A stretch of DNA of 64,000 nucleotides from Terracoccus sp. 273MFTsu3.1 (GTDB lineage: Bacteria > Actinomycetota > Actinomycetes > Actinomycetales > Dermatophilaceae). Positions 1 through 64,000 of this stretch are shown in pieces. A program made the translations under genes and the position numbers. Positions within the stretch are counted from its first letter, which is position 1. Each line of letters begins with the position of its first letter. The notes beneath the pieces were generated by a model that had not been told where the DNA came from, did not search any database, and worked only from the letters and a program-made list of their open reading frames with translations. The stretch spans positions 62,001 through 126,000 of the forward strand of contig NZ_KB911822.1 of the NCBI RefSeq assembly GCF_000383675.1, in the 5' to 3' direction.

Positions 1-949
1 GGCGGGCGACGTGTTCGGCGATGACGAGGTCCTGCCAGGCCATGCCGACGCTCTTGAAGACGTTGGGCCGGTCGGTCACTCGCTCGACCCGGCCGCGCAC
101 GAGGTCGGCGAGCGTGCGCACGTCGGCCCAGTCGAGGGCGCCCTGCGCGGCGGCGAGGATGACGTCGCCCGCCTCGCGGTGCGCCGTGCCGATGTCCTCG
201 ACGACGACGAGCGAGCGCCCCAGCAGCGCCGACCCGAGCTCGCGCCGGTGCGGCTCGTGCGACCCGATGGCCACGACGCAGGCGCCGTCCGCGACCCAGT
301 CGTCGCCGAGCACCGGGGTCGCCGACGACGTCGCCGTCACGACGACCTGAGCCCCACGCACGGCCGCCTCGACCCGCGGGTCGTCGACGGTGAGCCCGCG
401 CGTGGTGAGCCGGTGCGTCGAGGCGAGCCCCGAGATCCGTTGTGCGGTCGCGCGGGCCGCGTCGTCCCGGCGCCCGACGACGGTCACCGAGGTCGTGTGC
501 CGGATGGCGAGCAGCGCCTCCGCGTGACCGAGGGCCTGGGGTCCGCTGCCGAAGATGACGGCCGACGCGACCTCGTCCGGGGCGAGCACGTCCATGGCGA
601 CGGCGGACACCGCCGGGGTGCGCAGCGACGTGACGGCGGTCCCGTCGACGAGCACCGACGGGGACAGGGTGTCCGCGTCCATGAGGACGTAGACCGCCTG
701 GATGCGGTCGAGGCCCCGCGCCGCGTTGCCCGGTGCGACGGTGAGCACCTTGACCCCGGCCGCGCGGCCGTTCGCCGACGGCATGACGAGCAGCTGCCCC
801 CTGCCGTCACCGACGTCGGCGACGAGCCGGGCGGGGTCCGACGCCGGGTCGAGGCCGTCGGCGAGCTCGCGACGGATGAGCCTGCGGGCGCGGTCGGGGG
901 AGAGGGTCCGGCGCACGGAGGCGGCGTCGACCCAGCGCGGCTGCTGCAC
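1..949 (-). CDS. Ornithine cyclodeaminase/mu-crystallin family protein (3' end outside window)
   Basis: The reverse strand reads openly from a GTG at 949 off the left edge, giving 316 residues without a stop. The family comprises NAD(P)-dependent imine/enamine enzymes such as ornithine cyclodeaminase, alanine dehydrogenase (archaeal type) and ketimine reductases. The Rossmann region is clear: VIFGSGPQALGHAEALL (glycine-rich loop), then VTVVGRRDD. The substrate lobe (QAVYVLMDADTLSPSVLVDG, then TAVTSLRTPAVSAVAMD) and the downstream IGSHEPHRREL segment are typical. The start lies 1 nt after the TGA of the upstream SRPBCC gene, so the two are probably translationally coupled. Substrate cannot be told from sequence; an amino-acid role is plausible beside serine dehydratase. 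The C-terminus is cut off by the window. Confidence 0.88.
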   Translation of the reverse strand, partial: MQQPRWVDAASVRRTLSPDRARRLIRRELADGLDPASDPARLVADVGDGRGQLLVMPSANGRAAGVKVLTVAPGNAARGLDRIQAVYVLMDADTLSPSVLVDGTAVTSLRTPAVSAVAMDVLAPDEVASAVIFGSGPQALGHAEALLAIRHTTSVTVVGRRDDAARATAQRISGLASTHRLTTRGLTVDDPRVEAAVRGAQVVVTATSSATPVLGDDWVADGACVVAIGSHEPHRRELGSALLGRSLVVVEDIGTAHREAGDVILAAAQGALDWADVRTLADLVRGRVERVTDRPNVFKSVGMAWQDLVIAEHVAR

Positions 950-950
950 C

Positions 951-1280
951 TCAGTCCTCGCCGGCGCTCGAGCGGGCGCGCTCGACCCGCACCGGGTCGC
1001 CACCGGCGTCCGTGACGGTCGCGAGGTGGGTGCGCAGCTGCCTGGCGAGCGACCACTGGGTGACCTCGTGGGTGATCGAGCGCACCCAACCCGGGTCGAC
1101 GGCATACGCCAGCGTCAGCACGACGAGCGTGCCGTCGCCCTCGGCGTCGAAGCGCCACGAGAACGGTTCGGGGGTCACGTGCGGCGGCAGTCGGAGCGCC
1201 GGCTCGCCCACGGACGCGGCCAGCGCCCGGGCGACGGACGGCGGGAGCGGGACGTGGACATCGGCACTGACCTGGGGCAC
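951..1280 (-). CDS. SRPBCC-family small protein
   Basis: 109 residues. The pattern of an N-terminal strand (VSADVHVPLPPSVARALA), a central beta meander with FSWRFDAEGDGTLVVLTLAYAVDPG, and a long C-terminal helix (QWSLARQLRTHLATVTDAGG) matches START/SRPBCC domains. These bind hydrophobic ligands in a helix-grip pocket. The GTG at 1280 is chosen because TACAGT sits exactly 6 nt upstream, a leaderless -10 arrangement; an in-frame ATG at 1349 would add a low-complexity stretch. It is followed after 1 nt by the ornithine cyclodeaminase-family gene and diverges from sdaA. Ligand and role are unknown. Confidence 0.7.
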   Translation of the reverse strand: MPQVSADVHVPLPPSVARALAASVGEPALRLPPHVTPEPFSWRFDAEGDGTLVVLTLAYAVDPGWVRSITHEVTQWSLARQLRTHLATVTDAGGDPVRVERARSSAGED

Positions 1281-1286
1281 TCCTCG

Positions 1287-1292
1287 ACTGTA
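1287..1292 (-). promoter_or_regulatory. Leaderless -10 element (TACAGT)
   Basis: On the reverse strand TACAGT ends 6 nt before the GTG start at 1280. This is the spacing expected when transcription starts at the first base of the start codon. It drives the SRPBCC/ornithine cyclodeaminase pair. Confidence 0.6.
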
Positions 1293-1373
1293 GGTGTCGG
1301 CGTGGGGCGCCGCCCGTCCGGGCCGCGCGGGTGGCCCGGATCCACGCATGTGCGTGCCGGTGCCCCCGGGACG

Positions 1374-1379
1374 TAGGCT
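1374..1379 (+). promoter_or_regulatory. -10 element (TAGGCT) upstream of sdaA
   Basis: TAGGCT lies about 60 nt upstream of the sdaA start. A start site near 1386 would give a 5' leader of about 55 nt. No convincing -35 is visible. The divergent SRPBCC promoter lies 80 bp away. Confidence 0.4.
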
Positions 1380-1440
1380 CGAGCGGATCGCCCACCACCC
1401 CGGGCGGCAGCCGTCAACGACGACACGAAGTCAGGACTCC

Positions 1441-2814
<1,374 letters not shown>

Positions 2815-2939
2815 CCCCGGGAAGTGCGGGACAAGGGCACCTGTTCCGCTCCGGAATGGTGAGCGGACGGGCCTGCCCGGGTGCCGCCCGTCCCTCCGAG
2901 GGGCGGGCGGCTACCCGTGTCGAGGCCGGTCAGGGCTGG

Positions 2940-3365
2940 TCAGGGCTGCGTCACGTCGGGCAGCGGTAGCTCGACCTCGCACTCGTAGTAGCGCATCTGC
3001 AGGCGGCCGTGCTCGGCGTCGATCGTGCCCTCGCCGATGGCGATGACGTCATCGAGCCACCGGTGCGACGGCGCCTCAGACTGGAAGGTGAGGACGTGGA
3101 CGCCACGCCCGTCCTGGAGCGACGACAAGCCGGTCAGGGTGAAGAGCACGACCCCGTCCTCGACGTGGATGACGCCGCGGGCGTCCGGCGAGGCCCAGCC
3201 CTCGCGAATGCGGGGAAAGTTCGACCACGAGGCCGTGCCGGACAGCCGGCCCGTCAGGGTGCCGGTGCCCTGGCCGTAGACGCGTCCGTCACGTCCGGTC
3301 GAGGGCTCCACCCTGTGGATGAGGTCATAGGTCCAGCTCGCGTCGCAGAGAGGGTTGAGACGCAT
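2940..3365 (-). CDS. DUF3237 family protein
   Basis: 141 residues. The pattern of a small beta-barrel with repeated G-x-V/F-x-G turns (GQGTGTLTGRLSGTASWSNFP, GWASPDARGVIHVEDGVVLFTLTGL) and a C-terminal MRYYECEVEL strand fits DUF3237, a family without established biochemical function. The start ATG at 3365 has a strong GAGGAGG ribosome site 5-6 nt upstream. It lies 79 bp downstream of the GH1 gene on the same strand, so both may share a transcript, but no functional link is evident. Confidence 0.75.
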   Translation of the reverse strand: MRLNPLCDASWTYDLIHRVEPSTGRDGRVYGQGTGTLTGRLSGTASWSNFPRIREGWASPDARGVIHVEDGVVLFTLTGLSSLQDGRGVHVLTFQSEAPSHRWLDDVIAIGEGTIDAEHGRLQMRYYECEVELPLPDVTQP

Positions 3366-3444
3366 GGCAGCCTCCTCGGGAAGGTCCGACCCCTTCGACG
3401 GTACTCCCGTCGTCGCGCCCGCGCTGCTGTCTGCCCGAGGTCAT

Positions 3445-4764
3445 TTACCGGTGGTGGACCTCGGCGCTGCTGACTGGATACGTCTGTCCTGCAACGTATC
3501 TCGCATACATCTGCGCCGTCGCCCCACCCTCGGCCACGATCTCGGCAAAGAAGTGCGCCGAGTCCCGGACCGTGCGCTCCTGCGTCTCGTAGTCGAGGGC
3601 CACGAGGCCGAACCGGGGCCCCTCACCCTCGTTCCACTCCCAGTTGTCGACGAAGCACCAGTGGTAGTAGCGGTCCATCGGAACCCCTTGGGCCCGGACG
3701 TCGCTCACGGCAGACAGGTGCTCCCAGAGGTATCGCGACCGGAAGGCGTCGGCGGCGTCGCACGTGCCGTTCTCGGTCACCCAGACCGGGAGCCCGTAGG
3801 TCTCCCACGCCCAGCGGGCCGTCTCACCGAGCCCGGCGGCATACACCTCCCAGCCGAGGTCGTTGACCGGGACGCCGGGCGGCGTGCCGTCGTCGAAGCG
3901 TGTCACCGTCGTGCGGGAGTAGTAGTTGAGCCCGAAGAAGTCGGCGTAGCGCCCCGGGACGATCCCCGGCGGCCGGCGGAGCGGCGGCGCGAACTCCCCG
4001 GTCGTCATCGCCCGCACGATCGCGTCCTGGAAGAGGTGGCGCATGACGGGGGTCAGCGCCCGGTGCCACGGGTTGCGGGGGTTACCCGGGCGGAAGAGCC
4101 GCAGGTGGTGGGCGACCCCGACCATCGTGTCCGACGCGGGCCTCAGTGCGTGGATGAGGGTGTACGCCCGGATGTGCGCGGCCGCGAGCACGCCGTAGAC
4201 CCTCATCCCCTCGCGCAGGCTCCGGTGGCCCGGCGGGAAGTCGCCGAAGACGTGGGCGCCCGTGACGTAGACGTTCGGCTCGTTGATCGTCACCCACTCC
4301 GCGACGAGGTCGCCGAGTCGTGTCACGACCTCGCTGACGAAGCGCTCCCACACCCACAGGGCGCCCGGCGCCAGCCACCCGCCGTCGCGCTCGAACCACA
4401 GCGGGTGGCTGAAGTGGTGCAGCGTCACGAGGGGGCGGATCCCCTTGGCGCGCAGGAGTTCCAGCTCCTCGCGGTAGCGGGCGAACGCCGCCTCGTCCCA
4501 CCCGCCCGGGCGCGGCTCGAGGCGCGCCCACTCGACGCTCATCCGGTGGACCTGCACCGCGAGCGAGGCCATCAGATCGGTGTCCTCGCGCCAGCGCCGC
4601 CAGTGGTCGGTGGCGCGCCGTGGCGTCGAGCCGTCGGCGATGGTGCCCGGGCGGTCGGCCCAGTCGGTCCAGCTGCTCTCGACGTCGCCGCCCTCGACCT
4701 GTGTGGCCGCGGTCGCGACGCCGAGCAGCAGCCCGTCGAGCCGGAAGCCGTAAGCGGTCGCCAT
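3445..4764 (-). CDS. Glycoside hydrolase family 1 beta-glycosidase
   Basis: 439 residues, the usual GH1 barrel length. GH1 enzymes cleave beta-glucosides or beta-galactosides by a retaining mechanism. The acid/base motif TINEPN (Glu about 162) and nucleophile motif VTENGT (Glu about 331) are intact. The N-terminal FLLG-like segment appears as LLLGVATAATQVEGG, and the aglycone-side W-x-W appears as WCFVDNWEWNEGEG near the C-terminus. No signal peptide is visible, so it is likely cytosolic. The ATG at 4764 begins MATAYGFRLDG and has TACGTT 7 nt upstream (leaderless). It shares a 42-bp divergent promoter with moeA. Exact sugar specificity cannot be told. Confidence 0.93.
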   Translation of the reverse strand: MATAYGFRLDGLLLGVATAATQVEGGDVESSWTDWADRPGTIADGSTPRRATDHWRRWREDTDLMASLAVQVHRMSVEWARLEPRPGGWDEAAFARYREELELLRAKGIRPLVTLHHFSHPLWFERDGGWLAPGALWVWERFVSEVVTRLGDLVAEWVTINEPNVYVTGAHVFGDFPPGHRSLREGMRVYGVLAAAHIRAYTLIHALRPASDTMVGVAHHLRLFRPGNPRNPWHRALTPVMRHLFQDAIVRAMTTGEFAPPLRRPPGIVPGRYADFFGLNYYSRTTVTRFDDGTPPGVPVNDLGWEVYAAGLGETARWAWETYGLPVWVTENGTCDAADAFRSRYLWEHLSAVSDVRAQGVPMDRYYHWCFVDNWEWNEGEGPRFGLVALDYETQERTVRDSAHFFAEIVAEGGATAQMYARYVAGQTYPVSSAEVHHR

Positions 4765-4771
4765 GCGGCTC

Positions 4772-4799
4772 AACGTACCGGCGCCCGATGCGACAGACT
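4772..4799. promoter_or_regulatory. Back-to-back leaderless promoters (GH1 / moeA)
   Basis: On the reverse strand TACGTT (4777-4772) lies 7 nt before the GH1 ATG. On the forward strand CAGACT (4794-4799) lies 7 nt before the moeA GTG at 4807. Both -10 elements fit in a 42-bp intergenic region, leaving almost no room for separate upstream elements. Confidence 0.5.
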
Positions 4800-4806
4800 G
4801 GCGCCC

Positions 4807-6000
4807 GTGGGTCACGTGTCCGTCGCAGATCACCGGGCCGCCGTCGAGCGGCTGCTCGGCGACGGCTCACTCGAGCGGATGACGCTCGACCGCCACGCCG
4901 CGGGACGCCGCCTCGCCGCCGACCTCGTCGCGGCCGACGACCTGCCGCGCTTCGACGCCTCCGCCATGGACGGGTATGCCGTGTGCCCGGGTTCGCCGGA
5001 CCAGCGCGCCTACCCCGTCGTCGGGGACGTGCCCGCCGGGTCGGCGCCGGACTTCGTGCTGGCCCCCGGTGAGGCGGCCCGGGTCATGACGGGTGCGCGG
5101 GTGCCACAGGGCACGGTCGCCGTCGTCCCCGTCGAGCGCACCGACGCGAGCCCCACCGGTCCCGCGCCCCAGCACGTGACCGTCGACCTCGATCCCGCAG
5201 CGGGCCAGCACATCCGTCCATGCGGCGAGGACGTGGCCGCCGGGTCGGTCATCGCGACGTCCGGCACCGCCGTGACGGCGGCACTCATCGCGCTCGGCCG
5301 GTCGGCCGGGTGCACGACGATCGAGGTCCACGTGCCGACGAGGGTCGCGGTCATCGCGACCGGCGCCGAGCTCGCGCCGCCCGAGGCCGACCCCGGCGCC
5401 GGCGGCATCCACGAGTCGAACTCCGACATGGTCGCCGCCCTCGCCGAGGCAACCGGCTGCGACGTGCGCCGTGTCGAGGTGTGCTCCGACGAGCCCGACG
5501 ACCTCCGGGCCAGGCTCGACGCGCTCGACGCCGACCCCGAGGTCGACCTCGTCGTCACGACCGGGGGCGTCAGCGCCGGCGCCTACGAGGTCGTGCGACA
5601 GGTCTGCGAGCCGCTCCCGACCTTCGACTTCGTCCACCTCGCGATGCAGCCTGGCGGCCCGCAGGGGCTCGGCCGCTACGGCTCCACACCGGTCGTCTGC
5701 CTGCCGGGGACGCCGGTCGGCGCGTTCGTCGCCTTCCACGTGCTCGTCCGTCCTGCGCTCGACCACCGCCACGGGGTGCCGCCCACGCGACCCGGCCGGG
5801 CGGCATACGTCGGCAGGACCCGACGCACGCGCACGGGGCGCGTCCAGTTCGTCACGAGCGTCCTCCACGACGACGGCACCGTCAGTGCTCCCGACGCCCG
5901 GCACCTGACGGCGCTCGCCGCGGCGACCTGCCTCATCGAGGTGCCCGAAGGTGTCGACCAGCTCATCGAGGGAGACCTCGTCGCCGTCCACCCGGTGTGA
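4807..6000 (+). CDS. moeA: Molybdopterin molybdotransferase MoeA
   Basis: 397 residues, normal for MoeA, which inserts molybdate into adenylylated molybdopterin in the last step of Mo-cofactor synthesis. Diagnostic motifs are present in order: RFDASAMDGYAV, RVMTGARVPQGTVAVVP, ATGAELAPPE, VVTTGGVSAGAYEVVRQ and LPGTPVGAFVAFHV. The family's more usual PGNP is here PGTP, and the family's GGVSxGDYD is GGVSAGAYE. GTG at 4807 is chosen (a second GTG follows at 4816) because CAGACT lies 7 nt upstream as a leaderless -10. Related Mo-cofactor genes fdhD and mobA lie 3-5 kb downstream. Confidence 0.93.
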   Translation: MGHVSVADHRAAVERLLGDGSLERMTLDRHAAGRRLAADLVAADDLPRFDASAMDGYAVCPGSPDQRAYPVVGDVPAGSAPDFVLAPGEAARVMTGARVPQGTVAVVPVERTDASPTGPAPQHVTVDLDPAAGQHIRPCGEDVAAGSVIATSGTAVTAALIALGRSAGCTTIEVHVPTRVAVIATGAELAPPEADPGAGGIHESNSDMVAALAEATGCDVRRVEVCSDEPDDLRARLDALDADPEVDLVVTTGGVSAGAYEVVRQVCEPLPTFDFVHLAMQPGGPQGLGRYGSTPVVCLPGTPVGAFVAFHVLVRPALDHRHGVPPTRPGRAAYVGRTRRTRTGRVQFVTSVLHDDGTVSAPDARHLTALAAATCLIEVPEGVDQLIEGDLVAVHPV

Positions 6001-6023
6001 ACGGGGCACCCGTCGAGCGCCCC

Positions 6024-6029
6024 TAGGCT
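6024..6029 (+). promoter_or_regulatory. Leaderless -10 element (TAGGCT)
   Basis: TAGGCT ends 7 nt before the GTG at 6037 of the ABC-F gene. This favours that GTG over the one at 6031. Confidence 0.6.
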
Positions 6030-6036
6030 GGTGGGC

Positions 6037-7674
6037 GTGAGCGCGACCCTGGTGGCCAAGGACCTCGCCGGGGGCCACGCCCACCGGACTCTCTTCGAGC
6101 ACCTCGATCTCACGGTCGCACCGGGTGACGTCGTCGGGGTCGTCGGCGCCAACGGGGCCGGCAAGTCGACGCTGCTGCGCCTGCTCGCCGGCGAGGACGA
6201 GCCGCTCGGCGGCACCGTGACGACGGCGCCCTCCGACGCGTTCGTCGGCTGGCTGCCGCAGGAGCACGAGCGGCTCCCCGGCGAGACCGTCGCCGACCAC
6301 ATCGGTCGCCGCACGGGCGCCACCGCCGCGACCTTGGCCATGGAGGAGGCGGCCGCCGCCCTCGGGAGTGACGACCCAACCGCCGACGAGCGGTATGCCG
6401 TCGCGCTCGACCACTGGCTCGTCAGCGGTGCGCCCGACCTCGACGACCGGATCCCGCCCATGCTCGCCGAGCTGGGCCTCGACGTCGGACCCGACGCGCT
6501 CATGACGTCACTCTCCGGAGGCCAGGCGGCCCGGGCGGCGCTCGCCGCGCTGCTGCTGAGCCGCTTCGACCTCGTGCTCCTCGACGAACCGACCAACGAC
6601 CTCGACCTGGCCGGACTCGACCGGCTCGAGGCCTTCGTCCACGGCCAGCGCGGGGGAGTCGTGCTCGTCTCTCACGACCGCGAGTTCCTGGCCCGTTGCG
6701 TCACCCGCATCGTCGAGCTCGACCTCGCGCAGAACTCCGTCGCCGTCCACGACGGCGGCTACGAGTCCTACCTCGAGGAGCGCGAGGTCGCGCGTCGGCA
6801 CGCGCGCGAGGCGTACGAGGCGTATGCCGGCACGAAGTCCGACCTCGAGGCGCGGGCCCGCACGCAGCGCGAATGGTCGTCCAAGGGCGTCCGCAACGCG
6901 ATGAAGAAGAGCCCCGACAACGACAAGATCCGGCGCTCGGCGCAGCAGGACTCGGCCGAGAAGCAGGCACGCAAGGTGCGCCAGATGGAGTCGCGGATCG
7001 CCCGGCTCGACGAGGTCGCCGAGCCGCGCAAGGAGTGGGTGCTGCAGTTCACCATCGCTGCGGCGCCCCGGTCGAGCTCGGTGGTCGCGACGCTCAACGA
7101 GGCCGTCGTGCGCCGGGGGGACTGGACCTTCGGTCCGGCGTCGCTGCAGGTCGAGGCGCGGCGGCGCATCGGCATCACCGGGCCGAACGGCGCCGGCAAG
7201 ACGACCCTGCTCTCGCTCCTGCTCGGACGGGTCGACCCCGACGAGGGGAGCGCCTCGCTCGGGGCCAGCGTCGCCGTCGGCGAGATCGACCAGTCGCGCA
7301 CGGGTCTGCGCGACGACCTTCCGCTCGGGGACGCGTTCGGCGAGGCCGTGCCCGACCTCAACCCGGCCGACCGTCGCACCCTCCTCGCGAAGTTCGGGCT
7401 CAAGGCCGACCAGGTCGCCAGCGCCGTCGGGCGGCTGTCGCCGGGCGAGCGCACCCGGGCCGCGATGGCGCTGCTGCAGGCGCGGGGCGTCAACCTCCTC
7501 GTCCTCGACGAGCCGACGAACCACCTCGACCTGCCCGCCATCGAGCAGCTCGAGGAGGCCCTCGACTCCTACGACGGGGCCCTGCTCCTCGTCTCGCACG
7601 ACCGCCGGCTGCTCGAGAACGTCCGCCTCGACGAGCGCTGGCACGTCGAGGGCGGGAAGGTCACCGCGACCTGA
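6037..7674 (+). CDS. ABC-F family ATP-binding protein
   Basis: 545 residues with two nucleotide-binding domains and no membrane segments, typical of ABC-F factors that act on the ribosome (translation regulation or antibiotic protection). Domain 1 has Walker A GANGAGKST, signature SLSGGQAARAAL and Walker B LVLLDEPTNDLD. The charged interdomain linker (about residues 240-330) contains RTQREWSSKGVRNAMKK and KQARKVRQMES. Domain 2 has GPNGAGKTT, RLSPGERTRAAMAL and LLVLDEPTNHLD. The start at GTG 6037 is supported by the upstream leaderless -10. Whether it protects against a drug or acts in housekeeping translation cannot be decided from sequence. Confidence 0.92.
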   Translation: MSATLVAKDLAGGHAHRTLFEHLDLTVAPGDVVGVVGANGAGKSTLLRLLAGEDEPLGGTVTTAPSDAFVGWLPQEHERLPGETVADHIGRRTGATAATLAMEEAAAALGSDDPTADERYAVALDHWLVSGAPDLDDRIPPMLAELGLDVGPDALMTSLSGGQAARAALAALLLSRFDLVLLDEPTNDLDLAGLDRLEAFVHGQRGGVVLVSHDREFLARCVTRIVELDLAQNSVAVHDGGYESYLEEREVARRHAREAYEAYAGTKSDLEARARTQREWSSKGVRNAMKKSPDNDKIRRSAQQDSAEKQARKVRQMESRIARLDEVAEPRKEWVLQFTIAAAPRSSSVVATLNEAVVRRGDWTFGPASLQVEARRRIGITGPNGAGKTTLLSLLLGRVDPDEGSASLGASVAVGEIDQSRTGLRDDLPLGDAFGEAVPDLNPADRRTLLAKFGLKADQVASAVGRLSPGERTRAAMALLQARGVNLLVLDEPTNHLDLPAIEQLEEALDSYDGALLLVSHDRRLLENVRLDERWHVEGGKVTAT

Positions 7675-7774
7675 CCGCGCGCGCCGAGCCGGGCGCGTGT
7701 CGATTCCCGGGGTGCTCGTTCGTCATCGAGTGAGCGGTCACCAGCCCGGTGGCCGTGAGCCCACGGAGGTCATC

Positions 7775-8125
7775 ATGAGTCACCCCATCGTCCACGCCGA
7801 GATCCGCTCGAGCGACCCCGACGCCACCCGCGCCTTCTTCGGCGACCTGTTCGGCTGGACCTACCCCACCGAGGGCGCCTTCCCCGGCTACACCTTCGTC
7901 GAGACGGGCGTGCCGGGCGCGCTCTACACGGCCATCAGCCCGCTGCAGGGCGACTCCGACCTCGTGACGTTCTTCGTCGATGTCGACGACGTGGCCACCT
8001 CCATCGCCGACGCGACCCGCCTCGGCGGCCGGGTGGTGCAGGAGCCGGTCACGGTCCCGGGCGTCTCGTTCGCCCTCATCGCCGACCCGCTGGGCCACGT
8101 CGTCGGCCTGGCCCAGCAGCTCTGA
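7775..8125 (+). CDS. VOC (glyoxalase/bleomycin-resistance fold) protein
   Basis: 116 residues with the single VOC beta-alpha-beta-beta-beta module repeated twice: HAEIRSSDPDATRAFFGDLFGWTY at the N-terminus and TFFVDVDDVATSIADATRLGGRVVQEP later, ending FALIADPLGHVVGL. Family members bind metal or small ligands as isomerases, dioxygenases or drug-binding proteins; the substrate here is unknown. The ATG at 7775 has a GGAGG ribosome site (about 5 nt spacing). It is convergent with the YciI-like gene, separated by a long inverted repeat. Confidence 0.85.
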   Translation: MSHPIVHAEIRSSDPDATRAFFGDLFGWTYPTEGAFPGYTFVETGVPGALYTAISPLQGDSDLVTFFVDVDDVATSIADATRLGGRVVQEPVTVPGVSFALIADPLGHVVGLAQQL

Positions 8126-8138
8126 CACCCACCCCGCG

Positions 8139-8203
8139 ACACACCGAGAAGGTCACAACACACCGGCGTCCGATCCCGGTGTGTCGTGACCTGCACGGTG
8201 TGT
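8139..8203. terminator. Long inverted repeat between convergent genes
   Basis: Left arm 8139-8166 and right arm 8176-8203 pair over 28 bp with 3 mismatches, loop 9 nt. The word ACACACCG occurs twice in the left arm and its complement CGGTGTGT twice in the right arm. There is no T-tract. Position between two convergent stop codons suggests a bidirectional terminator, though the arms are unusually long for one. Confidence 0.6.
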
Positions 8204-8225
8204 TGCCGAGGGAGGCGCGGGGGTG

Positions 8226-8564
8226 TCAGCCGGGGGAGTTGGTCGGGTCGGCGACCCACGGGCCGAGCGGCGGGTCCCACCGGCGCACGACGCGGCGCAG
8301 GATGTGCCCGCCGAGCCAGTACGGGTCCTGGTCGAACGTCTCCGTGACCGCCTCGAGCGACTCGCCGGAGCAGACGATGAGCGCCGCGTTGACCGCCTCC
8401 TGGTCGGTCGGCTCGCCCTCGCTCACCTCGTCGATGCCGTCCTGGTACATCCCCGCGACGAGGAGCCCCGAGAGCCCGCTCAGCCACTCGCGGTGCTCGG
8501 GGCGGATCGTCAGCATCTCGGTCGCGTCGTCGGGGTAGGTGTAGTGGATCGCGAAGATCGCCAC
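8226..8564 (-). CDS. YciI family protein
   Basis: 112 residues. The N-terminal strand FAIHYTYPDDATEM and the helix-turn HREWLSGLSGLLVAGMYQDG, followed by DQEAVNAALIVCSGESLEAVTETFDQDPYWLGG, match YciI-like (YCII/DGPF) ferredoxin-like folds, thought to be small enzymes or sensors. The GTG at 8564 has a GGAG site 7-8 nt upstream. The gene lies 43 bp downstream of fdhD on the same strand and is probably cotranscribed. Function unknown. Confidence 0.82.
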   Translation of the reverse strand: MAIFAIHYTYPDDATEMLTIRPEHREWLSGLSGLLVAGMYQDGIDEVSEGEPTDQEAVNAALIVCSGESLEAVTETFDQDPYWLGGHILRRVVRRWDPPLGPWVADPTNSPG

Positions 8565-8607
8565 GGTGGGGCTCCAGTCGCTCGGTGGTCGGGGGAGGGG
8601 GAGTGGG

Positions 8608-9456
8608 TCAGGTGGTCGTGATCCGGTGTGCACCGGCATACACGTTGAGGCGGGTGCCGCGCACGAAGCCGAGCAGGCTCATGCCGGCGTCCTCGGCGCA
8701 CTCCACTGCGAGGGACGACGGCGCCGAAACCGCTGCGAGGCAAGGGATCCCGGCCATGATCGCCTTCTGCGTCAGCTCGAAGGACGCGCGACCCGACACG
8801 ACGAGGACGCAGCCGACCCCGGGCACGCGCCCGTTCTGCAGGGCCCACCCGACGACCTTGTCGACGGCGTTGTGCCGGCCGACGTCCTCGCGGACGACGA
8901 GCAGCTCGCCGTCGGCGGTGAAGAGGCCGGCGGCGTGCAACCCGCCCGTCTTGTCGAACGACCGCTGCTCGACGCGCAGGGCGTCGGGCAGCTCGGCGAT
9001 GATCTTGGCCGCGAACTCCGTCGTGTCGGCGCGCACGTCGAAGGCCGACTGCGCCCGCAGCTGCTCGATGCTGGCCTTGCCGCAGACGCCGCACGACGAG
9101 TTCGTGAAGAAGGCGCGCGTGGCCGAGGCGGGCGGCGCGGCCACGCCGGCCGCCAGCGTCACGTCGATGACGTTGTACGTGTTCTCGTCGAAGCCGCTCT
9201 CACCCGACACGACCGCGCCCTCGCAGTAGCGCGCCAGGGCGATGTCGTCGGCGGACCGGATGAGCCCCTCCGACATGAGGAAGCCGTGGACGAGCTCGAT
9301 GTCGTGCCCCGGCGTGCGCATCGTCACCGTGAGCGGCGTGCCGTTGACCCGCAGCTCGAGCGGCTCCTCGACCGTGAGGGTGTCGGGGCGCGTCGTCGAC
9401 GACGGGGTCGCGAGGTTGATCGTCGTGACCTTGCGCCGCACCGTGACCCGTCCCAT
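8608..9456 (-). CDS. fdhD: Formate dehydrogenase accessory sulfurtransferase FdhD
   Basis: 282 residues. FdhD moves sulfur from IscS-type desulfurases to the Mo/W-bis-MGD cofactor of formate dehydrogenase. The catalytic cysteine pair is visible in TNSSCGVCGKASIEQL. Other conserved blocks are VEEPLELRVNG, TPGHDIELVHGFLMSEGLI, HAAGLFTADGELLVVREDVGRHNAVDKVVGWAL and VSGRASFELTQKA. The ATG at 9456 has CAGGCT 6 nt upstream (possible leaderless -10). It diverges from mobA, needed for the same guanylated cofactor; no formate dehydrogenase catalytic gene is in this window. Confidence 0.95.
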   Translation of the reverse strand: MGRVTVRRKVTTINLATPSSTTRPDTLTVEEPLELRVNGTPLTVTMRTPGHDIELVHGFLMSEGLIRSADDIALARYCEGAVVSGESGFDENTYNVIDVTLAAGVAAPPASATRAFFTNSSCGVCGKASIEQLRAQSAFDVRADTTEFAAKIIAELPDALRVEQRSFDKTGGLHAAGLFTADGELLVVREDVGRHNAVDKVVGWALQNGRVPGVGCVLVVSGRASFELTQKAIMAGIPCLAAVSAPSSLAVECAEDAGMSLLGFVRGTRLNVYAGAHRITTT

Positions 9457-9462
9457 GACCTC

Positions 9463-9490
9463 AGCCTGCCAGACTCCGTGCCAGACTCCG
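9463..9490. promoter_or_regulatory. Compact divergent promoter fdhD/mobA with a tandem 12-bp repeat
   Basis: The 12-mer TGCCAGACTCCG occurs twice in direct tandem (9467-9478 and 9479-9490). The second copy places CAGACT 7 nt before the mobA GTG. On the other strand CAGGCT (9468-9463) lies 6 nt before the fdhD ATG. Both genes appear leaderless, with only 38 bp between start codons. Confidence 0.45.
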
Positions 9491-9494
9491 ATGG

Positions 9495-10154
9495 GTGCCG
9501 TCCCGCCCATCTGAAGCGCCCGCGGTCGTCGTCGTCCTGACGGGCGGGGCCTCGCGGCGGATGGGCTCCCACAAACCCGTCCTCGACGTCGGCGGCCGGC
9601 CCCTCGTCGCACGCGTCCTCGACGCGGCCGGCGAGCGTCCGGCGCTCGTCGTCGGCCCCGGTCAGGGTGTCCCCGACGGCGTACGCGTCGTGTGGGAGCG
9701 CGTCCCCGGTGGCGGTCCGGTGGCCGGCGTGTCCACCGCCGTCGAGGCCCTCGCCACCGACGCCGCCACGAGCGGCATGCCGATGCCGTATGCCGTCGTG
9801 CTGCTGGCCGCGGACCTGCCCTTCGTCACCTCCGCCCACGTCGACCGGCTCCTCGAGGCGCTCGGGTCGGCCGACCTCGCCGTGACGGTCGACGGTGACG
9901 GACGCAGCAACTGGCTCTGCTCGGCCTGGCGCCTCGCCGCCCTGCAGGGGCGTCTCGACGAGCTCGGGGACCCGTACGGCAGGAGCATGCGCGACCTCGC
10001 CGACGGCATACGCACGCAGGCGGTCGACGACCCCTCCGGGGTCGCGCTGGACGTCGACACGCCGGCCGACCTGGCCCGTGCGCGCGACCTTGCGCGCGAC
10101 CGTTCGCGCGAGCGTGCGCGCGGCCGCGCGGAGCACCGTCCGAGCGCCGACTGA
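9495..10154 (+). CDS. mobA: Molybdenum cofactor guanylyltransferase MobA-like
   Basis: 219 residues. The N-terminal nucleotidyltransferase loop VVVLTGGASRRMGSHKPVLDVGG, the AAADLPF-like metal site (VVLLAADLPFVTSAHVDRLL) and the VDTPADLARAR C-terminal block fit the MobA/MocA family, which attaches GMP or CMP to molybdopterin. Placement next to fdhD favours MobA. GTG at 9495 is chosen from the leaderless -10 CAGACT 7 nt upstream. The last ~25 residues are an Arg/Ala/Asp-rich tail encoded by an alternating CG stretch and look non-catalytic. Confidence 0.85.
   Translation: MPSRPSEAPAVVVVLTGGASRRMGSHKPVLDVGGRPLVARVLDAAGERPALVVGPGQGVPDGVRVVWERVPGGGPVAGVSTAVEALATDAATSGMPMPYAVVLLAADLPFVTSAHVDRLLEALGSADLAVTVDGDGRSNWLCSAWRLAALQGRLDELGDPYGRSMRDLADGIRTQAVDDPSGVALDVDTPADLARARDLARDRSRERARGRAEHRPSAD
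10069..10132 (+). repeat. CG-alternating low-complexity tail of mobA
   Basis: The 3' end of mobA repeats the word GCGCGCGACC and close variants (10080-10120), giving long purine-pyrimidine alternations. It encodes Arg-rich residues only. It looks like a slippage-prone or Z-DNA-prone stretch. Confidence 0.5.
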
Positions 10155-10281
10155 CGGCCGCCTGAGGCGGTCGACGGGCGACTCTGGGAGATCGCCCAAG
10201 TCGGGCCCTGCGGCGAATCCCCCTGCGGCCAAGCGCTACTCCGGACTTCGGAGGCATTTGGCAAAGACTTGGTAAGCCCCG

Positions 10282-10355
10282 TTGACCCGTGTTCTGGGCT
10301 GCTGCCAACGTCACGCACGTTCCGGCCCGATCTCATGTCGTGAGATGAGCGGAAC
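10282..10355 (+). promoter_or_regulatory. Candidate promoter and 5'-UTR stem-loop of the M4 protease gene
   Basis: TTGACC (10282-10287) and CAACGT (10306-10311) are spaced 18 bp as -35/-10. The predicted transcript would begin with a dyad at 10321-10355: outer arms TTCCG/CGGAA and inner arms ATCTCA (10331-10336)/TGAGAT (10342-10347). This could be an mRNA-stabilising hairpin or an operator. The rest of 10155-10281 shows only short weak hairpins (for example GGGCGA/TCGCCC at 10176-10197, perhaps the mobA terminator). Confidence 0.4.
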
Positions 10356-10400
10356 TCCCTCCAAGCGGCCCACGAGCCGCATCTCGACTAGGAGCAACCA

Positions 10401-12458
10401 GTGAATCGACTGAAGTCTGGGCTGGCGACCGGAGGGCTGCTCGCCCTCGCCCTCGCCATCTCGCCGGCGATCCCGGCGGGCGCAGCGGCAGGTGCAGGAC
10501 GCGACAAGGCGCCTGCCCCCGAGTCGCAGAGCCTCAAGGCGACCGAGCAGTCCCGAGCAGCATCGTCCGCGAGCGCCCTCGGCCTCGCCTCGGGCGAGAA
10601 GCTCACCGTCAAGTCCGTCATCCAGGACGCCAACGGCGCGACGCACGTCCGCTACGAGCGGACCTTCGACGGCCTGCGCGTCATCGGCGGCGACTTCGTC
10701 AGCCACAAGGACTCCTCGGGTGCCGTCAAGAGCGTCACGTGGAACTACCGCAAGAACGTCACCCCCGCGACGATGACCCCGAGCGTCTCCAAGAGCGAGG
10801 CGCACCAGGCCGGTCTCGCCGCGTCGAAGGCCAACAAGGAGACCGCCACCCCCGGTGAGCTCGTCGTCTTCCAGTCGGCCACCGGTCCCAAGCTCGCCTA
10901 CGAGGTCATCACCGAGGGCATCAAGGCCGACCAGACCCCGACCCGCCTGCACACGATCGTCGACGCCACCACGGGCAAGACCCTGACGAGCTGGGACGAC
11001 ATCAAGCACGGCACGGGCAACGGCATCTTCGTCGGCTCCGTCACGCTCGGCACGACCGCCGGGACGACGTACACGATGAAGGACACCCACGGGAACTACA
11101 CGACCGACCTCAACCAGGCCACGAGCGGCAACGGCACGACGTTCACCGACGCCGACGACGTCTGGGGCAACGGCCTGCAGAGCAACCGCCAGTCGGCGGC
11201 CGTCGACGCGCACTACGGCGCCGGCAAGACGTACGACTACTACAACACCCAGCTCGGCCGCGCCGGCATCTGGAACAACGGCACCGGCGCCCGCAGCCGC
11301 GTCCACTACGGCCAGAACTACGTCAACGCCTTCTGGGACGGCACGCAGATGACGTACGGCGACGGCGCCAACAACGCGGCCCCGCTCGTCGAGCTCGACG
11401 TCGCCGGCCACGAGATGAGCCACGGCGTCACCGAGAACACCGCGGGCCTCGCCTACACCGGCGACGCCGGCGGCCTCAACGAGGCGACGTCGGACATCTT
11501 CGGCACGGGTGTGGAGTGGTACACGAACAACCCGAGCGACACCCCCGACTACCTCATCGGCGAAGAGATCAACATCAACGGCAACGGCACGCCGCTGCGC
11601 TACATGGACAAGCCGAGCAAGGACGGCGGCTCGAAGGACTGCTGGAGCAGCTCCCTCGGCGGCCTCGACCCGCACTACTCGTCCGGCCCGCTCAACCACT
11701 GGTACTTCCTGGCCTCCGAGGGTTCGGGTGCCAAGACGATCAACGGCGTCAGCTACAACAGCCCCACCTGTGACGCCTCGACGGTGACCGGCATCGGCCA
11801 CCTCAAGGTCGAGAAGATCTGGTACCGCACGCTGTCGACGTACCTCACCTCGAGCAGCAACTACGCGGCGGCCCGCACCGGCGTCATCAAGGCGGCCAAG
11901 GACCTCTACGGCGCCGGCTCGGCCGAGTGCACCGCGGTCGACAAGGCCATGGGCGCCATCTCGGCCCCGGCCAGCACCGAGACCTGCGGCACCGGCGGTG
12001 GCGGTGGCGGCGGCGCGGCCCTGACCAACGGCGGCTTCGAGTCCGGCCAGACCGGCTGGACCGGCACGACGGGCCCGATCACCAACAACACGGGCCGCCC
12101 GGCCCACGGCGGTTCGTACAAGCTGTGGCTCGGCGGCAACGGCACGGCCGGCTCCGAGAACGAGTCGCAGACCTTCGCCGTCCCGTCCACGGCCACCGCT
12201 CCGGCGCTGACCTACTGGATCCGCATCGACACGGCCGAGACCACGACGACGAGCGCCTACGACACGGCCACCGTCCAGATCAACGGCGTCACGAAGCAGA
12301 GCTACTCCAACCTGTCCACGCCGAAGGCGTCCTACGTCCAGAAGACGATCGACCTCACGGCCTACAAGGGCACGAACGTCACGCTGAAGTTCGCCGACAC
12401 CGAGGACTCCTCGCTCCAGACGAGCTTCGTCATCGACGACGTCGCGACGAACTTCTGA
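10401..12458 (+). CDS. Secreted M4-family (thermolysin-like) metallopeptidase
   Basis: 685 residues. A Sec signal peptide (MNRLKSG, then hydrophobic core, AGAAAG cleavage region) is followed by an FTP/PepSY-type propeptide (about 60-215). The M4 catalytic domain has HEMSH (His337-Glu338-His341) and, as expected, the third zinc ligand Glu361 in GGLNEATSD. After a glycine-rich linker (TGGGGGGGAA) comes a C-terminal beta-sandwich of about 150 residues beginning GFESGQTGWT, a carbohydrate- or surface-binding-like module. GTG at 10401 has AGGAG 6 nt upstream. It probably acts as an extracellular protease; the propeptide implies autoprocessing. Confidence 0.94.
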   Translation: MNRLKSGLATGGLLALALAISPAIPAGAAAGAGRDKAPAPESQSLKATEQSRAASSASALGLASGEKLTVKSVIQDANGATHVRYERTFDGLRVIGGDFVSHKDSSGAVKSVTWNYRKNVTPATMTPSVSKSEAHQAGLAASKANKETATPGELVVFQSATGPKLAYEVITEGIKADQTPTRLHTIVDATTGKTLTSWDDIKHGTGNGIFVGSVTLGTTAGTTYTMKDTHGNYTTDLNQATSGNGTTFTDADDVWGNGLQSNRQSAAVDAHYGAGKTYDYYNTQLGRAGIWNNGTGARSRVHYGQNYVNAFWDGTQMTYGDGANNAAPLVELDVAGHEMSHGVTENTAGLAYTGDAGGLNEATSDIFGTGVEWYTNNPSDTPDYLIGEEININGNGTPLRYMDKPSKDGGSKDCWSSSLGGLDPHYSSGPLNHWYFLASEGSGAKTINGVSYNSPTCDASTVTGIGHLKVEKIWYRTLSTYLTSSSNYAAARTGVIKAAKDLYGAGSAECTAVDKAMGAISAPASTETCGTGGGGGGGAALTNGGFESGQTGWTGTTGPITNNTGRPAHGGSYKLWLGGNGTAGSENESQTFAVPSTATAPALTYWIRIDTAETTTTSAYDTATVQINGVTKQSYSNLSTPKASYVQKTIDLTAYKGTNVTLKFADTEDSSLQTSFVIDDVATNF

Positions 12459-12510
12459 CGGATCGAGCACGTCGGGCCGCGTGAGCTGCCCTGAAGGACA
12501 CGCACCACCA

Positions 12511-12554
12511 GAGGTCGGTATGCCGCCGGGTCAGCCCCGCGGCATACCGACCTC
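12511..12554. terminator. Bidirectional palindromic terminator
   Basis: A perfect 16-bp stem (12511-12526 with 12539-12554) and 12-nt loop lie between the convergent M4 and lipoprotein genes. No T-tract follows. Each arm contains one copy of the recurrent heptamer GTATGCC/GGCATAC. Confidence 0.75.
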
Positions 12555-12588
12555 GTGCGTGCGGCGGGGACTCCTGCCGCGCGGACGC

Positions 12589-13224
12589 TCAGGAGGCGGG
12601 CACGGTCGCCGCCGTCGCCGGCGGAGCGGTGGTCGGCGTCACGCAGCGGGTCGTGGCGGGCACCGAGAGGGTGACGTCACTGACGAGGGTGCCGACGAGG
12701 CCGGAGATCTCGCCGAGCGACGGGTCGCTGAGGTCGATCGCCCGGGCCTGGTGGTCGGTGACCGAGATCGTGATCGGGTCGCTCTCGGGGACGGCGTCGG
12801 GGTCGAGGGCGGTGGACCCGTCGGTCGGCGGCTCGAGCGTCGCGGGGCCGAGGCGGAGCGTCGCGAGGAGGGTGACGAGCTGGCGCTGCTGCGGGGCGCT
12901 GAGCGTGCACACCCGGCCGTGGACCGTGCGCGTCTCGACGCGGACGCGGCCGTTGGCCTCGAGCACGATCTGGTCGTCGAAGCCGGCGATGCCCCCGGTG
13001 CGGCGCAACGTCAGCGGGAACGTGGGGCCGTACGACGACCCGAGCGCGTCGTCACCGGCGGCGCCGAAGCGCAGCGCGGAGGTCGTCGACGACGTGGTCG
13101 CCGAGGCCGACGAGGTCACCTCCCCCGTCGATCCTTCCTCGAGCGTGGCGGACCCGCAGCCCCCCACGAAGAGTGCTGCGACGGCCATCCCCACGCACAG
13201 GCCTGCGCGCCCCATGACGTCCAT
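12589..13224 (-). CDS. Lipoprotein of unknown function
   Basis: 211 residues. Start ATG 13224 has GAGGGG 6 nt upstream and begins MDVMGRAGLCVGMAVAALFVGGCGS, a lipoprotein signal peptide with lipobox VGGC, then a Ser/Thr-rich linker. The mature part (FGAAGDDALGSSYGPTFPLTLRRTGG, then FDDQIVLEANGRVRVETRTVHGRVCTLS) is beta-rich with one internal Cys. A related pattern occurs in actinobacterial secreted proteins with a protealysin-inhibitor-like (emfourin) fold, which would fit the convergent M4 protease gene, but that is a weak inference. Otherwise unrecognised. Confidence 0.75.
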   Translation of the reverse strand: MDVMGRAGLCVGMAVAALFVGGCGSATLEEGSTGEVTSSASATTSSTTSALRFGAAGDDALGSSYGPTFPLTLRRTGGIAGFDDQIVLEANGRVRVETRTVHGRVCTLSAPQQRQLVTLLATLRLGPATLEPPTDGSTALDPDAVPESDPITISVTDHQARAIDLSDPSLGEISGLVGTLVSDVTLSVPATTRCVTPTTAPPATAATVPAS

Positions 13225-13448
13225 GGTGGCCCCTCGCGGCGGACGATGCACGCCCGACCCGGTGGAATCAGGACAACGCTTGGGTGACGGTTTCAAGTGG
13301 CGGGCCTCGGGATGCGCGGGAATGCTCGGTGTCAGAGGTGTGTGTCGGGCTCGGGGCCGGACACACCCGTTCGCGCGGAGGCGGGCGCCGACGGACCCAC
13401 GTCGGCGTCAGCATCCTGCGCTCACCAGGACACGAAAGGGACGATCGA

Positions 13449-15413
13449 GTGATACCCATCTCCACGCCACACCGAACTCCGGGAAGCCGCAGGGCGCGGC
13501 GGTCCGTCGCCGCGCTCGGCGCCGTCGCGGCCGTCGCCGCCGGACTGGCTCTGACGAGCCCGGCCGCGCAGGCCGCGGACCCGTCGGCCACGGCCTCCGG
13601 CACCGACCCCGCCAGCCGGGAGCGGGCCTTCGCTGCGGCCTCGGCGGAGTACGGCGTGCCGCGCACGGTCCTCGAGGCCGTGTCGTACGCCCAGACCCGG
13701 TGGGACTTCAACCCCGGCCACAGCACGTCCGGCGGCTACGGCCCCATGCACCTCGTCGACGCCGACCTCGGCACCCGCGCCGACGCGAAGGGCCTCGGGG
13801 AGCCGTCCGCTCCGGAGGCCGCACCCGTGGCCGACACGCTCGGCCGCGCCGCGGAGCTGACCGGCCTCGCCGAGGACGCCCTGCGCACCGACGAGCTCGC
13901 CAACATCCGCGGCGGTGCGGCCCTGCTCGCGGCCACGCAGCAGCGTCTCGGGCTGCCCACGGGAGAGTCCACCGACGCGGGGCAGTGGTACGCCGCCGTC
14001 GCCGACGCCTCGGGCTCGGCGCAGGAGGACGTCGCGGCGGCCTTCGCCGACGACACCTACTCCGTCATCGCGTCCGGCGCCTCGCGCCGCACCGTCGACG
14101 GCAAGGAGGTCTCGCTGCTGCCGTCGGCCGTCAAGGCCGACACCGCGCAGGTCGACCGCCTCGGCCTGCTCAAGAAGCCCAACGCCGGCCCCGTCGACTG
14201 CCCGCCCGGGCTCGACTGCGAGTGGGTCCCCGCGCCGTACGAGCAGTACGGCCCGGGCGCTGGCGACTACGGCAACCACGACCTCGCCCAGCGCCCGCGC
14301 GCGCCGAAGATCACCAACATCGTCATCCACGACACCGAGGCGACCTACGACACGACCCTCAAGCTCGTGAGCGACCCGACCTACGTGTCGTGGCAGTACA
14401 GCCTGCGCAGCTCCGACGGCCACATCGCCCAGCACCTGACGCCGCAGGACGTCGGCTGGCACGCGGGCAACTGGTACGTCAACAGCCACTCGATCGGCCT
14501 CGAGCACGAGGGCTTCGCGCCCCAGGGCGCCGAGTGGTTCAGCGAGCCGATGTACCGCTCGTCCGCGCGGCTCGTGCGCTACCTCGCCAAGACGTACGAC
14601 ATCCCGCTCGACATGCAGCACATCTTCGGCCACGACCAGATCCCGGGCGTGACCCCGGGCAACGTCGCCGGGATGCACTGGGACCCGGGCCCCTACTGGA
14701 ACTGGGAGCACTACTTCCAGCTCCTCGGGGCGCCGCTCTCGGCCCACCAGTCCGGTGCAGCCCAGGACCTCGTGCGGATCCTCCCCGGCTTCGAGGACAA
14801 CATCCAGCCGGTGACCGGGTGCACGACGGCGGGCGTCGCCTGCCGCGCGCAGGGCACCAACTTCGTCTACCTGCACACCCAGCCGTCCGAGACGGCGCCG
14901 CTCGTCAACGACATCGGCCGCAAGCCCAACGGCGCGGCCTCGACGACGAACGTGTCCGACATCGGGGCCCGCGCCCAGACCGGTCTGACCTTCGCCGTGG
15001 CCGAGCGCAGCGGTGACTGGACGGCCATCTGGTTCAACGGCGTCAAGGGCTGGTTCCTCAACCCGGCGTCCGACCCGACGGCCGTCCCGGTCAAGGGCTC
15101 CTACGTCGTGCCCAAGGCCGGTCTGGCCAAGGCCCCGGTCTACGGGCGCGCCTACCCGGAGGCGTCGGCCTACCCGGCGGGCATCCCGGTCCAGGCGCTC
15201 GCGCCGCTGCAGTACTCCTTCGCGGCCGGCCAGCGGTATGCCGTCGGTGACCTCACGGTGCCGACGAACTACTACCGTGCCTCGACGTTCTCGCTCGACA
15301 CCCCGAACGACCACGTCGACGTCGTCGGTCAGGACCGCTACTACCAGATCTCCCTCGGCCACCGCTTCGCCTACGTGCGCGCGGCCGACGTGGACGTCGT
15401 CACGGCCCGGTAG
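13449..15413 (+). CDS. Secreted N-acetylmuramoyl-L-alanine amidase (Amidase_2)
   Basis: 654 residues. A signal peptide with an Arg-rich n-region (RRARRSVAALG, cleavage near AQAAD) is followed by a lysozyme/transglycosylase-like helical segment (about 50-200: VPRTVLEAVSYAQTRWDFN, GGYGPMHLVD). The zinc amidase domain follows: IVIHDTE (His about 294), WQYSL, VGWHAGNWYVNSHSIGLEHEGF and IFGHDQIPG. C-terminal SH3-like repeats include RAQTGLTFAVAERSGDWTAIWFNGVKGWF. It should cleave peptide stems from peptidoglycan outside the cell. GTG at 13449 is the start that gives a complete signal peptide; AAAGGGA precedes it. Convergent with the PBP gene. Confidence 0.9.
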   Translation: MIPISTPHRTPGSRRARRSVAALGAVAAVAAGLALTSPAAQAADPSATASGTDPASRERAFAAASAEYGVPRTVLEAVSYAQTRWDFNPGHSTSGGYGPMHLVDADLGTRADAKGLGEPSAPEAAPVADTLGRAAELTGLAEDALRTDELANIRGGAALLAATQQRLGLPTGESTDAGQWYAAVADASGSAQEDVAAAFADDTYSVIASGASRRTVDGKEVSLLPSAVKADTAQVDRLGLLKKPNAGPVDCPPGLDCEWVPAPYEQYGPGAGDYGNHDLAQRPRAPKITNIVIHDTEATYDTTLKLVSDPTYVSWQYSLRSSDGHIAQHLTPQDVGWHAGNWYVNSHSIGLEHEGFAPQGAEWFSEPMYRSSARLVRYLAKTYDIPLDMQHIFGHDQIPGVTPGNVAGMHWDPGPYWNWEHYFQLLGAPLSAHQSGAAQDLVRILPGFEDNIQPVTGCTTAGVACRAQGTNFVYLHTQPSETAPLVNDIGRKPNGAASTTNVSDIGARAQTGLTFAVAERSGDWTAIWFNGVKGWFLNPASDPTAVPVKGSYVVPKAGLAKAPVYGRAYPEASAYPAGIPVQALAPLQYSFAAGQRYAVGDLTVPTNYYRASTFSLDTPNDHVDVVGQDRYYQISLGHRFAYVRAADVDVVTAR

Positions 15414-15434
15414 CCAACCGGCGGCACCACCCCA

Positions 15435-15480
15435 ACGGTCGAAGGGCCACGAACCACCAGGTTCGTGGCCCTTCGACCGT
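15435..15480. terminator. Bidirectional 21-bp perfect hairpin terminator
   Basis: Arms 15435-15455 and 15460-15480 are perfectly complementary with a 4-nt ACCA loop. The element sits directly between the stop of the amidase gene and the stop of the PBP gene. Lack of a T-tract is common in actinobacterial terminators. Confidence 0.8.
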
Positions 15481-15481
15481 G

Positions 15482-17407
15482 TCAGCGGAGGTCGTACGCC
15501 TTGAGGAAACTGACGATGAAGGGCGCGGCACCCGTCACGCCGTTGTCGCCGACCTCGTTGTAGGCCGCGATCGCGATGTCCCCGCGGCCGGCGACCATCC
15601 ACACGTGGGTGTCGGGCGGGCTCTTCGTGCCGAACTCGGCGGTGCCGGTCTTGGCGTACTCCACGCCGAGCGGCTTGAGGACCGTGCCCGACCCCTCGGC
15701 GACGACGTCACGCATCTCCTGGCGCAGCACACCCGCCTCGGTGGGGTCGAGGGGCGTCGCGGGCTTGGGGAGGGCAGGGGCGCCGGCCACGAGCTGCGGG
15801 CGCACCGTCTGGCCCTTCATGACCGACGCGACGACGACCGCCATCGTCAGCGGCGACGCCTCGACGCGCCCCTGGCCGATGAACGACGCCGCGTGCTCGA
15901 CGACGTCGTCGGTGGTCGGCACCGAGCCGAGGAAGCCGGTGAAGGGCAGGTCGAGCTTCTCGCCCATGCCGAGCGACTGCGCGGCCGAGACGAGGTCGTC
16001 CTGGCTCACCTTCTCGTGCTGGCTGATGAAGGCCGTGTTGCACGAGTAGGCGAGGGCGGTCCGCATCGGGATGTCGCCGAGCTTGTCCTTGGGATAGGTC
16101 GTGTAGTTGCTGAACCGGCGCCCGTTGACCGTGAGGGTCTCGGTGCACGGGAGCGTCGTGTCGGCCGTGGCGCCCTTGCGCACGTTGGCGAGCGAGCTGA
16201 CGATCTTGAACGTCGAGCCCGGCGCCTCCTTGCCGGCGAGGGCGAGGGTCGTGCCGGCGGCGGCAGGCCCGACGGCCGCGGCGAGCACCTCACCGGTCGA
16301 CACGCGGACGGCGACGAGCGCGGTCGGGTGCTTCGTCTGCTTGGCGAGCGCCGCCTCGGCCGCGGACTGCGCCTTGGGGTCGAGGGTGACCGTCAGCGGC
16401 TCGCCCTCGGTCGACTGCTCGGCGAAGAGCTCGCGCTTGTCGAGGGCACTGCCGTCAGCGCCACGCTTGACGGCGTGGACCGCCAGGCCCGGCTTGCCCC
16501 GCAGCCGGGCGTCGTAGCGGTACTGGAGGCCGTTCTTGCCGACGGTGTCGCCGGCTTCGAGGGTGTCCTTCGAGGCCTTGATCTGCTCGGCCGTGGCCTC
16601 GCCGACCGTGCCGAGGATCGGGGCGGCCCACGTGCGGCTCGGGCCGAGCACCTGCAGGGCAGGGACGGTGAGCGCGCCCTTGACCTTCTCGATCGCGGCG
16701 CCCCGCTCCTCGATGATCGGGTCGGTGGCGCGCAGGGTGACGCCCTCGACGAACGCCTTGGAGCCGGCTGCCTCGACCTTCGCCGCGAAGCGGGCGGGGT
16801 CGATCTCGATGAGCGCGGCGAGCTTCTTCGCCGCGGCCGCCGCCTCGGCCCCTGACACCTTCGTCTTGTCGATGCCGACGGCGGCGACCTCGCGCTCGGT
16901 CATGATCTTGCCGCCCGAGGAGTCGACGATGTCGGCCCGTCGAGGCCATTTGCGGGCGAGGTCGAGGGTCTCGTCGGACGTGAGCTGGGGCGCGACGACG
17001 CCGGGCGTCCACGACACCCGCCACTGGTCGTCGACGAGGCTCAGGTCGACCTGCGTCTCGTAGGTCCAGTCGGTCGGGGACGTCGAGACGTCCCAGCGGC
17101 TGAAGAGCGTGGCCGTCGCGTGATCGGAGCCCTCGGCGTGGCTCATCTCGCTGAGGGCCACCTGCGGACGCAGCGTGCCGAGGTCCTTGTAGGCGGCCTT
17201 GACGAAGGCGGTCGCCTTGGCGGGCGTCGTGTTCTTGAAGGTGACGGCCCCGAGGTCACCGCTCGCCAGTCCTGAGGCGAGGGCACGCGCCGTGTCGTCC
17301 GGCTTCGGCGGCGAGTCGAAGAGGGAGCAGCCGGCGCCGAGCGTGCCGACGAGCACCCCCGAGAGCGAGACGGCGACGAGAGTCCTGGCACGAGATCCCC
17401 TGAGCAT
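15482..17407 (-). CDS. Lipid-anchored class B penicillin-binding protein
   Basis: 641 residues. The N-terminus MLRGSRARTLVAVSLSGVLVGTLGAGCS has a lipobox (LGAGC), so it is probably a lipoprotein and not TM-anchored. An NTF2-like (MecA_N) domain at about 35-150 is followed by the PBP dimerisation region and the transpeptidase. Catalytic motifs are S398-T-F-K401, S455-C-N457 and K586-T-G588. The set resembles actinobacterial PbpA/penicillin-binding proteins involved in peptidoglycan crosslinking. The ATG at 17407 has TACCGT 6 nt upstream, and that spacer contains GGAG. Downstream of a membrane-protein gene by 35 bp on the same strand. Confidence 0.92.
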   Translation of the reverse strand: MLRGSRARTLVAVSLSGVLVGTLGAGCSLFDSPPKPDDTARALASGLASGDLGAVTFKNTTPAKATAFVKAAYKDLGTLRPQVALSEMSHAEGSDHATATLFSRWDVSTSPTDWTYETQVDLSLVDDQWRVSWTPGVVAPQLTSDETLDLARKWPRRADIVDSSGGKIMTEREVAAVGIDKTKVSGAEAAAAAKKLAALIEIDPARFAAKVEAAGSKAFVEGVTLRATDPIIEERGAAIEKVKGALTVPALQVLGPSRTWAAPILGTVGEATAEQIKASKDTLEAGDTVGKNGLQYRYDARLRGKPGLAVHAVKRGADGSALDKRELFAEQSTEGEPLTVTLDPKAQSAAEAALAKQTKHPTALVAVRVSTGEVLAAAVGPAAAGTTLALAGKEAPGSTFKIVSSLANVRKGATADTTLPCTETLTVNGRRFSNYTTYPKDKLGDIPMRTALAYSCNTAFISQHEKVSQDDLVSAAQSLGMGEKLDLPFTGFLGSVPTTDDVVEHAASFIGQGRVEASPLTMAVVVASVMKGQTVRPQLVAGAPALPKPATPLDPTEAGVLRQEMRDVVAEGSGTVLKPLGVEYAKTGTAEFGTKSPPDTHVWMVAGRGDIAIAAYNEVGDNGVTGAAPFIVSFLKAYDLR

Positions 17408-17413
17408 GGCTCC

Positions 17414-17419
17414 ACGGTA
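17414..17419 (-). promoter_or_regulatory. Leaderless-type -10 (TACCGT) for the PBP gene
   Basis: Reverse-strand TACCGT ends 6 nt before the ATG at 17407. It lies in the 35-bp gap after the membrane-protein gene, so the PBP gene may have its own promoter. Confidence 0.45.
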
Positions 17420-17442
17420 CGTGCCCGGCTGTGGCGGCCGTG

Positions 17443-18477
17443 TCATGAGGTCGTGGCGCCGGCGTGACGGTCGTGTGCGGGGGCGGGGGTGTGTCGGGCG
17501 GCCGGCCGGGGTGCCGTGCGTCCGCTCCCGCGGGGCGGGGTGCGCGGACGACGCCACAGCACGAGCGACCCGACCAGGCCGACGACGACCGCGACGAGGT
17601 GCACGCCCCAGGCCTGGTTGGCGGGCGACAGGGCGGCGAGGAAGACGTCGCGGCTCGCCTCGACGTGGTCGCGCAGCCCGTTGGGCAGCCCGGAGCGCGG
17701 GCGCAGGTAGGACGCGAGGTAGGAGAAGGCGGTCTGGCCGGCGGCGCAGACGGAGAGCAGGACGAGCACCGCGAGCCACGTCACGAGGCGCCGGGCCGGT
17801 CGCAGTCCCAGGCCGGCCAGGGCCAGACCCGCGGCCACGCCCACGACGACCGAGCTCCACTGCAGCAGCCCCAGCGACCGCTGGAGGCCGAGCAGCGCGA
17901 CGACGACGGCGCTGACCCAGCTGCCGAGCGCCACGGCGAGCGGCGTGGCGGCCAGGGCGCGCAGCACCGGGCCACCGAGCGCGACGGTCAGGCCGAGCAC
18001 GAGGCCGAGCACCGTGCCGAGCACCGCGACGGCGAGGACGCCGAGGAGGACGCGGTCGTCGCGGTCGAAGTCGCTGCCGAGCTGGCGGGTGGCGCCCGCG
18101 GACTGGGCGATCGTGTAGGCGCCGGACGTGAGGGCGCCGAGGGTGGCGAGCACGGCCACCCGTAGACGTCGCCCGCCGCGGGGACGCACCCAGAGCGTCG
18201 CCAGGGCCGCGAGGCCGCCGCCGACGAGCGTGATCGTCAGGAGCAGCCCGAGGCGCGCCGTCGTGAACGGCAGGAGGCTGATGTAGCCGTCGGTCGCCGA
18301 GCCGGTGGCGACGTCGTAGGGCCAGTTGCGGGGCGACCGCGCCCCGAGCCCGTCGAGGGTCCAGGGCAGCGCGCCGCCGACCCACCAGGCCGCCGCCGCG
18401 AGGGGGAGCACCGGCCACAGGTGGGCGCGCGCAGGCCGACGGTGTGTCTCACTGCCCACGCCAACGCCGGTGTCCAC
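17443..18477 (-). CDS. Multi-pass membrane protein of unknown function
   Basis: 344 residues. Hydrophobic segments are visible at about 20-37, 72-95, 105-118, 148-172, 178-200, 208-228, 236-256 and 290-306, giving roughly eight TM helices, with a long extracytoplasmic loop (SYLRPRSGLPNGLRDHVEASRDVF) and an Arg/Pro/His-rich cytosolic tail. No catalytic motif is recognised. The start is uncertain: GTG 18477 (chosen) or GTG 18459. It sits just upstream of the PBP gene on the same strand and may be a cell-envelope protein. Confidence 0.7.
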   Translation of the reverse strand: MDTGVGVGSETHRRPARAHLWPVLPLAAAAWWVGGALPWTLDGLGARSPRNWPYDVATGSATDGYISLLPFTTARLGLLLTITLVGGGLAALATLWVRPRGGRRLRVAVLATLGALTSGAYTIAQSAGATRQLGSDFDRDDRVLLGVLAVAVLGTVLGLVLGLTVALGGPVLRALAATPLAVALGSWVSAVVVALLGLQRSLGLLQWSSVVVGVAAGLALAGLGLRPARRLVTWLAVLVLLSVCAAGQTAFSYLASYLRPRSGLPNGLRDHVEASRDVFLAALSPANQAWGVHLVAVVVGLVGSLVLWRRPRTPPRGSGRTAPRPAARHTPAPAHDRHAGATTS

Positions 18478-18541
18478 GCGCAGATCCGATCATGACTGAC
18501 CGACATCCGCCAATCGTCGGCGCGCTCGTGCGCCGCTGGGG

Positions 18542-19183
18542 TCAGCGCTCCGGGCGCCAGAGCTGCACGGAGGCCACGGGCTCGAAGCCGGCCGCGAGGA
18601 ACGCGCGCAGGGCACGGGCGTTGCCGGGCGCACAGGCCGCGACGACGACGTCGCCCTCGTCGATGAGGGTCAGCGCGTCGCGCACGACGTCGGTCCCGAC
18701 GTGGTCCTTGGACGGATCGGTCTCGAGGCCCACCTCGGGCAGTCCACCCAGCCCGGTCGAGAGGGTCACGAGCGTGTGGTCGTCGGGGGCGGCATACCCG
18801 AAGGTCGTGACGTCGCTGCGCACGGAGGTCGCGTGCTCGGCGCGAGGGTGGTTGCGCAGGTCGCTGCGCGGCACGAGCGCGGGCTCGCCGCCGGCGCCGC
18901 GGGCCACGAGGATGATGTCGAGCGCGTCGATCCAGCCGGTGCCGGCCAGACGTGAGACGAGGCGGGGGTTGCTCGCGCCGCCGAAGCCGTCCGGGCTCAG
19001 GGAGTCCAGGGTGCCGTCGGAGACGTCGTCCTCGACGGCGAGGTAGGCGTGTCCGGTGAAGGCGACGACGCCCTCGACGCCGCGCCGCCACGGCTCGACG
19101 CGCTGCCACGCGCCGTCGACGGTGGGGAAGTCGCCGCCGGCGGCCTTGCTGAGGACTTCCGCAATGGGGTGCACGGCGTCCAT
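18542..19183 (-). CDS. GNAT-like N-acetyltransferase
   Basis: 213 residues from ATG 19183. A long N-terminal region (MDAVHPIAEVLSKAAGGDFPTVDGA, VVAFTGHAYLAVEDDV) precedes a GNAT-like C-terminal half: LVTLSTGLGGLPEVGLETDPSKDHVGTDVVRDAL, VVAACAPGNARALRAFLAAGFEPVASVQLW. The last segment is the typical GNAT alpha4-beta7 region. The acetyl-CoA R/QxxGxG/A loop is degenerate (DPSKDHVGTDV), so activity is uncertain. An upstream GTG at 19222 with GGAGG 10 nt before it is an alternative start. Substrate unknown. Confidence 0.72.
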   Translation of the reverse strand: MDAVHPIAEVLSKAAGGDFPTVDGAWQRVEPWRRGVEGVVAFTGHAYLAVEDDVSDGTLDSLSPDGFGGASNPRLVSRLAGTGWIDALDIILVARGAGGEPALVPRSDLRNHPRAEHATSVRSDVTTFGYAAPDDHTLVTLSTGLGGLPEVGLETDPSKDHVGTDVVRDALTLIDEGDVVVAACAPGNARALRAFLAAGFEPVASVQLWRPER

Positions 19184-19275
19184 CAAACCTGCCGCGCCGA
19201 CCCGGCGCCCGTCGGGGTCCACCTGTTGGCACCCTCCCGCCGCGCTCCCTCTGCTCTCCCGACACCCCCGCCGGG

Positions 19276-19281
19276 TAGGTT
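19276..19281 (+). promoter_or_regulatory. Leaderless -10 element (TAGGTT)
   Basis: TAGGTT ends 6 nt before the ATG at 19288, supporting that start over the GTG at 19282. Confidence 0.6.
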
Positions 19282-19287
19282 GTGGCC

Positions 19288-20400
19288 ATGTCCCGACCGC
19301 ACGCGGCCGCCATCGTGGAGGACTCCGTCCACCAGCAGGTCGAGCGCGTGCTCCGCAGCCGCGGCTGGGGCAACCGGGTCATCACCCATGTCGGCTACGG
19401 CTCGTCGTCCTTCGTCCGTGTCTATGCGCGGATCCTCCTCGGGCGCAAGGGTCGTGAGGACGTCGAGGGTCCGCAGGCCAGGCAGGACGCGACCGGTGCC
19501 CTCAGCCCGGCCCACTACGACCGGGGTTGGCGCGCCTTCATCACCTCGCCGGCGACAGGCGTCCCGGTCAAGGTCACTGCTGGTGACCGTGAGGTCTACG
19601 GCCGTTCCGACCGCGGCGGGCACGTCGACATCGTCGCCCGCGACCACGGTCTCGCCCCGGGCTGGCAGCAGGTGGTCGTCGAGGTGCAGGGCACCGACCC
19701 AGTCGCGGCCGACGTCTTCATCGTCGCCGACGGCGTCACGCACGGCATCGTCAGCGACATCGACGACACCGTCATCACGACGATGCTGCCCCGCCCGATG
19801 ATCGCGGCGTTCAACACCTTCGTCCGCAGGGGCAAGGCGCGTCATGCGGTCTCGGGCATGGCACCGATGTACCGCCGCATCCTCTCGGCGCACCCGGGCG
19901 CACCCATCGTCTACGTGTCGACCGGCGCCTGGAACGCCGCCGCCACCCTCAACCGCTTCCTCGTCGAGAACGGCTTCCCGCTCGGTCCGCTCATGCTCAC
20001 CGACTGGGGACCCACCAACACCGGGTGGTTCCGCAGCGGGCAGGCGCACAAGCGCACCTGCCTCGACCGCCTCGCCCGCGACTTCCCCGAGATCAGGTGG
20101 CTCCTCGTCGGCGACGACGGCCAGCACGACCCCCAGATCTACGCCGACTTCGCCGAGGCGCGCCCCGACCGCGTCGACGCCATCTGCATCCGCCACCTGT
20201 CGCCGACCGAGCAGGTGCTGTCCAACCCGATGAAGATCGACTCGCCGATCCGTCCCTGGGCGTCGCGGTCCGTGCCGACCTTCTCGGCGGCCGACGGGCA
20301 CGGGATGCTCCGCGTCCTCGAGGGTGCCGGCAAGGTCGGCGAGGTCGTCGCGGCCGACGAGCAGCCCTCGCGTCCGGGCCGTTCCGTCGGCTCCGGGTGA
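19288..20400 (+). CDS. App1-family phosphatase-like protein (DUF2183, HAD-like)
   Basis: 370 residues. The C-terminal half carries the App1/DUF2183 HAD-type motif GIVSDIDDTVITT, followed by FVRRGKARHAVSGMAPMYRRIL, YVSTGAWNAAATLNRFLVENGFP and LLVGDDGQHDPQIYADFA. In yeast App1 this catalytic domain is a Mg2+-dependent phosphatidate phosphatase; bacterial homologues are uncharacterised. The N-terminal ~150 residues form a beta-rich domain (TSPATGVPVKVTAGDREVYGRSDRGG). No signal peptide is seen. It is followed after 12 bp by the Fpg/Nei gene. Confidence 0.88.
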   Translation: MSRPHAAAIVEDSVHQQVERVLRSRGWGNRVITHVGYGSSSFVRVYARILLGRKGREDVEGPQARQDATGALSPAHYDRGWRAFITSPATGVPVKVTAGDREVYGRSDRGGHVDIVARDHGLAPGWQQVVVEVQGTDPVAADVFIVADGVTHGIVSDIDDTVITTMLPRPMIAAFNTFVRRGKARHAVSGMAPMYRRILSAHPGAPIVYVSTGAWNAAATLNRFLVENGFPLGPLMLTDWGPTNTGWFRSGQAHKRTCLDRLARDFPEIRWLLVGDDGQHDPQIYADFAEARPDRVDAICIRHLSPTEQVLSNPMKIDSPIRPWASRSVPTFSAADGHGMLRVLEGAGKVGEVVAADEQPSRPGRSVGSG

Positions 20401-20412
20401 CAGACTGGGGCC

Positions 20413-21273
20413 ATGCCTGAGCTGCCGGAGGTGCAGGCGCTCGTCGACTTCCTCGCCGAGCGGACGGACGGCCTTGCCGTCACCAAGGTCGAGGTCGCCT
20501 CGTTCAGCGTGCTCAAGACGTTCAACCCACCACCGCAGGCGCTCGAGGGCGCACCGATCGACGGCGTCCACCGCCACGGCAAGTTCCTCGACATCGACGC
20601 CGACGGCACCCACCTCGTCTTCCACCTCGCGCGGGCCGGCTGGCTGCGCTGGTCCGACCAGCTGCCGATGACCGTGCTCCGGCCGGGCAAGTCACCGATC
20701 GCGCTCCGGGTGCGGTTGTCCGACGGCTCCGGTTTCGACCTGACCGAGGCCGGCACGAAGAAGTCGCTCGCGGCCTACATCGTCACCGACCCGGCCCAGG
20801 TGCCCGGCATCGCGCGACTCGGTCCCGACCCGTTGGCCGACGACTTCACCCTCGAGCGGTTCCGCTCGATGATCGAGGGCCGCCGCACGCAGATCAAGGG
20901 CCTGCTGCGCGACCAGGAGTTCATCGCCGGCGTCGGCAACGCCTACTCCGACGAGATCCTGCACGTCGCCAAGATCAGCCCGTTCGCCATCGCGGGCACG
21001 CTCGCCCCCGAGGTGGTCGACCGGTTGTATGCCGCCCTGCGCGACACGCTGAAGAGCGCGGTCACGACAGCGTCGGGCAAGCCGGCCAAGGAGCTCAAGG
21101 ACGCCAAGCGCGCGGGCATGCGGGTCCACGCCCGCACCGGCGAGCTGTGCCCGGAGTGCGGCGACGTCGTCCGCGAGGTGTCGTTCGCCGACACGTCGTT
21201 GCAGTACTGCGCCACCTGCCAGACCGGCGGCAAGCCGCTCGCCGACCGGCGGATGTCCAAGCTGCTCAAGTGA
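20413..21273 (+). CDS. Fpg/Nei-family DNA glycosylase
   Basis: 286 residues. The mature N-terminus PELPEVQ supplies Pro2 (Schiff-base nucleophile) and Glu3. The H2TH region reads LLRDQEFIAGVGNAYSDEIL, and the zinc finger is CPEC...YCATCQTGGKPLADRRMSKLLK. Fpg/Nei enzymes excise oxidised bases and nick the abasic site. The second residue block (HRHGKFLDIDADGTHLVFHLARAG) fits the actinobacterial Nei-like clade better than classic MutM, so I leave the symbol open. CAGACT lies 6 nt before the ATG, the same variant -10 as at moeA and mobA. Confidence 0.92.
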   Translation: MPELPEVQALVDFLAERTDGLAVTKVEVASFSVLKTFNPPPQALEGAPIDGVHRHGKFLDIDADGTHLVFHLARAGWLRWSDQLPMTVLRPGKSPIALRVRLSDGSGFDLTEAGTKKSLAAYIVTDPAQVPGIARLGPDPLADDFTLERFRSMIEGRRTQIKGLLRDQEFIAGVGNAYSDEILHVAKISPFAIAGTLAPEVVDRLYAALRDTLKSAVTTASGKPAKELKDAKRAGMRVHARTGELCPECGDVVREVSFADTSLQYCATCQTGGKPLADRRMSKLLK

Positions 21274-21355
21274 GCACGCCCCTCGGGCCCGACGGGCCGC
21301 GGCGCGGATTCGTCCGGAATGCAACGCTTCCGGTCTCGTGGTTGTCTTCATCGTC

Positions 21356-22147
21356 ATGAAGCCGTTGACCCACCACGTCCTGCGCGGTCCCCTCCACCCG
21401 GCCCGTCGCCCTCGAGGCCTCCTCGCGCTCGCTGTCGGAGCCGTGCTCGTCACGAGTGCCTGCGGGCAGGCGACGCCGTCACCGGGGGCCGCGACGCCCG
21501 CGGGTGGCGACGGACCCTCGGCCACGGCCGGCTCGACGGTCGACGCCGGTGCGGGCGCCGAGACGGCGACCCCGGGCGGCGTGCGCCTCGAGGCGACGAT
21601 GGCACCGGGAGGGCCCGAGGTGGGTGCGACGGGTGCGACGGGTGCCGGCATCGCGGCGAGTCCCGGCCTCGTCGTCGACTACACGCTGACCAACACCGGC
21701 ACGAAGCCCGTCCTCGCCTACGACGTCGTGCCCGCCGACCTCGGCAGCGCGACGCTCGCCCCGGACGTCGACGCCAAGCACGCGTGGGTCTACGAGGAGT
21801 CCGGCGTCCTCCGCCTCAGCAAGCAGGGGTTCGCGCCCGGCCCGAACGTCCGCTTCGCGGCCGCGCCCGTCATGGGCGGCCACACGGTCGCCCCCGGTGC
21901 CAGCATCACCGGCAAGGCGTATGCCGTGTCGCCGCCGACGCTCGACGTGCCGGGTGACTCGTTCGAGGCCCCGCGGACGCCGGTCGACCCCGCAGTCAAG
22001 CAGTGGCAGTTCTGCGTCCAGGTCTCCGATCGCGCCGGGCAGTCCCGGCCGTCCGCCGTCGGCGGCGGCGTCGTCGAGGCGGCCTCGACGGCCCCGCAGG
22101 GCGACGAGCTCGTCTGCACCCCGCCGTCGACGATCCCCGTCGCCTGA
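21356..22147 (+). CDS. Lipoprotein of unknown function
   Basis: 263 residues from ATG 21356. The signal peptide ends in lipobox VTSACG, followed by a Pro/Ser/Thr/Gly-rich spacer. The mature part resembles a secreted beta-sandwich: VVDYTLTNTGTKPVLAYDVVP, then WVYEESGVLRLSKQGFAPGPNVRFAAAP and VAPGASITGKAYAV, with a late Cys pair (FCVQVS, LVCTPP). No enzyme motif is seen. A GTG at 21338 is in frame and gives a slightly longer n-region. It is convergent with the FCD-GntR gene 11 bp away, with no obvious terminator between. Confidence 0.75.
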   Translation: MKPLTHHVLRGPLHPARRPRGLLALAVGAVLVTSACGQATPSPGAATPAGGDGPSATAGSTVDAGAGAETATPGGVRLEATMAPGGPEVGATGATGAGIAASPGLVVDYTLTNTGTKPVLAYDVVPADLGSATLAPDVDAKHAWVYEESGVLRLSKQGFAPGPNVRFAAAPVMGGHTVAPGASITGKAYAVSPPTLDVPGDSFEAPRTPVDPAVKQWQFCVQVSDRAGQSRPSAVGGGVVEAASTAPQGDELVCTPPSTIPVA

Positions 22148-22158
22148 CGGCCGAGCCC

Positions 22159-22806
22159 TCAGGCCTCGGTGTCGAGGCTCGTGACGGCCGCGCGGCTGCT
22201 CGCGAGGTGGTCGCGGAAGACCGCCGCGGCGCGGTCGGCGTCGCGGGAGCGAAGGGCCTCGACGATGGCGCGGTGCTCGGCGACCATGCTGGCGGGCTCG
22301 GTGTGCTGGTTGAGCAGCCAGGCCATCCGACCGGCGACCGGCTCGATGATCGAGCTGAGCACGCGGCTGCCGGCGAGGTCGACCAGCGCGTCGTGGAACG
22401 CCGCGTTGGCGCCGATCGCCTCGGCCTGACGACCGGCTCGGGCGTGCGCGTCGGCTCGGGTCACGAGGTCGTCGAGGGAGGCGAGCCCGTCGTCGTCGAG
22501 CACGTCGACGAGCCGGTGCGAGAGCACCGCCTCGAGGGACTCGCGCACCGCGAAGAGCATGGCGACGTCGTCAGGGTCGAGACGGCGGACGACCATGCCC
22601 CGCGTCGGCCGCTCCTCGAGGAAGCCTTCGCGCTCGAGGGCACGGAGTGCCTCGCGCACCGGCACGCGCGAGACGCCGAGCTGCTCGGCGACCTGTCGCT
22701 CGACGAGACGGGCCCCGGGGGCGAGCTCGCCCGACACGATGCGTCCGCGAAGCGCCTCGGTGACGGAGTCGCGCAGCGATCCCGCATGTTCCTCACGAGT
22801 AGGCAT
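22159..22806 (-). CDS. GntR-family transcriptional regulator, FCD (FadR/VanR) subfamily
   Basis: 215 residues. The N-terminal winged helix has LRGRIVSGELAPGARLVERQVAEQLGVSRVPVREALRALEREGFLEERPTRG, and the C-terminal all-helical FCD ligand domain holds the metal-site pattern FHDALVDLAG and AEHRAIVEALRSRDADRAAAVFRDHLASS (His residues for Zn/Ni). The ATG at 22806 has a GGAGGGG ribosome site. Two copies of TTGGTATACCAA lie between it and the divergent amidohydrolase gene; these fit GntR-type sites (TNGT-N-ACNA), so it most likely represses both itself and the neighbour. Effector unknown, possibly the amidohydrolase substrate. Confidence 0.93.
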   Translation of the reverse strand: MPTREEHAGSLRDSVTEALRGRIVSGELAPGARLVERQVAEQLGVSRVPVREALRALEREGFLEERPTRGMVVRRLDPDDVAMLFAVRESLEAVLSHRLVDVLDDDGLASLDDLVTRADAHARAGRQAEAIGANAAFHDALVDLAGSRVLSSIIEPVAGRMAWLLNQHTEPASMVAEHRAIVEALRSRDADRAAAVFRDHLASSRAAVTSLDTEA

Positions 22807-22823
22807 TGACCACCCCTCCTCAC

Positions 22824-22848
22824 TTGGTATACCAAATTGGTATACCAA
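22824..22848. promoter_or_regulatory. Duplicated palindromic operator (2 x TTGGTATACCAA)
   Basis: Two identical 12-bp perfect palindromes (22824-22835 and 22837-22848) are separated by one A, a 13-bp repeat period. They are strikingly AT-rich for this genome and lie between the FCD-GntR start (22806) and the amidohydrolase start (22887). They match the GntR/FadR half-site logic TGGT...ACCA and probably also overlap the -10 regions. Confidence 0.85.
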
Positions 22849-22886
22849 ACCTGGCTCGATCCGAGCCTAACTCCTGGAGGTCCCGC

Positions 22887-24218
22887 ATGTGCCTGCACGA
22901 CCACGACGCCACGCCGTCCCTGCCGCCCGCGGCCCTCTCCCGTCGAAACGTCATCGTCGGGGCCGCGGTCCTCGCGGGCGTCACCGCCGGAGGCATCGCC
23001 TCGGCCTCCTCGGCCTCCGCCCTGGATGAGGTGGCGACGAGCAGCCGGACCGGTTCGGTCCGGCCGTCCACAGCGCCTCCGCTCGTCGTCGAGGGCGGCT
23101 CGGTCGTCGACCCGCTCACAGGTCATGTCGTCGAGGACGGCGTCGTCGTCCTGCGGGACGGCCGGGTGCTCGCCGTCGGCTCGCGCGACACGACCCGCCG
23201 CGCCGTGGCGTCCGTCGGGTCCGCGGCGCGTCGCATCGACGCCTCGGGTCGCTGGGTCGTGCCCGGACTCATCGACGTCCACGTCCACGCGAACGCTCTG
23301 GCGGACGCCCGCGCCCTCGTGCGGGCCGGCGCGACGTCGGTGCGCAGCGGCTCGTCCTCCTTCTACCAGGACGTCGCGATGCGCTCGCTGCCCGACCGGG
23401 TGCCCGGCCTCGCGCCGCGGATGCGGGCGGCCGGCATCTTCGTGTCGCCGCAGCTCGGCGACTCGCTGCTCGCCGACCCGGAGCTGGCGCCCCTCGCGGC
23501 GCTCCCCGGCGGGGTCACCTCCACCGCCGACATCGCCCACGTGACGCGGGTCAACGTGTCGCGCGGCGTCGACGTCGTCAAGACGCGGGCGAACCCGCGG
23601 GCGGGCCTCGCCGAGCAGGACCCTCGCGAGCTCGTCTACGACCGGGAGCAGCTGAGCGCCGTCGTGCGCGCCGCGAGCGGGCGGCCGGTGCTCTGCCACG
23701 CCTACAGCGCCGAGGGCATCGACGGCGCCGTCCGCGCGGGCGTCCGCAGCATCGAGCACGGCGTCTTCGTCAGTGACGCAACGATCTCCGAGATGGCCCG
23801 ACGCGACACCCACTTCACCCCGACCCTCGCGGCGATCAGCGGGATGATCGGCTCGACCGACCCCGTCCTCGACGCCCGCGGCCGGGAGTACACCCCGATC
23901 CTCATGAAGGCCGTGCGCGAGGCGCACGAGCGGGGCGTCACCGTCGTCGCCGGCACCGACTCCTTCGGCACCGACGTCGACCCCATCGGCTCGGAGGTGC
24001 GCCTGCTCGTCGAGGCCGGTCTCACGCCGCTCGACGCGCTGCGCGCTGCCACGACGAGCGCCGCGCGCCTGCTCGGGTGGTCCCGTCAGGCCGGTCGGCT
24101 CATGCCGGGCGGCTTCGGCGACCTGCTCGTCGTCGACGGCAACCCGCTCGACGACGGCAGCGCGGTCGAGCGCGTCCGGGTCGTCGTGGCCCAGGGGGCC
24201 GTGGTCCGCCAGGACTGA
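22887..24218 (+). CDS. Tat-exported amidohydrolase (imidazolonepropionase/prolidase-like)
   Basis: 443 residues. A twin-arginine signal (ALSRRNVIVGAAVLAGVTAGG) predicts export as a folded metalloenzyme. The amidohydrolase barrel has the HxH metal site (IDVHVHAN), Lys in VDVVKTRAN, His in VLCHAYSAEG, His in RSIEHGVF, Asp in VVAGTDSFGTD, and the C-terminal composite-domain motif MPGGFGDLLVVDGNPL. Family members hydrolyse amide or imide bonds in dipeptides and heterocycles. The ATG at 22887 has GGAGG 6 nt upstream. It is divergent from an FCD-GntR regulator and probably induced by its substrate. Confidence 0.9.
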   Translation: MCLHDHDATPSLPPAALSRRNVIVGAAVLAGVTAGGIASASSASALDEVATSSRTGSVRPSTAPPLVVEGGSVVDPLTGHVVEDGVVVLRDGRVLAVGSRDTTRRAVASVGSAARRIDASGRWVVPGLIDVHVHANALADARALVRAGATSVRSGSSSFYQDVAMRSLPDRVPGLAPRMRAAGIFVSPQLGDSLLADPELAPLAALPGGVTSTADIAHVTRVNVSRGVDVVKTRANPRAGLAEQDPRELVYDREQLSAVVRAASGRPVLCHAYSAEGIDGAVRAGVRSIEHGVFVSDATISEMARRDTHFTPTLAAISGMIGSTDPVLDARGREYTPILMKAVREAHERGVTVVAGTDSFGTDVDPIGSEVRLLVEAGLTPLDALRAATTSAARLLGWSRQAGRLMPGGFGDLLVVDGNPLDDGSAVERVRVVVAQGAVVRQD

Positions 24219-24222
24219 CCGG

Positions 24223-24687
24223 TCAGAGATGGATCGAGACGTGGCCGCCGTTCGCGATGCCCAGGCAGCTGAAGAGCATGAAGGATCCCGGCCAGGCCGC
24301 GGCGGCGGCCAGGCACCACGTCTTGACCGAGCGTGAGGCGGCCCGTGCCCCCTCCCAGTCGCCGATGGCCCACTTCGGGTTCACCTGGGTGGACTTGATG
24401 ATCGCGACGATCCCGAAGGGCGTGAAGCAGAAGATCGTGCACAGGATCGCCCAGCCGAGCCGGGTGGGCGGTGGAGGCGCCTGACCGCTGCGGGGGCCCA
24501 CCCACTCGGCGATGGGGGTGGTGGCATACGGCAGCGGGTCGACCCGGCCTGCGGGCGGTGGCAGCGGGACGGGCGGCGGCGTCATCGGCGCGCTCGGCGG
24601 CGCCGAGGTGGTGGCGTCCGGCGACTCGAGGTCGGGCAGCCACTGCGACCAGGTGTCCTGCGTGGGATCGGGTCGACGGTCGTCCAT
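24223..24687 (-). CDS. CD225/dispanin-like small membrane protein
   Basis: 154 residues. A Pro-rich cytosolic N-terminal half (PPPVPLPPPAG, PPPPTRLG) precedes two TM helices joined by the CD225 signature: WAILCTIFCFTPFGIVAIIKSTQVN, then KWAIGDWEGARAASRSVKTWCLAAAAAW. The family includes eukaryotic IFITMs; bacterial members are uncharacterised. The ATG at 24687 has AGGAG 10 nt upstream. It ends 4 bp from the convergent amidohydrolase stop. Confidence 0.85.
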   Translation of the reverse strand: MDDRRPDPTQDTWSQWLPDLESPDATTSAPPSAPMTPPPVPLPPPAGRVDPLPYATTPIAEWVGPRSGQAPPPPTRLGWAILCTIFCFTPFGIVAIIKSTQVNPKWAIGDWEGARAASRSVKTWCLAAAAAWPGSFMLFSCLGIANGGHVSIHL

Positions 24688-24797
24688 GGTCCGGGTGCTC
24701 CTGGCTCGGCGGGTCGGTCACTGGTGAGACCCGTCAGGAGCGACAGCGTTCCATGGACCGGACGCGGGCGGGCGCGAACCGGACGAATCGCCCCGAG

Positions 24798-25118
24798 TCA
24801 GATGATGGTGGGGTCGCCGTCCGCGCTGAGCTGCTTGCCGGCCCGCTCCCACTCGAGCATCCCGCCCTCGACGTTGGCGACGTCGTAGCCCTGGTGCACG
24901 AGCCACTGGACCGCACGCGCCGAGCGGCCGCCCATCCGGCACACGACCGCGACGGTGGCATCGGTGTCGGGCAGCTCGTCGATGCGTGAGGGCAGCTCGC
25001 CGAGGGGGATGTGGATGGCGTTGGGAGCGTGGCCCGCAGCCCACTCGTCGGCCTCGCGGACGTCGACGAGGACGGCGTCGTCGGGCAGCTCGGACACGGT
25101 CGTCGTGGGGATGCTCAT
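24798..25118 (-). CDS. Single-domain rhodanese-like protein
   Basis: 106 residues with one rhodanese fold: SELPDDAVLVDVREADEWAAGHAPNAIHIPLGELPSRI, then the catalytic loop VVCRMGGRSARAVQWL with active-site Cys and GGMLEWERAG at the C-terminus. Such proteins carry persulfide sulfur to acceptors in the cytosol. The ATG at 25118 is preferred, with AGGA about 8 nt upstream; ATG 25127 is the alternative. The neighbour at 25145 on the same strand starts a regulator/DUF1648 pair. A sulfur donor role for the Mo-cofactor genes is possible but only a guess. Confidence 0.9.
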   Translation of the reverse strand: MSIPTTTVSELPDDAVLVDVREADEWAAGHAPNAIHIPLGELPSRIDELPDTDATVAVVCRMGGRSARAVQWLVHQGYDVANVEGGMLEWERAGKQLSADGDPTII

Positions 25119-25144
25119 GCCGTCCATCCTGACACGGGACCTCG

Positions 25145-26104
25145 TCATCCCACGCGGGCCGCAAGGGTGTTGAGCACGGCGGCGGCCTCGTCGGCGTCGT
25201 CGACCGTGACGACGACGTCGGGCTCGCCGATGCGGTGCACGACGAGGGCCTCGCCGGCGCGGGTGACGTAGCCGCGACGGCCGTCGACGCCGATGCGCCA
25301 GCCCCAGCCGCCGAACTCGCGCAACGGCGAGACGGTCGTCGTCCCGGCCGACGCCACCCGCTCGAGGGGGACGCGGGACCACGAGAGCCCCGCGCTCGAG
25401 ACCCGGAGGCCGGCCGCGTCGACGGTGACGCGGGCGGAGAGGGTGAGGGCCAGCAGCGCCCCGAGGGCGAGGGCGAGCAGCCACACCCAGGCCAGCCCGG
25501 CGAGCGCCACCCAGACGAGGGGCAGCGCGACGACGACGGCGAGCGCCACCGTCGGGCCCACGCGCAGGCTCGCCCGCCCCGTCCACGCGAGACGGGTCGT
25601 CGGCGTGACATCGAGCCGAGGCGCTTCATCGGGCAGGGGCTGACGGGCGCCGGTGAGCTCGGGCGGTGTCGGGCGTCCCCAGCGCCAGAGCCCCACGGCG
25701 ACGAGGGCGGTCAGCACGAGCGTGGGGACGGCCCACTGGGGCGGGAACGCCTGCGGGACCTGCCCTGGTCGCTGCGCGACGAGGCCACCGAAGAGCACGC
25801 CGCCGAGGAACACGGCGGCGCCACCGGCGACGGCGGCGAGCGGACCCCGGGCGGAGCGGTGCATGACCGTGGCCAGTCCGACGAGGGCGAGCGGCATCAC
25901 GGTCGTGATGACGGCCGCGGTGACGACGGCCGCCCCGAAGGGCTGCCAGCGGTCCGGCTCGCCGTGCAGGCCCCAGTGGACGGCCACGGGGTCCGGCACG
26001 AGGTCGCGGACGGCATACGCGAGCCCGGTGCCGACCGCGGCCACGAGCGGAGCCAGCACGGCGCTCGCGACGAGGGCGTGGGTGGGCCGGCGGTCGGTGG
26101 TCAT
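25145..26104 (-). CDS. DUF1648-domain membrane protein
   Basis: 319 residues with five to seven TM helices. The first ~50 residues show the DUF1648 signature (DLVPDPVAVHWGLHGEPDRWQPFG), also found in SdpI-type immunity proteins. The C-terminal part is PH-like (VTVDAAGLRVSSAGLSWSRVPLERVASAGTTTVSPLREFGGWGWRI). Its ATG at 26104 overlaps the TGA of the GntR gene by 4 bp, so the two are translationally coupled. YtrA-type regulators commonly sit beside membrane proteins they control; an envelope-stress or toxin-immunity role is an inference. Confidence 0.82.
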   Translation of the reverse strand: MTTDRRPTHALVASAVLAPLVAAVGTGLAYAVRDLVPDPVAVHWGLHGEPDRWQPFGAAVVTAAVITTVMPLALVGLATVMHRSARGPLAAVAGGAAVFLGGVLFGGLVAQRPGQVPQAFPPQWAVPTLVLTALVAVGLWRWGRPTPPELTGARQPLPDEAPRLDVTPTTRLAWTGRASLRVGPTVALAVVVALPLVWVALAGLAWVWLLALALGALLALTLSARVTVDAAGLRVSSAGLSWSRVPLERVASAGTTTVSPLREFGGWGWRIGVDGRRGYVTRAGEALVVHRIGEPDVVVTVDDADEAAAVLNTLAARVG

Positions 26105-26457
26105 CGCTGGAACTCGCTCTCGATGAGTCGGGTGAGGTCGGCCGGGGTGGCGCCGACGAGGCGGGCCTCGGCGACGAGCTCGGCGACGAGGGTGCGCAGC
26201 CGCGCATCACCTCCGGGGTCGGACGTGCTGACGACGGCCCCGCGGCCGCGGCGCAGGTCGATGAGGCCCTCGTCCCGGAGGGACTGGTAGGCGCGGAGCA
26301 CCGTGTGGAGGTTGACGTCGAGGACCCCGGCGACCTCCCGGGCCGAGGGCAGGCGGTCGCCCTTCGCGAGTCGTCCGGACGCCATCTCGCGTCGGACGCA
26401 GGCCGCCACCTGCACGTGCAACGCCGTGCTCGACGTGGGGTCCACCTGCCACAACAT
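26101..26457 (-). CDS. GntR-family transcriptional regulator, YtrA subfamily
   Basis: 118 residues, the short YtrA size: winged helix (LHVQVAACVRREMASGRLAKGDRLPSAREVAGVLDVNLHTVLRAYQSLRDEGLIDLRRGRGAVV) plus a short C-terminal dimerisation helix and no ligand domain. The ATG at 26457 follows CATACT-N6, a leaderless arrangement. It overlaps the DUF1648 gene and probably autoregulates through the AT-rich dyad upstream. Divergent from pdxY. Confidence 0.9.
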   Translation of the reverse strand: MLWQVDPTSSTALHVQVAACVRREMASGRLAKGDRLPSAREVAGVLDVNLHTVLRAYQSLRDEGLIDLRRGRGAVVSTSDPGGDARLRTLVAELVAEARLVGATPADLTRLIESEFQR

Positions 26458-26480
26458 AGTTCTAGTATGACTATAAATAT
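26455..26480. promoter_or_regulatory. AT-rich operator/promoter dyad for the YtrA-type regulator
   Basis: An imperfect dyad with ATAGT (26456-26460) and ACTAT (26470-26474) plus CATA/TATG half-sites overlaps the regulator start. It is followed by TATAAATAT. This is the most AT-rich 25 bp in the neighbourhood and the likely autoregulatory site. Confidence 0.55.
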
Positions 26481-26498
26481 GCAGTGAAGGCAAGCGGC

Positions 26499-26504
26499 TA
26501 GGGT
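26499..26504 (+). promoter_or_regulatory. Leaderless -10 element (TAGGGT)
   Basis: TAGGGT ends 7 nt before the pdxY GTG at 26512, supporting that start over the GTG at 26503. Confidence 0.55.
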
Positions 26505-26511
26505 GGAGGCC

Positions 26512-27360
26512 GTGCAGATCCTGTCGATCCAGTCCCACGTCGCCTACGGTCACGCCGGCAACTCGGCCGCGGTCTTCCCGCTCCAGCGGCTCGGGCACGA
26601 GGTCTATCCCGTGCTCACGGTCACCTTCTCCAACCACACCGGCTACGGCTCGACGCGAGGCCCGCTCATCGCGCCGGCCGACGTCGCGGCCGTCATCGAC
26701 GGCGTCGAGGAGCGGGGCGCCTTCCCGACCATCGACGCGGTGCTCTCCGGCTACCAGGGCGCCGAAGCGGTCGGCGAGGTCGTCCTCGACGCCGTCGCCC
26801 GGGTCAAGGCGGCCAACCCTGCCGCCGTCTACTGCTGCGACCCCGTCATGGGCGACGTCGGCCGGGGCTTCTTCGTGCGCGAGGGCATCCCCGAGTACAT
26901 GCGCGACCACGTCGTGCCGAAGGCCGACATCGTCACGCCCAACCAGTTCGAGCTCGAGTTCCTCGTCGGTCGGCCGGTGTCGACGCAGTCCGACCTCGTC
27001 GCCGCGGCGCGCGAGCTCGTCGCGCAGGGGCCGACCGCCGTCCTCGTGACGAGCGCGCTGACGTCCGACACCCCCGAGGGCTCGATCGAGATGGTGTGCG
27101 TCACCGCCGACGACGCCTGGGTCGTGACGACCCCGATGCTGCCGATGACGGTGCGTGGTGGTGGTGACGTGACCGCTGCGGTCTTCCTCGCGCACTACCT
27201 GACGGACGGCCCCGACGTGGCCCTGCGCCGCACCGCGGCGACGATGTACGCCGTGCTGGAGCGCACCCACGCGAGCGGCTCGGACGAGATGCTCCTCGTC
27301 GCCGAGCAGGACGCGATCGCGCACCCCGACGAAGTTTTTGAAATCTCTTCGATCAGTTGA
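26512..27360 (+). CDS. pdxY: Pyridoxal kinase PdxY
   Basis: 282 residues of the ribokinase-like fold; phosphorylates pyridoxal in the B6 salvage route. Conserved blocks: QILSIQSHVAYGHAGNSAAVFPLQRLG, TGYGSTRG, VLSGYQGAEAVGEVV, YCCDPVMGDVGRGFFVREGIPE, DIVTPNQFELEFLVG and the anion-hole region VRGGGDVTAAVFLAHYL. The usual GTGD loop appears as RGGGDVTAAVF, with the catalytic Asp retained. The GTG start at 26512 is placed by the leaderless -10. It supplies cofactor for many enzymes; sdaA here is not PLP-dependent. A T-tailed terminator follows. Confidence 0.93.
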   Translation: MQILSIQSHVAYGHAGNSAAVFPLQRLGHEVYPVLTVTFSNHTGYGSTRGPLIAPADVAAVIDGVEERGAFPTIDAVLSGYQGAEAVGEVVLDAVARVKAANPAAVYCCDPVMGDVGRGFFVREGIPEYMRDHVVPKADIVTPNQFELEFLVGRPVSTQSDLVAAARELVAQGPTAVLVTSALTSDTPEGSIEMVCVTADDAWVVTTPMLPMTVRGGGDVTAAVFLAHYLTDGPDVALRRTAATMYAVLERTHASGSDEMLLVAEQDAIAHPDEVFEISSIS

Positions 27361-27393
27361 CCGTTTCGCCCCAGACCGCGTTATAGTCGCAAC
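27357..27393 (+). promoter_or_regulatory. Candidate promoter directly before a terminator
   Basis: TTGACC (27357-27362, overlapping the pdxY stop) and TATAGT (27382-27387) are spaced 19 bp. A start site near 27393-27395 would coincide with the first base of the terminator stem. Either a tiny RNA is made or the match is accidental. Confidence 0.35.
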
Positions 27394-27440
27394 GCGCCGT
27401 TCCGCATGACCACCCCTGACCGTGCGGAACGGCGCTTTTT
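27394..27440 (+). terminator. Rho-independent terminator after pdxY
   Basis: A perfect 13-bp stem (27394-27406 with 27423-27435), 16-nt loop and TTTTT (27436-27440). It is the only clear T-tract terminator I found in the window. An alternative 6-bp hairpin CGCGTT (27377-27382)/AACGCG (27391-27396) overlaps its left arm. Confidence 0.85.
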
Positions 27441-27455
27441 CATGTCTGAATTCAG

Positions 27456-27486
27456 TGGAATCCGAATCAAATGACTTCGGATTCCA
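27456..27486. repeat. 11-bp inverted repeat in AT-richer intergenic DNA
   Basis: TGGAATCCGAA (27456-27466) and TTCGGATTCCA (27476-27486) form a perfect stem with a 9-nt loop. No T-tract follows. It lies between the pdxY terminator and the AAA ATPase promoter, so an operator or a second terminator are both possible. Confidence 0.5.
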
Positions 27487-27581
27487 TGGAGTCGGTGTGG
27501 TCTCGCGCTCCGTCCCGGCGGTCGGACGACGCGCCGATGAGGGTCGATCGTGATGTCTCAGGTTTTCGGTAGAGATGCGTA

Positions 27582-27587
27582 TAGCCT
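27582..27587 (+). promoter_or_regulatory. Leaderless -10 element (TAGCCT)
   Basis: TAGCCT (within TATAGCCT) ends 6 nt before the GTG at 27594. Confidence 0.6.
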
Positions 27588-27593
27588 CCGATC

Positions 27594-28862
27594 GTGGACC
27601 CGATCACGAACCCGTACGCCCCGGGCGCGGGCCAGCGCCCGCCCGAGCTCGCCGGCCGTGACGAGCAGCTGCGCACCTTCGACGTCGTGCTCGAGCGCGT
27701 CGCCCGCGGACGCTCCGAGCGCTCGATCGTCCTCACCGGGCTGCGCGGTGTCGGCAAGACCGTCCTGCTCAACGCCCTCCGCAGCTCGGCCGTGCGAGCC
27801 GACTGGGGCACGGGCAAGTTCGAGGCCCGCCCCGACCAGCGGCTGCGTCGACCGCTCGCCGCGGCCGCGCACCAGGCCGTGCGCGAGCTCGGTCACCCGC
27901 GTGGCGACGACGTCGACCACGTGCTCGGCACCATCAAGGCCTTCGCCCTGCGCGACGCCCCGACGGGGGCGAAGCTGCGCGACCGGTGGCAGCCGGGCAT
28001 CGACGTCCCGGCCGTCACCGGCCGCGCCGACTCGGGCGACATCGAGATCGACCTCGTCGAGCTCTTCACCGACATCGGTGGCCTCGCCGCCGACGTCGGC
28101 AAGGGCGTCGCCTTCTTCATCGACGAGATGCAGGACCTCGACCCCGACGACGTCTCGGCGCTCTGCGCGGCGTGCCACGAGATCTCGCAGTCGGGTCTGC
28201 CCGTCATCGTCGTCGGTGCCGGCCTGCCCCACCTGCCCGCGGTGCTGTCCGCCTCGAAGTCCTACTCGGAGAGGCTCTTCCGCTACTCGCGCATCGACCG
28301 GCTGCCCCGCGACTCCGCCGACCGGGCCCTCGTGGGGCCGGCGACCGAGGAGGGCTGTGAGTTCACGCCCGAGGCGCTCGACGAGATGTATGCCGTGACG
28401 GCCGGCTACCCGTACTTCATCCAGGCCTACGGCAAGGTCGTGTGGGACGTCGCGCCCTCCTCACCCGTCACCGCCCAGGACATCAGGGTCGCGGTGCCCG
28501 AGGCCGAGTCCGAGCTCGCGGTCGGCTTCTTCGGCTCCCGCTTCGAGCGTGCGACGCCGGCCGAGCGCGAGTACCTCCGGGCGATGGCCGACGCGGCCCT
28601 CGTCAACCCGCCTGCAGGGGAGGGATCCGCGGAGGGGAGTGCAGGAGCGCCCTCCGACGAGACGGCATACGTCCGCGACGGGGTGAGCGAGCGCGAGGCC
28701 GTGCCGACGTCCGCCGTGGCGGAGGTGCTGGGACGCAAGCCACAGTCGCTCTCACCCGCGCGCGACGCCCTCATCAAGAAGGGCCTCATCTACTCCGGCG
28801 AGCGCGGACTCATCGCCTTCACGGTGCCCCACTTCGGCCGCTACCTGCGCACCCAGTCCTGA
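27594..28862 (+). CDS. AAA-type ATPase of unknown role
   Basis: 422 residues. An Orc1/Cdc6- and STAND-like AAA module: ELAGRDEQLRTFDVVLERVARGRSERSIVLTGLRGVGKTVLLNAL (Walker A GLRGVGKT), Walker B VAFFIDEMQDLD, sensor-like VIVVGAGLPHLP. A C-terminal winged-helix (SVSEREAVPTSAVAEVLGRKPQSLSPARDALIKKGLIYSGERGLIAFTVPHFGRYL) looks DNA-binding. Homologues of this ATPase-wHTH design are widespread in Actinobacteria, where they are annotated only as ATP-binding proteins. The GTG is leaderless. It stands alone between pdxY and a convergent XRE-cupin gene. Confidence 0.85.
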   Translation: MDPITNPYAPGAGQRPPELAGRDEQLRTFDVVLERVARGRSERSIVLTGLRGVGKTVLLNALRSSAVRADWGTGKFEARPDQRLRRPLAAAAHQAVRELGHPRGDDVDHVLGTIKAFALRDAPTGAKLRDRWQPGIDVPAVTGRADSGDIEIDLVELFTDIGGLAADVGKGVAFFIDEMQDLDPDDVSALCAACHEISQSGLPVIVVGAGLPHLPAVLSASKSYSERLFRYSRIDRLPRDSADRALVGPATEEGCEFTPEALDEMYAVTAGYPYFIQAYGKVVWDVAPSSPVTAQDIRVAVPEAESELAVGFFGSRFERATPAEREYLRAMADAALVNPPAGEGSAEGSAGAPSDETAYVRDGVSEREAVPTSAVAEVLGRKPQSLSPARDALIKKGLIYSGERGLIAFTVPHFGRYLRTQS

Positions 28863-28874
28863 GCGCCGGGAGCG

Positions 28875-29459
28875 TCAGTCGGGCGCGTCGCCGGCCGCGA
28901 CCTCGAGGTGCGCGCGTCGTCCGTCGCGGTCGAGCACGAGGATGACCTCGACCGGCTCGTCGTCCGCCGTGACGGCGTGCGGGACCATCGTCGAGAACTG
29001 CGCCGACTGCCCCTCCTCGACGACCACGACGCGCTCGCCGAGGTGCAGCCGGGCCGTCCCCGACAGCACGGTGAACCACTCGTGACCGGGGTGCACGCCG
29101 AGCCGGCCCTCGTGCCGGGTGGCCGTGATGCGCATCTTCGCCACGACGAGACCATGGGGCTCGTCCTCCCTCGTGAGCAGCCACGTCGTGCGCCCGTGGG
29201 CCGTGTCGCGGCGCGGGTGGATGACGACGTCGTCGTCGCTCGCCAGGTCGACGAGCTCGTCGATGCTCGTGCCGAGCGCGCGGGCGATCGGACCCAGCTG
29301 GTCGATGGCGATCCGGCGGTGGCCGGTCTCGATCCGGCTCAGAGTCGACGGGCTGAACCCGCACCGGCCGGCGAGCGCGTCGAGGGACCACCCCCGGGCG
29401 AGGCGGAGGCCGCGGATGCGGGCGCGGATCACGGCATCGAGATCGAGTTCTTGCGTCAT
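28875..29459 (-). CDS. XRE-cupin transcriptional regulator
   Basis: 194 residues. An N-terminal XRE helix-turn-helix (RARIRGLRLARGWSLDALAGRCGFSPSTLSRIETGHRRI) is joined to a C-terminal cupin barrel (GRLGVHPGHEWFTVLSGTARLHLGERVVVVEEGQSAQFSTMVPHAV). The cupin keeps His in PGHEW and MVPHAV. This PuuR/SutR-like design senses small ligands. The ATG at 29459 has TACGAT 7 nt upstream and shares a 48-bp divergent region with the methyltransferase gene, the most likely target along with itself. Confidence 0.9.
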   Translation of the reverse strand: MTQELDLDAVIRARIRGLRLARGWSLDALAGRCGFSPSTLSRIETGHRRIAIDQLGPIARALGTSIDELVDLASDDDVVIHPRRDTAHGRTTWLLTREDEPHGLVVAKMRITATRHEGRLGVHPGHEWFTVLSGTARLHLGERVVVVEEGQSAQFSTMVPHAVTADDEPVEVILVLDRDGRRAHLEVAAGDAPD

Positions 29460-29466
29460 CAGCAAG

Positions 29467-29500
29467 ATCGTATGCCGTGTGCGCAAGGGCGTCCTACCGT
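29467..29500. promoter_or_regulatory. Divergent leaderless promoters (XRE-cupin / methyltransferase)
   Basis: Reverse strand TACGAT (29472-29467) lies 7 nt before the ATG at 29459. Forward strand TACCGT (29495-29500) lies 7 nt before the ATG at 29508. A GTATGCC heptamer overlaps the reverse -10. Confidence 0.5.
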
Positions 29501-29507
29501 GGCAGGC

Positions 29508-30380
29508 ATGACACACGGACACCACGGGGACGCCCACCACGCCCACGACGACGCCGACTCCGAGGCCGGGGGCGCCGACCTGCTCGACCTCGACGGCGAG
29601 GTGCTCCGGGACTACTGGGACACCGCGCTCGACCGCGTGGCGGCCGCCGTCGCGTCGGCGCCGTCCGTCGCGCCGGTGCGGGTCGTCGACCTCGGCGCCG
29701 GTACCGGCACCGGGTCGCTCGGCTTGGCGCGTCGGCTCCCCGAGGCCGAGGTCTATGCCGTCGACATCTCCGCCCCGTCGCTCGCTCGCGTCGACGCCAA
29801 GGCGCGGGTCGCGGGAGTCGACGACCGCGTCCGCACGGTAGAGCACGACCTCGACGCCGGCTGGCCGGACCTCGCACCGGTCGACCTCACGTGGGCCTCG
29901 ATGGCGCTGCACCACCTCGACGACCCGGTGCGGTCGCTCGGCGACCTCCGTCGGATGACGCGCGAGGGGGGCCTCGTCGCCGTGGCCGAGTTCGACGAGC
30001 CGATGCGCTTCCTGCCCGACGACCTCGGCACCGGCACGCCCGGCTTCGAGTCCCGCGCGCTCGCAGTGCTGAGCGCGGCGCACGGCGAGGAGCTGCCGCA
30101 CCTGGGCGCCTCGTGGGCCCAGCTGCTCGGCGAGGCGGGCTGGACCGTCGTCGCCGAGCACGAGATCGACATCGACCTGCCCTCGCCGGACCACCCGTTG
30201 GCCGGCCGCTACGCCAGGACCTGGTTCGACAGGCTCGCGCACGGGCTCACCGACCGGCTCGAGGCCGAGGACCTGCGCATCCTCGAGGACCTGCTCGACG
30301 ACGACGGGCCGCACGCACTGCTCCACCGCACCGACCTGCACCTGCACGGCGTCCGCACGGTGACGATCGCGCGCCGCTGA
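29508..30380 (+). CDS. SAM-dependent class I methyltransferase with His-rich N-terminus
   Basis: 290 residues. The SAM-binding motif I is VRVVDLGAGTGTGSLGLARRL, followed by EVYAVDISAPSLARVDAKA and the post-II segment DLTWASMALHHLDDPVRSL, as in UbiE/Methyltransf_25-type enzymes. The N-terminus MTHGHHGDAHHAHDDAD has six His in 14 residues, reminiscent of metal-binding leaders. It diverges from an XRE-cupin regulator. Substrate unknown; a metal-linked role is an inference from the His leader. Confidence 0.85.
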   Translation: MTHGHHGDAHHAHDDADSEAGGADLLDLDGEVLRDYWDTALDRVAAAVASAPSVAPVRVVDLGAGTGTGSLGLARRLPEAEVYAVDISAPSLARVDAKARVAGVDDRVRTVEHDLDAGWPDLAPVDLTWASMALHHLDDPVRSLGDLRRMTREGGLVAVAEFDEPMRFLPDDLGTGTPGFESRALAVLSAAHGEELPHLGASWAQLLGEAGWTVVAEHEIDIDLPSPDHPLAGRYARTWFDRLAHGLTDRLEAEDLRILEDLLDDDGPHALLHRTDLHLHGVRTVTIARR

Positions 30381-30411
30381 CGGCGAGCCGGGCCGGTCCG
30401 AATTCCATTGT

Positions 30412-31209
30412 GTGGCATGGTTGCCGACCGTGCCCGCTCGCTCGTTGACTCGCCTGATGACCGTTGTCGTCGCGGCGGGCGTGGCGCTCGCAGGGTGCGG
30501 GCTCCCACTGCCGTCGCCCGGCGCCGGCGTCCCGCACGCCCCGACCCGGGTTGTGCCCGGCACTGCAGCAGGCGGAGCCGCGTCGAGCACCGGGCCGTCC
30601 TCCGTCCCGACCCTGACACCCGCCGAGGCGCGCGCGGCGCTCACGACGCTCGACGGTCTCCCGGTCAAGGGCCGGGCTCCCAGGACCGGCTACGACCGGG
30701 ACGCCTTCGGCCCCGCGTGGAGCGACGACGTCGACGTGAGCCTCGGTCACAACGGCTGCGACACCCGCAACGACGTGCTGCGCCGCGACCTCGTCGCCGA
30801 ACGGTTGAAGGCCGGCACGCACGGATGTGTCGTCGTCTCAGGCACGCTCGCGGATCCCTACACTGGGCACAGCATCGGATTCGTCCGAGGACGCGCCACG
30901 TCGTCGAAGGTGCAGATCGACCACGTCGTCGCCCTCGGCGACGCCTGGGTCACCGGCGCGCAGCAGCTGACCCCGACCGAGCGCAGGACCCTCGCGAACG
31001 ACCCGCTCAACCTGCTCGCCGTCGACGGCCCGACCAACAGCGCCAAGCGTGACGCGGACGCCGCGTCGTGGCTGCCTCCGAACAAGGCCTACCGCTGCGC
31101 CTACGTCGCGCGTCAGGTTGCCGTGAAGTCGCGCTACCGCCTGTGGGTCACCGCGGCGGAGAAGGGGCAGATCGCTCGGGTCCTCGGCGGGTGCGCGCGA
31201 GCGCGCTGA
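30412..31209 (+). CDS. Secreted HNH-family (DUF1524) lipoprotein
   Basis: 265 residues. A lipoprotein signal (LMTVVVAAGVALAGCG) is followed by a Pro/Ser/Thr linker and a DUF1524-type HNH domain: YDRDAFGPAWSDDVDV, NGCDTRNDVLRRDL, SSKVQIDHVVALGDAWVTGAQQL, NDPLNLLAVDGPTNSAKRDADAASWLPPN. This domain is widespread in secreted actinobacterial proteins annotated as HNH endonucleases and is probably an extracellular nuclease anchored to the membrane. The start is uncertain (GTG 30412, GTG 30430 or ATG 30457). A compound palindrome follows its stop. Confidence 0.85.
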   Translation: MAWLPTVPARSLTRLMTVVVAAGVALAGCGLPLPSPGAGVPHAPTRVVPGTAAGGAASSTGPSSVPTLTPAEARAALTTLDGLPVKGRAPRTGYDRDAFGPAWSDDVDVSLGHNGCDTRNDVLRRDLVAERLKAGTHGCVVVSGTLADPYTGHSIGFVRGRATSSKVQIDHVVALGDAWVTGAQQLTPTERRTLANDPLNLLAVDGPTNSAKRDADAASWLPPNKAYRCAYVARQVAVKSRYRLWVTAAEKGQIARVLGGCARAR

Positions 31210-31230
31210 CTCCGTCTGTCGCCGGGGAGG

Positions 31231-31304
31231 TGGAAGGGCCGGACCCCACCTGACTGCCAAGCCGTGAGGGAGGGGTGGAGTGGCAGTCAATCCCGGCCCT
31301 TCCA
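31231..31304. terminator. 74-bp compound palindrome after the HNH gene
   Basis: Outer arms TGGAAGGGCCGG (31231-31242)/CCGGCCCTTCCA (31293-31304) and inner arms TGACTGCCA (31251-31259)/TGGCAGTCA (31281-31289) are both perfect, separated by short unpaired stretches. It could be a terminator or a small mobile palindromic repeat. The remaining DNA up to 31486 shows nothing else except a small CGAATC/GATTCG hairpin. Confidence 0.55.
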
Positions 31305-31486
31305 GTAGGACACGCTACGGGAGCAGGCTGCCGGACGGGGGCGAAGAGATCGACGAATCCCTCGATTCGACCGGAAATGCGTCTTTCGCCGCTCTTGTGG
31401 GCGTCACGACATCGATGACCCGTTCTCCGGGAATCGCCCGAATCGCCTTCCGGCAGCACGTCGCCCACCTGTGACGGGGTGCGCCC

Positions 31487-31492
31487 TAGCCT
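31487..31492 (+). promoter_or_regulatory. -10 element (TAGCCT) of the acyltransferase gene
   Basis: TAGCCT would start transcription near 31499, leaving a leader of about 41 nt before the ATG at 31540. Confidence 0.4.
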
Positions 31493-31539
31493 GCTGGCAT
31501 CCGGGGTCCTCGGCATCCCGGCGACCGCTGGCGGACCCG

Positions 31540-33546
31540 ATGCCCAGACCGACAGAACGCCCGACCGCCTACGTGCCGGGGCTCGACGGAGTTCGTGCCC
31601 TCGCGGTGGCGGCTGTCGTCGGCTACCACCTCGGGGTGCCGGCCCTCGGCGGAGGGCTGCTCGGGGTCGGTGTCTTCTTCACGCTCAGCGGCTTCCTCAT
31701 CACCGGTGTCCTCGTCTCCGGCTGGGAACGCACCCGGACGGTCGGGCTGGGTCGCTTCTACGTGCACCGCGCCCGTCGGCTGCTCCCGGCCGTCGTCGTG
31801 CTGCTCGTCGTCGTGTCGTTCGTCTCCGTCGTCACGCACCCCGACACCGCGGGCGAGCGCCTGGCCGAGTCCGTGGCCGCCCTGCTCTACGTGAGCAACT
31901 GGAAGACGATCTCGGACGGCGAGTCCTACTTCCAGCGGTTCAGCGGGCCCGGGCCCTTCGACCACCTCTGGTCCCTGGCCGTCGAGGAGCAGTTCTACGT
32001 CGTGTGGCCCGTGCTCCTGCTCTGCCTCCTCGTCGTGGTGCGGGGTCGGCTGCGTGGCGTCGCGACTCTGACGACCGTGCTCGCCCTCGCGTCGTTCGTG
32101 CTCCTCTGGCTCCTCGCCGTGCCGGGCTTCGACAACACGCGGGCCTACGAGGGCACGGACGCCAGGGCCGGAGGGCTTCTCGTCGGCGCCGCCGTGGCCC
32201 TCGTCTGGCGTCGCGGCTCAGTGCCACCGGTGGCCGACCGCAAGGACCGTCTGGTGCTCGACGGCGTCGGTCTCGGCTGCCTCGTCGTCGTCCTCGTCCT
32301 CATGACGCTGACGGACGAGTACTCGCTCTCGCTCTACCGCGGCGGACTGCTCCTGCTGTCCGTGGCCACGGCCGGACTCGTCGCGGTCGTGTCGCACCCG
32401 CGGTCACGACTCGGCCGCCTGCTCGGGATCCGGCCCCTGCGCTGGGTCGGCGAGCGGTCGTACGGCATCTACCTCTGGCACCTGCCCGTCGTCGCCCTGA
32501 CAGGGCCGGAGATGCTGCGGGGGCATCACGGGCTCCGGGGCGCGCTCCAGCTCGGGCTGACGCTGCTGCTGGCGACGCTGTCGTGGAACCTCGTCGAGGA
32601 CCCGATCCGCCGGCACGGCTTCCGGCGCGCCCTCCGCCCGCGACGGCCGCGGCCCGGCGACCTGCCGCGCGCCGTGCCGTCGATGCCGGTCGTCGCCGCC
32701 GGCACGATCGCGCTGGCGCTGGTCTCCGTCACCGCGCTCAGCGCGGCCGCGCTCGTCGGCGGGGGACGGGCGGACGACCGCGCTCTCGACCCGGGCGCTC
32801 CGCCCCTGCCACCGACGACCGCCGCGACCTCGACGTCCCCACCCGCGGCGTCACCGACGTCGCTGACGTCCCCGACCTCAGCGACGTCCCCGACCGCAAC
32901 GCCCTCGCAAGCTCTGCCGCGCACGTCGTGCACGTCACTCGTCCACGTCGGGGACTCGACGTCCGTCGGTCTCGTCGACCCGGCATACCAACCGCGTGCC
33001 GCCACGCGCCTGCCCGCCCAGTACGCCCGCGTCGGGGTCACGAGCTTCGTGCCGGACATCCTCGGCGCGCGCTCGATCGTCGAGACGTTCCGGGGCCAGC
33101 CGAACGCCGAGAGCGCCGTGACGTCGAGGACCGCGCACGGGTATGCCGGGTGCTGGGTCCTCGCGATGGGCACCAACGAGGTCGCGAACCAGTACGTCGG
33201 GGGTGTCGTGCCGCTCGCGGACCGGATCGACCTGCTGATGCGGCCGATCGGCAACCACCCGGTGCTGTGGCTGACGGTGCGCACCACCGACACCTCGGGG
33301 CCGTACGCCGACCGCGAGATGGAGAAGTGGAACGCGGCGCTGCTCGACGCGTGCAGCCGCTACCCCACGATGCGCGTCTACGACTGGCGCGCCGAGGTGA
33401 AGCGCTCGTGGTTCGTCGACGACGGCATCCACTTCACGACGAAGGGCTACGCCGAGCGCGGCAAGCGCATCGCCGACGCGCTGGGCCGGGCCTTCCCGGC
33501 CACGGGCGCGCCGGCCCCCGGCTGTCACGTGCGGTCGGGCGACTGA
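31540..33546 (+). CDS. Membrane acyltransferase-SGNH fusion (OafA-like)
   Basis: 668 residues. The N-terminal ~370 residues are an acyltransferase-3 domain with about ten TM helices: AYVPGLDGVRALAVAAVVGYHLGVP (catalytic-type His), GGLLGVGVFFTLSGFLITGVL, RRARRLLPAVVV-like RAxRLLP, DHLWSLAVEEQFYVVWP and GERSYGIYLWHLPV. After a Thr/Ser/Pro linker (TAATSTSPPAASPTS) comes an extracytoplasmic SGNH esterase-like domain with VHVGDSTSVG and DDGIHFTTKGY. Such fusions O-acetylate cell-wall polymers or exported glycans. Start ATG 31540 begins MPRPTERPTAYV. A related fusion lies at 60301-62481. Confidence 0.93.
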   Translation: MPRPTERPTAYVPGLDGVRALAVAAVVGYHLGVPALGGGLLGVGVFFTLSGFLITGVLVSGWERTRTVGLGRFYVHRARRLLPAVVVLLVVVSFVSVVTHPDTAGERLAESVAALLYVSNWKTISDGESYFQRFSGPGPFDHLWSLAVEEQFYVVWPVLLLCLLVVVRGRLRGVATLTTVLALASFVLLWLLAVPGFDNTRAYEGTDARAGGLLVGAAVALVWRRGSVPPVADRKDRLVLDGVGLGCLVVVLVLMTLTDEYSLSLYRGGLLLLSVATAGLVAVVSHPRSRLGRLLGIRPLRWVGERSYGIYLWHLPVVALTGPEMLRGHHGLRGALQLGLTLLLATLSWNLVEDPIRRHGFRRALRPRRPRPGDLPRAVPSMPVVAAGTIALALVSVTALSAAALVGGGRADDRALDPGAPPLPPTTAATSTSPPAASPTSLTSPTSATSPTATPSQALPRTSCTSLVHVGDSTSVGLVDPAYQPRAATRLPAQYARVGVTSFVPDILGARSIVETFRGQPNAESAVTSRTAHGYAGCWVLAMGTNEVANQYVGGVVPLADRIDLLMRPIGNHPVLWLTVRTTDTSGPYADREMEKWNAALLDACSRYPTMRVYDWRAEVKRSWFVDDGIHFTTKGYAERGKRIADALGRAFPATGAPAPGCHVRSGD

Positions 33547-33612
33547 CCGGCCCGGACGCCCCGGCCACCAGCCGGTTTCGCGACGAGGCCCCCGGGAGGG
33601 CATGCTCGTCGC

Positions 33613-34617
33613 ATGCGCGCGGCCGTCGACCTCCTTCTCGTCGTGGCGCTCCTCGCCGTCGCGGTCCACCTCGCGCGGAACGACCCGCGCCGATGGCGGA
33701 TCGGGGTCCTGGTCCTCGGTGCGCTGTGGGCCGCGCTGTCGGCGGTCGGGGTGGACGTGCTCGTGCTCCCACGGGTCCTCTCGGTCGTGCTCGGACTCCT
33801 CTTCGTCGGCAACGGCCTGCGCCTGCTGCGCCCCGAGGGCCGGGGTCTGACCAACGTCCTCGCCCTGCTCCTCGGCCTCGCGATCCTGACGGCGACGGCC
33901 GTCGGGATCGGCGTGGCAGGCTCCGGCACCTCCGGCGCGATCGCCGCCGTACCGACGGGGCCGGAGGTCCTCGGGATCGTCGTCCTGCTCCTGCCCGGCT
34001 ACCCGGCGCTCGCCTTCGGCAGCTTCGCGCTCTACTGCCTGACCTACCGGCGTCACCCTGCGCGCGTCGAGCCGGCGGCCGTCGTCGTCCTCGGCTCGGG
34101 ACTCGTGGGCGGCACGGTGCCGCAGCTGCTCGCCCACCGACTCGACGCAGCCGCCGAGGCGTGGCGCGCCGAGCGCGACCGCGGCCACGAGTGCCTCCTC
34201 GTGCCGAGCGGCGGCCAGGGCGACGACGAGCCGATGTCCGAGGGGGTGGCCATGACCGCGTACCTCATGGCCCACGGCATACCCCAGGCGTCGGTCGCGA
34301 CGGAGGACCGCGCGACGACGACCGAGGAGAACCTGCTCCTCTCACGCGAGATCCTGCGCTCGCGTGGGATCGGCGACGCCGGGCCCCTGCGCGTCGTGAC
34401 GAGCAACTACCACGTCGGCCGCGCGGCCCTGCTGGCCCGGCGCCTCGGCATCGACGCCGACGTCACCGGCGGCCCGACGGCGTGGTACTTCGTGCCGAGC
34501 GCCTTCGTGCGTGAGTTCCTGGCAGCGCTGACGCTCCACCCGCGCACCAACCTCGTGGGGCTGGGCGTGTGGGCGGCGTGGACGGCGTGGCTCGCGTATG
34601 CCGTCCTGCCCGCCTGA
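33613..34617 (+). CDS. YdcF-family (DUF218) membrane protein
   Basis: 334 residues. Four TM helices occupy the first ~140 residues (DLLLVVALLAVAVHLA, GVLVLGALWAALSAVGVDVLV, VLGLLFVGNGLRLL, ILTATAVGIGV) plus one near 120-145. The DUF218 domain begins AVVVLGSGLVGGTVPQLLAHRLDAA and includes LVPSGGQGDDEPMSEGVAMTAYLMAHGI, EDRATTTEENLLLSREIL and VTSNYHVGRAALLARRLGID. Members such as SanA, ElyC and YdcF act in envelope homeostasis. A last TM helix closes the protein. Start ATG 33613 has CATGCT 6 nt upstream. Confidence 0.9.
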   Translation: MRAAVDLLLVVALLAVAVHLARNDPRRWRIGVLVLGALWAALSAVGVDVLVLPRVLSVVLGLLFVGNGLRLLRPEGRGLTNVLALLLGLAILTATAVGIGVAGSGTSGAIAAVPTGPEVLGIVVLLLPGYPALAFGSFALYCLTYRRHPARVEPAAVVVLGSGLVGGTVPQLLAHRLDAAAEAWRAERDRGHECLLVPSGGQGDDEPMSEGVAMTAYLMAHGIPQASVATEDRATTTEENLLLSREILRSRGIGDAGPLRVVTSNYHVGRAALLARRLGIDADVTGGPTAWYFVPSAFVREFLAALTLHPRTNLVGLGVWAAWTAWLAYAVLPA

Positions 34618-34632
34618 GGGCGCCCCGCGCGG

Positions 34633-36183
34633 TCAGGACGTGGCTGACCCCTGAGCCAGGTCGTCGCGGAGCACCCGCTTGAGCAGCTTGCCGCTCTGGT
34701 TGCGAGGCAGCTCGTCGACGAAGTGGATCGCCTTGGGCAGCTTGAAGGGCGCGAGGCTGGCGCGGGCATGGTCGACGAGCTCGGTCTCGGTCACCGTCTG
34801 CCCCTCGCGCAGGACGACGACGGCGGTGACGGCCTCGACCCAGCGCTCGTGCGGCGTCGCGATGACGGCGACCTCGGCGACGGCGGGGTGGGTGTAGAGC
34901 ACGTCCTCGACCTCGCGGGAGGCGACCATGACGCCGCCGGTGTTGATGACGTCCTTGATGCGGTCGACCACGGTGAGGTAGCCGGCGTCGTCGCGGGTGA
35001 CGAGGTCGCCGGAGTGGAACCACCCGTCACGGAAGGCCTCGGCCGTCGCGTCCTGCTTGTTCCAGTAGCCGGTGCACAGCTGCGGCGACCGGTAGAGCAG
35101 CTCACCCGACTCTCCGGCGGGGACGTCGGTGCCCTCGGGGTCGACGACGCGCGCCTCGACGAAGAGCACGGTGCGGCCGCACGCCTCGGGTCGCTCGGCG
35201 TGCTCCTCGGGACGCAGCACCGTGGCGAGCGGGCCGATCTCGGACTGCCCGAAGCAGTTCCAGAAGCCGAGCCCGGGTAGGCGCTGCTGGAGCCGGTCGC
35301 GCACCGGGACCGGCATGATCGACGCGCCGTAGTACGCCTTGCGCAGCGAGCTGAGGTCGGCGGTGTCGAGCGCCGGGTGGTTCGAGAGCGGCACCCACAC
35401 GGTGGGCGCGAGGAAGAGCGAGCCGATGCGGTGCGCGGCGACGCGCTCGAGGATCGCCGCGACGTCCGGCCGGGTCAGCAGGTGGTTCGTCGCGCCGACC
35501 GCGAGGTAGGGCAGGAGGAAGACGTGCATCTGGGCCGAGTGGTAGAGCGGCATCGAGTGCAGCGGGGCGTCGTCCTCGCGCAGGTCGAGGCCGACGATGC
35601 AGGAGACGTACTCGTGGACGAGGGCCCGGTGCGTCATCATCGCGCCCTTGGGCTGGGACGTCGTGCCCGAGGTGTAGAGCAGCTGGACGAGGTCGGTGTC
35701 GCGCGTCTCGACGTCGAGCGCGGGCACGTCGCCGTCGCTCCACCTCGCCAGCACGGCGTCGTCCCCGCCGTGGAGCAGCAGCACCTGCTCGAGGTCGGTG
35801 TCGGCGCGGACGGCCTCGACGCCGTCCCGAAGCGCCACGTCGACGAGCGCCACCCGGGCGCCCGAGTCGCGCAGCAGGTAGGTCAGCTCCGGGCCGGTGA
35901 GGGCGTAGTTGACGGGGACGTGGACGAGGCCCGCGCGGGCACAGCCGAGGTAGGCGAGCAGGTAGGCGTCGGAGTTGACCCCGACCGTCGCGACGCGGTC
36001 GCCGCCGGTGAGCCCGAGACCGAGCAGGTGCGCAGCCGCACGGGACACGGCGTCGTCGAGGGCGGCATACGTCCAGGTGCGGTCGTCGAAGACGAGGGCG
36101 ACCCGGTCGGGATGGCGCGCGGCGCTGCGGCGGACGATGTCGTCGACGGTGCTCGAGGTGATCTGCGCGGTGCTGGCGCTCAT
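34633..36183 (-). CDS. Acyl-CoA synthetase (AMP-dependent ligase)
   Basis: 516 residues of the ANL superfamily; activates a carboxylic acid to acyl-CoA through an acyl-AMP. Motifs: A3 LLYTSGTTSQPKGAMMTH, A5 YYGASIMP and NCFGQSEIGP, A7 YWNKQDATAEAFRDGWFHSGDLVTRDD, A8 DRIKDVINTGGVMVASREVED, A10 LPRNQSGKLLKR with catalytic Lys. Its ATG overlaps the stop of the enoyl-CoA hydratase gene by 4 bp, so acid activation and crotonase chemistry are coexpressed. Closest in style to fatty- or aromatic-acid FadD-type ligases; the substrate cannot be told. Confidence 0.93.
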   Translation of the reverse strand: MSASTAQITSSTVDDIVRRSAARHPDRVALVFDDRTWTYAALDDAVSRAAAHLLGLGLTGGDRVATVGVNSDAYLLAYLGCARAGLVHVPVNYALTGPELTYLLRDSGARVALVDVALRDGVEAVRADTDLEQVLLLHGGDDAVLARWSDGDVPALDVETRDTDLVQLLYTSGTTSQPKGAMMTHRALVHEYVSCIVGLDLREDDAPLHSMPLYHSAQMHVFLLPYLAVGATNHLLTRPDVAAILERVAAHRIGSLFLAPTVWVPLSNHPALDTADLSSLRKAYYGASIMPVPVRDRLQQRLPGLGFWNCFGQSEIGPLATVLRPEEHAERPEACGRTVLFVEARVVDPEGTDVPAGESGELLYRSPQLCTGYWNKQDATAEAFRDGWFHSGDLVTRDDAGYLTVVDRIKDVINTGGVMVASREVEDVLYTHPAVAEVAVIATPHERWVEAVTAVVVLREGQTVTETELVDHARASLAPFKLPKAIHFVDELPRNQSGKLLKRVLRDDLAQGSATS

Positions 36184-36992
36184 GGGGTGTCTCCGGGGCT
36201 CGGGCGGTCGTCGGGTCGAGGGGTTCGGTGGGTCGGGGCGGCGAAGGACTCGAGGAGGGTGCCCGCCTCGGCGCCCCCGGCTAGTCGCGCGATGGTCGCG
36301 GCCTCGTCGGCGAGCTGGACGGCATACGGGCGCTCACCCGCGAGACGCAGCAGGCGGGCCGCCTCGCCAACGGCCTCGCGCGGCAGGGCGGCGATGGCGG
36401 CGACGACCTCGCCCGCCCGCGCGTCGAGGTCCGGGGCGGGGCAGACCTCCGTGACGAGACCCCAGTCGAGCGCGGTCGCCGCGTCGACGGGGGTGCCGGT
36501 CAGCAGGAAGAGGGCGGCCCGGCGAGCGCCGACCGCGCCGGGCAGCAGGGCGCTGACGCCGCAGTCGGGCGACAGTCCGACGCTGGGGTAGGCCGCGACG
36601 AACGTCGCGTGGTCGGCCGCGAGCACGATGTCCGATGCGAGCACGAGGCCGACACCGGCTCCGGCGGCGGCGCCCTGGATCACCGCGACGACGGGGACGG
36701 GCAGCGCGCGCAGGGCCGTGAGCGTCTCGTGCAGCACGCCCGCCAGGTCGGCGACGAAGGCCCGACGCTCGAGTGCCGCGGCCATGGCCCGGACGTCGCC
36801 GCCGGCGCAGAAGAGCCGGCCGTCGGCCCTGAGGACGACGACGCGCACCTGCTCGAGCGCGCCGACCGCCCGGACCGCGTCGCGCAGCGCGATGGCGGTC
36901 GGCAGGTCCACGGCGTTGCCGGCGTCGGGTCGCGCGAGCCGGATCGTGGCCACGCCGTCCGACACCGACAGCATCGGCACCGTCGTCGTCAC
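36180..36992 (-). CDS. Enoyl-CoA hydratase/isomerase family protein
   Basis: 270 residues of crotonase fold: GVATIRLARPDAGNAVDLPTAIALRDAV, the oxyanion-hole segment GRLFCAGGDVRAMA, PVVAVIQGAAAGAGVGLVLASDIVLAADHATF and YPSVGLSPDCGVSALLPGAVG. The last block, with Asp rather than Glu in the SPDCG loop, is like PaaG-type isomerases and not classic EchA, so ring-epoxide or double-bond isomerisation is possible. GTG 36992 is preferred, with AGGA 7 nt upstream; the long open frame further upstream is non-homologous. First gene of a two-gene operon with the acyl-CoA ligase. Confidence 0.88.
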   Translation of the reverse strand: MTTTVPMLSVSDGVATIRLARPDAGNAVDLPTAIALRDAVRAVGALEQVRVVVLRADGRLFCAGGDVRAMAAALERRAFVADLAGVLHETLTALRALPVPVVAVIQGAAAGAGVGLVLASDIVLAADHATFVAAYPSVGLSPDCGVSALLPGAVGARRAALFLLTGTPVDAATALDWGLVTEVCPAPDLDARAGEVVAAIAALPREAVGEAARLLRLAGERPYAVQLADEAATIARLAGGAEAGTLLESFAAPTHRTPRPDDRPSPGDTP

Positions 36993-37084
36993 GGCCTCAT
37001 CCTGCCCCGCCGGAGCCGCCGTGGGGAGGGGCAGCGCCCGAAACGACCGCACGCGTATGCCGTCCGGTGCGGTCGGCGGGGCCG

Positions 37085-37090
37085 TACAGT
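37085..37090 (+). promoter_or_regulatory. Leaderless-type -10 (TACAGT)
   Basis: TACAGT ends 8 nt before the ATG at 37099 of the sulfite-oxidase-like gene. Confidence 0.5.
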
Positions 37091-37098
37091 GACTGGGC

Positions 37099-37698
37099 AT
37101 GGACTTCGTGACACGAGGATTCCAGGGTCGGCCCCGCGGCCGTGACGACCGGCTGCCCCCGGGCCAGTACCTCACCGGTGACTTCCCGGTGCTGTCGGCG
37201 GGCCCCACCTCCAACGTCGACCACGACCAGTGGGAGCTGTGGGTCGCGACCGAGGACGGCACCCGCCACACGTGGTCGTGGGTCGAGCTCATGGCTCTCC
37301 CCGCCGAGACGGTGACCGTCGACATCCACTGCGTCACGAGCTGGTCCAAGCTCGACACCGAGTGGCGCGGGGTCTCCCTCGACACCCTCCTCGCCGACGT
37401 CGAGACGGCCGCCGACTTCGCGATGGTGCACAGCTACGGCGGCTACACGACGAACCTGCCGCTCGAGGACCTCCTCGACGGACAGGCCTGGGTCGCCTAC
37501 GGCTACGAGGGTGACGACCTCCGACCCGAGCACGGCGGCCCCGCAAGGCTGCTCGTGCCGCACCTCTACTTCTGGAAGTCGGCCAAGTGGGTGCGCGGCA
37601 TCGAGCTGATGCTCGAGGACTCGCCCGGCTTCTGGGAACAGCTCGGCTACCACGACTACGGCGACCCATGGCGCGAGCAGCGGTACCAGGGGGACTGA
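37099..37698 (+). CDS. Sulfite oxidase-like molybdopterin oxidoreductase
   Basis: 199 residues, a short SUOX-fold enzyme without signal peptide. The molybdenum-ligating cysteine is in VTVDIHCVTSWSKLDTEWRG. Other marks: GQYLTGDFPVLSAGPTSN, MVHSYGGYTTNLPLEDLLDGQAWVAYGYEGDDL, and GGPARLLVPHLYFWKSAKWVRGIEL, as in MsrP/YedY-like enzymes. It is followed with a 31-nt overlap by a flavin reductase and then a zinc-ribbon protein, suggesting a cytosolic electron-transfer module reducing an S- or N-oxide. It depends on MoeA from this same window. Substrate unknown. Confidence 0.9.
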   Translation: MDFVTRGFQGRPRGRDDRLPPGQYLTGDFPVLSAGPTSNVDHDQWELWVATEDGTRHTWSWVELMALPAETVTVDIHCVTSWSKLDTEWRGVSLDTLLADVETAADFAMVHSYGGYTTNLPLEDLLDGQAWVAYGYEGDDLRPEHGGPARLLVPHLYFWKSAKWVRGIELMLEDSPGFWEQLGYHDYGDPWREQRYQGD

Positions 37699-38423
37699 GC
37701 GCCCGGCGCGTGTGGCGGGAGGCCACGCTCGTCGAGCGACGTCCCGAGACCGACAGCGCCGTGACGCTCGTCCTCGACGTCGACGGGTGGCCCGGTCACC
37801 TGCCGGGTCAGCACGTCGACGTGCGGCTCACCGCGCCCGACGGCTACACCGCGACCCGGAGCTACTCCGTCTCGGCGCCCGAGCGCGGCGACCGGGTCGA
37901 GCTGACCGTCCAACGCGTCCCGGACGGCGAGGTCTCGACCTTCCTCGCCGACGGTCTCGCGGTCGGTGACGCCGTGCGTCTGCGCGGGCCCGTCGGTGGC
38001 TGGTTCGTCTGGCGCACGGGGCAGCCCGGGCCAGTGCTGCTCGTCGCCGGTGGGTCCGGCGTCGTCCCGCTCATGGCGATGCTGCGGGCCCGGCACCCCG
38101 GCGCACCGCCCTTCCGTCTCGTCTACTCGGTCCGCGGACCCGACGACGTCATCTACCGCGACGAGCTCGCGGCGCTCGCCGCCACGGCCGGCCTCGAGAT
38201 CCGGCTCGTCCACACGCGCCGGGCCCCCGACGGCGACGAGCGCCCGGTCGGCCGGCTGCGCGAGTCGGATCTCGTCGCTCCCGGCTGGACGGGGGAGGAC
38301 GCACCCACGTGCTACGTGTGCGGGCCGACGGGTTTCGTCGAAGGCGCTGCCGACCTGCTCGTCGCGCTCGGCCACGCGGCCGACCGCATCCGGACAGAGC
38401 GATTCGGGCCGAGCGGCCCGTGA
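37668..38423 (+). CDS. FAD/NAD(P)H ferredoxin-reductase-like protein
   Basis: 251 residues. FAD-binding domain with TATRSYSVSAP (RxYS) and the NAD(P)-binding domain with VLLVAGGSGVVPLMAMLRAR and CYVCGPTGFVEGAADLL. No 2Fe-2S cluster domain is present. The ATG at 37668 lies within the end of the molybdoenzyme gene (31-nt overlap); GTG 37710 is the alternative. Most likely the NAD(P)H-dependent electron donor for the upstream sulfite-oxidase-like enzyme. Confidence 0.9.
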   Translation: MARAAVPGGLSARRVWREATLVERRPETDSAVTLVLDVDGWPGHLPGQHVDVRLTAPDGYTATRSYSVSAPERGDRVELTVQRVPDGEVSTFLADGLAVGDAVRLRGPVGGWFVWRTGQPGPVLLVAGGSGVVPLMAMLRARHPGAPPFRLVYSVRGPDDVIYRDELAALAATAGLEIRLVHTRRAPDGDERPVGRLRESDLVAPGWTGEDAPTCYVCGPTGFVEGAADLLVALGHAADRIRTERFGPSGP

Positions 38424-38436
38424 AGGAGGACCTCTC

Positions 38437-38769
38437 ATGACGATCCCCTCTGGCCGGGGGCCTGCGGCTGCGTACGACGGCAACCTCATGGCCGGCCCGC
38501 TCTCGGAGCTCTTCGCGCTCGACGTCACCGTGGCCGTCGTCCGGTGCCGTGGCTGTGGCGCGGACGCGGAGGTCGCGACGCTGCGCGTCTACGGGCCCGA
38601 CCCCGGCCTCGTCGGTCGCTGCCCGGGCTGCGACGACGTGCTGGTCCGGGTCGTCCGCACTCCCGACGCGGTGTGGCTCGACCTCGGCGGCGTCACCTCG
38701 CTCCGCGTCCCCGCGCCGGCTCCGGCTGCGGCTCCGGCCGTGAATCCGCCTGTGGTACCGCCCGCCTGA
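38437..38769 (+). CDS. Small zinc-ribbon protein (DUF6510-like)
   Basis: 110 residues. Two CxxC pairs (VRCRGCGADAEV and GRCPGCDDVL) indicate a zinc ribbon; a Pro/Ala-rich tail ends the protein. A strong GGAGGA site precedes ATG 38437, 13 nt after the reductase stop. The same gene order (molybdoenzyme, reductase, this protein) is one I recall from other actinobacteria. It may be a chaperone or redox partner; no function is established to my knowledge. Convergent with the 38774 gene, 4 bp away. Confidence 0.8.
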   Translation: MTIPSGRGPAAAYDGNLMAGPLSELFALDVTVAVVRCRGCGADAEVATLRVYGPDPGLVGRCPGCDDVLVRVVRTPDAVWLDLGGVTSLRVPAPAPAAAPAVNPPVVPPA

Positions 38770-38773
38770 CGCG

Positions 38774-39301
38774 TCAGGTGAGGAGAGCGTGGATGCCGAC
38801 CGCCCCGAACGCGACCACCATGACCACGACGACGATGCCGGCGAACCACAGCGCGCCGAGCTGCTCGCCGTTCATCCTCTCGGTCCAACCCAGCTCCTTC
38901 GCGACCCGGCGCACGAGCTCCCGGCCCTCGCCGGCCCGGAACGAGTAGTCGACGACCTTGCCGACCCGACCCGTCCGGGCATCGACGCCGAACTCGACGC
39001 GCCGCGAGTAGCTCATCACCCGGCCACGCTTGAACGACCTCTGGGCCGAGAGCGACGCGGTCCCGCCGCTGTAGCTGACGGTGTTGTCGACGTCGGTGAT
39101 GCCGTAGCGGCCGTCGTCCCTCAGGTGGACCTCGTGGGTGAAGACGCGCTTGAGCCCGTGCGCCCGGGTGATGGTCAGCCACCGGGCGTCGGCGAGGTCG
39201 ATGGTCAGGTCGAAACCGTACGGGCGTTCCGCGACGGCATACGGCGTGCCCTCCGCGGCGGCGCGGGCACGGTCGACGAACTCCTGCGTGCTGCTGCTCA
39301 T
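38774..39301 (-). CDS. Unknown protein with C-terminal transmembrane helix
   Basis: 175 residues from ATG 39301. The N-terminal ~140 residues are soluble and beta-rich (YGFDLTIDLADARWLTITRAHGLKRVFTHEVHLRDDGRYGITDVDNTVSYSGG, then SLSAQRSFKRGRVMSYSRRVEFGVDARTGRVGKVVDYSF) and end in one TM helix (LWFAGIVVVVMVVAFGAVGI). This tail-anchored arrangement resembles no family I can name. GGGGAG lies just upstream of the ATG. It is 50 bp downstream of the large carboxylase gene on the same strand. Confidence 0.75.
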   Translation of the reverse strand: MSSSTQEFVDRARAAAEGTPYAVAERPYGFDLTIDLADARWLTITRAHGLKRVFTHEVHLRDDGRYGITDVDNTVSYSGGTASLSAQRSFKRGRVMSYSRRVEFGVDARTGRVGKVVDYSFRAGEGRELVRRVAKELGWTERMNGEQLGALWFAGIVVVVMVVAFGAVGIHALLT

Positions 39302-39351
39302 GCTCTCCCCTGTGTGTCGGTGGTGGGCGCGGGACTCCGCGCCCACCGTCG

Positions 39352-42300
39352 TCAGCCGTTCAGGCCTGCCTCGATGGCGGCGATGATGCGCGGACGCATG
39401 TCGTGGGCGTCGATGACGGCGTCGACCGAGCCGACCGAGACGGCGCGGTGGATGCTGTGGACCGCATCGAACTCCGACGCGACCTGGCCGAGCTTCTCGG
39501 CGCGGACCGAGCTGCGCAGCTCGGCGAGCTCGGTGGCCAGCCGCGCCCGCTCGACGCCGGTGGCCGACGCGAGCTGGCCCTCGAGCTCGGTGACGCGCGG
39601 GTCGGACGCCGTGCGGGCGTCGACGTCGCGCGAGAAGACGACGGCCGCGGCCGGCGCCCCGCCGAGCACCGACGCGAACGACCCCTCGATCGCGAGCACC
39701 GTCATGCGCGGGTTGAGCGTCTTGGAGAAGACGACGAACGCGCCGCCGTGGTAGCGGGAGACGACGGTGAAGACGATCGGGCCGTCGAAGTTGACGATGG
39801 CCCGTCCGATCTCGGCGCCGTACTCGAGCTGGAGGCTGCGCATCGACTCGGGTGAGCCGTCGAAGCCCGACAGGTTCGCCAGGACGACGACGGGGCGGTT
39901 GCCGCTCGCCGCGTTGATGGCGCGCGCCACCTTCTTGCTCGACCGCGGGAAGAGCGTGCCGGCCGTGTACGTGTCCGGGCCGTCGGTGGGCGGGAAGCCG
40001 CGGCGCGGCACCGACTTGGACTCGATGCCGATGAGGCACACGGGGATGCCACCGAGGTGGGCGTCCTGCACGACCGCGGTCTCGGCGTCGGCCATCCCGG
40101 CCCAGCGCTCGAGCGGCTCGTGGTCCTGGTCGCTGACGGCCCGCATGAGGGTGCGGATGTCGAACGGCTTCTTGCGGTCCGGGTTGGTGAGCGAGCTGAA
40201 GATGTCCCCGACCGTCTTGAAGCCGGAGTCGGCCAGCTCGTGCGGGTAGAGCGTCACGTCACGGTGCGACGGGTCGCTCGTCGTCACGCGGCGCGGACCG
40301 GACTCCCCCGGGCTGACGTAGGCGTGCTCGTAGTGCGCCATGAGGATGGCTCGGGCGCCGGCGAGGTCCTTGGCCCAGTACTGCGCCTGGCCGTTCGGGC
40401 CCATGACGCGGTCGTAGCCGCCGATGCCGAAGTTGTCCTCGGCCGAGACGCCTCCCGAGAAGTCGAGCGACTGCTTGCCGGTGAGGACCATGGCGCTGTC
40501 GGGCGTCATGACGAGGATGCCCTTGGTGTGCATGAGCATCGTCGCCTCGGCGTTCCAGTAGGGCTGGGCGCCGACGTTGATGCCGGCGACGACGATGTTG
40601 ATCTCGCCGCCTGCCTGGGTGAACTCGATGATCCGCTTGAGGGCACGGGCGACCCAGTCCATGTTCTCGGTGCCGGAGTCCATCGAGATGCGGGCACCGG
40701 CGGAGAGGGAGTACCACTCGAGCGGCACCTGCATCCGCTCGGCGAGGTCGAGGGCCGCGATGACCCGGGCGCACTCGGCCTCGGCCACGGAGCCGAGCGA
40801 CCGGAGCGGGTCGCCCGAGAGGACGACGCGGGTCACGCCCTCGGGGTGGCGGACCGTCGGCGAGCTGACGACGGCGACGATGATGCCGGCCTTGTTGAGG
40901 CCCTGCGGACGGTCGACGGGCACGAGCGCGCCCGAGTCGTCGAGGTCGTGCTCGACGACGGTGCCGCCGTCGCCTGCGATCATCGACTGGAGCTCGTAGG
41001 GGTAGACGAGACCACGGCGTCGGGCCCGGACGACCTTGGAGGCGTAGTCGTCGAGCGGCTTGAGCGGCTCGGTGGGCGGGGCGCCGAGCGAGCCGGTGAC
41101 GCCCGAGCCGGGCTGGTAGAAGAAGCGGCCTGCGATCGGGGCCGGCGCCTCGCCGGGTGCCCCGGCGACCTGCGCCTGTACGAGGACCTCCTCGATGCCG
41201 GCGCCGGCGGTGACCGGGGCGATCTTGCTCTGGAGGGCCGTCAGCTGGCCGAGGTCGGCCTCGATGGTCGGCCAGATCTGGACCCACACGTGGTTCATGT
41301 CGAGCCGGGAGCCCTTGGTGCCGCGGCTCGCCCGGACCCGACGGATGGCCTCGAGGCAGTTGGCAATGGCCCGCTCGACGTGCGGCAGGCCGGTCACCTG
41401 ACCGGACTCGTCCCGCACGACGACGATCTGACGCACCTGCGCGAGGGCGACGAGGCGGTGGTCGTCGGGGTTGTCCTTGGCGACGCACTCGTAGAGCAGG
41501 ACGTCCTCGGGTGCCTCGAGCCGCGTCACGTCGAAGGACGTGAGACGCCACAGGTTGAGGCGGCGCCCGACCATCGGGTGGACGCCGCGGACGAGGCGGT
41601 CCTCGGCGAGCGTGCCGTCGACGGGGCGGAAGGTGAAGTAGCCGACGGGACGCCCCTGGCCGGCGCTCACGGCGACGGCGACCCGGCGTACGTCCTGGGC
41701 GAAGGGCAGCTGCTGGATCAGCGCGGCGAGCTGCTCGCTCGCGGCGTCGGGCGACTCGGGCTCCTGCGGCCAGCGCAGGTAGAGGTCGACGACCGACTGG
41801 AGGCCTGTGGCGCGCGACCACACGTCGTTGGAGACGGCCGCGTCGAGCAGGCTGCCCGGCACGAGCTCGTCGACCCCACCGATCGTCGACGTCAGGTGCG
41901 TCGGACGACCGTCGAGCGTGTAGTCGGCGACGGCGAAGGGCCGGTCACCCTCGGAGAAGGTGCGCAGGCCGTGCAGCTCGTGCTCGCGGTAGTGCCGCTT
42001 GATGAGCACCTCGAGCATCGGCTCGTGCTCGGGCAGCCGCTCCGGCGCCTCCTCGTGGAGACGCTCCGTGAGGAACCGGACGATCTGCTCGGGGATCGCG
42101 GCGAGCTCGTCGATGCGTGCCGTGTGGTCCGGCGCGTCTGGCTGGGCCGCGAGCGCCGCCAGCTTGTCGCGGACCCCGGAGAGGACGCTCTGGCGCTCCT
42201 CGTCGACGAGCGGCTGGTCGAACCAGCGGAAGCGGACGCTGCGGGCGAGGTCGCCGATGACGGGGAAGCGCAGCTGGGTCGCCACGACGAGCCGGTCGAG

Positions 42301-44889
42301 GGCGTCACGGGCCGCTGCGTCGAGGGGCGGTGCCGGGATCGGCTCGGCCAGCCACCGCTGGAGGATCGACGTCGCGAGCTGCACCTCGGGGGCAGATCGC
42401 TGCTGCGCGAGGAAGATGCGGAAGACCGCCTCCTCCAGGTCGGGGGTGCGCTCGAAGTCGGTGACGCCGTAGTGGCGCAGGACGCGGGCGAGCTTGTCGC
42501 GGAAGTCGGCCGAGAGGCCGGCCCGGTCGACGTCGAGGCTCTGGAGGTAGGAGTGGAAGTGCTCGCGCGGGCTGTGGACGAGCAGCTCGGTGTGGCGCTC
42601 CTCGGCGGCCGGGCGGTTGCGGCTCAGCTCGGCGAAGTCGGTGAGCAGGTCGAGGACCGCGATCTCCTCGGCGAGCGGGATCGTGCCCTCCGCGGCGAGC
42701 TCGTCGCGCGCCGAGAGGTAGCCGGTGAGCACCCTCCGGTCGCCGCTCGGGTCGCCGTCGAAGCCGAGCACGCTGGCGGAGAGGTCCTCGATGCCGCGGT
42801 CGACGCGCTCGCGCACGCTCGCCTGCCCGGCGTTCGAGTCGGGCAGGTCGAGGTCGACGGTCTCGGTGGCCGCGGCCTCGGCGACCTCGGCCTCGTCGCC
42901 GGTGGGCTCGAGCCGGACGAGCGGTGCGCCGGTCTCGACCTGGCTGCCGACGGAGACGAGCAGCTCGCGCACCCGGGCGGCGAAGGGAGCCGGGAGGACC
43001 GTCTCCATCTTCATCGACTCGAGGACGAGCACCGGGGCGCCGGCCGCGACCTCGTCGCCCACGGCCGCGGGGGTCGCGACGACGAGCGCGGGCGCGGGCG
43101 AGCGCACGACGCCGCCCTCGTCGCGCGACACGCGGTGGGTCACGCCGTCGACCTCGACGAGGTGGACGGGGCCGTGGGTGGCGGTGACGAGGCGGTGCGC
43201 GCGACCCTCGACGACGATGCGGCCGGCATACTCGTCGATGCGGTCGAGCGTCGCGTCGACGACGTGCTCGTCGCCGCCGTTGGTGATGGAGACGCGGTAG
43301 CGGTGCGACGCGGTGCGCAGCACCATGACCTTGTATGCCGTGCCGCGGAGCTTGAGGTCGATGGCGCGGCCGACCGTGTGCTGCACCTGCGGGCGTCCGC
43401 CGCGGGCCGACTCGAGCAGGCGGGCCCGCTCGATGGCCTCGGCGTCCTCGTAGGCCTCGATGCCGGCGGCGACGAGCGCGACGCCGGAGTGGCGGTGCGA
43501 GACGAGGCGACCCTCGGCGCGGACCCGGTCGATCCAGCCGGTGTCGGCCGAGCCGTCGATGATCTCGGGCTGCTCGAGCAGGTCGAGGATGAAGCTCTTG
43601 TTCGTCGAGCCGCCGTCGATGACGACGGTGGTCTCGGCCATCGCACGGCGCAGGCGGGCGAGGGCCTCGTCGCGGTCGCGGCCGTGGGCGATGATCTTGG
43701 CGATCATCGAGTCGAAGTCGGCTGGGATCGAGTCGCCTTCTCCCACCCCGGTGTCCACGCGGATGCCGGGACCGGCGGGGAAGTTCAGCAGGCTGATGCG
43801 GCCGGGTGACGGGGCGAAGTCGCGGTCGGGGTCCTCGGCGTTGAGGCGGGCCTCGACGGCATGGCCCCGCTGGGTGGGCCGACCGCCGGGGAGGTCGTCG
43901 AGTCGCCCGCCGTTCGCGACGTGGATCTGGAGCTTGACGAGGTCGGTGTCGGTGACGACCTCGGTGATGGGGTGCTCGACCTGGAGGCGGGTGTTGACCT
44001 CGAGGAAGGCGAAGAACCGCTCGCCCGGGTGGTAGAGGAACTCGACGGTCCCGGCGCCGGCGTAGCCGACGGCGATGGCGAGCCGTTCGGCGCTCGCGCG
44101 GACCTCGTCCTCCTGCTCGGGGCGCAGGACGGGAGAGGCGGACTCCTCGATGACCTTCTGGTTGCGGCGCTGAACCGAGCAGTCGCGCACGCCCACGGCC
44201 CACGCGCTGCCCTGGCCGTCGGCGATGACCTGCACCTCGATGTGGCGGGCGCCGGTCACGAGCTTCTCGAGGAAGACGACACCCGAGCCGAACGCGCGCT
44301 GCGCCTCGTCGCGGGTGCGCTCGTAGGCGTCGGTGAGGTCGGCGTCCGAGTCGACGCGGCGGATGCCGCGGCCGCCACCGCCGGCGGTCGCCTTGAGCAT
44401 GAGCGGATAGCCGATGCGCGCGGCCGCTGCCTTCGCGTCCTCGAGGGTGTCGACGCCGCCCCGGCTCCACGGGGCGACGGGGACGCCCACCTCCTCGGCG
44501 ATGAGCTTGCTGCCGATCTTGTCGCCGAGCTTGCGCATGGCATCGGGGCTCGGGCCGATGAAGGTGACGCCGATGCGCCCGCACAGCTCGGCGAAGGCGG
44601 GGTCCTCGGCGACGAAGCCCCAGCCGACCCAGGCCGCGTCGGCCTTCGTCTCGCGCAGGGCGCGCTCGAGGACGGCGTGGTCGAGGTAGGGCCGCGCCGA
44701 GGCCGGCCCGAGGTCGTAGGCGTGGTCGCTCTCGCGCACGAACATGGCCCGCCGCTCACCCTCGGTGTGCAGCGCGATCGTCTCGATGCGGTGGCCGTCG
44801 CGACCGGCAGCGGCGTTGAGGTCCCGCACCGCGTGGATGAGCCGCATGGCGGCCTCGCCGCGGTTCACGATGGCGATGCGCGAGATCAT
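39352..44889 (-). CDS. Single-chain biotin-dependent acyl-CoA carboxylase (eukaryotic-ACC-like)
   Basis: 1845 residues. Biotin carboxylase at about 1-450 (KATAGGGGRGIRRV, EVNTRLQVEHPITE), a linker domain, and a BCCP at about 590-662 with biotinyl-lysine K627 in ESMKMET. A central region of about 680-1150 contains HPMVGRRLNLWRLTSFDVTRL and RLDMNHVWVQIWPT. The carboxyltransferase at about 1200-1835 includes SLSAGARISMDSGTENMDW, YWNAEATMLMHTKGILVMTP and RYHGGAFVVFSKTLNP. Order and central motifs resemble eukaryotic acetyl-CoA carboxylase. It makes a malonyl-type CoA from CO2 and an acyl-CoA; substrate is uncertain. ATG 44889 has AAGGAG 6 nt upstream. Confidence 0.93.
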   Translation of the reverse strand: MISRIAIVNRGEAAMRLIHAVRDLNAAAGRDGHRIETIALHTEGERRAMFVRESDHAYDLGPASARPYLDHAVLERALRETKADAAWVGWGFVAEDPAFAELCGRIGVTFIGPSPDAMRKLGDKIGSKLIAEEVGVPVAPWSRGGVDTLEDAKAAAARIGYPLMLKATAGGGGRGIRRVDSDADLTDAYERTRDEAQRAFGSGVVFLEKLVTGARHIEVQVIADGQGSAWAVGVRDCSVQRRNQKVIEESASPVLRPEQEDEVRASAERLAIAVGYAGAGTVEFLYHPGERFFAFLEVNTRLQVEHPITEVVTDTDLVKLQIHVANGGRLDDLPGGRPTQRGHAVEARLNAEDPDRDFAPSPGRISLLNFPAGPGIRVDTGVGEGDSIPADFDSMIAKIIAHGRDRDEALARLRRAMAETTVVIDGGSTNKSFILDLLEQPEIIDGSADTGWIDRVRAEGRLVSHRHSGVALVAAGIEAYEDAEAIERARLLESARGGRPQVQHTVGRAIDLKLRGTAYKVMVLRTASHRYRVSITNGGDEHVVDATLDRIDEYAGRIVVEGRAHRLVTATHGPVHLVEVDGVTHRVSRDEGGVVRSPAPALVVATPAAVGDEVAAGAPVLVLESMKMETVLPAPFAARVRELLVSVGSQVETGAPLVRLEPTGDEAEVAEAAATETVDLDLPDSNAGQASVRERVDRGIEDLSASVLGFDGDPSGDRRVLTGYLSARDELAAEGTIPLAEEIAVLDLLTDFAELSRNRPAAEERHTELLVHSPREHFHSYLQSLDVDRAGLSADFRDKLARVLRHYGVTDFERTPDLEEAVFRIFLAQQRSAPEVQLATSILQRWLAEPIPAPPLDAAARDALDRLVVATQLRFPVIGDLARSVRFRWFDQPLVDEERQSVLSGVRDKLAALAAQPDAPDHTARIDELAAIPEQIVRFLTERLHEEAPERLPEHEPMLEVLIKRHYREHELHGLRTFSEGDRPFAVADYTLDGRPTHLTSTIGGVDELVPGSLLDAAVSNDVWSRATGLQSVVDLYLRWPQEPESPDAASEQLAALIQQLPFAQDVRRVAVAVSAGQGRPVGYFTFRPVDGTLAEDRLVRGVHPMVGRRLNLWRLTSFDVTRLEAPEDVLLYECVAKDNPDDHRLVALAQVRQIVVVRDESGQVTGLPHVERAIANCLEAIRRVRASRGTKGSRLDMNHVWVQIWPTIEADLGQLTALQSKIAPVTAGAGIEEVLVQAQVAGAPGEAPAPIAGRFFYQPGSGVTGSLGAPPTEPLKPLDDYASKVVRARRRGLVYPYELQSMIAGDGGTVVEHDLDDSGALVPVDRPQGLNKAGIIVAVVSSPTVRHPEGVTRVVLSGDPLRSLGSVAEAECARVIAALDLAERMQVPLEWYSLSAGARISMDSGTENMDWVARALKRIIEFTQAGGEINIVVAGINVGAQPYWNAEATMLMHTKGILVMTPDSAMVLTGKQSLDFSGGVSAEDNFGIGGYDRVMGPNGQAQYWAKDLAGARAILMAHYEHAYVSPGESGPRRVTTSDPSHRDVTLYPHELADSGFKTVGDIFSSLTNPDRKKPFDIRTLMRAVSDQDHEPLERWAGMADAETAVVQDAHLGGIPVCLIGIESKSVPRRGFPPTDGPDTYTAGTLFPRSSKKVARAINAASGNRPVVVLANLSGFDGSPESMRSLQLEYGAEIGRAIVNFDGPIVFTVVSRYHGGAFVVFSKTLNPRMTVLAIEGSFASVLGGAPAAAVVFSRDVDARTASDPRVTELEGQLASATGVERARLATELAELRSSVRAEKLGQVASEFDAVHSIHRAVSVGSVDAVIDAHDMRPRIIAAIEAGLNG

Positions 44890-45000
44890 CGGTGCTCCTT
44901 CAGACGGGGGTGGTGTCGCACCCTGCAGCCTTCCACGCCACCCCGGTGACCGGCGAGTAGACAGGCCAGCCGTTCACCCGTGGACGGCCGGCCGGCGCGC

Positions 45001-45006
45001 TACCGT
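45001..45006 (+). promoter_or_regulatory. Leaderless -10 element (TACCGT)
   Basis: TACCGT ends 6 nt before the GTG at 45013. Confidence 0.6.
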
Positions 45007-45012
45007 CGGCTC

Positions 45013-47436
45013 GTGGTGGGGACCTCGGCCGTCGGCGCGTTCGCTGCGCGGCTCCGCGCCCTGCGCGAGGCCAGGTCGTTGACGCAGGAGGAGCTGTCGG
45101 AGCGATCCGGCCTCAGCGTCAAGGCGATCGGCGCCCTCGAGCGCGGCGAGCGACGCCGTCCGCACCCGCACACGGTCCGGGCACTGGCCGACGCCCTCCT
45201 CCTCGGCGACGCGGAACGCGCTGCCCTCGTGGCAGCGGTGCCGTCCCGGGGCGGGCCGGCAGCAGCGGCTGGCGCCTTCGCGGGGTCGGGACTGGCGCCG
45301 ATCTTCGGCCGCGACGAGGACCTGACGCGTGTCGCAGACCTCCTGACCGTGCACGGCGCCCGGTTCCTCACGCTCACCGGCCCGGGCGGCGTCGGGAAGA
45401 CGCGCCTCGCGACGGAGGTGGCGGCGAGGGTTCGCGACGCCTTTCCCGGCGGCGTACGCCTGCTCGACCTCGCGGCCGTGCGTGAGCCGGACGAGGTGCT
45501 GCCACAGGTCGCGGCGGCGCTCGGGGTGGTCGAGGAACCGACCGGGACGGTGCACCTCGTGGAGCGGGTCGCTGGGCACCTCGCCGGTCGTCGGGTGCTG
45601 CTCGTCCTCGACAACCTCGAGCAGGTCGTCGCGTGCGGGCCCCGCCTGGCCGACCTGCTCGGGCACGCGCCGGGGCTCACGGTGCTCGCCACGAGTCGCG
45701 CACCGCTGCGGGTGCGCGCCGAGCAGGTGGTGCCGGTGGTGCCGCTCGCCCTGCCCGGCCTCGATGACGGGGCCGCAGACCTGACTGCGCTCGCTGCTTC
45801 TCCCGCGGTCGCGATGTTCCTGGACCGCGCCTCGGCGGTCGGCGGTCAGGTGCCCGACGGCGCAGCCGGAGCCGCGACACTCGCCGCCATCACCCGACGC
45901 CTCGACGGACTCCCGCTGGCCATCGAGCTGGCCGCCGCTGCCGCGCGCGTCCTGCCGCCCGACGCGCTGCTGGCGCGGCTCGAGGCCGGCACCACCGACG
46001 TGGGCGTTGCAGGCCCGCGCGACCTGCCCGTGCGGCAGCGCAGCATGACGGCCGTGCTCGACGGCAGCGTCGGCCTGCTGGAGCCCGAGCAGCGCGACCT
46101 GTTCCTGCGCGCAGCGGTGTTCTCCGGCGGCTTCTCGCTCGACTGGCTCACCGCCGTGGAGGCCCTGGTGGAGCCACCCCCGACGGTCCACGCAGACGAC
46201 GTGGTGCCACGCGTCGCCGCCCTCGTCGATCAGGCGCTCGTGCTGCCGGCGCCCTCGCCGGACGGCGTTCCCCGCTTCCGCCTCCTCGAGCCGGTGCGGC
46301 AGTACGCGATCACCGAGGCGCACGCTGCGGGTCTCGCGCTGCCGGCGGCCGACGCGCACGCCGTGCATGCCCGCCAGGTGGCGGTGGACGCGCACCGGCG
46401 ACTGTGGTCCGCCGGTATCGGACCGGTGCTCGACCGCGTCGAGGCCGAGCGCGGCAACCTCAGGTCGGGACTGCTCCGGCTCCTCGAGCTCGGCCGCGTG
46501 CCAGAGGCCGCCGACCTCGCCGGCGGCCTCTGGCCGTACTTCGCGATGCGCGGGCGCGTGCGAGAGGGGCTCGAGTGGCTCGAACGGGTCGAAGGCACCG
46601 GCACCCCGATGTCCGTGGCCCGCGTGGCTGTCGGCCGCATGGGGCTCATGCTCGTCGTCGGCGAGGTCGGTGCGCTCCGGATGCTCGGCGACGTGGCGAT
46701 CCGGTTGTCCGAGCGCGCCGGCGACGCCCTCCTCCTGGTGGAGGCGGTCCTGCTCAGTGGGCTCGGTGCGATCTTCGCCGGCGACCTGTCCGCGGGGGAG
46801 CGCCTCCTGGCCCTGGCCGAGGCGCGGGCGGAGGACGTGGGCACCCAGGAGCCTCGCGAGGGCGACGCGCGGCTGTGGGCGCGGCTGCAGGTGCAGCTGG
46901 GGCGCGGACAGGCGCTCCTGCTCGCGGGCGACGCCGAGGTCGCGACGCGACAGCTCGAGGAGGCGGTCGTGGCGGCGAGGGCGCTCGGCAACGAGTTCGG
47001 CCTCGCCACCTCGCTCAACACTCTCGCGACGGCCCGCCAGGTCGCCGGGGACGACGCCACCGCAGCGGCTCTCCTCGGCGAGTCCCTCGCCGTGTCGTTC
47101 CCCCTACGGCTCGGATGGACGCTCGGCTACGCCGTTCCCGAGCTCGCCGGGGTGGCGGGGCGGTCGGGTCGACCCACGTCCGCGGCCTACCTCTTCGGCG
47201 CGGCAGCGACACTCGGTGACACGACCGCGGTGGACCCGCACTACCCGCCCTCGCGCCTCGGTGCCGAGTCCGGACTGGCCGTCGCCCGGACGCAGCTGGA
47301 GTCCGATGCGTTCACCGCCGCGTGGGACGCGGGTCGGACGGCAACGCAGGAGGAGGTGGCCCGTTTCGCGGCCGGCGTCGTCGCCGACATCGCCTCCCCG
47401 GGCAGCGCGGACCTCAGCCTTCGCGGACGCGGCTGA
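45013..47436 (+). CDS. XRE-STAND (AfsR/NB-ARC-type) transcriptional regulator
   Basis: 807 residues. N-terminal XRE helix-turn-helix (FAARLRALREARSLTQEELSERSGLSVKAIGALERGERRRP), then an AP-ATPase/NB-ARC module: FGRDEDLTRVADLL, Walker A LTGPGGVGKTRLA, Walker B VLLVLDNLEQVV, RNBS-like VLATSRAPLRV and GLPLAIELAAAAARVL. A long alpha-helical TPR-like region (about 460-800) completes the STAND design. It probably oligomerises on a signal to activate transcription. The TAG-like -10 places the start at GTG 45013. It overlaps the convergent hemerythrin gene by 23 bp. Target genes unknown. Confidence 0.92.
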   Translation: MVGTSAVGAFAARLRALREARSLTQEELSERSGLSVKAIGALERGERRRPHPHTVRALADALLLGDAERAALVAAVPSRGGPAAAAGAFAGSGLAPIFGRDEDLTRVADLLTVHGARFLTLTGPGGVGKTRLATEVAARVRDAFPGGVRLLDLAAVREPDEVLPQVAAALGVVEEPTGTVHLVERVAGHLAGRRVLLVLDNLEQVVACGPRLADLLGHAPGLTVLATSRAPLRVRAEQVVPVVPLALPGLDDGAADLTALAASPAVAMFLDRASAVGGQVPDGAAGAATLAAITRRLDGLPLAIELAAAAARVLPPDALLARLEAGTTDVGVAGPRDLPVRQRSMTAVLDGSVGLLEPEQRDLFLRAAVFSGGFSLDWLTAVEALVEPPPTVHADDVVPRVAALVDQALVLPAPSPDGVPRFRLLEPVRQYAITEAHAAGLALPAADAHAVHARQVAVDAHRRLWSAGIGPVLDRVEAERGNLRSGLLRLLELGRVPEAADLAGGLWPYFAMRGRVREGLEWLERVEGTGTPMSVARVAVGRMGLMLVVGEVGALRMLGDVAIRLSERAGDALLLVEAVLLSGLGAIFAGDLSAGERLLALAEARAEDVGTQEPREGDARLWARLQVQLGRGQALLLAGDAEVATRQLEEAVVAARALGNEFGLATSLNTLATARQVAGDDATAAALLGESLAVSFPLRLGWTLGYAVPELAGVAGRSGRPTSAAYLFGAAATLGDTTAVDPHYPPSRLGAESGLAVARTQLESDAFTAAWDAGRTATQEEVARFAAGVVADIASPGSADLSLRGRG

Positions 47437-48091
47437 CGAAGCGTCGGTACTGCCGGGCGCCGAGGGTGCGCACGAGGACACGGGCCGGCAGCGGCAGCTT
47501 CGCGAGCATCGCCCGACGCTCGTCGGGCGAGCACTCCTCGAGCAGTGCACCGAAGAGCAGCGGGAGCTGTGAGCGGGTCATCGCCTCCATCCCGTGCTGC
47601 CCGAGGCTGTCCCACTCGGCGACGGTGACGTAGCGCGCGCACAGCGGCAGGATCTCGCGCTCCTCGAGGTCGAGGTGCTCGGCGAGGTCGGCGGCGAAAC
47701 GGTCGAGGACGTCGGCCAGCTCGGCACCGCGCTCTCGGGTCGGTGCGGCCTCCCAGAGGGGCAGCAGGTGCGCGACACGCTCGAGGTGGTCCTCGATCCC
47801 GTGGTGCTGGGCCTGCATCGTCTCGACGAGACCGGTGGAGGGCGCTGCCCGTTCGAGCAACGCCGGCCAGAGCACGGCGTCCTCACCGGTGTGGTGCATC
47901 TCGAGCCCGGCCAGCACGAGGCGCAGCACCTCGGCAAGGGTCCTGGCCCGCGCGACGTCGCCGTCGGCGACCTCGCGGACGAGTCCCGGCAGCAGGCGCG
48001 TCTCGCGACGGAAGGCGCGGTGGATGATGACCATCTCGTGGACCCACGGACGGTCGGAGGTCGGGGTGGTGCTGAAGGTCGCGGTGCTCAC
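47414..48091 (-). CDS. Hemerythrin-like domain protein
   Basis: 225 residues. The hemerythrin ligand pattern is visible in a four-helix bundle: VHEMVIIHRAFRRETRLLPGLV, LAGLEMHHTGEDAVLWPALLE, MQAQHHGIEDHLERVAHLL, and AEHLDLEEREILPLCARYV. Members bind a di-iron centre and O2, NO or iron. The C-terminal ~45 residues (LFGALLEECSPDERRAMLAKLPLPARVLVRTLGARQYRRFV) form an extra helical tail. GTG 48091 has AAAGG 7 nt upstream. Its 3' end overlaps the STAND regulator gene by 23 bp on the other strand. Confidence 0.9.
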   Translation of the reverse strand: MSTATFSTTPTSDRPWVHEMVIIHRAFRRETRLLPGLVREVADGDVARARTLAEVLRLVLAGLEMHHTGEDAVLWPALLERAAPSTGLVETMQAQHHGIEDHLERVAHLLPLWEAAPTRERGAELADVLDRFAADLAEHLDLEEREILPLCARYVTVAEWDSLGQHGMEAMTRSQLPLLFGALLEECSPDERRAMLAKLPLPARVLVRTLGARQYRRFVSRVREG

Positions 48092-48203
48092 GGTGGTGCC
48101 TTTCGACAAGGACGAGTGGACCCCTCCAGCGTCGGCCGACGAAGCGCGTGGTCCCAGCCACAGCGGGCCCACGCCACCCCCACAGTCCCGCCACGGTGGG
48201 GCG

Positions 48204-49106
48204 TCAGCTCAGCTCGGCCACGACGGCACGCACCATGCGGCGCCCGTGCTCGGCCATGCGCGGGAAGGTGTGCCGGTAGTAGTCGATGCCGGTGAGCGAC
48301 GGCGCGAGCGCCCAGCCGCACGCCCGGAGCCAGGTGGCGTCGTCGGGACAGACGAACTCGCGGTAGAGCGCTCGTGCGTCGCCCGTGAAGGTCCACAGGG
48401 CGGCGGCGACATCGGGCGCCGGGTCGCCGACACCGAGCGCGCCCCAGTCGATGACGCCGGCCAGACGGCCGTCGTCGACGACGAGGTTGCCGGGCTGGAG
48501 GTCGCCGTGGAACCAGACCGGGTCGCCGCCCCAGTCCGGCGCGGCGACGCAGGTGTCCCAGGCCCGCTCGGCGGCAGCGAGGTCGAGGCCGTCGTCGTGG
48601 CCGCGGAGGCGGTCGAGGCCCGCGCGGGCCGAGGCGTCGACGTGGGAGAGCGGGGTGCCGCGCGATCCCGCCGGCTTGGTGGGCCCGCCCGTGGCGTCGG
48701 CCTCACGCAGCCGAAGGGCGAAGGCCGCGAGGTCGCGGGCGAGCGGGACGTCGTCGGAACCGAGGCGGGGCGGGGTCGTGCCGTCGACCCAGGGGACGAC
48801 CGACCACGCCCACGGGTAGTCGTCGGACGGGCGTCCGAGGTGGACGGGGACCGGCACGCTGACGGGCAGCTGCGGTGAGAGCCGAGGGAGCCACCGGGCA
48901 TCGGAGTCCGCCTGCTGCGCGGCCCACTCGACCTTGGGCATCCGGACGACGAGGGAGTCGCCGAGCCGGAAGAGGACGTTGTCGGTGCCCTCGACGTCGT
49001 CGGGGAGGGCCGTCACGGGCAGCCCTGCCCACTGCGGGCACTGCTCGGCGACCAGCCGCCCGACCAGCTCGGTGGTCGCGCGGATCTCGTCCTCGTGCAT
49101 CGGCAT
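48204..49106 (-). CDS. Aminoglycoside phosphotransferase (APH)-like kinase
   Basis: 300 residues. APH/choline-kinase fold: FRLGDSLVVRMPKVEWAAQQADSDARWLPRL, WSVVPWVDGTTPP, the catalytic loop VWFHGDLQPGNLVVDDGRLAGVIDWGALGVGDPAPDVAAALW with HxDxxxxN and Asp of the metal site. Such bacterial kinases often modify aminoglycosides, macrolides or metabolites; resistance is not implied by sequence alone. ATG 49106 has TAGCGT 6 nt upstream (leaderless). An in-frame ATG at 49100 is also possible. Confidence 0.9.
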   Translation of the reverse strand: MPMHEDEIRATTELVGRLVAEQCPQWAGLPVTALPDDVEGTDNVLFRLGDSLVVRMPKVEWAAQQADSDARWLPRLSPQLPVSVPVPVHLGRPSDDYPWAWSVVPWVDGTTPPRLGSDDVPLARDLAAFALRLREADATGGPTKPAGSRGTPLSHVDASARAGLDRLRGHDDGLDLAAAERAWDTCVAAPDWGGDPVWFHGDLQPGNLVVDDGRLAGVIDWGALGVGDPAPDVAAALWTFTGDARALYREFVCPDDATWLRACGWALAPSLTGIDYYRHTFPRMAEHGRRMVRAVVAELS

Positions 49107-49112
49107 CCCGGC

Positions 49113-49118
49113 ACGCTA
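49113..49118 (-). promoter_or_regulatory. Leaderless -10 element (TAGCGT) of the APH-like gene
   Basis: Reverse-strand TAGCGT ends 6 nt before the ATG at 49106. Confidence 0.6.
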
Positions 49119-49202
49119 GGCCGCGAGCCGCGTCGCCGGCGACTGCTTTTGGAGCTCGCTGGAGATGCGCCGCCGCCTCGGGGGTGCACCGTGCCGTCAG
49201 AG

Positions 49203-49222
49203 GTGCGCGCTGCAGCGCGCAC
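49203..49222. repeat. 20-bp perfect palindrome
   Basis: GTGCGCGCTGCAGCGCGCAC at 49203-49222 is perfectly self-complementary with no loop. It lies in the 226-bp divergent region between the APH-like gene and the small membrane-protein gene, where an operator is expected. A hairpin would need to open at its centre. Confidence 0.7.
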
Positions 49223-49281
49223 TCCTGCGACCGACGCGTATTGCTACGTCGACGGCGTACCTCCGGTGTCGCGGGCAGAGT

Positions 49282-49287
49282 ACGTTT
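49282..49287 (+). promoter_or_regulatory. Candidate -10 (TACGTT)
   Basis: TACGTT would start transcription near 49294, giving a ~40-nt leader before the ATG at 49333. No clear -35 is seen. Confidence 0.3.
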
Positions 49288-49332
49288 CCCCTCACCGGCG
49301 CAGGGGAGCGCCACGGACGACAGGGGCAGCGC

Positions 49333-49731
49333 ATGGACGACACCGTGACGAGCGAGGCGCAGAGCGGGACACCCGACCGGTTCGGGCAGCCGGGTCAGCG
49401 CGGCCCGGACTCACCGCTGGCGGTGGAGCGCCCCCTCGGGCGGCCGGTGAGCGTGGGCCTCGTGCTCCTGCTCGTCGTCGCCAACACCATCGGCTGGCTG
49501 TGGTTCGTGAACCACCAGGACGAGCAGCTCCAGATGCTCCAGTCGCAGGTGGACACGGTGGACGTGTCCGCGCCGCCCGTCGAGCCCGACCCGACCCTGT
49601 GCTGGCTCGTCGGCGCGGAGGCTCGGGCCGCCGGTCACGCCAAGGAGCTCGTGAGCGAGGTGACCACGTCGGGCACCGTCGACACCTGCATCGAGAACGT
49701 GATCCGCGGCGCCAACGGCTATGGCCGATGA
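49333..49731 (+). CDS. Small single-pass membrane protein of unknown function
   Basis: 132 residues. A cytosolic N-terminal ~40 residues (acidic then Pro/Arg), one TM helix (VSVGLVLLLVVANTIGWLWFV) and an external domain with a coiled-coil-like start (NHQDEQLQMLQSQVDTVDV) and two Cys (TLCWLV, DTCIEN) that could form a disulfide. No family recognised. ATG 49333 has AGGGG 7 nt upstream. Followed 55 bp later by thymidine kinase. Confidence 0.7.
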   Translation: MDDTVTSEAQSGTPDRFGQPGQRGPDSPLAVERPLGRPVSVGLVLLLVVANTIGWLWFVNHQDEQLQMLQSQVDTVDVSAPPVEPDPTLCWLVGAEARAAGHAKELVSEVTTSGTVDTCIENVIRGANGYGR

Positions 49732-49772
49732 CCGGGTGCGAGGCGCTGATACCGACTGACACCGGGGGCCGA

Positions 49773-49778
49773 TAGCGT
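49773..49778 (+). promoter_or_regulatory. Leaderless-type -10 (TAGCGT)
   Basis: TAGCGT ends 8 nt before the thymidine kinase GTG at 49787. Confidence 0.5.
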
Positions 49779-49786
49779 TCTCGCCC

Positions 49787-50395
49787 GTGACCACGATCGA
49801 CGACGTCAGGCAGGCCGTCCGCACCGCGTCCGAGGTGTCGCTCGACGTCGTCCTCGGGCCGATGAAGTCGGGCAAGAGCCTCGCGCTGATCTCGCTGCTG
49901 TCTCCGCTGCAGTTCACGCGCGTGCGGCACCGCGTCTACCAGTCGGAGCGGCACGTCCGTGACAGCGGCGTCACGTCCCGCAGCGGTGGCGAGCTCGCGA
50001 CGACGAAGGTCAGCAGCCTGCACGAGGCCCTCGACGAGCAGCTCGATGTCGTGGCCGTCGACGAGGTCCACATGTTCGACCTCGGCGACGTCGAGGTCGT
50101 CGACCAGCTGCTCCGTCGCGGCACCCGTGTCGTCGTCGCGGGCATCGACCTCGACCACCGCGGCGAGCTCTTCGCCCCGGTCCGGGCGCTGCTCGAGCTC
50201 GGGCCCGACACCGTGACCTACCGCCGTGCCGTGTGCGACCAGTGCCGCGACTTCAGCGCCACGCACACGCAGGTCCTACGCTCGGGTGAGCCCTTCCTCG
50301 ACAGCCTCGGCGGCTCCGAGGCGCTGCCCGACGACGGCACCTTCACCTACGAGGCCCGCTGCCGCTCCTGTTTCGTCCGGCCCGCGTCGACCTGA
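49787..50395 (+). CDS. tdk: Thymidine kinase
   Basis: 202 residues of the type II (prokaryotic/cytosolic) thymidine kinase: P-loop VVLGPMKSGKSLALIS, Walker-B-like VVAVDEVHMFD, lasso Tyr region and zinc-binding pairs (VCDQCRDFSA and ARCRSCFVRP). It phosphorylates thymidine to dTMP in nucleotide salvage. The N-terminal ~16 residues (TTIDDVRQAVRTASEV) extend beyond the usual start, so a later start cannot be excluded, but the leaderless -10 supports GTG 49787. Confidence 0.92.
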   Translation: MTTIDDVRQAVRTASEVSLDVVLGPMKSGKSLALISLLSPLQFTRVRHRVYQSERHVRDSGVTSRSGGELATTKVSSLHEALDEQLDVVAVDEVHMFDLGDVEVVDQLLRRGTRVVVAGIDLDHRGELFAPVRALLELGPDTVTYRRAVCDQCRDFSATHTQVLRSGEPFLDSLGGSEALPDDGTFTYEARCRSCFVRPAST

Positions 50396-50473
50396 GCCCG
50401 CCGCACCCGGGCTCCTGTCCGGCTCTGTCGCCGCGCGCACAGACACCCCTTCCCCGAACGGTCATCCTCGGGT

Positions 50474-50492
50474 CGAGGACGCAACGTCCTCG
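50474..50492. repeat. Small hairpin between tdk and the hydrolase gene
   Basis: CGAGGACG (50474-50481) and CGTCCTCG (50485-50492) form a perfect 8-bp stem with a 3-nt loop. No T-tract follows; it ends 21 nt before the hydrolase start, where it could be a terminator or a leader structure. Confidence 0.4.
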
Positions 50493-50513
50493 CTCTCGCA
50501 GAGGGAGACCGAG

Positions 50514-51455
50514 ATGGGAACCACGACCGCACGCCGTCACCGGACCGGAACCACCCACGGCCCGAGGTGGCTGACCGTCGTGGTCGCGATGGCGCTGGCA
50601 CCAGCCCTCGCGGGCTGCCCGTCCGGCTCCGCCGGTGCCGGTGACGGCGCCGTGACGACCGCGACCGTGCGAGCGACCTCGACCGTGCGAGCGACCCCGA
50701 CCCTCGAGCCCGAGCGTGACGTCGCCGTCGGCGACCGGCACTTCAAGGCGCGGTGCGCCGGCAGCGGTCCGTCGGTCGTCCTCGTGGCCGACTACGGACG
50801 GGCCATGGACGACGCGTGGGGCACGATCCCGCAGACCCTCGCGACGCGCGGCCGTGTCTGCGTCTACGACCGGCTCGGGGTCGGGCGGAGCGACTCGGTG
50901 CCCGACCGCCAGACCTTCGCGAGCCTCGCCGGCGACCTCGACGGTGTCATCTCGGGTCTCGGGCTGACGCGGCCCGTCGTCGTCCTGGGCGACTCCCTGG
51001 GGGCTCCGATCGCTCTGACGTGGACGAGCCGGCACGCGTCCGATGCCAAGGCCGTCGTCCTCCTCGACCCCGTCCCGCCGGGCTACTTCGGACCCACCGG
51101 TGCCCTGCTCCGGCTCCTGCCGCCGAAGGACCCGGGCGACCCGGAGCTGGGCGGCCTGTGGGCCGACCTCGACCGCTTCAACACGGTCGCGACGAACAGG
51201 GAGAGCCTCGACCCGGCCTCGTGGACGGCCTACGAACGGCTGCCGATGACGTCCACCCCGCTCTACGACCTGGTCCGGGCACAGGTGCAGCCGTGGCCGG
51301 CGGCGGTCGACGCCGACGCGATCGACGGTGTCTGGAGGCAGTACCAGCGGCGGGTGCTCGCGCTCTCGTCGCAGGCCGAGCTCCGGATCGTGCCGAAGCC
51401 CGACGACTGGCCGACGATGATCAGGAGCGCGCTCGAGCGCGCGCTGCAGTCATGA
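50514..51455 (+). CDS. Lipid-anchored alpha/beta hydrolase-like protein
   Basis: 313 residues. A lipoprotein signal (RWLTVVVAMALAPALAGCPSG) is followed by a Thr-rich linker with tandem ATVRATSTVRATPT. The alpha/beta hydrolase fold shows VVLVADYGRAMDDAWGTI, VCVYDRLGVGRSD and the nucleophile elbow VVLGDSLGAPIALTW (GDSLG). The C-terminal region (LSSQAELRIVPKPDDWPTMIRSALERAL) lacks the expected catalytic His, so activity is doubtful. ATG 50514 has GGAG 7 nt upstream. It overlaps the convergent kinase gene by 6 bp. Confidence 0.82.
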   Translation: MGTTTARRHRTGTTHGPRWLTVVVAMALAPALAGCPSGSAGAGDGAVTTATVRATSTVRATPTLEPERDVAVGDRHFKARCAGSGPSVVLVADYGRAMDDAWGTIPQTLATRGRVCVYDRLGVGRSDSVPDRQTFASLAGDLDGVISGLGLTRPVVVLGDSLGAPIALTWTSRHASDAKAVVLLDPVPPGYFGPTGALLRLLPPKDPGDPELGGLWADLDRFNTVATNRESLDPASWTAYERLPMTSTPLYDLVRAQVQPWPAAVDADAIDGVWRQYQRRVLALSSQAELRIVPKPDDWPTMIRSALERALQS

Positions 51456-52082
51456 CCGAGGACCGCCCGGCCCCACCACCCAGGCGCCGGCGTCGCCGCT
51501 GACCACGAGGTCGGCTCGCTGCCACGGTCGGTCGTCGGCGAGGAAGGGCTCCTCGGCCGTCATCCACTCATCCCAGAACCGCTCGGCCTCTGCTCGCGTG
51601 CGACCGAGCTCGACGTCGCGCCGGAGCCCGCGCTCGCGCGCCTCGTCGCGGTCGGCCTGCACCCAGACGACGACGTCGGCGTGGGTGGCCAGCGACGCGC
51701 GGCCGGCGCCGACCCCCTCGAGGACGAGCACGCGTACGCCCTCGGGGACGGTCACCGAGCCCTCGCGCCCCTGCGCGACCCAGCCCGGGGGGCGGTGGTC
51801 GACGGCCTCGCCGCGCCGCCACGGCCCGATGACGTGCTCGACGGCGAGGTCGTCCCACGCGATCGCGTCGTGGTGCCAGGCGAGGTCGTCGGTGTGGACG
51901 ACCGCACCGCCGAGGAGCGTTGCCGCTCGTTCGGCGAAGGTCGTCTTGCCCGACCCGGACCGGCCGTCGACGAGAAGCACGCCCCGCCCGCCGCTGAGCA
52001 GGCCGGTCAGCAGCCGGGCGAGGTCAGCGTCGTCGACGGGCCGCCACGGCCCCGCCTCGGTCTCCTCGGGGTGCAGTCGCAT
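51450..52082 (-). CDS. P-loop kinase-like protein (uridine-kinase fold)
   Basis: 210 residues. Walker A VDGRSGSGKTTFAERAATLL, a downstream substrate-region HTDDLAWHHDAIAWDDL, and VLVLEGVGAGRASLA match uridine kinase/AAA_18-type small P-loop kinases. Later VVWVQADRDEARERGLRRDVELGRTRAEAERFWDEWM is the lid-like helix. Substrate unknown. ATG 52082 has CATACT 6 nt upstream, itself part of a GGCATAC heptamer. Overlaps the hydrolase gene by 6 bp at the 3' end. Confidence 0.85.
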   Translation of the reverse strand: MRLHPEETEAGPWRPVDDADLARLLTGLLSGGRGVLLVDGRSGSGKTTFAERAATLLGGAVVHTDDLAWHHDAIAWDDLAVEHVIGPWRRGEAVDHRPPGWVAQGREGSVTVPEGVRVLVLEGVGAGRASLATHADVVVWVQADRDEARERGLRRDVELGRTRAEAERFWDEWMTAEEPFLADDRPWQRADLVVSGDAGAWVVGPGGPRS

Positions 52083-52088
52083 GGCGTG

Positions 52089-52141
52089 AGTATGCCGTCC
52101 GGTCGCGTCGCTCAGGGCCCGGTCGGCTGGAGCACTAGCGT
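52089..52141. promoter_or_regulatory. Divergent leaderless promoters (P-loop kinase / RidA)
   Basis: Reverse strand CATACT (52094-52089) lies 6 nt before the ATG at 52082. Forward strand TAGCGT (52136-52141) lies 7 nt before the ATG at 52149. Confidence 0.5.
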
Positions 52142-52148
52142 CCTGACC

Positions 52149-52562
52149 ATGAGCAGACCCACCAGCGCCGTCCGCCTCATCAGGGCCGCCGCGCTCACCG
52201 ACACCGCGCCCTACGCGTATGCCGCGACGACCGACGCCGCCGCCCCGCTCCTCTTCACGGCGGGAGCCTGTCCCCTCGACGAGTCCGGCGCGACCGTGGC
52301 ACCCGGCGACATCGCAGGCCAGGCCCGGCAGTGCGTGGACAACCTCGTGACTGCTCTCGATGCCGCCGGCGCGACGCTGGGCGACATCGCCTACACGCGC
52401 GTCCTCGTGGCGACGACCGTGCGGGAAGACCTCGTGGCGGCGTGGACCGTCGTCCACGACGCCTTCGGCGAGCACGAGGTGCCGAGCACCCTGCACGGCG
52501 TGACGGTCCTCGGCTACCCCGACCAGCTCGTGGAGATCGAGGCCGTCGCGGCGCTCAGGTAG
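52149..52562 (+). CDS. RidA family protein
   Basis: 137 residues of YjgF/YER057c/UK114 fold: [59 protein letters not shown], followed by the conserved Arg in AYTRVLVATTV, and the C-terminal PSTLHGVTVLGYPDQLVEIEAVA with Glu. Rid proteins deaminate reactive enamines from PLP enzymes. The trimer active-site Arg is present (RVLVATT), so deaminase function is plausible. Convergent with the VWA gene (8-bp overlap). Confidence 0.92.
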   Translation: MSRPTSAVRLIRAAALTDTAPYAYAATTDAAAPLLFTAGACPLDESGATVAPGDIAGQARQCVDNLVTALDAAGATLGDIAYTRVLVATTVREDLVAAWTVVHDAFGEHEVPSTLHGVTVLGYPDQLVEIEAVAALR

Positions 52563-53721
52563 CCGGCTCGGCCTCGTGGGTGGTGACGATGTCGTTGGCC
52601 GCGGCCCACGCCGTGATGTCGCGCTTCTCGATGGCCGTCGCCATGAGGTCGGGGAACTGGTCCGGAGTGCACGCGAACGCCGGCACCCCGACGGCCGCGA
52701 GGGCCGAGGCGTGGTCGGCGTCGAAGCTCGGCCGGCCCGAGTCGCTGAGCGCGAGCAGGGCGACCATGGTCGCGCCGGACGCGACGATGGAGGACGCGCG
52801 CCGGACCATCTCCTCGGCGATACCGCCCTCGTAGAGATCGCTGATGAGCACGAGGATCGTCTCGCCCGGCTGCTCGATGAGGCCCTCGCAGTAGGCGAGC
52901 GCCTGGTTGATGTCGGTGCCTCCGCCGAGCTGCACGCCGAAGAGCACGTCGACGGGGTCGTCGAGCTCGTCGGTGAGGTCGACGACCGCGGTGTCGAAGA
53001 CGACGAGGCGTGTCTCGACAGACCGGAGCGAGGCGAGCACCGCGCCGAAGACGCTGGAGTAGACGACGGACTCGGCCATCGAGCCGGACTGGTCGATGCA
53101 GAGGATGATCCGTCGCTCGACCCGGTGCGCCCGCCGGGCGTGGCCGACGAGCCGCTCGGGCACGACGGTGCCGTGCTCGGGCTGGTAGTGCTTGAGGTTG
53201 GCCGCGATGGTGCGGTTCCAGTCGATGTCTGACGCCTTGGGACGACGGGTGCGTGACGCCCGGTTGAGCGCGCCGGAGACGGCCTGCACCGTCTCCGAGC
53301 GCAGCCGCTCCTCGAGCTCGTCGGTGACGACGCGGACGACCGCCCGCGCCGTGGCGCGCGACCGCTCGGGGATGACGCGGCCCAGCCCGACGAGCGTCGT
53401 GACGAGGTTGACGTCGGGCTGCACGGCCTCCATCAGCTCGGGCTCGAGGAGCAGCTGGGTCAGGCCGAGGCGGTCCATCGCGTCGTGCTGCATGACCTGC
53501 ACGACCGACGACGGGAAGTAGCCACGGATGTCGCCGAGCCAGCGTGCGACGCGGGGCGCCGACGCCCCCAGTCCGCTGCGGCGCTCGCCGTCGTAGAGCT
53601 CGCGCAGGGCCTCGTCGCGCTTGAGGTCGTCGGCGTCGAGGCTCGCGCCATCGCCGATGCCGTCGGACTGCTCGCCACCGAGGACGAGCCGCCAGCGGGT
53701 GAGCCGGTCGCGGTCGGTCAC
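52555..53721 (-). CDS. VWA-domain protein of the MoxR/SWIM operon (YehP-like)
   Basis: 388 residues. The N-terminal ~200 residues are helical (LMEAVQPDVNLVTTLVGLGRVIPERSRATARAVVRVV). A VWA domain follows with the MIDAS motif D210-Q-S212-G-S214 (IILCIDQSGSMAESV), the Thr of LGGGTDINQAL and Asp in LISDLYEGG. GTG 53721 overlaps the stop of the DUF5682 gene by 4 bp. VWA proteins beside MoxR ATPases act as adaptors or metal-ion sensors that couple ATP hydrolysis to a target. E. coli YehP has a similar length and domain. Last gene of the five-gene operon. Confidence 0.9.
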   Translation of the reverse strand: MTDRDRLTRWRLVLGGEQSDGIGDGASLDADDLKRDEALRELYDGERRSGLGASAPRVARWLGDIRGYFPSSVVQVMQHDAMDRLGLTQLLLEPELMEAVQPDVNLVTTLVGLGRVIPERSRATARAVVRVVTDELEERLRSETVQAVSGALNRASRTRRPKASDIDWNRTIAANLKHYQPEHGTVVPERLVGHARRAHRVERRIILCIDQSGSMAESVVYSSVFGAVLASLRSVETRLVVFDTAVVDLTDELDDPVDVLFGVQLGGGTDINQALAYCEGLIEQPGETILVLISDLYEGGIAEEMVRRASSIVASGATMVALLALSDSGRPSFDADHASALAAVGVPAFACTPDQFPDLMATAIEKRDITAWAAANDIVTTHEAEPAT

Positions 53722-55943
53722 GACGCCACCTCCATCCCGAGCAACCGGGCGACCGCGGCGATCGCTGGTGCGGCCCGGTCGAGGTCGATCGAGTCGGTCG
53801 ACGACGGGGCCGTGTGCCTGCCGCTCGCGAGGTCGCGCAGGTGCGTCCCGATGAGGCGGCGTTCGGCGGGCTGGTAGCGCGAGAAGGTGCGGCGCACGAG
53901 GGGCAGGAGGTCCTCGAAGGCCTCCTCGGACGCGCCGACGAGCCATTCGTCGATGATCGAGAGCAGGTCGTCGCCGTGGACGAGGAGCAGCGCCTCGCCG
54001 GTGAGGAAGCCGTCGAGCCAGGCGGCGGCAGCAGGGGCCGGGGTGCCGGGGGAGAGCCGGCGGCTCAGGCGCGCGGCCGCCTCGTCGTGGGTGAGGTGCC
54101 CACCGTCGAGCAGCAGCCGGTTGACGCGTCCGGCGACGGCGCCGTGGATGACCTCGTCGCGACCGACGGTCACGAGTGCCTCGGTCCACGGGTCGCGCAG
54201 GTCGTCGCGGTCGACGAGCGCCACTCCGCGGTGCGCCGCCTCGAGGGCGGCACGCATGGCGGCCGCGCTGTCGTCGTCGAGGCTCGAGCACGCGGCGCGG
54301 AGCCCGACGGACGCGCGCACGACGACGGTCTGGAGCACGTGCGCCACGTCGGCCACGTCGACCCCGCGCACGTCGCCGTAGCGGCACGTCCGCGCGAGCG
54401 GCTCGACGGTCTCGAGCAGGGCTTGGGTGTCGTGCTGCCGAGCCGTGCGCTCGGCCAGCGCGGCCACGACGGCGCGCAGTCCCTCCGGCAGGTCGGCGAC
54501 CAGGCACTCCTCGATGAGCCTCCCGAGGACGCGGAGGTCGGCCGCCTCCCGCGCCTCCTCGGCGATGCGGGACTCGGCGGCGCTGCGGACCGTCGTGCCG
54601 TGGAGGCTCGCCTCGATGACGGCTACCGCGAGCTCGGGTGTCCACTCGAGCTCCCACGCCTCCTTGAAGGTGCCCGTCGTGCGTCCGGCGTCGACCTGCG
54701 TGCCCCACGGGACGTCGAGGACGGCGAGTCGGTGCAGCAGCACCGACCGGGCGAGCTGGGACTCGCGGCGCAGGTCGAGCTGCACGACCGTCGAGGTGGC
54801 CGACGCCTTGAGCCGCAGGGTCCTCTGCTGCTTCGCGAGGTCGCCGGCCAGCGGCACCATCGGGGTCGACTCGGGCACCCGCCCGAGCAGCTCACCGATG
54901 ACGAGGGTGCGGTCGACGAGCCGCAGGGGCAGGTCGGATCCCTCCGTGAGGACCGCGCGGGCGGCATCGGTCAGCTCGGCCAGCCCGACCGAGGGCCGGC
55001 CCCGAACGGCGGCCAGCGCGCCTGCGAGACGGGTCGCCTCGACGACCGATGCGGTCGAGGCGTCGAGGTCCTCGCTGCGCAGGGCCCGTGCGACGCGGAC
55101 GAACCACGACGGCACGACCTCGTCGTCGGGGGTGACGAAGAGGTGGTGGTACCACCCGGGCGAGCGGACCCCGGCGCCGTAGCCGCTGGCATACGACAGG
55201 CGCTCGGAGCTCCACGGAGCCCACGTCGCGGCGACCTTGATCTTCGGCAGCCTGCTCGTGAGCGCGTTGTCACGGCTGACCGGCGGGAACGCCGCGGGGT
55301 CGAGAGCCGGGGCGTGGTAGGCGCCGCACACGACGGCGACGCGCTCGCGTCCGCCGCGCATCTCGGCGCGGATCACCTTGCGCATGAAGGCCTCTCGGCG
55401 CGCATCGTCATCGACCTCGAGGTCGCCGCGGACTCCTTCCATCGCCTCGCGGAGGTGGGCGAAGTGGGTGAGGGACGACGTGCGGCGGTGCTCGACCGCG
55501 TCTTCCCACCACCGCTCGGGGTCGTCGTATCCGGCAGCCGACGCGAGGGCCGAGATGGGGTCGACGCGACGGCGCGGCCGACGCGGAGGGTCCTCTGCCT
55601 CGGCGTCGGCGAGGTGGTGCGTCGCGGGCAGGTCGGCGAAGCGCACGTCGACCCCGTGCTCGAGCGCCCACCGCAGTGCCACCCACTCCGGCGAGAAGAC
55701 GGCGAACGGGTAGAACGCAGCCCGCCTCGGCTCGTCGACCGCGTAGACGAGTCCGGCCACGGGTGGCACGAGGTCGGGGTCGGCGGCGAGCGGGACGAGC
55801 GCGTCGAGCTCGGGGGGCCCTTCGATGACGACGACGTCGGGCTGCAGCTCCTCGAGGGCGCGCCCGACGGACCGCGCGGAGCCCGGACCGTGGTGCCGGA
55901 CGCCGAGCACCTCGACGCGCACGTCCACGCCTCGAACGCTCAC
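53718..55943 (-). CDS. DUF5682 family protein (YehM-like)
   Basis: 741 residues. The N-terminal ~250 residues show VLGVRHHGPGSARSVGRALEELQPDVVVIEGPPELDALVPL, then ALEHGVDVRFADLP and VAVVCGAYHAPALDPAAF. The G-x-x-H...E...G-x-x-H arrangement resembles TraB/TIKI/ChaN-type hydrolase cores, an inference from pattern only. The remaining ~480 residues are helical (VVVRASVGLRAACSSL, LLVHGDDLLSIIDEWL). GTG 55943 follows the MoxR stop by 4 nt. Coupled to the VWA gene downstream. Family function is unknown to me. Confidence 0.88.
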   Translation of the reverse strand: MSVRGVDVRVEVLGVRHHGPGSARSVGRALEELQPDVVVIEGPPELDALVPLAADPDLVPPVAGLVYAVDEPRRAAFYPFAVFSPEWVALRWALEHGVDVRFADLPATHHLADAEAEDPPRRPRRRVDPISALASAAGYDDPERWWEDAVEHRRTSSLTHFAHLREAMEGVRGDLEVDDDARREAFMRKVIRAEMRGGRERVAVVCGAYHAPALDPAAFPPVSRDNALTSRLPKIKVAATWAPWSSERLSYASGYGAGVRSPGWYHHLFVTPDDEVVPSWFVRVARALRSEDLDASTASVVEATRLAGALAAVRGRPSVGLAELTDAARAVLTEGSDLPLRLVDRTLVIGELLGRVPESTPMVPLAGDLAKQQRTLRLKASATSTVVQLDLRRESQLARSVLLHRLAVLDVPWGTQVDAGRTTGTFKEAWELEWTPELAVAVIEASLHGTTVRSAAESRIAEEAREAADLRVLGRLIEECLVADLPEGLRAVVAALAERTARQHDTQALLETVEPLARTCRYGDVRGVDVADVAHVLQTVVVRASVGLRAACSSLDDDSAAAMRAALEAAHRGVALVDRDDLRDPWTEALVTVGRDEVIHGAVAGRVNRLLLDGGHLTHDEAAARLSRRLSPGTPAPAAAAWLDGFLTGEALLLVHGDDLLSIIDEWLVGASEEAFEDLLPLVRRTFSRYQPAERRLIGTHLRDLASGRHTAPSSTDSIDLDRAAPAIAAVARLLGMEVAS

Positions 55944-55947
55944 GGGC

Positions 55948-57045
55948 TCAGCCGAGCTCGCGGCACGCGCGGTAGAGGTCGGTCCACTCCGAGCGGTCCT
56001 TGACGACGGTCTCGAGGTACTCCTGCCAGACGATGCGGTCCTGGACCGGGTCCTTGACGACCGCACCGACGAGGCCGGCCGCGACGTCGTCGGCCCGGAC
56101 GACGCCGTCGCCGAAGTGGGACGCGAGCGACAACCCGTTGGTCATGACGGAGATGGCCTCGGCGGTCGACAGGGTCGCCGACGGCGACTTGACCGTGGTC
56201 CGCTGGTCCGCGGTGACCCCCGAGCGCAGCTCGCGGAAGATCGTGACGACACGCTCGATCTCGGCGAGGGACTCGAGGCCGGGCGGCAGCTCGAGCGAGC
56301 GCCCGAGCGAGTCGACGCGGGTGCGGACGATCTCGACCTCCTGCGCGAGGGTGTCGGGCAGCGGCAGCACGAGGGTGTTGAAGCGGCGCTTGAGGGCCGA
56401 CGAGAGGTCGTTGACCCCCTTGTCGCGGTTGTTGGCGGTGGCGATGACGTTGAAGCCCTGCTGCGCCTGCACCTCGGAGTCGAGCTCGGGGATCGGCAGG
56501 TGCTTCTCCGACAGGATCGTGATGAGGGCGTCCTGGACGTCGGCCGGGATGCGGGTCAGCTCCTCGATGCGCACGAGGGTGCCCGTCTCCATGGCTCGCA
56601 TGACCGGGCTCGGCACGAGCGCGCCGCGCGTCGGTCCCTCGGCGAGCAGCCGCGCGTAGTTCCAGCCGTAGCGCAGCGACTCCTCGGGCGTGCCCGCCGT
56701 GCCCTGGACGACGAGCGTCGACGAGCCGCTGACGGCGGCCGCGAGGTGCTCGCTGACCCAGGTCTTGGCCGTGCCCGGGACGCCCAGGAGCAGCAGGGCC
56801 CGGTCGGTGGCGAGGGAGGCGACGGCGACCTCCATGAGCCGTCGCGACCCGAGGTACTTCGGCGTGATCTCGGTGCCGTCGTCGAGCGTGCCGCCGAGGA
56901 GATAGGTCGTGACGGCCCACGGCGACAGCCGCCAGCGCGGCGGCCGGGGCCGGTCGTCGGAGGCGGCGAGGGCGGCCAGCTCGGCGGCATACGCGTCCTC
57001 GGCGTGGGCGCGCAGGACCGTGGTGGGAGAGAGTGGTTCGCTCAT
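55948..57045 (-). CDS. MoxR-type AAA+ ATPase (YehL-like)
   Basis: 365 residues. Walker A ALLLLGVPGTAKTWVSEHLAAAV (Lys94), Walker B TLVRIEELTRIPADVQDALI, sensor 1 GFNVIATANNRDKGVNDLS, Arg finger ALKRRFNTLVLPLP, and a C-terminal lid (SPSATLSTAEAISVMTNGLSLASHFGDG) fit AAA_5/MoxR. It should form a hexamer that remodels a partner, probably through the VWA protein two genes downstream. ATG 57045 overlaps the DUF5691 stop by 4 bp. Length close to E. coli YehL as I recall it. Confidence 0.92.
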   Translation of the reverse strand: MSEPLSPTTVLRAHAEDAYAAELAALAASDDRPRPPRWRLSPWAVTTYLLGGTLDDGTEITPKYLGSRRLMEVAVASLATDRALLLLGVPGTAKTWVSEHLAAAVSGSSTLVVQGTAGTPEESLRYGWNYARLLAEGPTRGALVPSPVMRAMETGTLVRIEELTRIPADVQDALITILSEKHLPIPELDSEVQAQQGFNVIATANNRDKGVNDLSSALKRRFNTLVLPLPDTLAQEVEIVRTRVDSLGRSLELPPGLESLAEIERVVTIFRELRSGVTADQRTTVKSPSATLSTAEAISVMTNGLSLASHFGDGVVRADDVAAGLVGAVVKDPVQDRIVWQEYLETVVKDRSEWTDLYRACRELG

Positions 57046-58562
57046 CTGAAGGCCTCGGTGATCGATCGCTTGACGGAGTGGAACTGGAGCAGGTTGCGCA
57101 GGTTGGTCGTCAACGTCTGGTCGGCGCCGGTGGACTCGAGCCAGCGCTCGACCTCGTCGAGCGCGGCGGGGTGCAGCCCGGCGACAAGGTAGGGCATCGT
57201 CGCCACGACGATCGCCGAGCCCTGGGGTGCAGCACGTAGCCGGGACACGAGCGCGACGCTGTAGTCCGCCGACCACGGGGGCTCGACGGCTGCGATGACG
57301 GCGGCTGCGTGGTGGGGCCTGGTGCTCGTCGCGTCGATGCGCTTCAGCACGGCTCGCTCACGCAGCTCGCGCGGGAGGGCGGGCACGAGCGTCGGGTCCC
57401 AGCCGCCGTCGAGCAGGGCGGCCGCCCACTCGGGGTCGCGTCGGACTCGCGCGGCACGGCGTATGCCGGCCAGGGCGTCCGTCGCCTGCGCGTCGGTGAG
57501 GCGCTTGACCGTCGCCACCGGACCGGCGCCGGTCAGCTCGGCCCAGAGCTCCAGCGAGGCGCCGGCGCAGAGCTGCTCGAGCCACCAGCCGCGGGCGGAG
57601 CGGCGCGGCGGGGGCTTGCCGAGGCCGTCGCGCACGGCGTCCGGGTCGGGCTCGTCGGGCAGGGTCACCTCGACGGCGCGACCGAGCAGGCCGCTGCGCC
57701 GCACGAGGGGTCGCAGCCGGGCGGCCATGCGGGCGGCCCGGGCCGATCCCGGGAGGGCGTCGAGCAGCTCGGCCGCCAGCTCACGGACGCTCGCGGCCCG
57801 GTCGTCGAGAGCCTCCTCGAGGAGCGGCTCGTCGTCGGGGCCGAGGGCGATGCGCAGCACGTCGAGGTGTGCCCGACGATCGCGTGCCGCGTCGGTCGCC
57901 CAGGTGGAGCGGACGAGCTCGCGTGCCGCTGCCGGATCGTGGGCCCGGACACTCGCGAGCACGCTGACCCGGTCGGTCGAGGGCAGACGGGCCCAGTCGT
58001 CGGCCGGGGGCGCGGTGCCCGTCCTGCGCGACGCGGTGCGGGCCTCGGCGCCCGCAGAGGCGTCGGCGACCCACGACCACTCCTCGCGCAGCCCCGCCAG
58101 CCACCGGCCCCGCTCGTCGAGCACCGCGGCCGTCGGGCGGCGCAGCTCGCGCACGCCGGTGGCGAGCCCGAGCACGGTCGGCAGCAGGGCGTGCGGCACC
58201 CGACAGCCGGCGTCGTCGGCGGCACCCAGCCAGTGCGCGAGCAGGGCGCTGCGCTGCTGGGCCCCGGCCGGGGGCTGGGTCATGACGAGCTCGAGCAGCT
58301 GGACGGCCCGGCGCGGAGCGACGGGGCGGTGGTCGTCGGGGGCGGCCTCCGGTGGCTCGGCGTGGCCGAGTCGGCGCCCCGCGCGCACGGCCGCGCCACC
58401 CAGCGCCGCGGCGTCGAGGAGGGCCTCCTCGCGGGAGGACTCACCGGAACGTCCCAGGACGCCGGCGCGCCCGAGGTCGGGCAGCGGGGGCGCCGGCCTG
58501 CGCGCCGTGCCCAGCAGCGCGGCGTTGCCGACGTCGCGCCACCACGTGTCGAGGTCGCTCAC
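57042..58562 (-). CDS. DUF5691 family protein with HEAT-like repeats
   Basis: 506 residues. N-terminal WWRDVGNAALLGTARRPAPPLP, then repeating helical pairs of HEAT type, the clearest being LGPDDEPLLEEALDDRAASVRELAAELLDALPGSARAARM. The C-terminal part has RDPEWAAALLDGGWDPTLVPALPRELRERAVL and GLHPAALDEVERWLESTGADQTLTTNLRNLLQFHSVKRSI. No catalytic motif is seen, so it probably is a scaffold within the complex. GTG 58562 overlaps the SWIM gene stop by 4 bp; its own stop overlaps the MoxR start. The longer open frame above 58562 is not homologous. Confidence 0.86.
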   Translation of the reverse strand: MSDLDTWWRDVGNAALLGTARRPAPPLPDLGRAGVLGRSGESSREEALLDAAALGGAAVRAGRRLGHAEPPEAAPDDHRPVAPRRAVQLLELVMTQPPAGAQQRSALLAHWLGAADDAGCRVPHALLPTVLGLATGVRELRRPTAAVLDERGRWLAGLREEWSWVADASAGAEARTASRRTGTAPPADDWARLPSTDRVSVLASVRAHDPAAARELVRSTWATDAARDRRAHLDVLRIALGPDDEPLLEEALDDRAASVRELAAELLDALPGSARAARMAARLRPLVRRSGLLGRAVEVTLPDEPDPDAVRDGLGKPPPRRSARGWWLEQLCAGASLELWAELTGAGPVATVKRLTDAQATDALAGIRRAARVRRDPEWAAALLDGGWDPTLVPALPRELRERAVLKRIDATSTRPHHAAAVIAAVEPPWSADYSVALVSRLRAAPQGSAIVVATMPYLVAGLHPAALDEVERWLESTGADQTLTTNLRNLLQFHSVKRSITEAFR

Positions 58563-59866
58563 AGCCCGACCACCTCGCCGTCGAGCACGACGGTGAGCGG
58601 CCGCAGGCGGGTCTCCTCGAGCTCGCCGAAGACGCGCGCCGGCCCTCCGCCGGTCAGGGCGAGCAGCGACCACACGTCGGCGTCGTCGGTCAGGGGGACG
58701 CTCGCACCGTCCGCGTCGACGACCCGGTCGACGCCGACGCGCACGTCCGACAGGACGACGGGGATGCGGCGCGCCCACGGGTTGCGGCCCCACGTCTCGG
58801 CCGCCGCCGACCGCGCGTCCTCGAGGGACACACCGGACGGCATACGCACCTCGCCGTCGGAGACGGTGGGCTCGTCGACGAAGAGGGCCCGCCGCACGGC
58901 GGCGCCGGGGTAGCGGGCCAGCGTCGCGTCGAGTCCGGAGCCGACGATGCGCGCGACCGGCAGCACCTGGCCTCCGGCCGCGAAGTCGAGCACCTGCACC
59001 GTCTCACCCGTGGCGCTCCCGCGCAGCCACGTGCGCTGCTGCTGGAGGCGGCCGTCGTCGGTGCGGTGCGCGCCGAGGACGAGCCAACGATCGGTCACTG
59101 CGTCGCCCTGACGCACCGACTCGGTGCTCGTCGACCAGCCGAGGTAGGCGCGCAGGTCGCCGAGCCGCGCCTCGTCGAGGGACTCGCGTGCGGACCAGGC
59201 CCGGGTGGCGGTCCACCAGCGACCGAGCGCGACGAGCAGGCGCTCGGCCCAGTCGGGGCGTCCGGTCACCGCGCCGCCGACGGAGCGCACGTCGTCGGCG
59301 AGCCCGGGCAGGTGCGCGTCGACGAGGCGCGCGGCCGTGGCGTCCCACCACGCGTAGGACTGGTGCCTGGCGGCTGCCGTGCCGCTGCGCGCGAGGTCGG
59401 TGAGCCACCGCGCGAAGTCGTCCATGCCGTCGTCCATGAGAGCGAGCCGCTCCGCGAGGCGCTTCGCCGCGGCCGCGGGGTCGGGGGTCCTCGCCGGGCG
59501 AGCGGTGTCCCCGGCCGCCTTGGCCTCGGCCCGGGCGGAGCGCTCGGCCGCCCACTCCTGGGCGAACCCGGCCACCTCGGTCGCATCGGCGACCGACCCC
59601 GACCCGTCGACCCAGAGCAGCAGGAGCGCGAGCCCGTGCTTGCACGGGAACTTGCGGCTCGGGCACGAGCACCGGAACGCGGGCCCGGTGAGGTCGATGC
59701 TCACCTGGTAGGGCGTCTTGCCCGACCCTTGGCACTTGCCCCAGAGCAACGTCTCGGTGGAGCCGGTGTCGGACCACGGCCCGGGGCGCGCGAGCCTCCG
59801 GGCAGCGGCCAGCGACGAGGCGTCGGGAGCCAGACCGGCCACCTGCTGGGAAGTCCATCGCGTCAT
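58559..59866 (-). CDS. SWIM zinc-finger protein (YehQ-like)
   Basis: 435 residues. SWIM motif CxC-x(n)-CxH: C66-S-C68...C75-K-H77 within FRCSCPSRKFPCKHGLALLLLW, preceded by the typical LLWGKCQGSGKTPYQVSIDLTG strand region. SWIM domains bind DNA or proteins. The rest is helical (RLAERLALMDDGMDDFARWLTDLARSG; DAHLPGLADDVRSVGGAV) with a beta-rich C-terminal region. ATG 59866 is chosen as start; a GTG nine bases upstream is in frame. First gene of the operon, 84 bp after a BldC-like gene on the same strand. Confidence 0.9.
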   Translation of the reverse strand: MTRWTSQQVAGLAPDASSLAAARRLARPGPWSDTGSTETLLWGKCQGSGKTPYQVSIDLTGPAFRCSCPSRKFPCKHGLALLLLWVDGSGSVADATEVAGFAQEWAAERSARAEAKAAGDTARPARTPDPAAAAKRLAERLALMDDGMDDFARWLTDLARSGTAAARHQSYAWWDATAARLVDAHLPGLADDVRSVGGAVTGRPDWAERLLVALGRWWTATRAWSARESLDEARLGDLRAYLGWSTSTESVRQGDAVTDRWLVLGAHRTDDGRLQQQRTWLRGSATGETVQVLDFAAGGQVLPVARIVGSGLDATLARYPGAAVRRALFVDEPTVSDGEVRMPSGVSLEDARSAAAETWGRNPWARRIPVVLSDVRVGVDRVVDADGASVPLTDDADVWSLLALTGGGPARVFGELEETRLRPLTVVLDGEVVGL

Positions 59867-59950
59867 GACTCGCACATCATGACCGACACCTCCCACACCC
59901 GTGGGCGGACCGCCGTATGCCGTCGCTCTGCGTGCCGGGTCGGCCCGCGG

Positions 59951-60205
59951 TCAGGCGTCGCCGGCCGAGCTGCGGGTGCGGTCGGCGTCACCCTCGCGGA
60001 CGAGCCGCTCCAGGTGCGCCATGACGCTGGCGCGGTCGAACCGCCGGTGACCGCCCGGCGTCCGGGTCGAGGCCAGCAGGCCCACCCGGGCCCAGCGGGT
60101 GATGGTGGCCGGGGAGACCCGGAAGATCCGGGCAACCTCGTGCGGAGCCATGAGCTCCCGGTCCTCGCCGTCGTGTCCGCGGCCGGATGAGTGTGCTTTC
60201 GCCAT
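59951..60205 (-). CDS. BldC-like MerR-type DNA-binding protein
   Basis: 84 residues. A single winged helix-turn-helix: ELMAPHEVARIFRVSPATITRWARVGLLASTRTPGGHRRFDRASVMAHLERLV, very close to BldC/MerR-like regulators of actinobacteria. BldC-type proteins bind DNA repeats cooperatively in head-to-tail fashion. ATG 60205 has a GGGGG-type site upstream and a TATGTT -10 at about 60261. Reading in the same direction 84 bp upstream of the SWIM operon suggests it may regulate or be cotranscribed with it. Confidence 0.9.
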   Translation of the reverse strand: MAKAHSSGRGHDGEDRELMAPHEVARIFRVSPATITRWARVGLLASTRTPGGHRRFDRASVMAHLERLVREGDADRTRSSAGDA

Positions 60206-60260
60206 GGTGCTGCCCCCGTGTCCCCTGTGCGCCGCGTCCCCCGACGCGCGATCGACCACA

Positions 60261-60266
60261 ACATAC
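60261..60266 (-). promoter_or_regulatory. Candidate -10 (TATGTT) of the BldC-like gene
   Basis: Reverse-strand TATGTT at 60266-60261 would start transcription near 60254, giving a ~49-nt leader. It may serve the whole BldC-SWIM-VWA series. Confidence 0.35.
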
Positions 60267-60300
60267 CCACCTTCGCTGCCGTCAGTCGACGAACCGGGCT

Positions 60301-62481
60301 TCACAGCCTGACGCCGGAGGCCTCGAGCAGGTAGGCGAGGTCGGGGGCGAGCTGACGGGCGTACTGCAACGACGTGTGGAGGTAGTCGCCCTTGAGCACC
60401 GTCCCGGTCGTCGTCGTGAAGATGGGGCACCGCCCGTCGACGCAGTACCAGTGGGTCGTGTCGACGAAGACGGCGTGCTGCACCTTCTTCTCGACGTCAC
60501 GCGTTCGCGCCCACCACGTCGGGATGCCGGTGACGCACCGTCCCGGCGACCCGCCCGGCCGGTAGCAGTCGAGGAACGCGACGCCGGGCATCGAGGGCGC
60601 GACGATGACGACGGTGCCGACGCTCCCGCGCACCGCGTCGACGAACGCCTGGTCGGCGGCCAGCCACTCCTTCGCCGAGGCCGCGCCCTTCGCGTGGGAC
60701 TTGAGGCGAACGGCCCACGAGTACGTCTCGGTCATGATGAGGACCTTCGGCTTCACCCGCCGCACGTAGTCGAGCACCATCTTCCGGTGGTCGACGCAGG
60801 GGAGCGCCCACTCGTCCTTGCCGTAGTTCGCGTCGACGCCGTTGACGGCACAGGCGATCTTCGTCATGCCGCGCACCGTGTAGGTCCTGCCGAAGGCCTC
60901 CTCGACCGTCGCGAGGAGCGGGAAGCCGATGGAGTCGCCGTAGACGATGATCTCGGGACCGGCGCGGTTGCCGAAGGTGCACGACTCGGGGTCCTCGGCG
61001 TCGGTCGCCGTGCAGGCGCTCATCGCGGCGCGCTGGTCGGCGGTCGTCTGCCACTGGTCGGGTGAGGGGTTGAGGTCGGCCGGCCACGACCCCGACGCGA
61101 GGGCGCCGCGGAGTCCCTCCTGGATGCGGGTTCCGCTGGCGCCCAGTGGGATCGGCCTCCAGCTCGTGCCCGGCACCGCGGACCTCGTGCGGGTCGTCGG
61201 GGAGGTCGGAAGGGTGGGCGTCGCCTCGGGGTTCGGGGCCGTCGGCGCGGGCACCTCGCCCTCCGGAGGCGGGACGGCGCCGTCCGGGTCGTCGGCCGCG
61301 ACGACGGTGCCACCCGCGAAGAGGTCGGGCCGGGCCGTGGCGGTCCCGCCGACCCCGACGACGAGGAGCGCGAGCGCCAGGGCGGCGGCCAGCATGCTGC
61401 GCCTCCGGACCCGTGGCGCGTCGAGGACCGGTCGCTCGACGAGGTGGTGCGACACGACAGCCAGAACGAGGGTCCCGGCCAGGACGACGGCTGCGCTCGT
61501 CGCACCTGTGCTCGTGAGCACGACCGGGGCGAGCACGACGAGCGGGAAGTGCCAGAGGTAGAGCCCGTAGGAGACGTCGCCGACGTAGCCGCTCACCGGG
61601 TTCGTCAGCAGCACCGCTCCCGGTGCGGGCGCACCGATCCCGGCGACGAGCACGAGCACCGTCCCGAGCGCGACCCCGAGCGCCGCCGGCCAGGGGACGC
61701 CCGTGTCCGGCGTGACGAGGACGTATGCCGTCAGGACCGTCGCGAGCCCCGCCCAGGACAGCGCGGAGCGGGCCGCGGGAGCCAGGCGGACGGCAGCCCG
61801 GGGCACGGTGGCGAGCGCGGCGCCGAGCGCGAGCTCCCACGCGCGGGTCAGCGTCGAGTAGTAGGCGGTCGTCGGGTCCGAGGAGGTCGAGGCGGCCGCC
61901 CACACGAGGGATGCAGCCCCGACGGTGGCGGCGAGGGCGCCGATCGCCACCCGGTGCCGGCGCCCACCACCGGCGACGGCGACGACGAGCACGACGAGCA
62001 GCGGCCACGCGACGTAGAACTGCTCCTCGACCCCGAGTGACCAGTAGTGCAGGAGCGGCGAGGGCGCCGACCCGGTGTCGAAGTACGTGTCGGCGCGGGC
62101 GGCATAGTGCCAGTTGGCGGCGAAGAGCGCGGCCCACAGCGCGTCGCTGCGGATCGAGGCGACCTTGGCCCCGGCCCAGGCCCAGGGTGCGATGACGACG
62201 ACGGCGGCGATGACGAGCAGCGCGAGGGGCAGGATCCGTCGAGCCCGACGGATCCAGAAGTCGCGCAACGAGATCCGTCCGGTGCGGTCGCGCTCGCGGA
62301 CGAGCACCCCGGTGATGACGAAGCCGGACACGACGAAGAAGGCGTCGACACCGAGGTAGCCGCCGCTCGGCCAGCCGAAGAGGTGGAAGGCGATGACGGC
62401 GGTCACGGTCACGGCCCTGAGGCCCTGGATGTCCGCCCTACGCGGTCCCCCCACCGGACCGTCGCTCATGCGGGACAGCAT
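60301..62481 (-). CDS. Membrane acyltransferase-SGNH fusion (OafA-like)
   Basis: 726 residues. Acyltransferase-3 part with about ten TM helices: RADIQGLRAVTVTAVIAFHLFG, GGYLGVDAFFVVSGFVITGVL, DFWIRRARRILPLALLV, LHYWSLGVEEQFYVAWPLL and GDVSYGLYLWHFPLVVL. After a Pro/Thr linker comes an SGNH-type domain with VYGDSIGFPLL, containing several Cys and KGDYLHTSLQYARQL near the end. It probably O-acylates a wall or exported polymer. Start ATG 62481 (GGAGG 12 nt upstream) or 62469; it overlaps the MFS gene. Similar design to 31540-33546. Confidence 0.92.
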   Translation of the reverse strand: MLSRMSDGPVGGPRRADIQGLRAVTVTAVIAFHLFGWPSGGYLGVDAFFVVSGFVITGVLVRERDRTGRISLRDFWIRRARRILPLALLVIAAVVVIAPWAWAGAKVASIRSDALWAALFAANWHYAARADTYFDTGSAPSPLLHYWSLGVEEQFYVAWPLLVVLVVAVAGGGRRHRVAIGALAATVGAASLVWAAASTSSDPTTAYYSTLTRAWELALGAALATVPRAAVRLAPAARSALSWAGLATVLTAYVLVTPDTGVPWPAALGVALGTVLVLVAGIGAPAPGAVLLTNPVSGYVGDVSYGLYLWHFPLVVLAPVVLTSTGATSAAVVLAGTLVLAVVSHHLVERPVLDAPRVRRRSMLAAALALALLVVGVGGTATARPDLFAGGTVVAADDPDGAVPPPEGEVPAPTAPNPEATPTLPTSPTTRTRSAVPGTSWRPIPLGASGTRIQEGLRGALASGSWPADLNPSPDQWQTTADQRAAMSACTATDAEDPESCTFGNRAGPEIIVYGDSIGFPLLATVEEAFGRTYTVRGMTKIACAVNGVDANYGKDEWALPCVDHRKMVLDYVRRVKPKVLIMTETYSWAVRLKSHAKGAASAKEWLAADQAFVDAVRGSVGTVVIVAPSMPGVAFLDCYRPGGSPGRCVTGIPTWWARTRDVEKKVQHAVFVDTTHWYCVDGRCPIFTTTTGTVLKGDYLHTSLQYARQLAPDLAYLLEASGVRL

Positions 62482-63715
62482 GCACCGCGCGAGCCTCCGG
62501 GGAGACGGTAACGCCGGTGCCGACGCGATCGCGGCCGGGCAGCGCGGTCAGCGCGAGCGCCAGGGCGACCGCTGCCAGCACGACGACGACGCCGGCGACG
62601 ACGGCCCACCCGGGGCCGGACCAGGCGTAGCCGAGCAGCCAGCCGAACAGGGCGGACCCGCTGTAGTAGGCGACGTTGTAGAGCGCGGTCGCCTGGGCGC
62701 GCCCGGTCGTCGCGCGAGCGCCGACCCAGGCGGATGCCGTCGCGTGGGCGGCGAAGAAGCCGGCGGTGAGGACGAGGAGCCCGACGACGACGACGGGCAG
62801 CGCGACCGACAGCGTGAGGAGGGCGCCGACTGCCATGGTCACGGTGCCCGTGACGAGCACGCGCCGCCGCCCGAGACGCGGCACCCAGCGGCCGGTGAGG
62901 CGCGAGCTGACGGTGCCGGCGGCATACGCGGCGAAGATCAGCGACCCGACCGTCGCGGGCAGCGCGAACTCCGGGCCCTCGAGCCGGAAGGCGAGGTAGT
63001 TGTAGACCGCGACGAACCCGCCCATGAGGAGGGCGCCCTGGGCGTAGAGCGCCAGCAGCGCCGGGTCCCGCAGGCTCGTGCGTATGCCGTCCACGACGGT
63101 CCGCGCGGTGGCGGCGGTCGTCGGCCGGTAGCCACGGGCCCGCGGCATGAGCCGCAGGAAGACGGCGGATGCGAGCGCACACACGGCGGCCACGGTGAGC
63201 AGGGCCGGACGCCAGCCGACGACGCCGGCGAGGGGTCCGGCGATCAGCCGCCCGGCGGCGCCCCCGACCGTCGTGCCCGAGATGTAGGCCGCGGCCGCTG
63301 CCGCCGTGTGGCGGGCATGCACCTCGTCGTGGAGGTAGGTGACGGCGAGGGCGGGAAGCCCACCGAGGGCCATGCCCTCGACGAGGCGCAGGGCGAGCAG
63401 GGCCTCGATCCCGGGTGCGAGCGCGACGGCGACCCCGAGCCCGGTCGAGGCGACGATGGCCACCTGCATGGCGCGCAGCCGGCCGACGCGGTCGGCGATC
63501 CACGACCACGGCAGGACGGAGACGGCGACGCCGAGGGTCGCGAGGGAGACCGACAGGGCTGCGTCGGCGGGGCTGACCTCGAGGCCGCGCGCGAGGGTGG
63601 GCAGCAGTCCCTGCGGTGAGTAGAGCTGCGCGAACGTCGCGATGCCCGCCGCACCGAGCCCGACGAGGATGCGGCGGTACTCGCGGCTCGCGGGGAGGTG
63701 TCCGGCCCAGGTCAT
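62438..63715 (-). CDS. MFS transporter
   Basis: 425 residues with 12 predicted TM helices. MFS loop motif A is visible in WSWIADRVGRLRAMQVAI, and motif-like SRLTGRWVPRLGRRRVLVTG in the second half. FAQLYSPQGLLPTLARGLEVSPADAALSVSLATLGVAVSVLP is typical of the YnfM/arabinose-efflux-like drug/sugar exporter branch. ATG 63715 has TAGCGT 7 nt upstream. Its 3' end overlaps the acyltransferase start by 44 nt, so the two are coexpressed. Divergent from a LysR gene that is its likely regulator. Confidence 0.93.
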   Translation of the reverse strand: MTWAGHLPASREYRRILVGLGAAGIATFAQLYSPQGLLPTLARGLEVSPADAALSVSLATLGVAVSVLPWSWIADRVGRLRAMQVAIVASTGLGVAVALAPGIEALLALRLVEGMALGGLPALAVTYLHDEVHARHTAAAAAAYISGTTVGGAAGRLIAGPLAGVVGWRPALLTVAAVCALASAVFLRLMPRARGYRPTTAATARTVVDGIRTSLRDPALLALYAQGALLMGGFVAVYNYLAFRLEGPEFALPATVGSLIFAAYAAGTVSSRLTGRWVPRLGRRRVLVTGTVTMAVGALLTLSVALPVVVVGLLVLTAGFFAAHATASAWVGARATTGRAQATALYNVAYYSGSALFGWLLGYAWSGPGWAVVAGVVVVLAAVALALALTALPGRDRVGTGVTVSPEARAVHAVPHERRSGGGTA

Positions 63716-63722
63716 GCGCTCG

Positions 63723-63780
63723 ACGCTAGGTCGGTCAGCTCGTGCGCACCAATGCATACCAGCCGGGTGACTCATACGAT
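63723..63780. promoter_or_regulatory. Divergent leaderless promoters (MFS / LysR)
   Basis: Reverse strand TAGCGT (63728-63723) lies 7 nt before the ATG at 63715. Forward strand TACGAT (63775-63780) lies 6 nt before the ATG at 63787. CATAC occurs twice between (63754-63758, 63773-63777), a candidate LysR contact. Confidence 0.5.
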
Positions 63781-63786
63781 TCGAGC

Positions 63787-64000
63787 ATGAGACCAGCGCA
63801 GTTCCGGGCCGTCGTGCGGCTGCTGCCCGTCTTCGTCGTCGTCGCGGAGGTCGGCCAGGTGACGACCGCGGCCGCCGTCCTCGGGATGCCGCAGCCGACC
63901 GTCAGCCGGGCCCTGGCCCGCCTCGGTGAGCTGCTCGGCACCCCGGTCGTCGAGCGGGACGGGCGCGGGATCGCCCTGACGGCGGCCGGCCGGGCGCTGC
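63787..64000 (+). CDS. LysR-family transcriptional regulator (5' part)
   Basis: 71 residues are in the window before the right edge: VRLLPVFVVVAEVGQVTTAAAVLGMPQPTVSRALARLGELLGTPVVERDGRGIALTAAGRALL, the complete LysR winged helix-turn-helix. The ligand domain lies outside. It diverges from the MFS gene with a 71-bp shared region, the classic layout for a LysR regulator and its target exporter. Confidence 0.92.
   Translation, partial: MRPAQFRAVVRLLPVFVVVAEVGQVTTAAAVLGMPQPTVSRALARLGELLGTPVVERDGRGIALTAAGRAL

Follow-up and report, generated by a model that had tools for sequence, protein, structure and literature searches.

The 64,000-nt stretch of DNA analyzed here (the window) contains five intact open reading frames on the reverse strand. 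They encode, in order, a SWIM zinc-finger protein, a DUF5691 protein, a MoxR-type AAA+ ATPase, a DUF5682 protein and a CoxE-type VWA protein. Successive genes are spaced by -4, -4, +4 and -4 nt, and the coordinates and spacings given for these five reverse-strand genes in a preliminary description of this DNA were confirmed. All coordinates below are window positions on the reverse strand. The first gene (58559..59866) encodes a 435-aa protein that matched the SWIM family PF04434 at 25.2 bits (cut-off 19.6), with the zinc-binding motif CSCPSRKFPCKH at residues 66-77 (59636..59671); the CxC...CxH pattern was present in 69 of 69 aligned SWIM proteins and also in the window protein. The second gene (57042..58562) encodes a 506-aa member of DUF5691 (PF18944, E 1.2e-106). 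Its AlphaFold2 model (pLDDT 92.4, pTM 0.81) was all-helical except for short strands, and a HEAT/ARM-like helical repeat is predicted. Helical-repeat titles dominated the Foldseek rows listed for this model, yet none reached E ≤ 0.001.

The third gene (55948..57045) encodes a 365-aa MoxR-type ATPase of the YehL type with an AAA_5 core (PF07728, E 1.9e-37) that includes a Walker A motif, sensor 1 and an arginine finger, and that aligned to YehL. In Walker A (GVPGTAKT, residues 88-95, 56761..56784) the G, P, G, T, A and K were conserved in 84/84 sequences. Walker B (residues 157-164, 56554..56577) was unusual, with a glutamate in place of the usual aspartate (RxEE). Its R, E, E and T were invariant in the 84 aligned sequences; in other words, the canonical Asp-Glu was missing from the window protein and replaced by Glu-Glu in all 84, while Asp-Glu was found in all eight comparators (seven other AAA_3-matching frames from the same genome, and E. 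coli RavA). Because the Walker B aspartate is replaced, ATP turnover by this protein is not assured. The fourth gene (53718..55943) encodes a 741-aa DUF5682 protein (PF18934, E 1.8e-247), and the fifth (52555..53721) a 388-aa VWA protein that matched VWA_CoxE (PF05762) at 178.5 bits, above the cut-off of 26.4 (E 1.7e-52). The MIDAS motif of the VWA protein (DQSGS, residues 210-214, 53080..53094) was intact, as had been claimed: D, Q, S and S were conserved in 84/84 sequences and G in 82/84.

A MerR/BldC-type helix-turn-helix gene (59951..60430, true start uncertain; PF00376, E 4e-10; PF12728, E 5.7e-10) has a frame that ends at 59951, so the BldC-like regulator previously placed 84 bp upstream of the SWIM start and in the same direction is indeed there. 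It adjoined the module in five of seven loci from the genus, a match lay about 1.5 kb away in the sixth, and there was none in the seventh. Outside the genus there were only weak, distant matches. The regulator was therefore rejected as a module member and is regarded as a genus-level neighbor.

Conservation of the five genes and relation to other MoxR-VWA systems

Gene neighborhoods were compared in 80 loci, the best 80 of at least 586 relatives, so distant relatives are under-represented. All five genes occurred together in 67 of these best 80 loci. They were collinear in 57, and in 10 more SWIM and DUF5691 were divergent. The core order MoxR-DUF5682-VWA was found in 75 of the same 80. The module was present in several phyla. 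DUF5682 was detected in 24 of the 396 Actinomycetota genomes searched and in 12 of the 299 Pseudomonadota genomes searched (centers included in both counts). All 21 Actinomycetota genomes with DUF5691 at E < 1e-15, the window's own genome included, were DUF5682-positive, and six further DUF5691 matches, at a weaker E of 1e-4 to 8e-4, fell outside the DUF5682-positive genomes. This co-occurrence is far beyond chance. Pairwise distances of the module genes were correlated across 58 loci (r 0.81-0.92), a figure to which the shared ancestry of the hosts contributes and for which no outside control gene was used.

Fused and rearranged versions were also found. DUF5682 and VWA were encoded in a single open frame in seven loci (L048, L073, L075-L078 and L089), six of them from Streptomyces, and SWIM and DUF5691 in a single frame in three (L044, L067 and L083). 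The SWIM and DUF5691 genes of Streptomyces loci lay on the opposite strand, and in two divergent copies (L081 and L082) VWA preceded MoxR. Two cyanobacterial loci (L102 and L114) had DUF5682 without the neighbors, though the contigs were long enough to show them. At L173 and L188 the family matches were weak, and by eye the genes looked unrelated. The SWIM profile was seeded with proteins of both the window type and the E. coli yeh type. The preliminary description had proposed a system that joins a MoxR ATPase to a VWA adaptor and had suggested looking for co-occurrence elsewhere; co-occurrence proved to be common, and the five genes almost certainly form one functional module.

YehL has been described as one of seven MoxR subfamilies (PMC3893208). 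The YehL branch splits into two classes, the DUF5691 type found in the window and the E. coli yeh type, a sister class that retains MoxR, DUF5682 and VWA and adds DUF4132 and another SWIM protein. The E. coli genes yehL-yehM-yehP-yehQ have the same MoxR-DUF5682-VWA order as the window, plus a SWIM protein; YehL, YehM and YehP were 40%, 28% and 36% identical to the window MoxR, DUF5682 and VWA proteins, and YehL likewise has a Glu-Glu Walker B. However, the E. coli locus is without DUF5691 and has DUF4132 (YehI) upstream instead, and its SWIM gene is last, whereas that of the window is first. There was no DUF4132 match in the window operon, where SWIM and DUF5691 come first, and a relationship between DUF5691 and DUF4132 was rejected (only 0.3%). 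YehQ (614 aa) had no significant pairwise similarity to the window SWIM protein (best E 2.6). The earlier statement that the yeh locus shares the components of this operon thus holds for four of the five, with relatives in YehL, YehM and YehP, but not for DUF5691, which is absent, and YehQ is unlike the window SWIM protein. No assigned function for the YehL branch was found in the literature searched.

Resemblance to the better-known RavA-ViaA pair of E. coli was limited to the adjacency of a MoxR AAA+ gene and its VWA partner. RavA matched the MoxR of the window only weakly, over 41 residues (E 0.007), and retains the Walker B aspartate, and there was no DUF5682 within the stretch examined around the E. 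coli pair.

The N-terminal domain of DUF5682

The predicted model of the DUF5682 protein (AlphaFold2, pLDDT 90.5, pTM 0.85) consists of an N-terminal alpha/beta domain and a large helical C-terminal region, and the order of strands and helices in the N-terminal domain fits the TraB type. GxxH is one form of the motif of the TIKI/TraB/ChaN superfamily, and two such motifs were found. The first (G14-V-R-H17, 55893..55904) and the second (G207-A-Y-H210, 55314..55325) lie on either side of a conserved glutamate, E41, in the sequence IEGP (55821..55823). H17, E41, S84, E86, D104, R183, E184, M187, G207 and H210 were invariant in two sets of sequences (65/65 and 27/27, together 91 distinct sequences), while G14 was replaced by proline in 1/65 and 8/27. 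A His/Glu active site has been described for this superfamily (PMC6254334). TraB/PrgY and ChaN have two GxxH motifs and a glutamate after the second strand, and DUF5682 was in register with TraB over the first half of this pattern and with ChaN over both halves; in Ere, an RxxxM helix and the last histidine were in register with DUF5682. Unlike these three families, DUF5682 is longer, with its large helical C-terminal region, and has a MoxR-VWA partner.

Profile comparison with hhalign supported this register, with modest individual probabilities: 63.8% for TraB over 39 columns, covering the first GxxH and the glutamate, 10.1% for ChaN over 170 columns, covering both GxxH motifs and the glutamate, and 1.3% for Ere, against 0.1-2.2% for 15 control pairs. 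An earlier run had given 99.5% for TraB, yet 99.0% for a C-terminal control, and was discarded as an artefact in favor of cleaned profiles. The observed score was reached by 0 of 120 column shuffles for TraB, 0 of 120 for ChaN and 4 of 120 for Ere. The reversed profile scored 20.8, compared with 29.5 observed, for ChaN, and 23.2 (2.8%), compared with 38.8 observed, for TraB; because this last value is above every shuffle (maximum 20.8), the shuffles understate the noise. In a viral fold library the top Foldseek match of DUF5682 was a protein annotated as TraB family (probability 1.00, E 7.2e-3). Several other searches were negative: nothing was found at E ≤ 0.001 in the PDB or the viral library, no TraB/TIKI-type chain was among the 50 PDB matches listed of 714 for the full model, the DUF5682 profile had no matches at E ≤ 10 among PDB sequences, and no TraB, ChaN or Ere was among the 25 Pfam families listed of 27 for 56 DUF5682 members. 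Considering motifs, profile register and predicted fold together, the N-terminal domain (about residues 1-250) resembles the TraB/TIKI/ChaN superfamily, a likeness that is new here, and we think it likely that it has this fold. Because the two GxxH motifs and the conserved glutamate lie in a domain of this predicted fold, DUF5682 is a probable hydrolase of a peptidase- or esterase-like kind, perhaps metal-dependent, with a helical arm.

Possible functions of the module

MoxR-VWA machines act on metal centers, in respiration and in immunity, and several roles for this module can be weighed against control of a hydrolase. In one, a client enzyme would be remodeled by MoxR together with the CoxE-type VWA protein so that it can receive a metal center or cofactor, and DUF5682 would be a binding partner of TraB-like fold rather than a hydrolase. 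The VWA_CoxE match of the window protein is consistent with this, as is the Pfam name of the ChaN family, Cofac_haem_bdg, which indicates that the superfamily has cofactor-binding members. CoxD-CoxE and Mg-chelatase are described as MoxR-vWA machines for metal insertion (PMC7159879), yehM was reported as mutated in copper-evolved E. coli lines (PMC12409786), and a DUF4132 protein as possibly involved in molybdopterin biosynthesis (PMC8533742). Flank genes of 75 loci, called by a simple codon-usage script, were clustered into recurrent families, some of which were identified; a B12-binding mutase-subunit gene lay near the module in 17 loci. These 17 were restricted to Catenulispora and the Streptomycetaceae, so this neighbor may reflect synteny only. 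Moreover, no recognised molybdenum or copper enzyme was among the 25 Pfam families listed of 174 in the near flanks, and the invariant GxxH/Glu set of DUF5682 resembles an active site. We consider this role possible but unlikely. Another is an anti-phage or other conflict system in which SWIM/DUF5691 would sense, MoxR-VWA would switch and DUF5682 would be the effector. It would have a parallel in the MoxR-vWA-beta-propeller and iSTAND ternary conflict systems, in which MoxR and vWA occur with further partners and the pair is the switch (PMC7159879); however, SWIM, YehL, TIKI and TraB do not occur in the main text of that paper, and the window MoxR scored 19.8 bits against the bpMoxR model, below the cut-off of 27. 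The distribution across the two phyla searched is patchy, and relatives were found in 36 plasmid-collection records, some of them chromosome-sized, one (L049) beside restriction-modification genes. Against this, PADLOC gave only weak ATPase matches on the module (E 0.005 or worse), and two short-pattern scans of viral contigs found no relative. Of the flanks of 44 loci, one per genus, PADLOC scans up to a residue limit took in 132 of the 163 genes in near flanks (from 37 loci), with matches to 69 families, and 137 of the 243 in far flanks (from 25 loci), with matches to 93 families; among the 25 families listed for each, defence families were not in excess in the near flanks, so the defence-island enrichment suggested as a check was not found. 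Defence genes typically vary from genome to genome, whereas the module was found in 97 of 101 Streptomyces and 5284 of 5426 E. coli genomes. With no convincing match to a defence model, no nearby excess and near-universal presence in these two groups, a defence role is not supported and is the most improbable of those considered.

SWIM domains can bind nucleic acid, and the module might tune topoisomerase expression through DNA-bound SWIM protein, DUF5682 or both, in a complex remodeled by MoxR-VWA. The evidence comes mainly from S. coelicolor, whose SCO4804 is very probably the Streptomyces DUF5682 protein, an identity that rests on position and size and not on its own sequence. The SCO4801-SCO4805 region occupies the same slot as Streptomyces modules, flanked by SCO4800 (isobutyryl-CoA mutase) and SCO4808/9 (succinyl-CoA synthetase), and SCO4804 (815 aa, gaps of 103 and 171 bp) is within the range of Streptomyces DUF5682 genes. 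Proteins of this region were termed hypothetical in a study reporting that disruption of SCO4804 lowered topA promoter activity and TopA, that its overexpression briefly raised topA and gyrB transcripts, that TopA depletion raised sco4804 eightfold and adjacent genes too, and that, according to sequence tools, SCO4803, SCO4804 and SCO4805 might contain DNA-binding regions (PMC8120823). However, as described there, SCO4804 bound DNA only non-specifically and lost this binding when competitor was added, it was not seen to contact TopA directly, overexpression left plasmid supercoiling unchanged, and the authors judged the effect on topA to be indirect (PMC8120823). Polarity on the following gene may account for the effect of the mutant. 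In neither Foldseek list for DUF5682 did any protein, whether DNA-binding or not, reach E ≤ 0.001. A role as a regulator of transcription or chromosome topology seems improbable; for the action on nucleic acid raised in the preliminary description, the topA effect of SCO4804 and its non-specific DNA binding are the one hint.

Control by the SOS response was also considered. The molR gene presumably belongs to the E. coli yeh region. MolR has been described as a LexA-regulon member (PMC8533742), which was not borne out by LexA-type patterns in the E. coli stretch: neither exact CTGT-N8-ACAG nor the longer LexA consensus with up to three mismatches had a match in the 25 kb with the yeh genes. 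GAAC-N4-GTTC had no match in the upstream stretches of 72 loci (0.5 expected), and the one window match to CGAACNNNNGTTCG (one mismatch, 3.2 expected), at 60642, lay inside a neighboring acyltransferase frame. SOS control of the module is thus not supported.

A MoxR-controlled hydrolase is the mechanism we favor, tentatively and with slightly less than even confidence. The operon products would work as one machine, in which the VWA protein may directly hold DUF5682 and couple it to the MoxR ring, and the ring would spend ATP to open DUF5682, or to load or unload it on a client. A second pair, SWIM with the helical-repeat DUF5691, would most likely recognize the client or serve as a scaffold, a place that DUF4132 and the other SWIM protein might fill in E. 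coli-type modules. Since nearly all Streptomyces and E. coli genomes carry the module, and a Streptomyces homolog has an indirect influence on topA and gyrB transcription, the client is probably one of the host's own proteins, with a part in cell physiology (stress, nucleoid or transcription), and not a component of a phage. A more specific version, in which the MoxR motor and VWA adaptor activate a cytosolic TraB/TIKI-fold protease or esterase that the SWIM/helical-repeat pair aims at a supercoiling-feedback regulator, is doubtful.

That version, if true, would account for SCO4804 and yehLMPQ together and would be, to our knowledge, the first energy-gated TIKI-type hydrolase. DUF5682, the constant partner of the YehL branch, gains a candidate active site that can be tested, and the branch is tied to a Streptomyces phenotype already published for proteins termed hypothetical. 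With one class of the module in E. coli K-12 and very probably the other in S. coelicolor, the question of its function is answerable in standard strains.

Composition and distribution of the five-gene module

The preliminary description had placed five genes on the reverse strand, SWIM, DUF5691, MoxR, DUF5682 and VWA in that order, with -4, -4, +4 and -4 nt between neighbours (negative values being overlaps), and both the order and these spacings were recovered at positions 52555-59866 of the window. Each of the five proteins had a Pfam match above the cut-off, and the genome contained a single DUF5691 match and a single DUF5682 match. A MerR/BldC-type HTH frame ended 84 nt upstream of the operon. 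The HTH gene was next to the module in five of the seven genus loci, with a match about 1.5 kb off in a sixth, and beyond the genus there were weak matches elsewhere only. An acyltransferase-SGNH protein was encoded upstream of the module (60301-62481) and a kinase-like P-loop protein downstream (51450-52496); the module of Humibacillus was likewise adjoined by an acyltransferase-SGNH gene.

A genome collection was scanned with a ten-sequence DUF5682 alignment as the query, at least 586 relatives were confirmed, and the best 80 loci were taken, in which the module genes were located with profiles built in this analysis. By their record titles these best 80 of at least 586 span Actinomycetota, Cyanobacteria, Planctomycetes, Proteobacteria, Chloroflexi and Melainabacteria. 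All five genes were collinear in 57 of the 80, SWIM and DUF5691 were divergent in a further 10 (one with an additional weak SWIM match), and MoxR-DUF5682-VWA was complete, in that order, in 75. Co-occurrence of the five families was found in 67 of these best 80 loci. The five genes form a module. Nine of the 13 incomplete loci were contig ends (L100, L104, L113, L125, L135, L150, L162, L166 and L167), and in L129 and L142 the DUF5691 profile was unmatched although the gap was large enough for a gene. In two cyanobacterial loci (L102 and L114) DUF5682 was present and MoxR, VWA and SWIM were absent from positions where they would have been in view; this DUF5682 may have its partner genes elsewhere in the genome, or may act alone.

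The closest named DUF5682 relative among the fetched loci was from Humibacillus xanthopallidus (90% identity). DUF5682 was found in seven of the eight genus relatives searched, the missing one being a genome of 74% completeness. In the rest of the family it was present in one of 27 genomes (G029), and in the rest of the order in one of 22 (G056). Across the Actinomycetota it was present in 24 of 396 genomes, our own included; every one of the 21 genomes in which DUF5691 matched at E < 1e-15 was DUF5682-positive, and six DUF5691 matches of lower significance (E 1e-4 to 8e-4) fell outside the positive genomes. Positive genomes made up 12 of 299 in Pseudomonadota, the central one included, and DUF5682 was near-universal in Streptomyces (97 of 101). 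Of 5426 E. coli genomes, 5284 had the relative yehM, 5166 of them with coverage of at least 80%.

Conservation differed among the five families, with median identity highest in MoxR (0.73) and lowest in DUF5691 (0.31). The MoxR Walker A (G-P-G-T-A-K), sensor ATAN and RRF were kept in 84 of 84 sequences, as was a Glu-Glu Walker B; this motif was Asp-Glu in all seven other frames of the genome that matched the AAA_3 model, and in RavA. In VWA, the D, S, S and later D of the MIDAS were present in 84 of 84 and the T in 82, and all four SWIM zinc ligands were found in 69 of 69. The DUF5691 model was confident and nearly all helical, and the structural matches listed for it were mostly helical-repeat proteins with E > 0.001.

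Predicted fold of DUF5682

The alignment of ten diverse DUF5682 members showed G14-x-x-H17, E41, S84-P85-E86, D104, R183-E184, M187 and G207-x-x-H210 (numbering of the 741-aa window protein). These residues were invariant in 65 of 65 sequences except for G14 (64 of 65), and they were also kept in all of another 27 copies, most of them divergent, apart from G14 (replaced by Pro in 8) and P85 (by Ala in 2). The distinct sequences number 91, as L174 duplicates one of the 65; L179 is 97.7% identical to another.

GxxH is a form of the TIKI superfamily motif. In comparisons of cleaned profiles, the DUF5682 N-domain gave 63.8% with TraB over 39 columns (first GxxH and Glu), 10.1% with ChaN over 170 columns (both GxxH and Glu), and 1.3% with Ere over 34 columns (RxxxM helix and last His). 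Fifteen control pairs, built from the DUF5682 C-terminal part and the four partner families, gave 0.1-2.2%; among the known families, TraB-ChaN gave 92.3%, ChaN-Ere 92.8% and TraB-Ere only 0.6%. Shuffled columns attained the observed score in 0 of 120 trials for TraB, 0 of 120 for ChaN and 4 of 120 for Ere. With the reversed profile the scores were 23.2 for TraB, 12.8 for Ere and 20.8 for ChaN, each below the observed value (38.8, 22.6 and 29.5), and for TraB the reversed score was above every shuffle.

The confident AlphaFold2 model (56 sequences; pLDDT 90.5, pTM 0.85) placed H17 after strand one and E41 after strand two, with G207/H210 where a late strand ends; a long helical region follows. 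The TIKI superfamily is described as having a core formed by a parallel sheet, and His and Glu as residues of the active site (PMC6254334). When the whole model was searched against a viral library, the first match was a marseillevirus TraB family protein (probability 1.00, E 7.2e-3). Among the 50 matches listed in the whole-model PDB search, none was a TraB/TIKI-type chain by title, perhaps because the helical part dominates such a search. We consider a TraB/TIKI-type fold for DUF5682 probable, and the predicted hydrolase activity less so.

The SCO4804 region of S. coelicolor

In the Streptomycetaceae and Catenulispora loci the module was located between a B12-binding mutase-subunit gene (17 loci) and sucC-sucD (19 loci each). 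The corresponding genes of S. coelicolor are SCO4800, isobutyryl-CoA mutase (PMC6629963), and SCO4808/SCO4809, the succinyl-CoA synthetase subunits (PMC8981147). SCO4804, which lies between them, is reported to be 815 aa long and to be separated from its neighbours by 103 bp and 171 bp (PMC8120823), values included in the possible DUF5682 gene lengths and gaps of 13 Streptomycetaceae loci. Because flanks, length and gaps agree, SCO4804 fits the DUF5682 gene by position and size.

According to the same study, both the activity of the topA promoter and the amount of TopA fell when Tn5 was inserted in sco4804, SCO4804 overexpression briefly raised topA and gyrB transcripts, and TopA depletion raised sco4804 eightfold, with adjacent genes up too. 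The DNA binding of the purified protein was non-specific, and the protein made no contact with TopA. Since the insertion also lowered transcription of sco4805, by position the VWA gene, the topA effect may be due to this next gene. The available text of PMC8120823 does not identify the protein families behind the region.

Two classes, gene fusions and genomic surroundings

Loci of the window type (class A) were found in Deinococcus, Hymenobacter, Methylosinus and Rhizobium. The yeh type (class B), found in E. coli and Iodobacter, consists of DUF4132, MoxR, DUF5682, VWA and SWIM in that order, interrupted in E. coli by the small yehK; in class B loci of Sinorhizobium and Allorhizobium, DUF4132 was placed between DUF5682 and VWA. 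In two divergent Actinomycetota copies (L081 and L082) VWA was upstream of MoxR. In the DUF5682 of these two copies PxxH replaces GxxH and SAE replaces SPE.

DUF5682 and VWA were a single open frame in L048, L073, L075-L078 and L089, annotated as one CDS in L048 (Streptomyces atratus), and SWIM and DUF5691 in L044, L067 and L083. Because these pairs occur fused, the gene arrangements suggest that DUF5682-VWA and SWIM-DUF5691 are direct contacts. Pairwise distances among the five families were correlated (r 0.81-0.92, 58 loci), which fits joint inheritance; the comparison was made within the module families. The VWA profile matched not one gene but three overlapping frames (L045:11172-12397) in Methylosinus trichosporium OB3b; the other four module genes were intact, and the incomplete gene table lists none at the VWA site.

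No mention of DUF5682 or DUF5691 was found in the literature searched. YehL is a named MoxR subfamily (PMC3893208), and MoxR-vWA ternary systems are the subject of PMC7159879, from whose main text SWIM, YehL, TIKI and TraB are absent. The gene set may cautiously be called a variant of the YehL kind, and we would tentatively count the probable TraB/TIKI fold of DUF5682, the division into two classes and the connection with SCO4804 as additions of the present work.

The possibility of enrichment in defence islands, raised in the preliminary description, was not supported, as there was no excess of defence models near the module relative to the far flanks: 69 models had a match in the near flanks (132/163 genes) and 93 in the far flanks (137/243 genes). 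Among the 25 models listed for the near flanks, mad2 matched three members and the rest one each; the 25 listed for the far flanks matched three members apiece and were nearly all UvrD-type. For the five operon proteins PADLOC gave nothing beyond weak ATPase matches. In Deinococcus radiodurans, a DUF4132 operon (drA0165-drA0166) is reported to be strongly induced when the DNA-damage repressor DdrO is depleted (PMC8533742). None of the 19 records listed when the plasmid collection was searched with YehI was from Deinococcus. DUF5682 relatives were not found in two viral-contig scans using few short patterns, and were present in 36 plasmid-collection records, some chromosome-sized. One E. coli plasmid (L047, NZ_CP103756.1), typed conjugative and with IncF replicons, carries a yeh region extending from yehI to mlrA, with an IS26-family transposase gene nearby.
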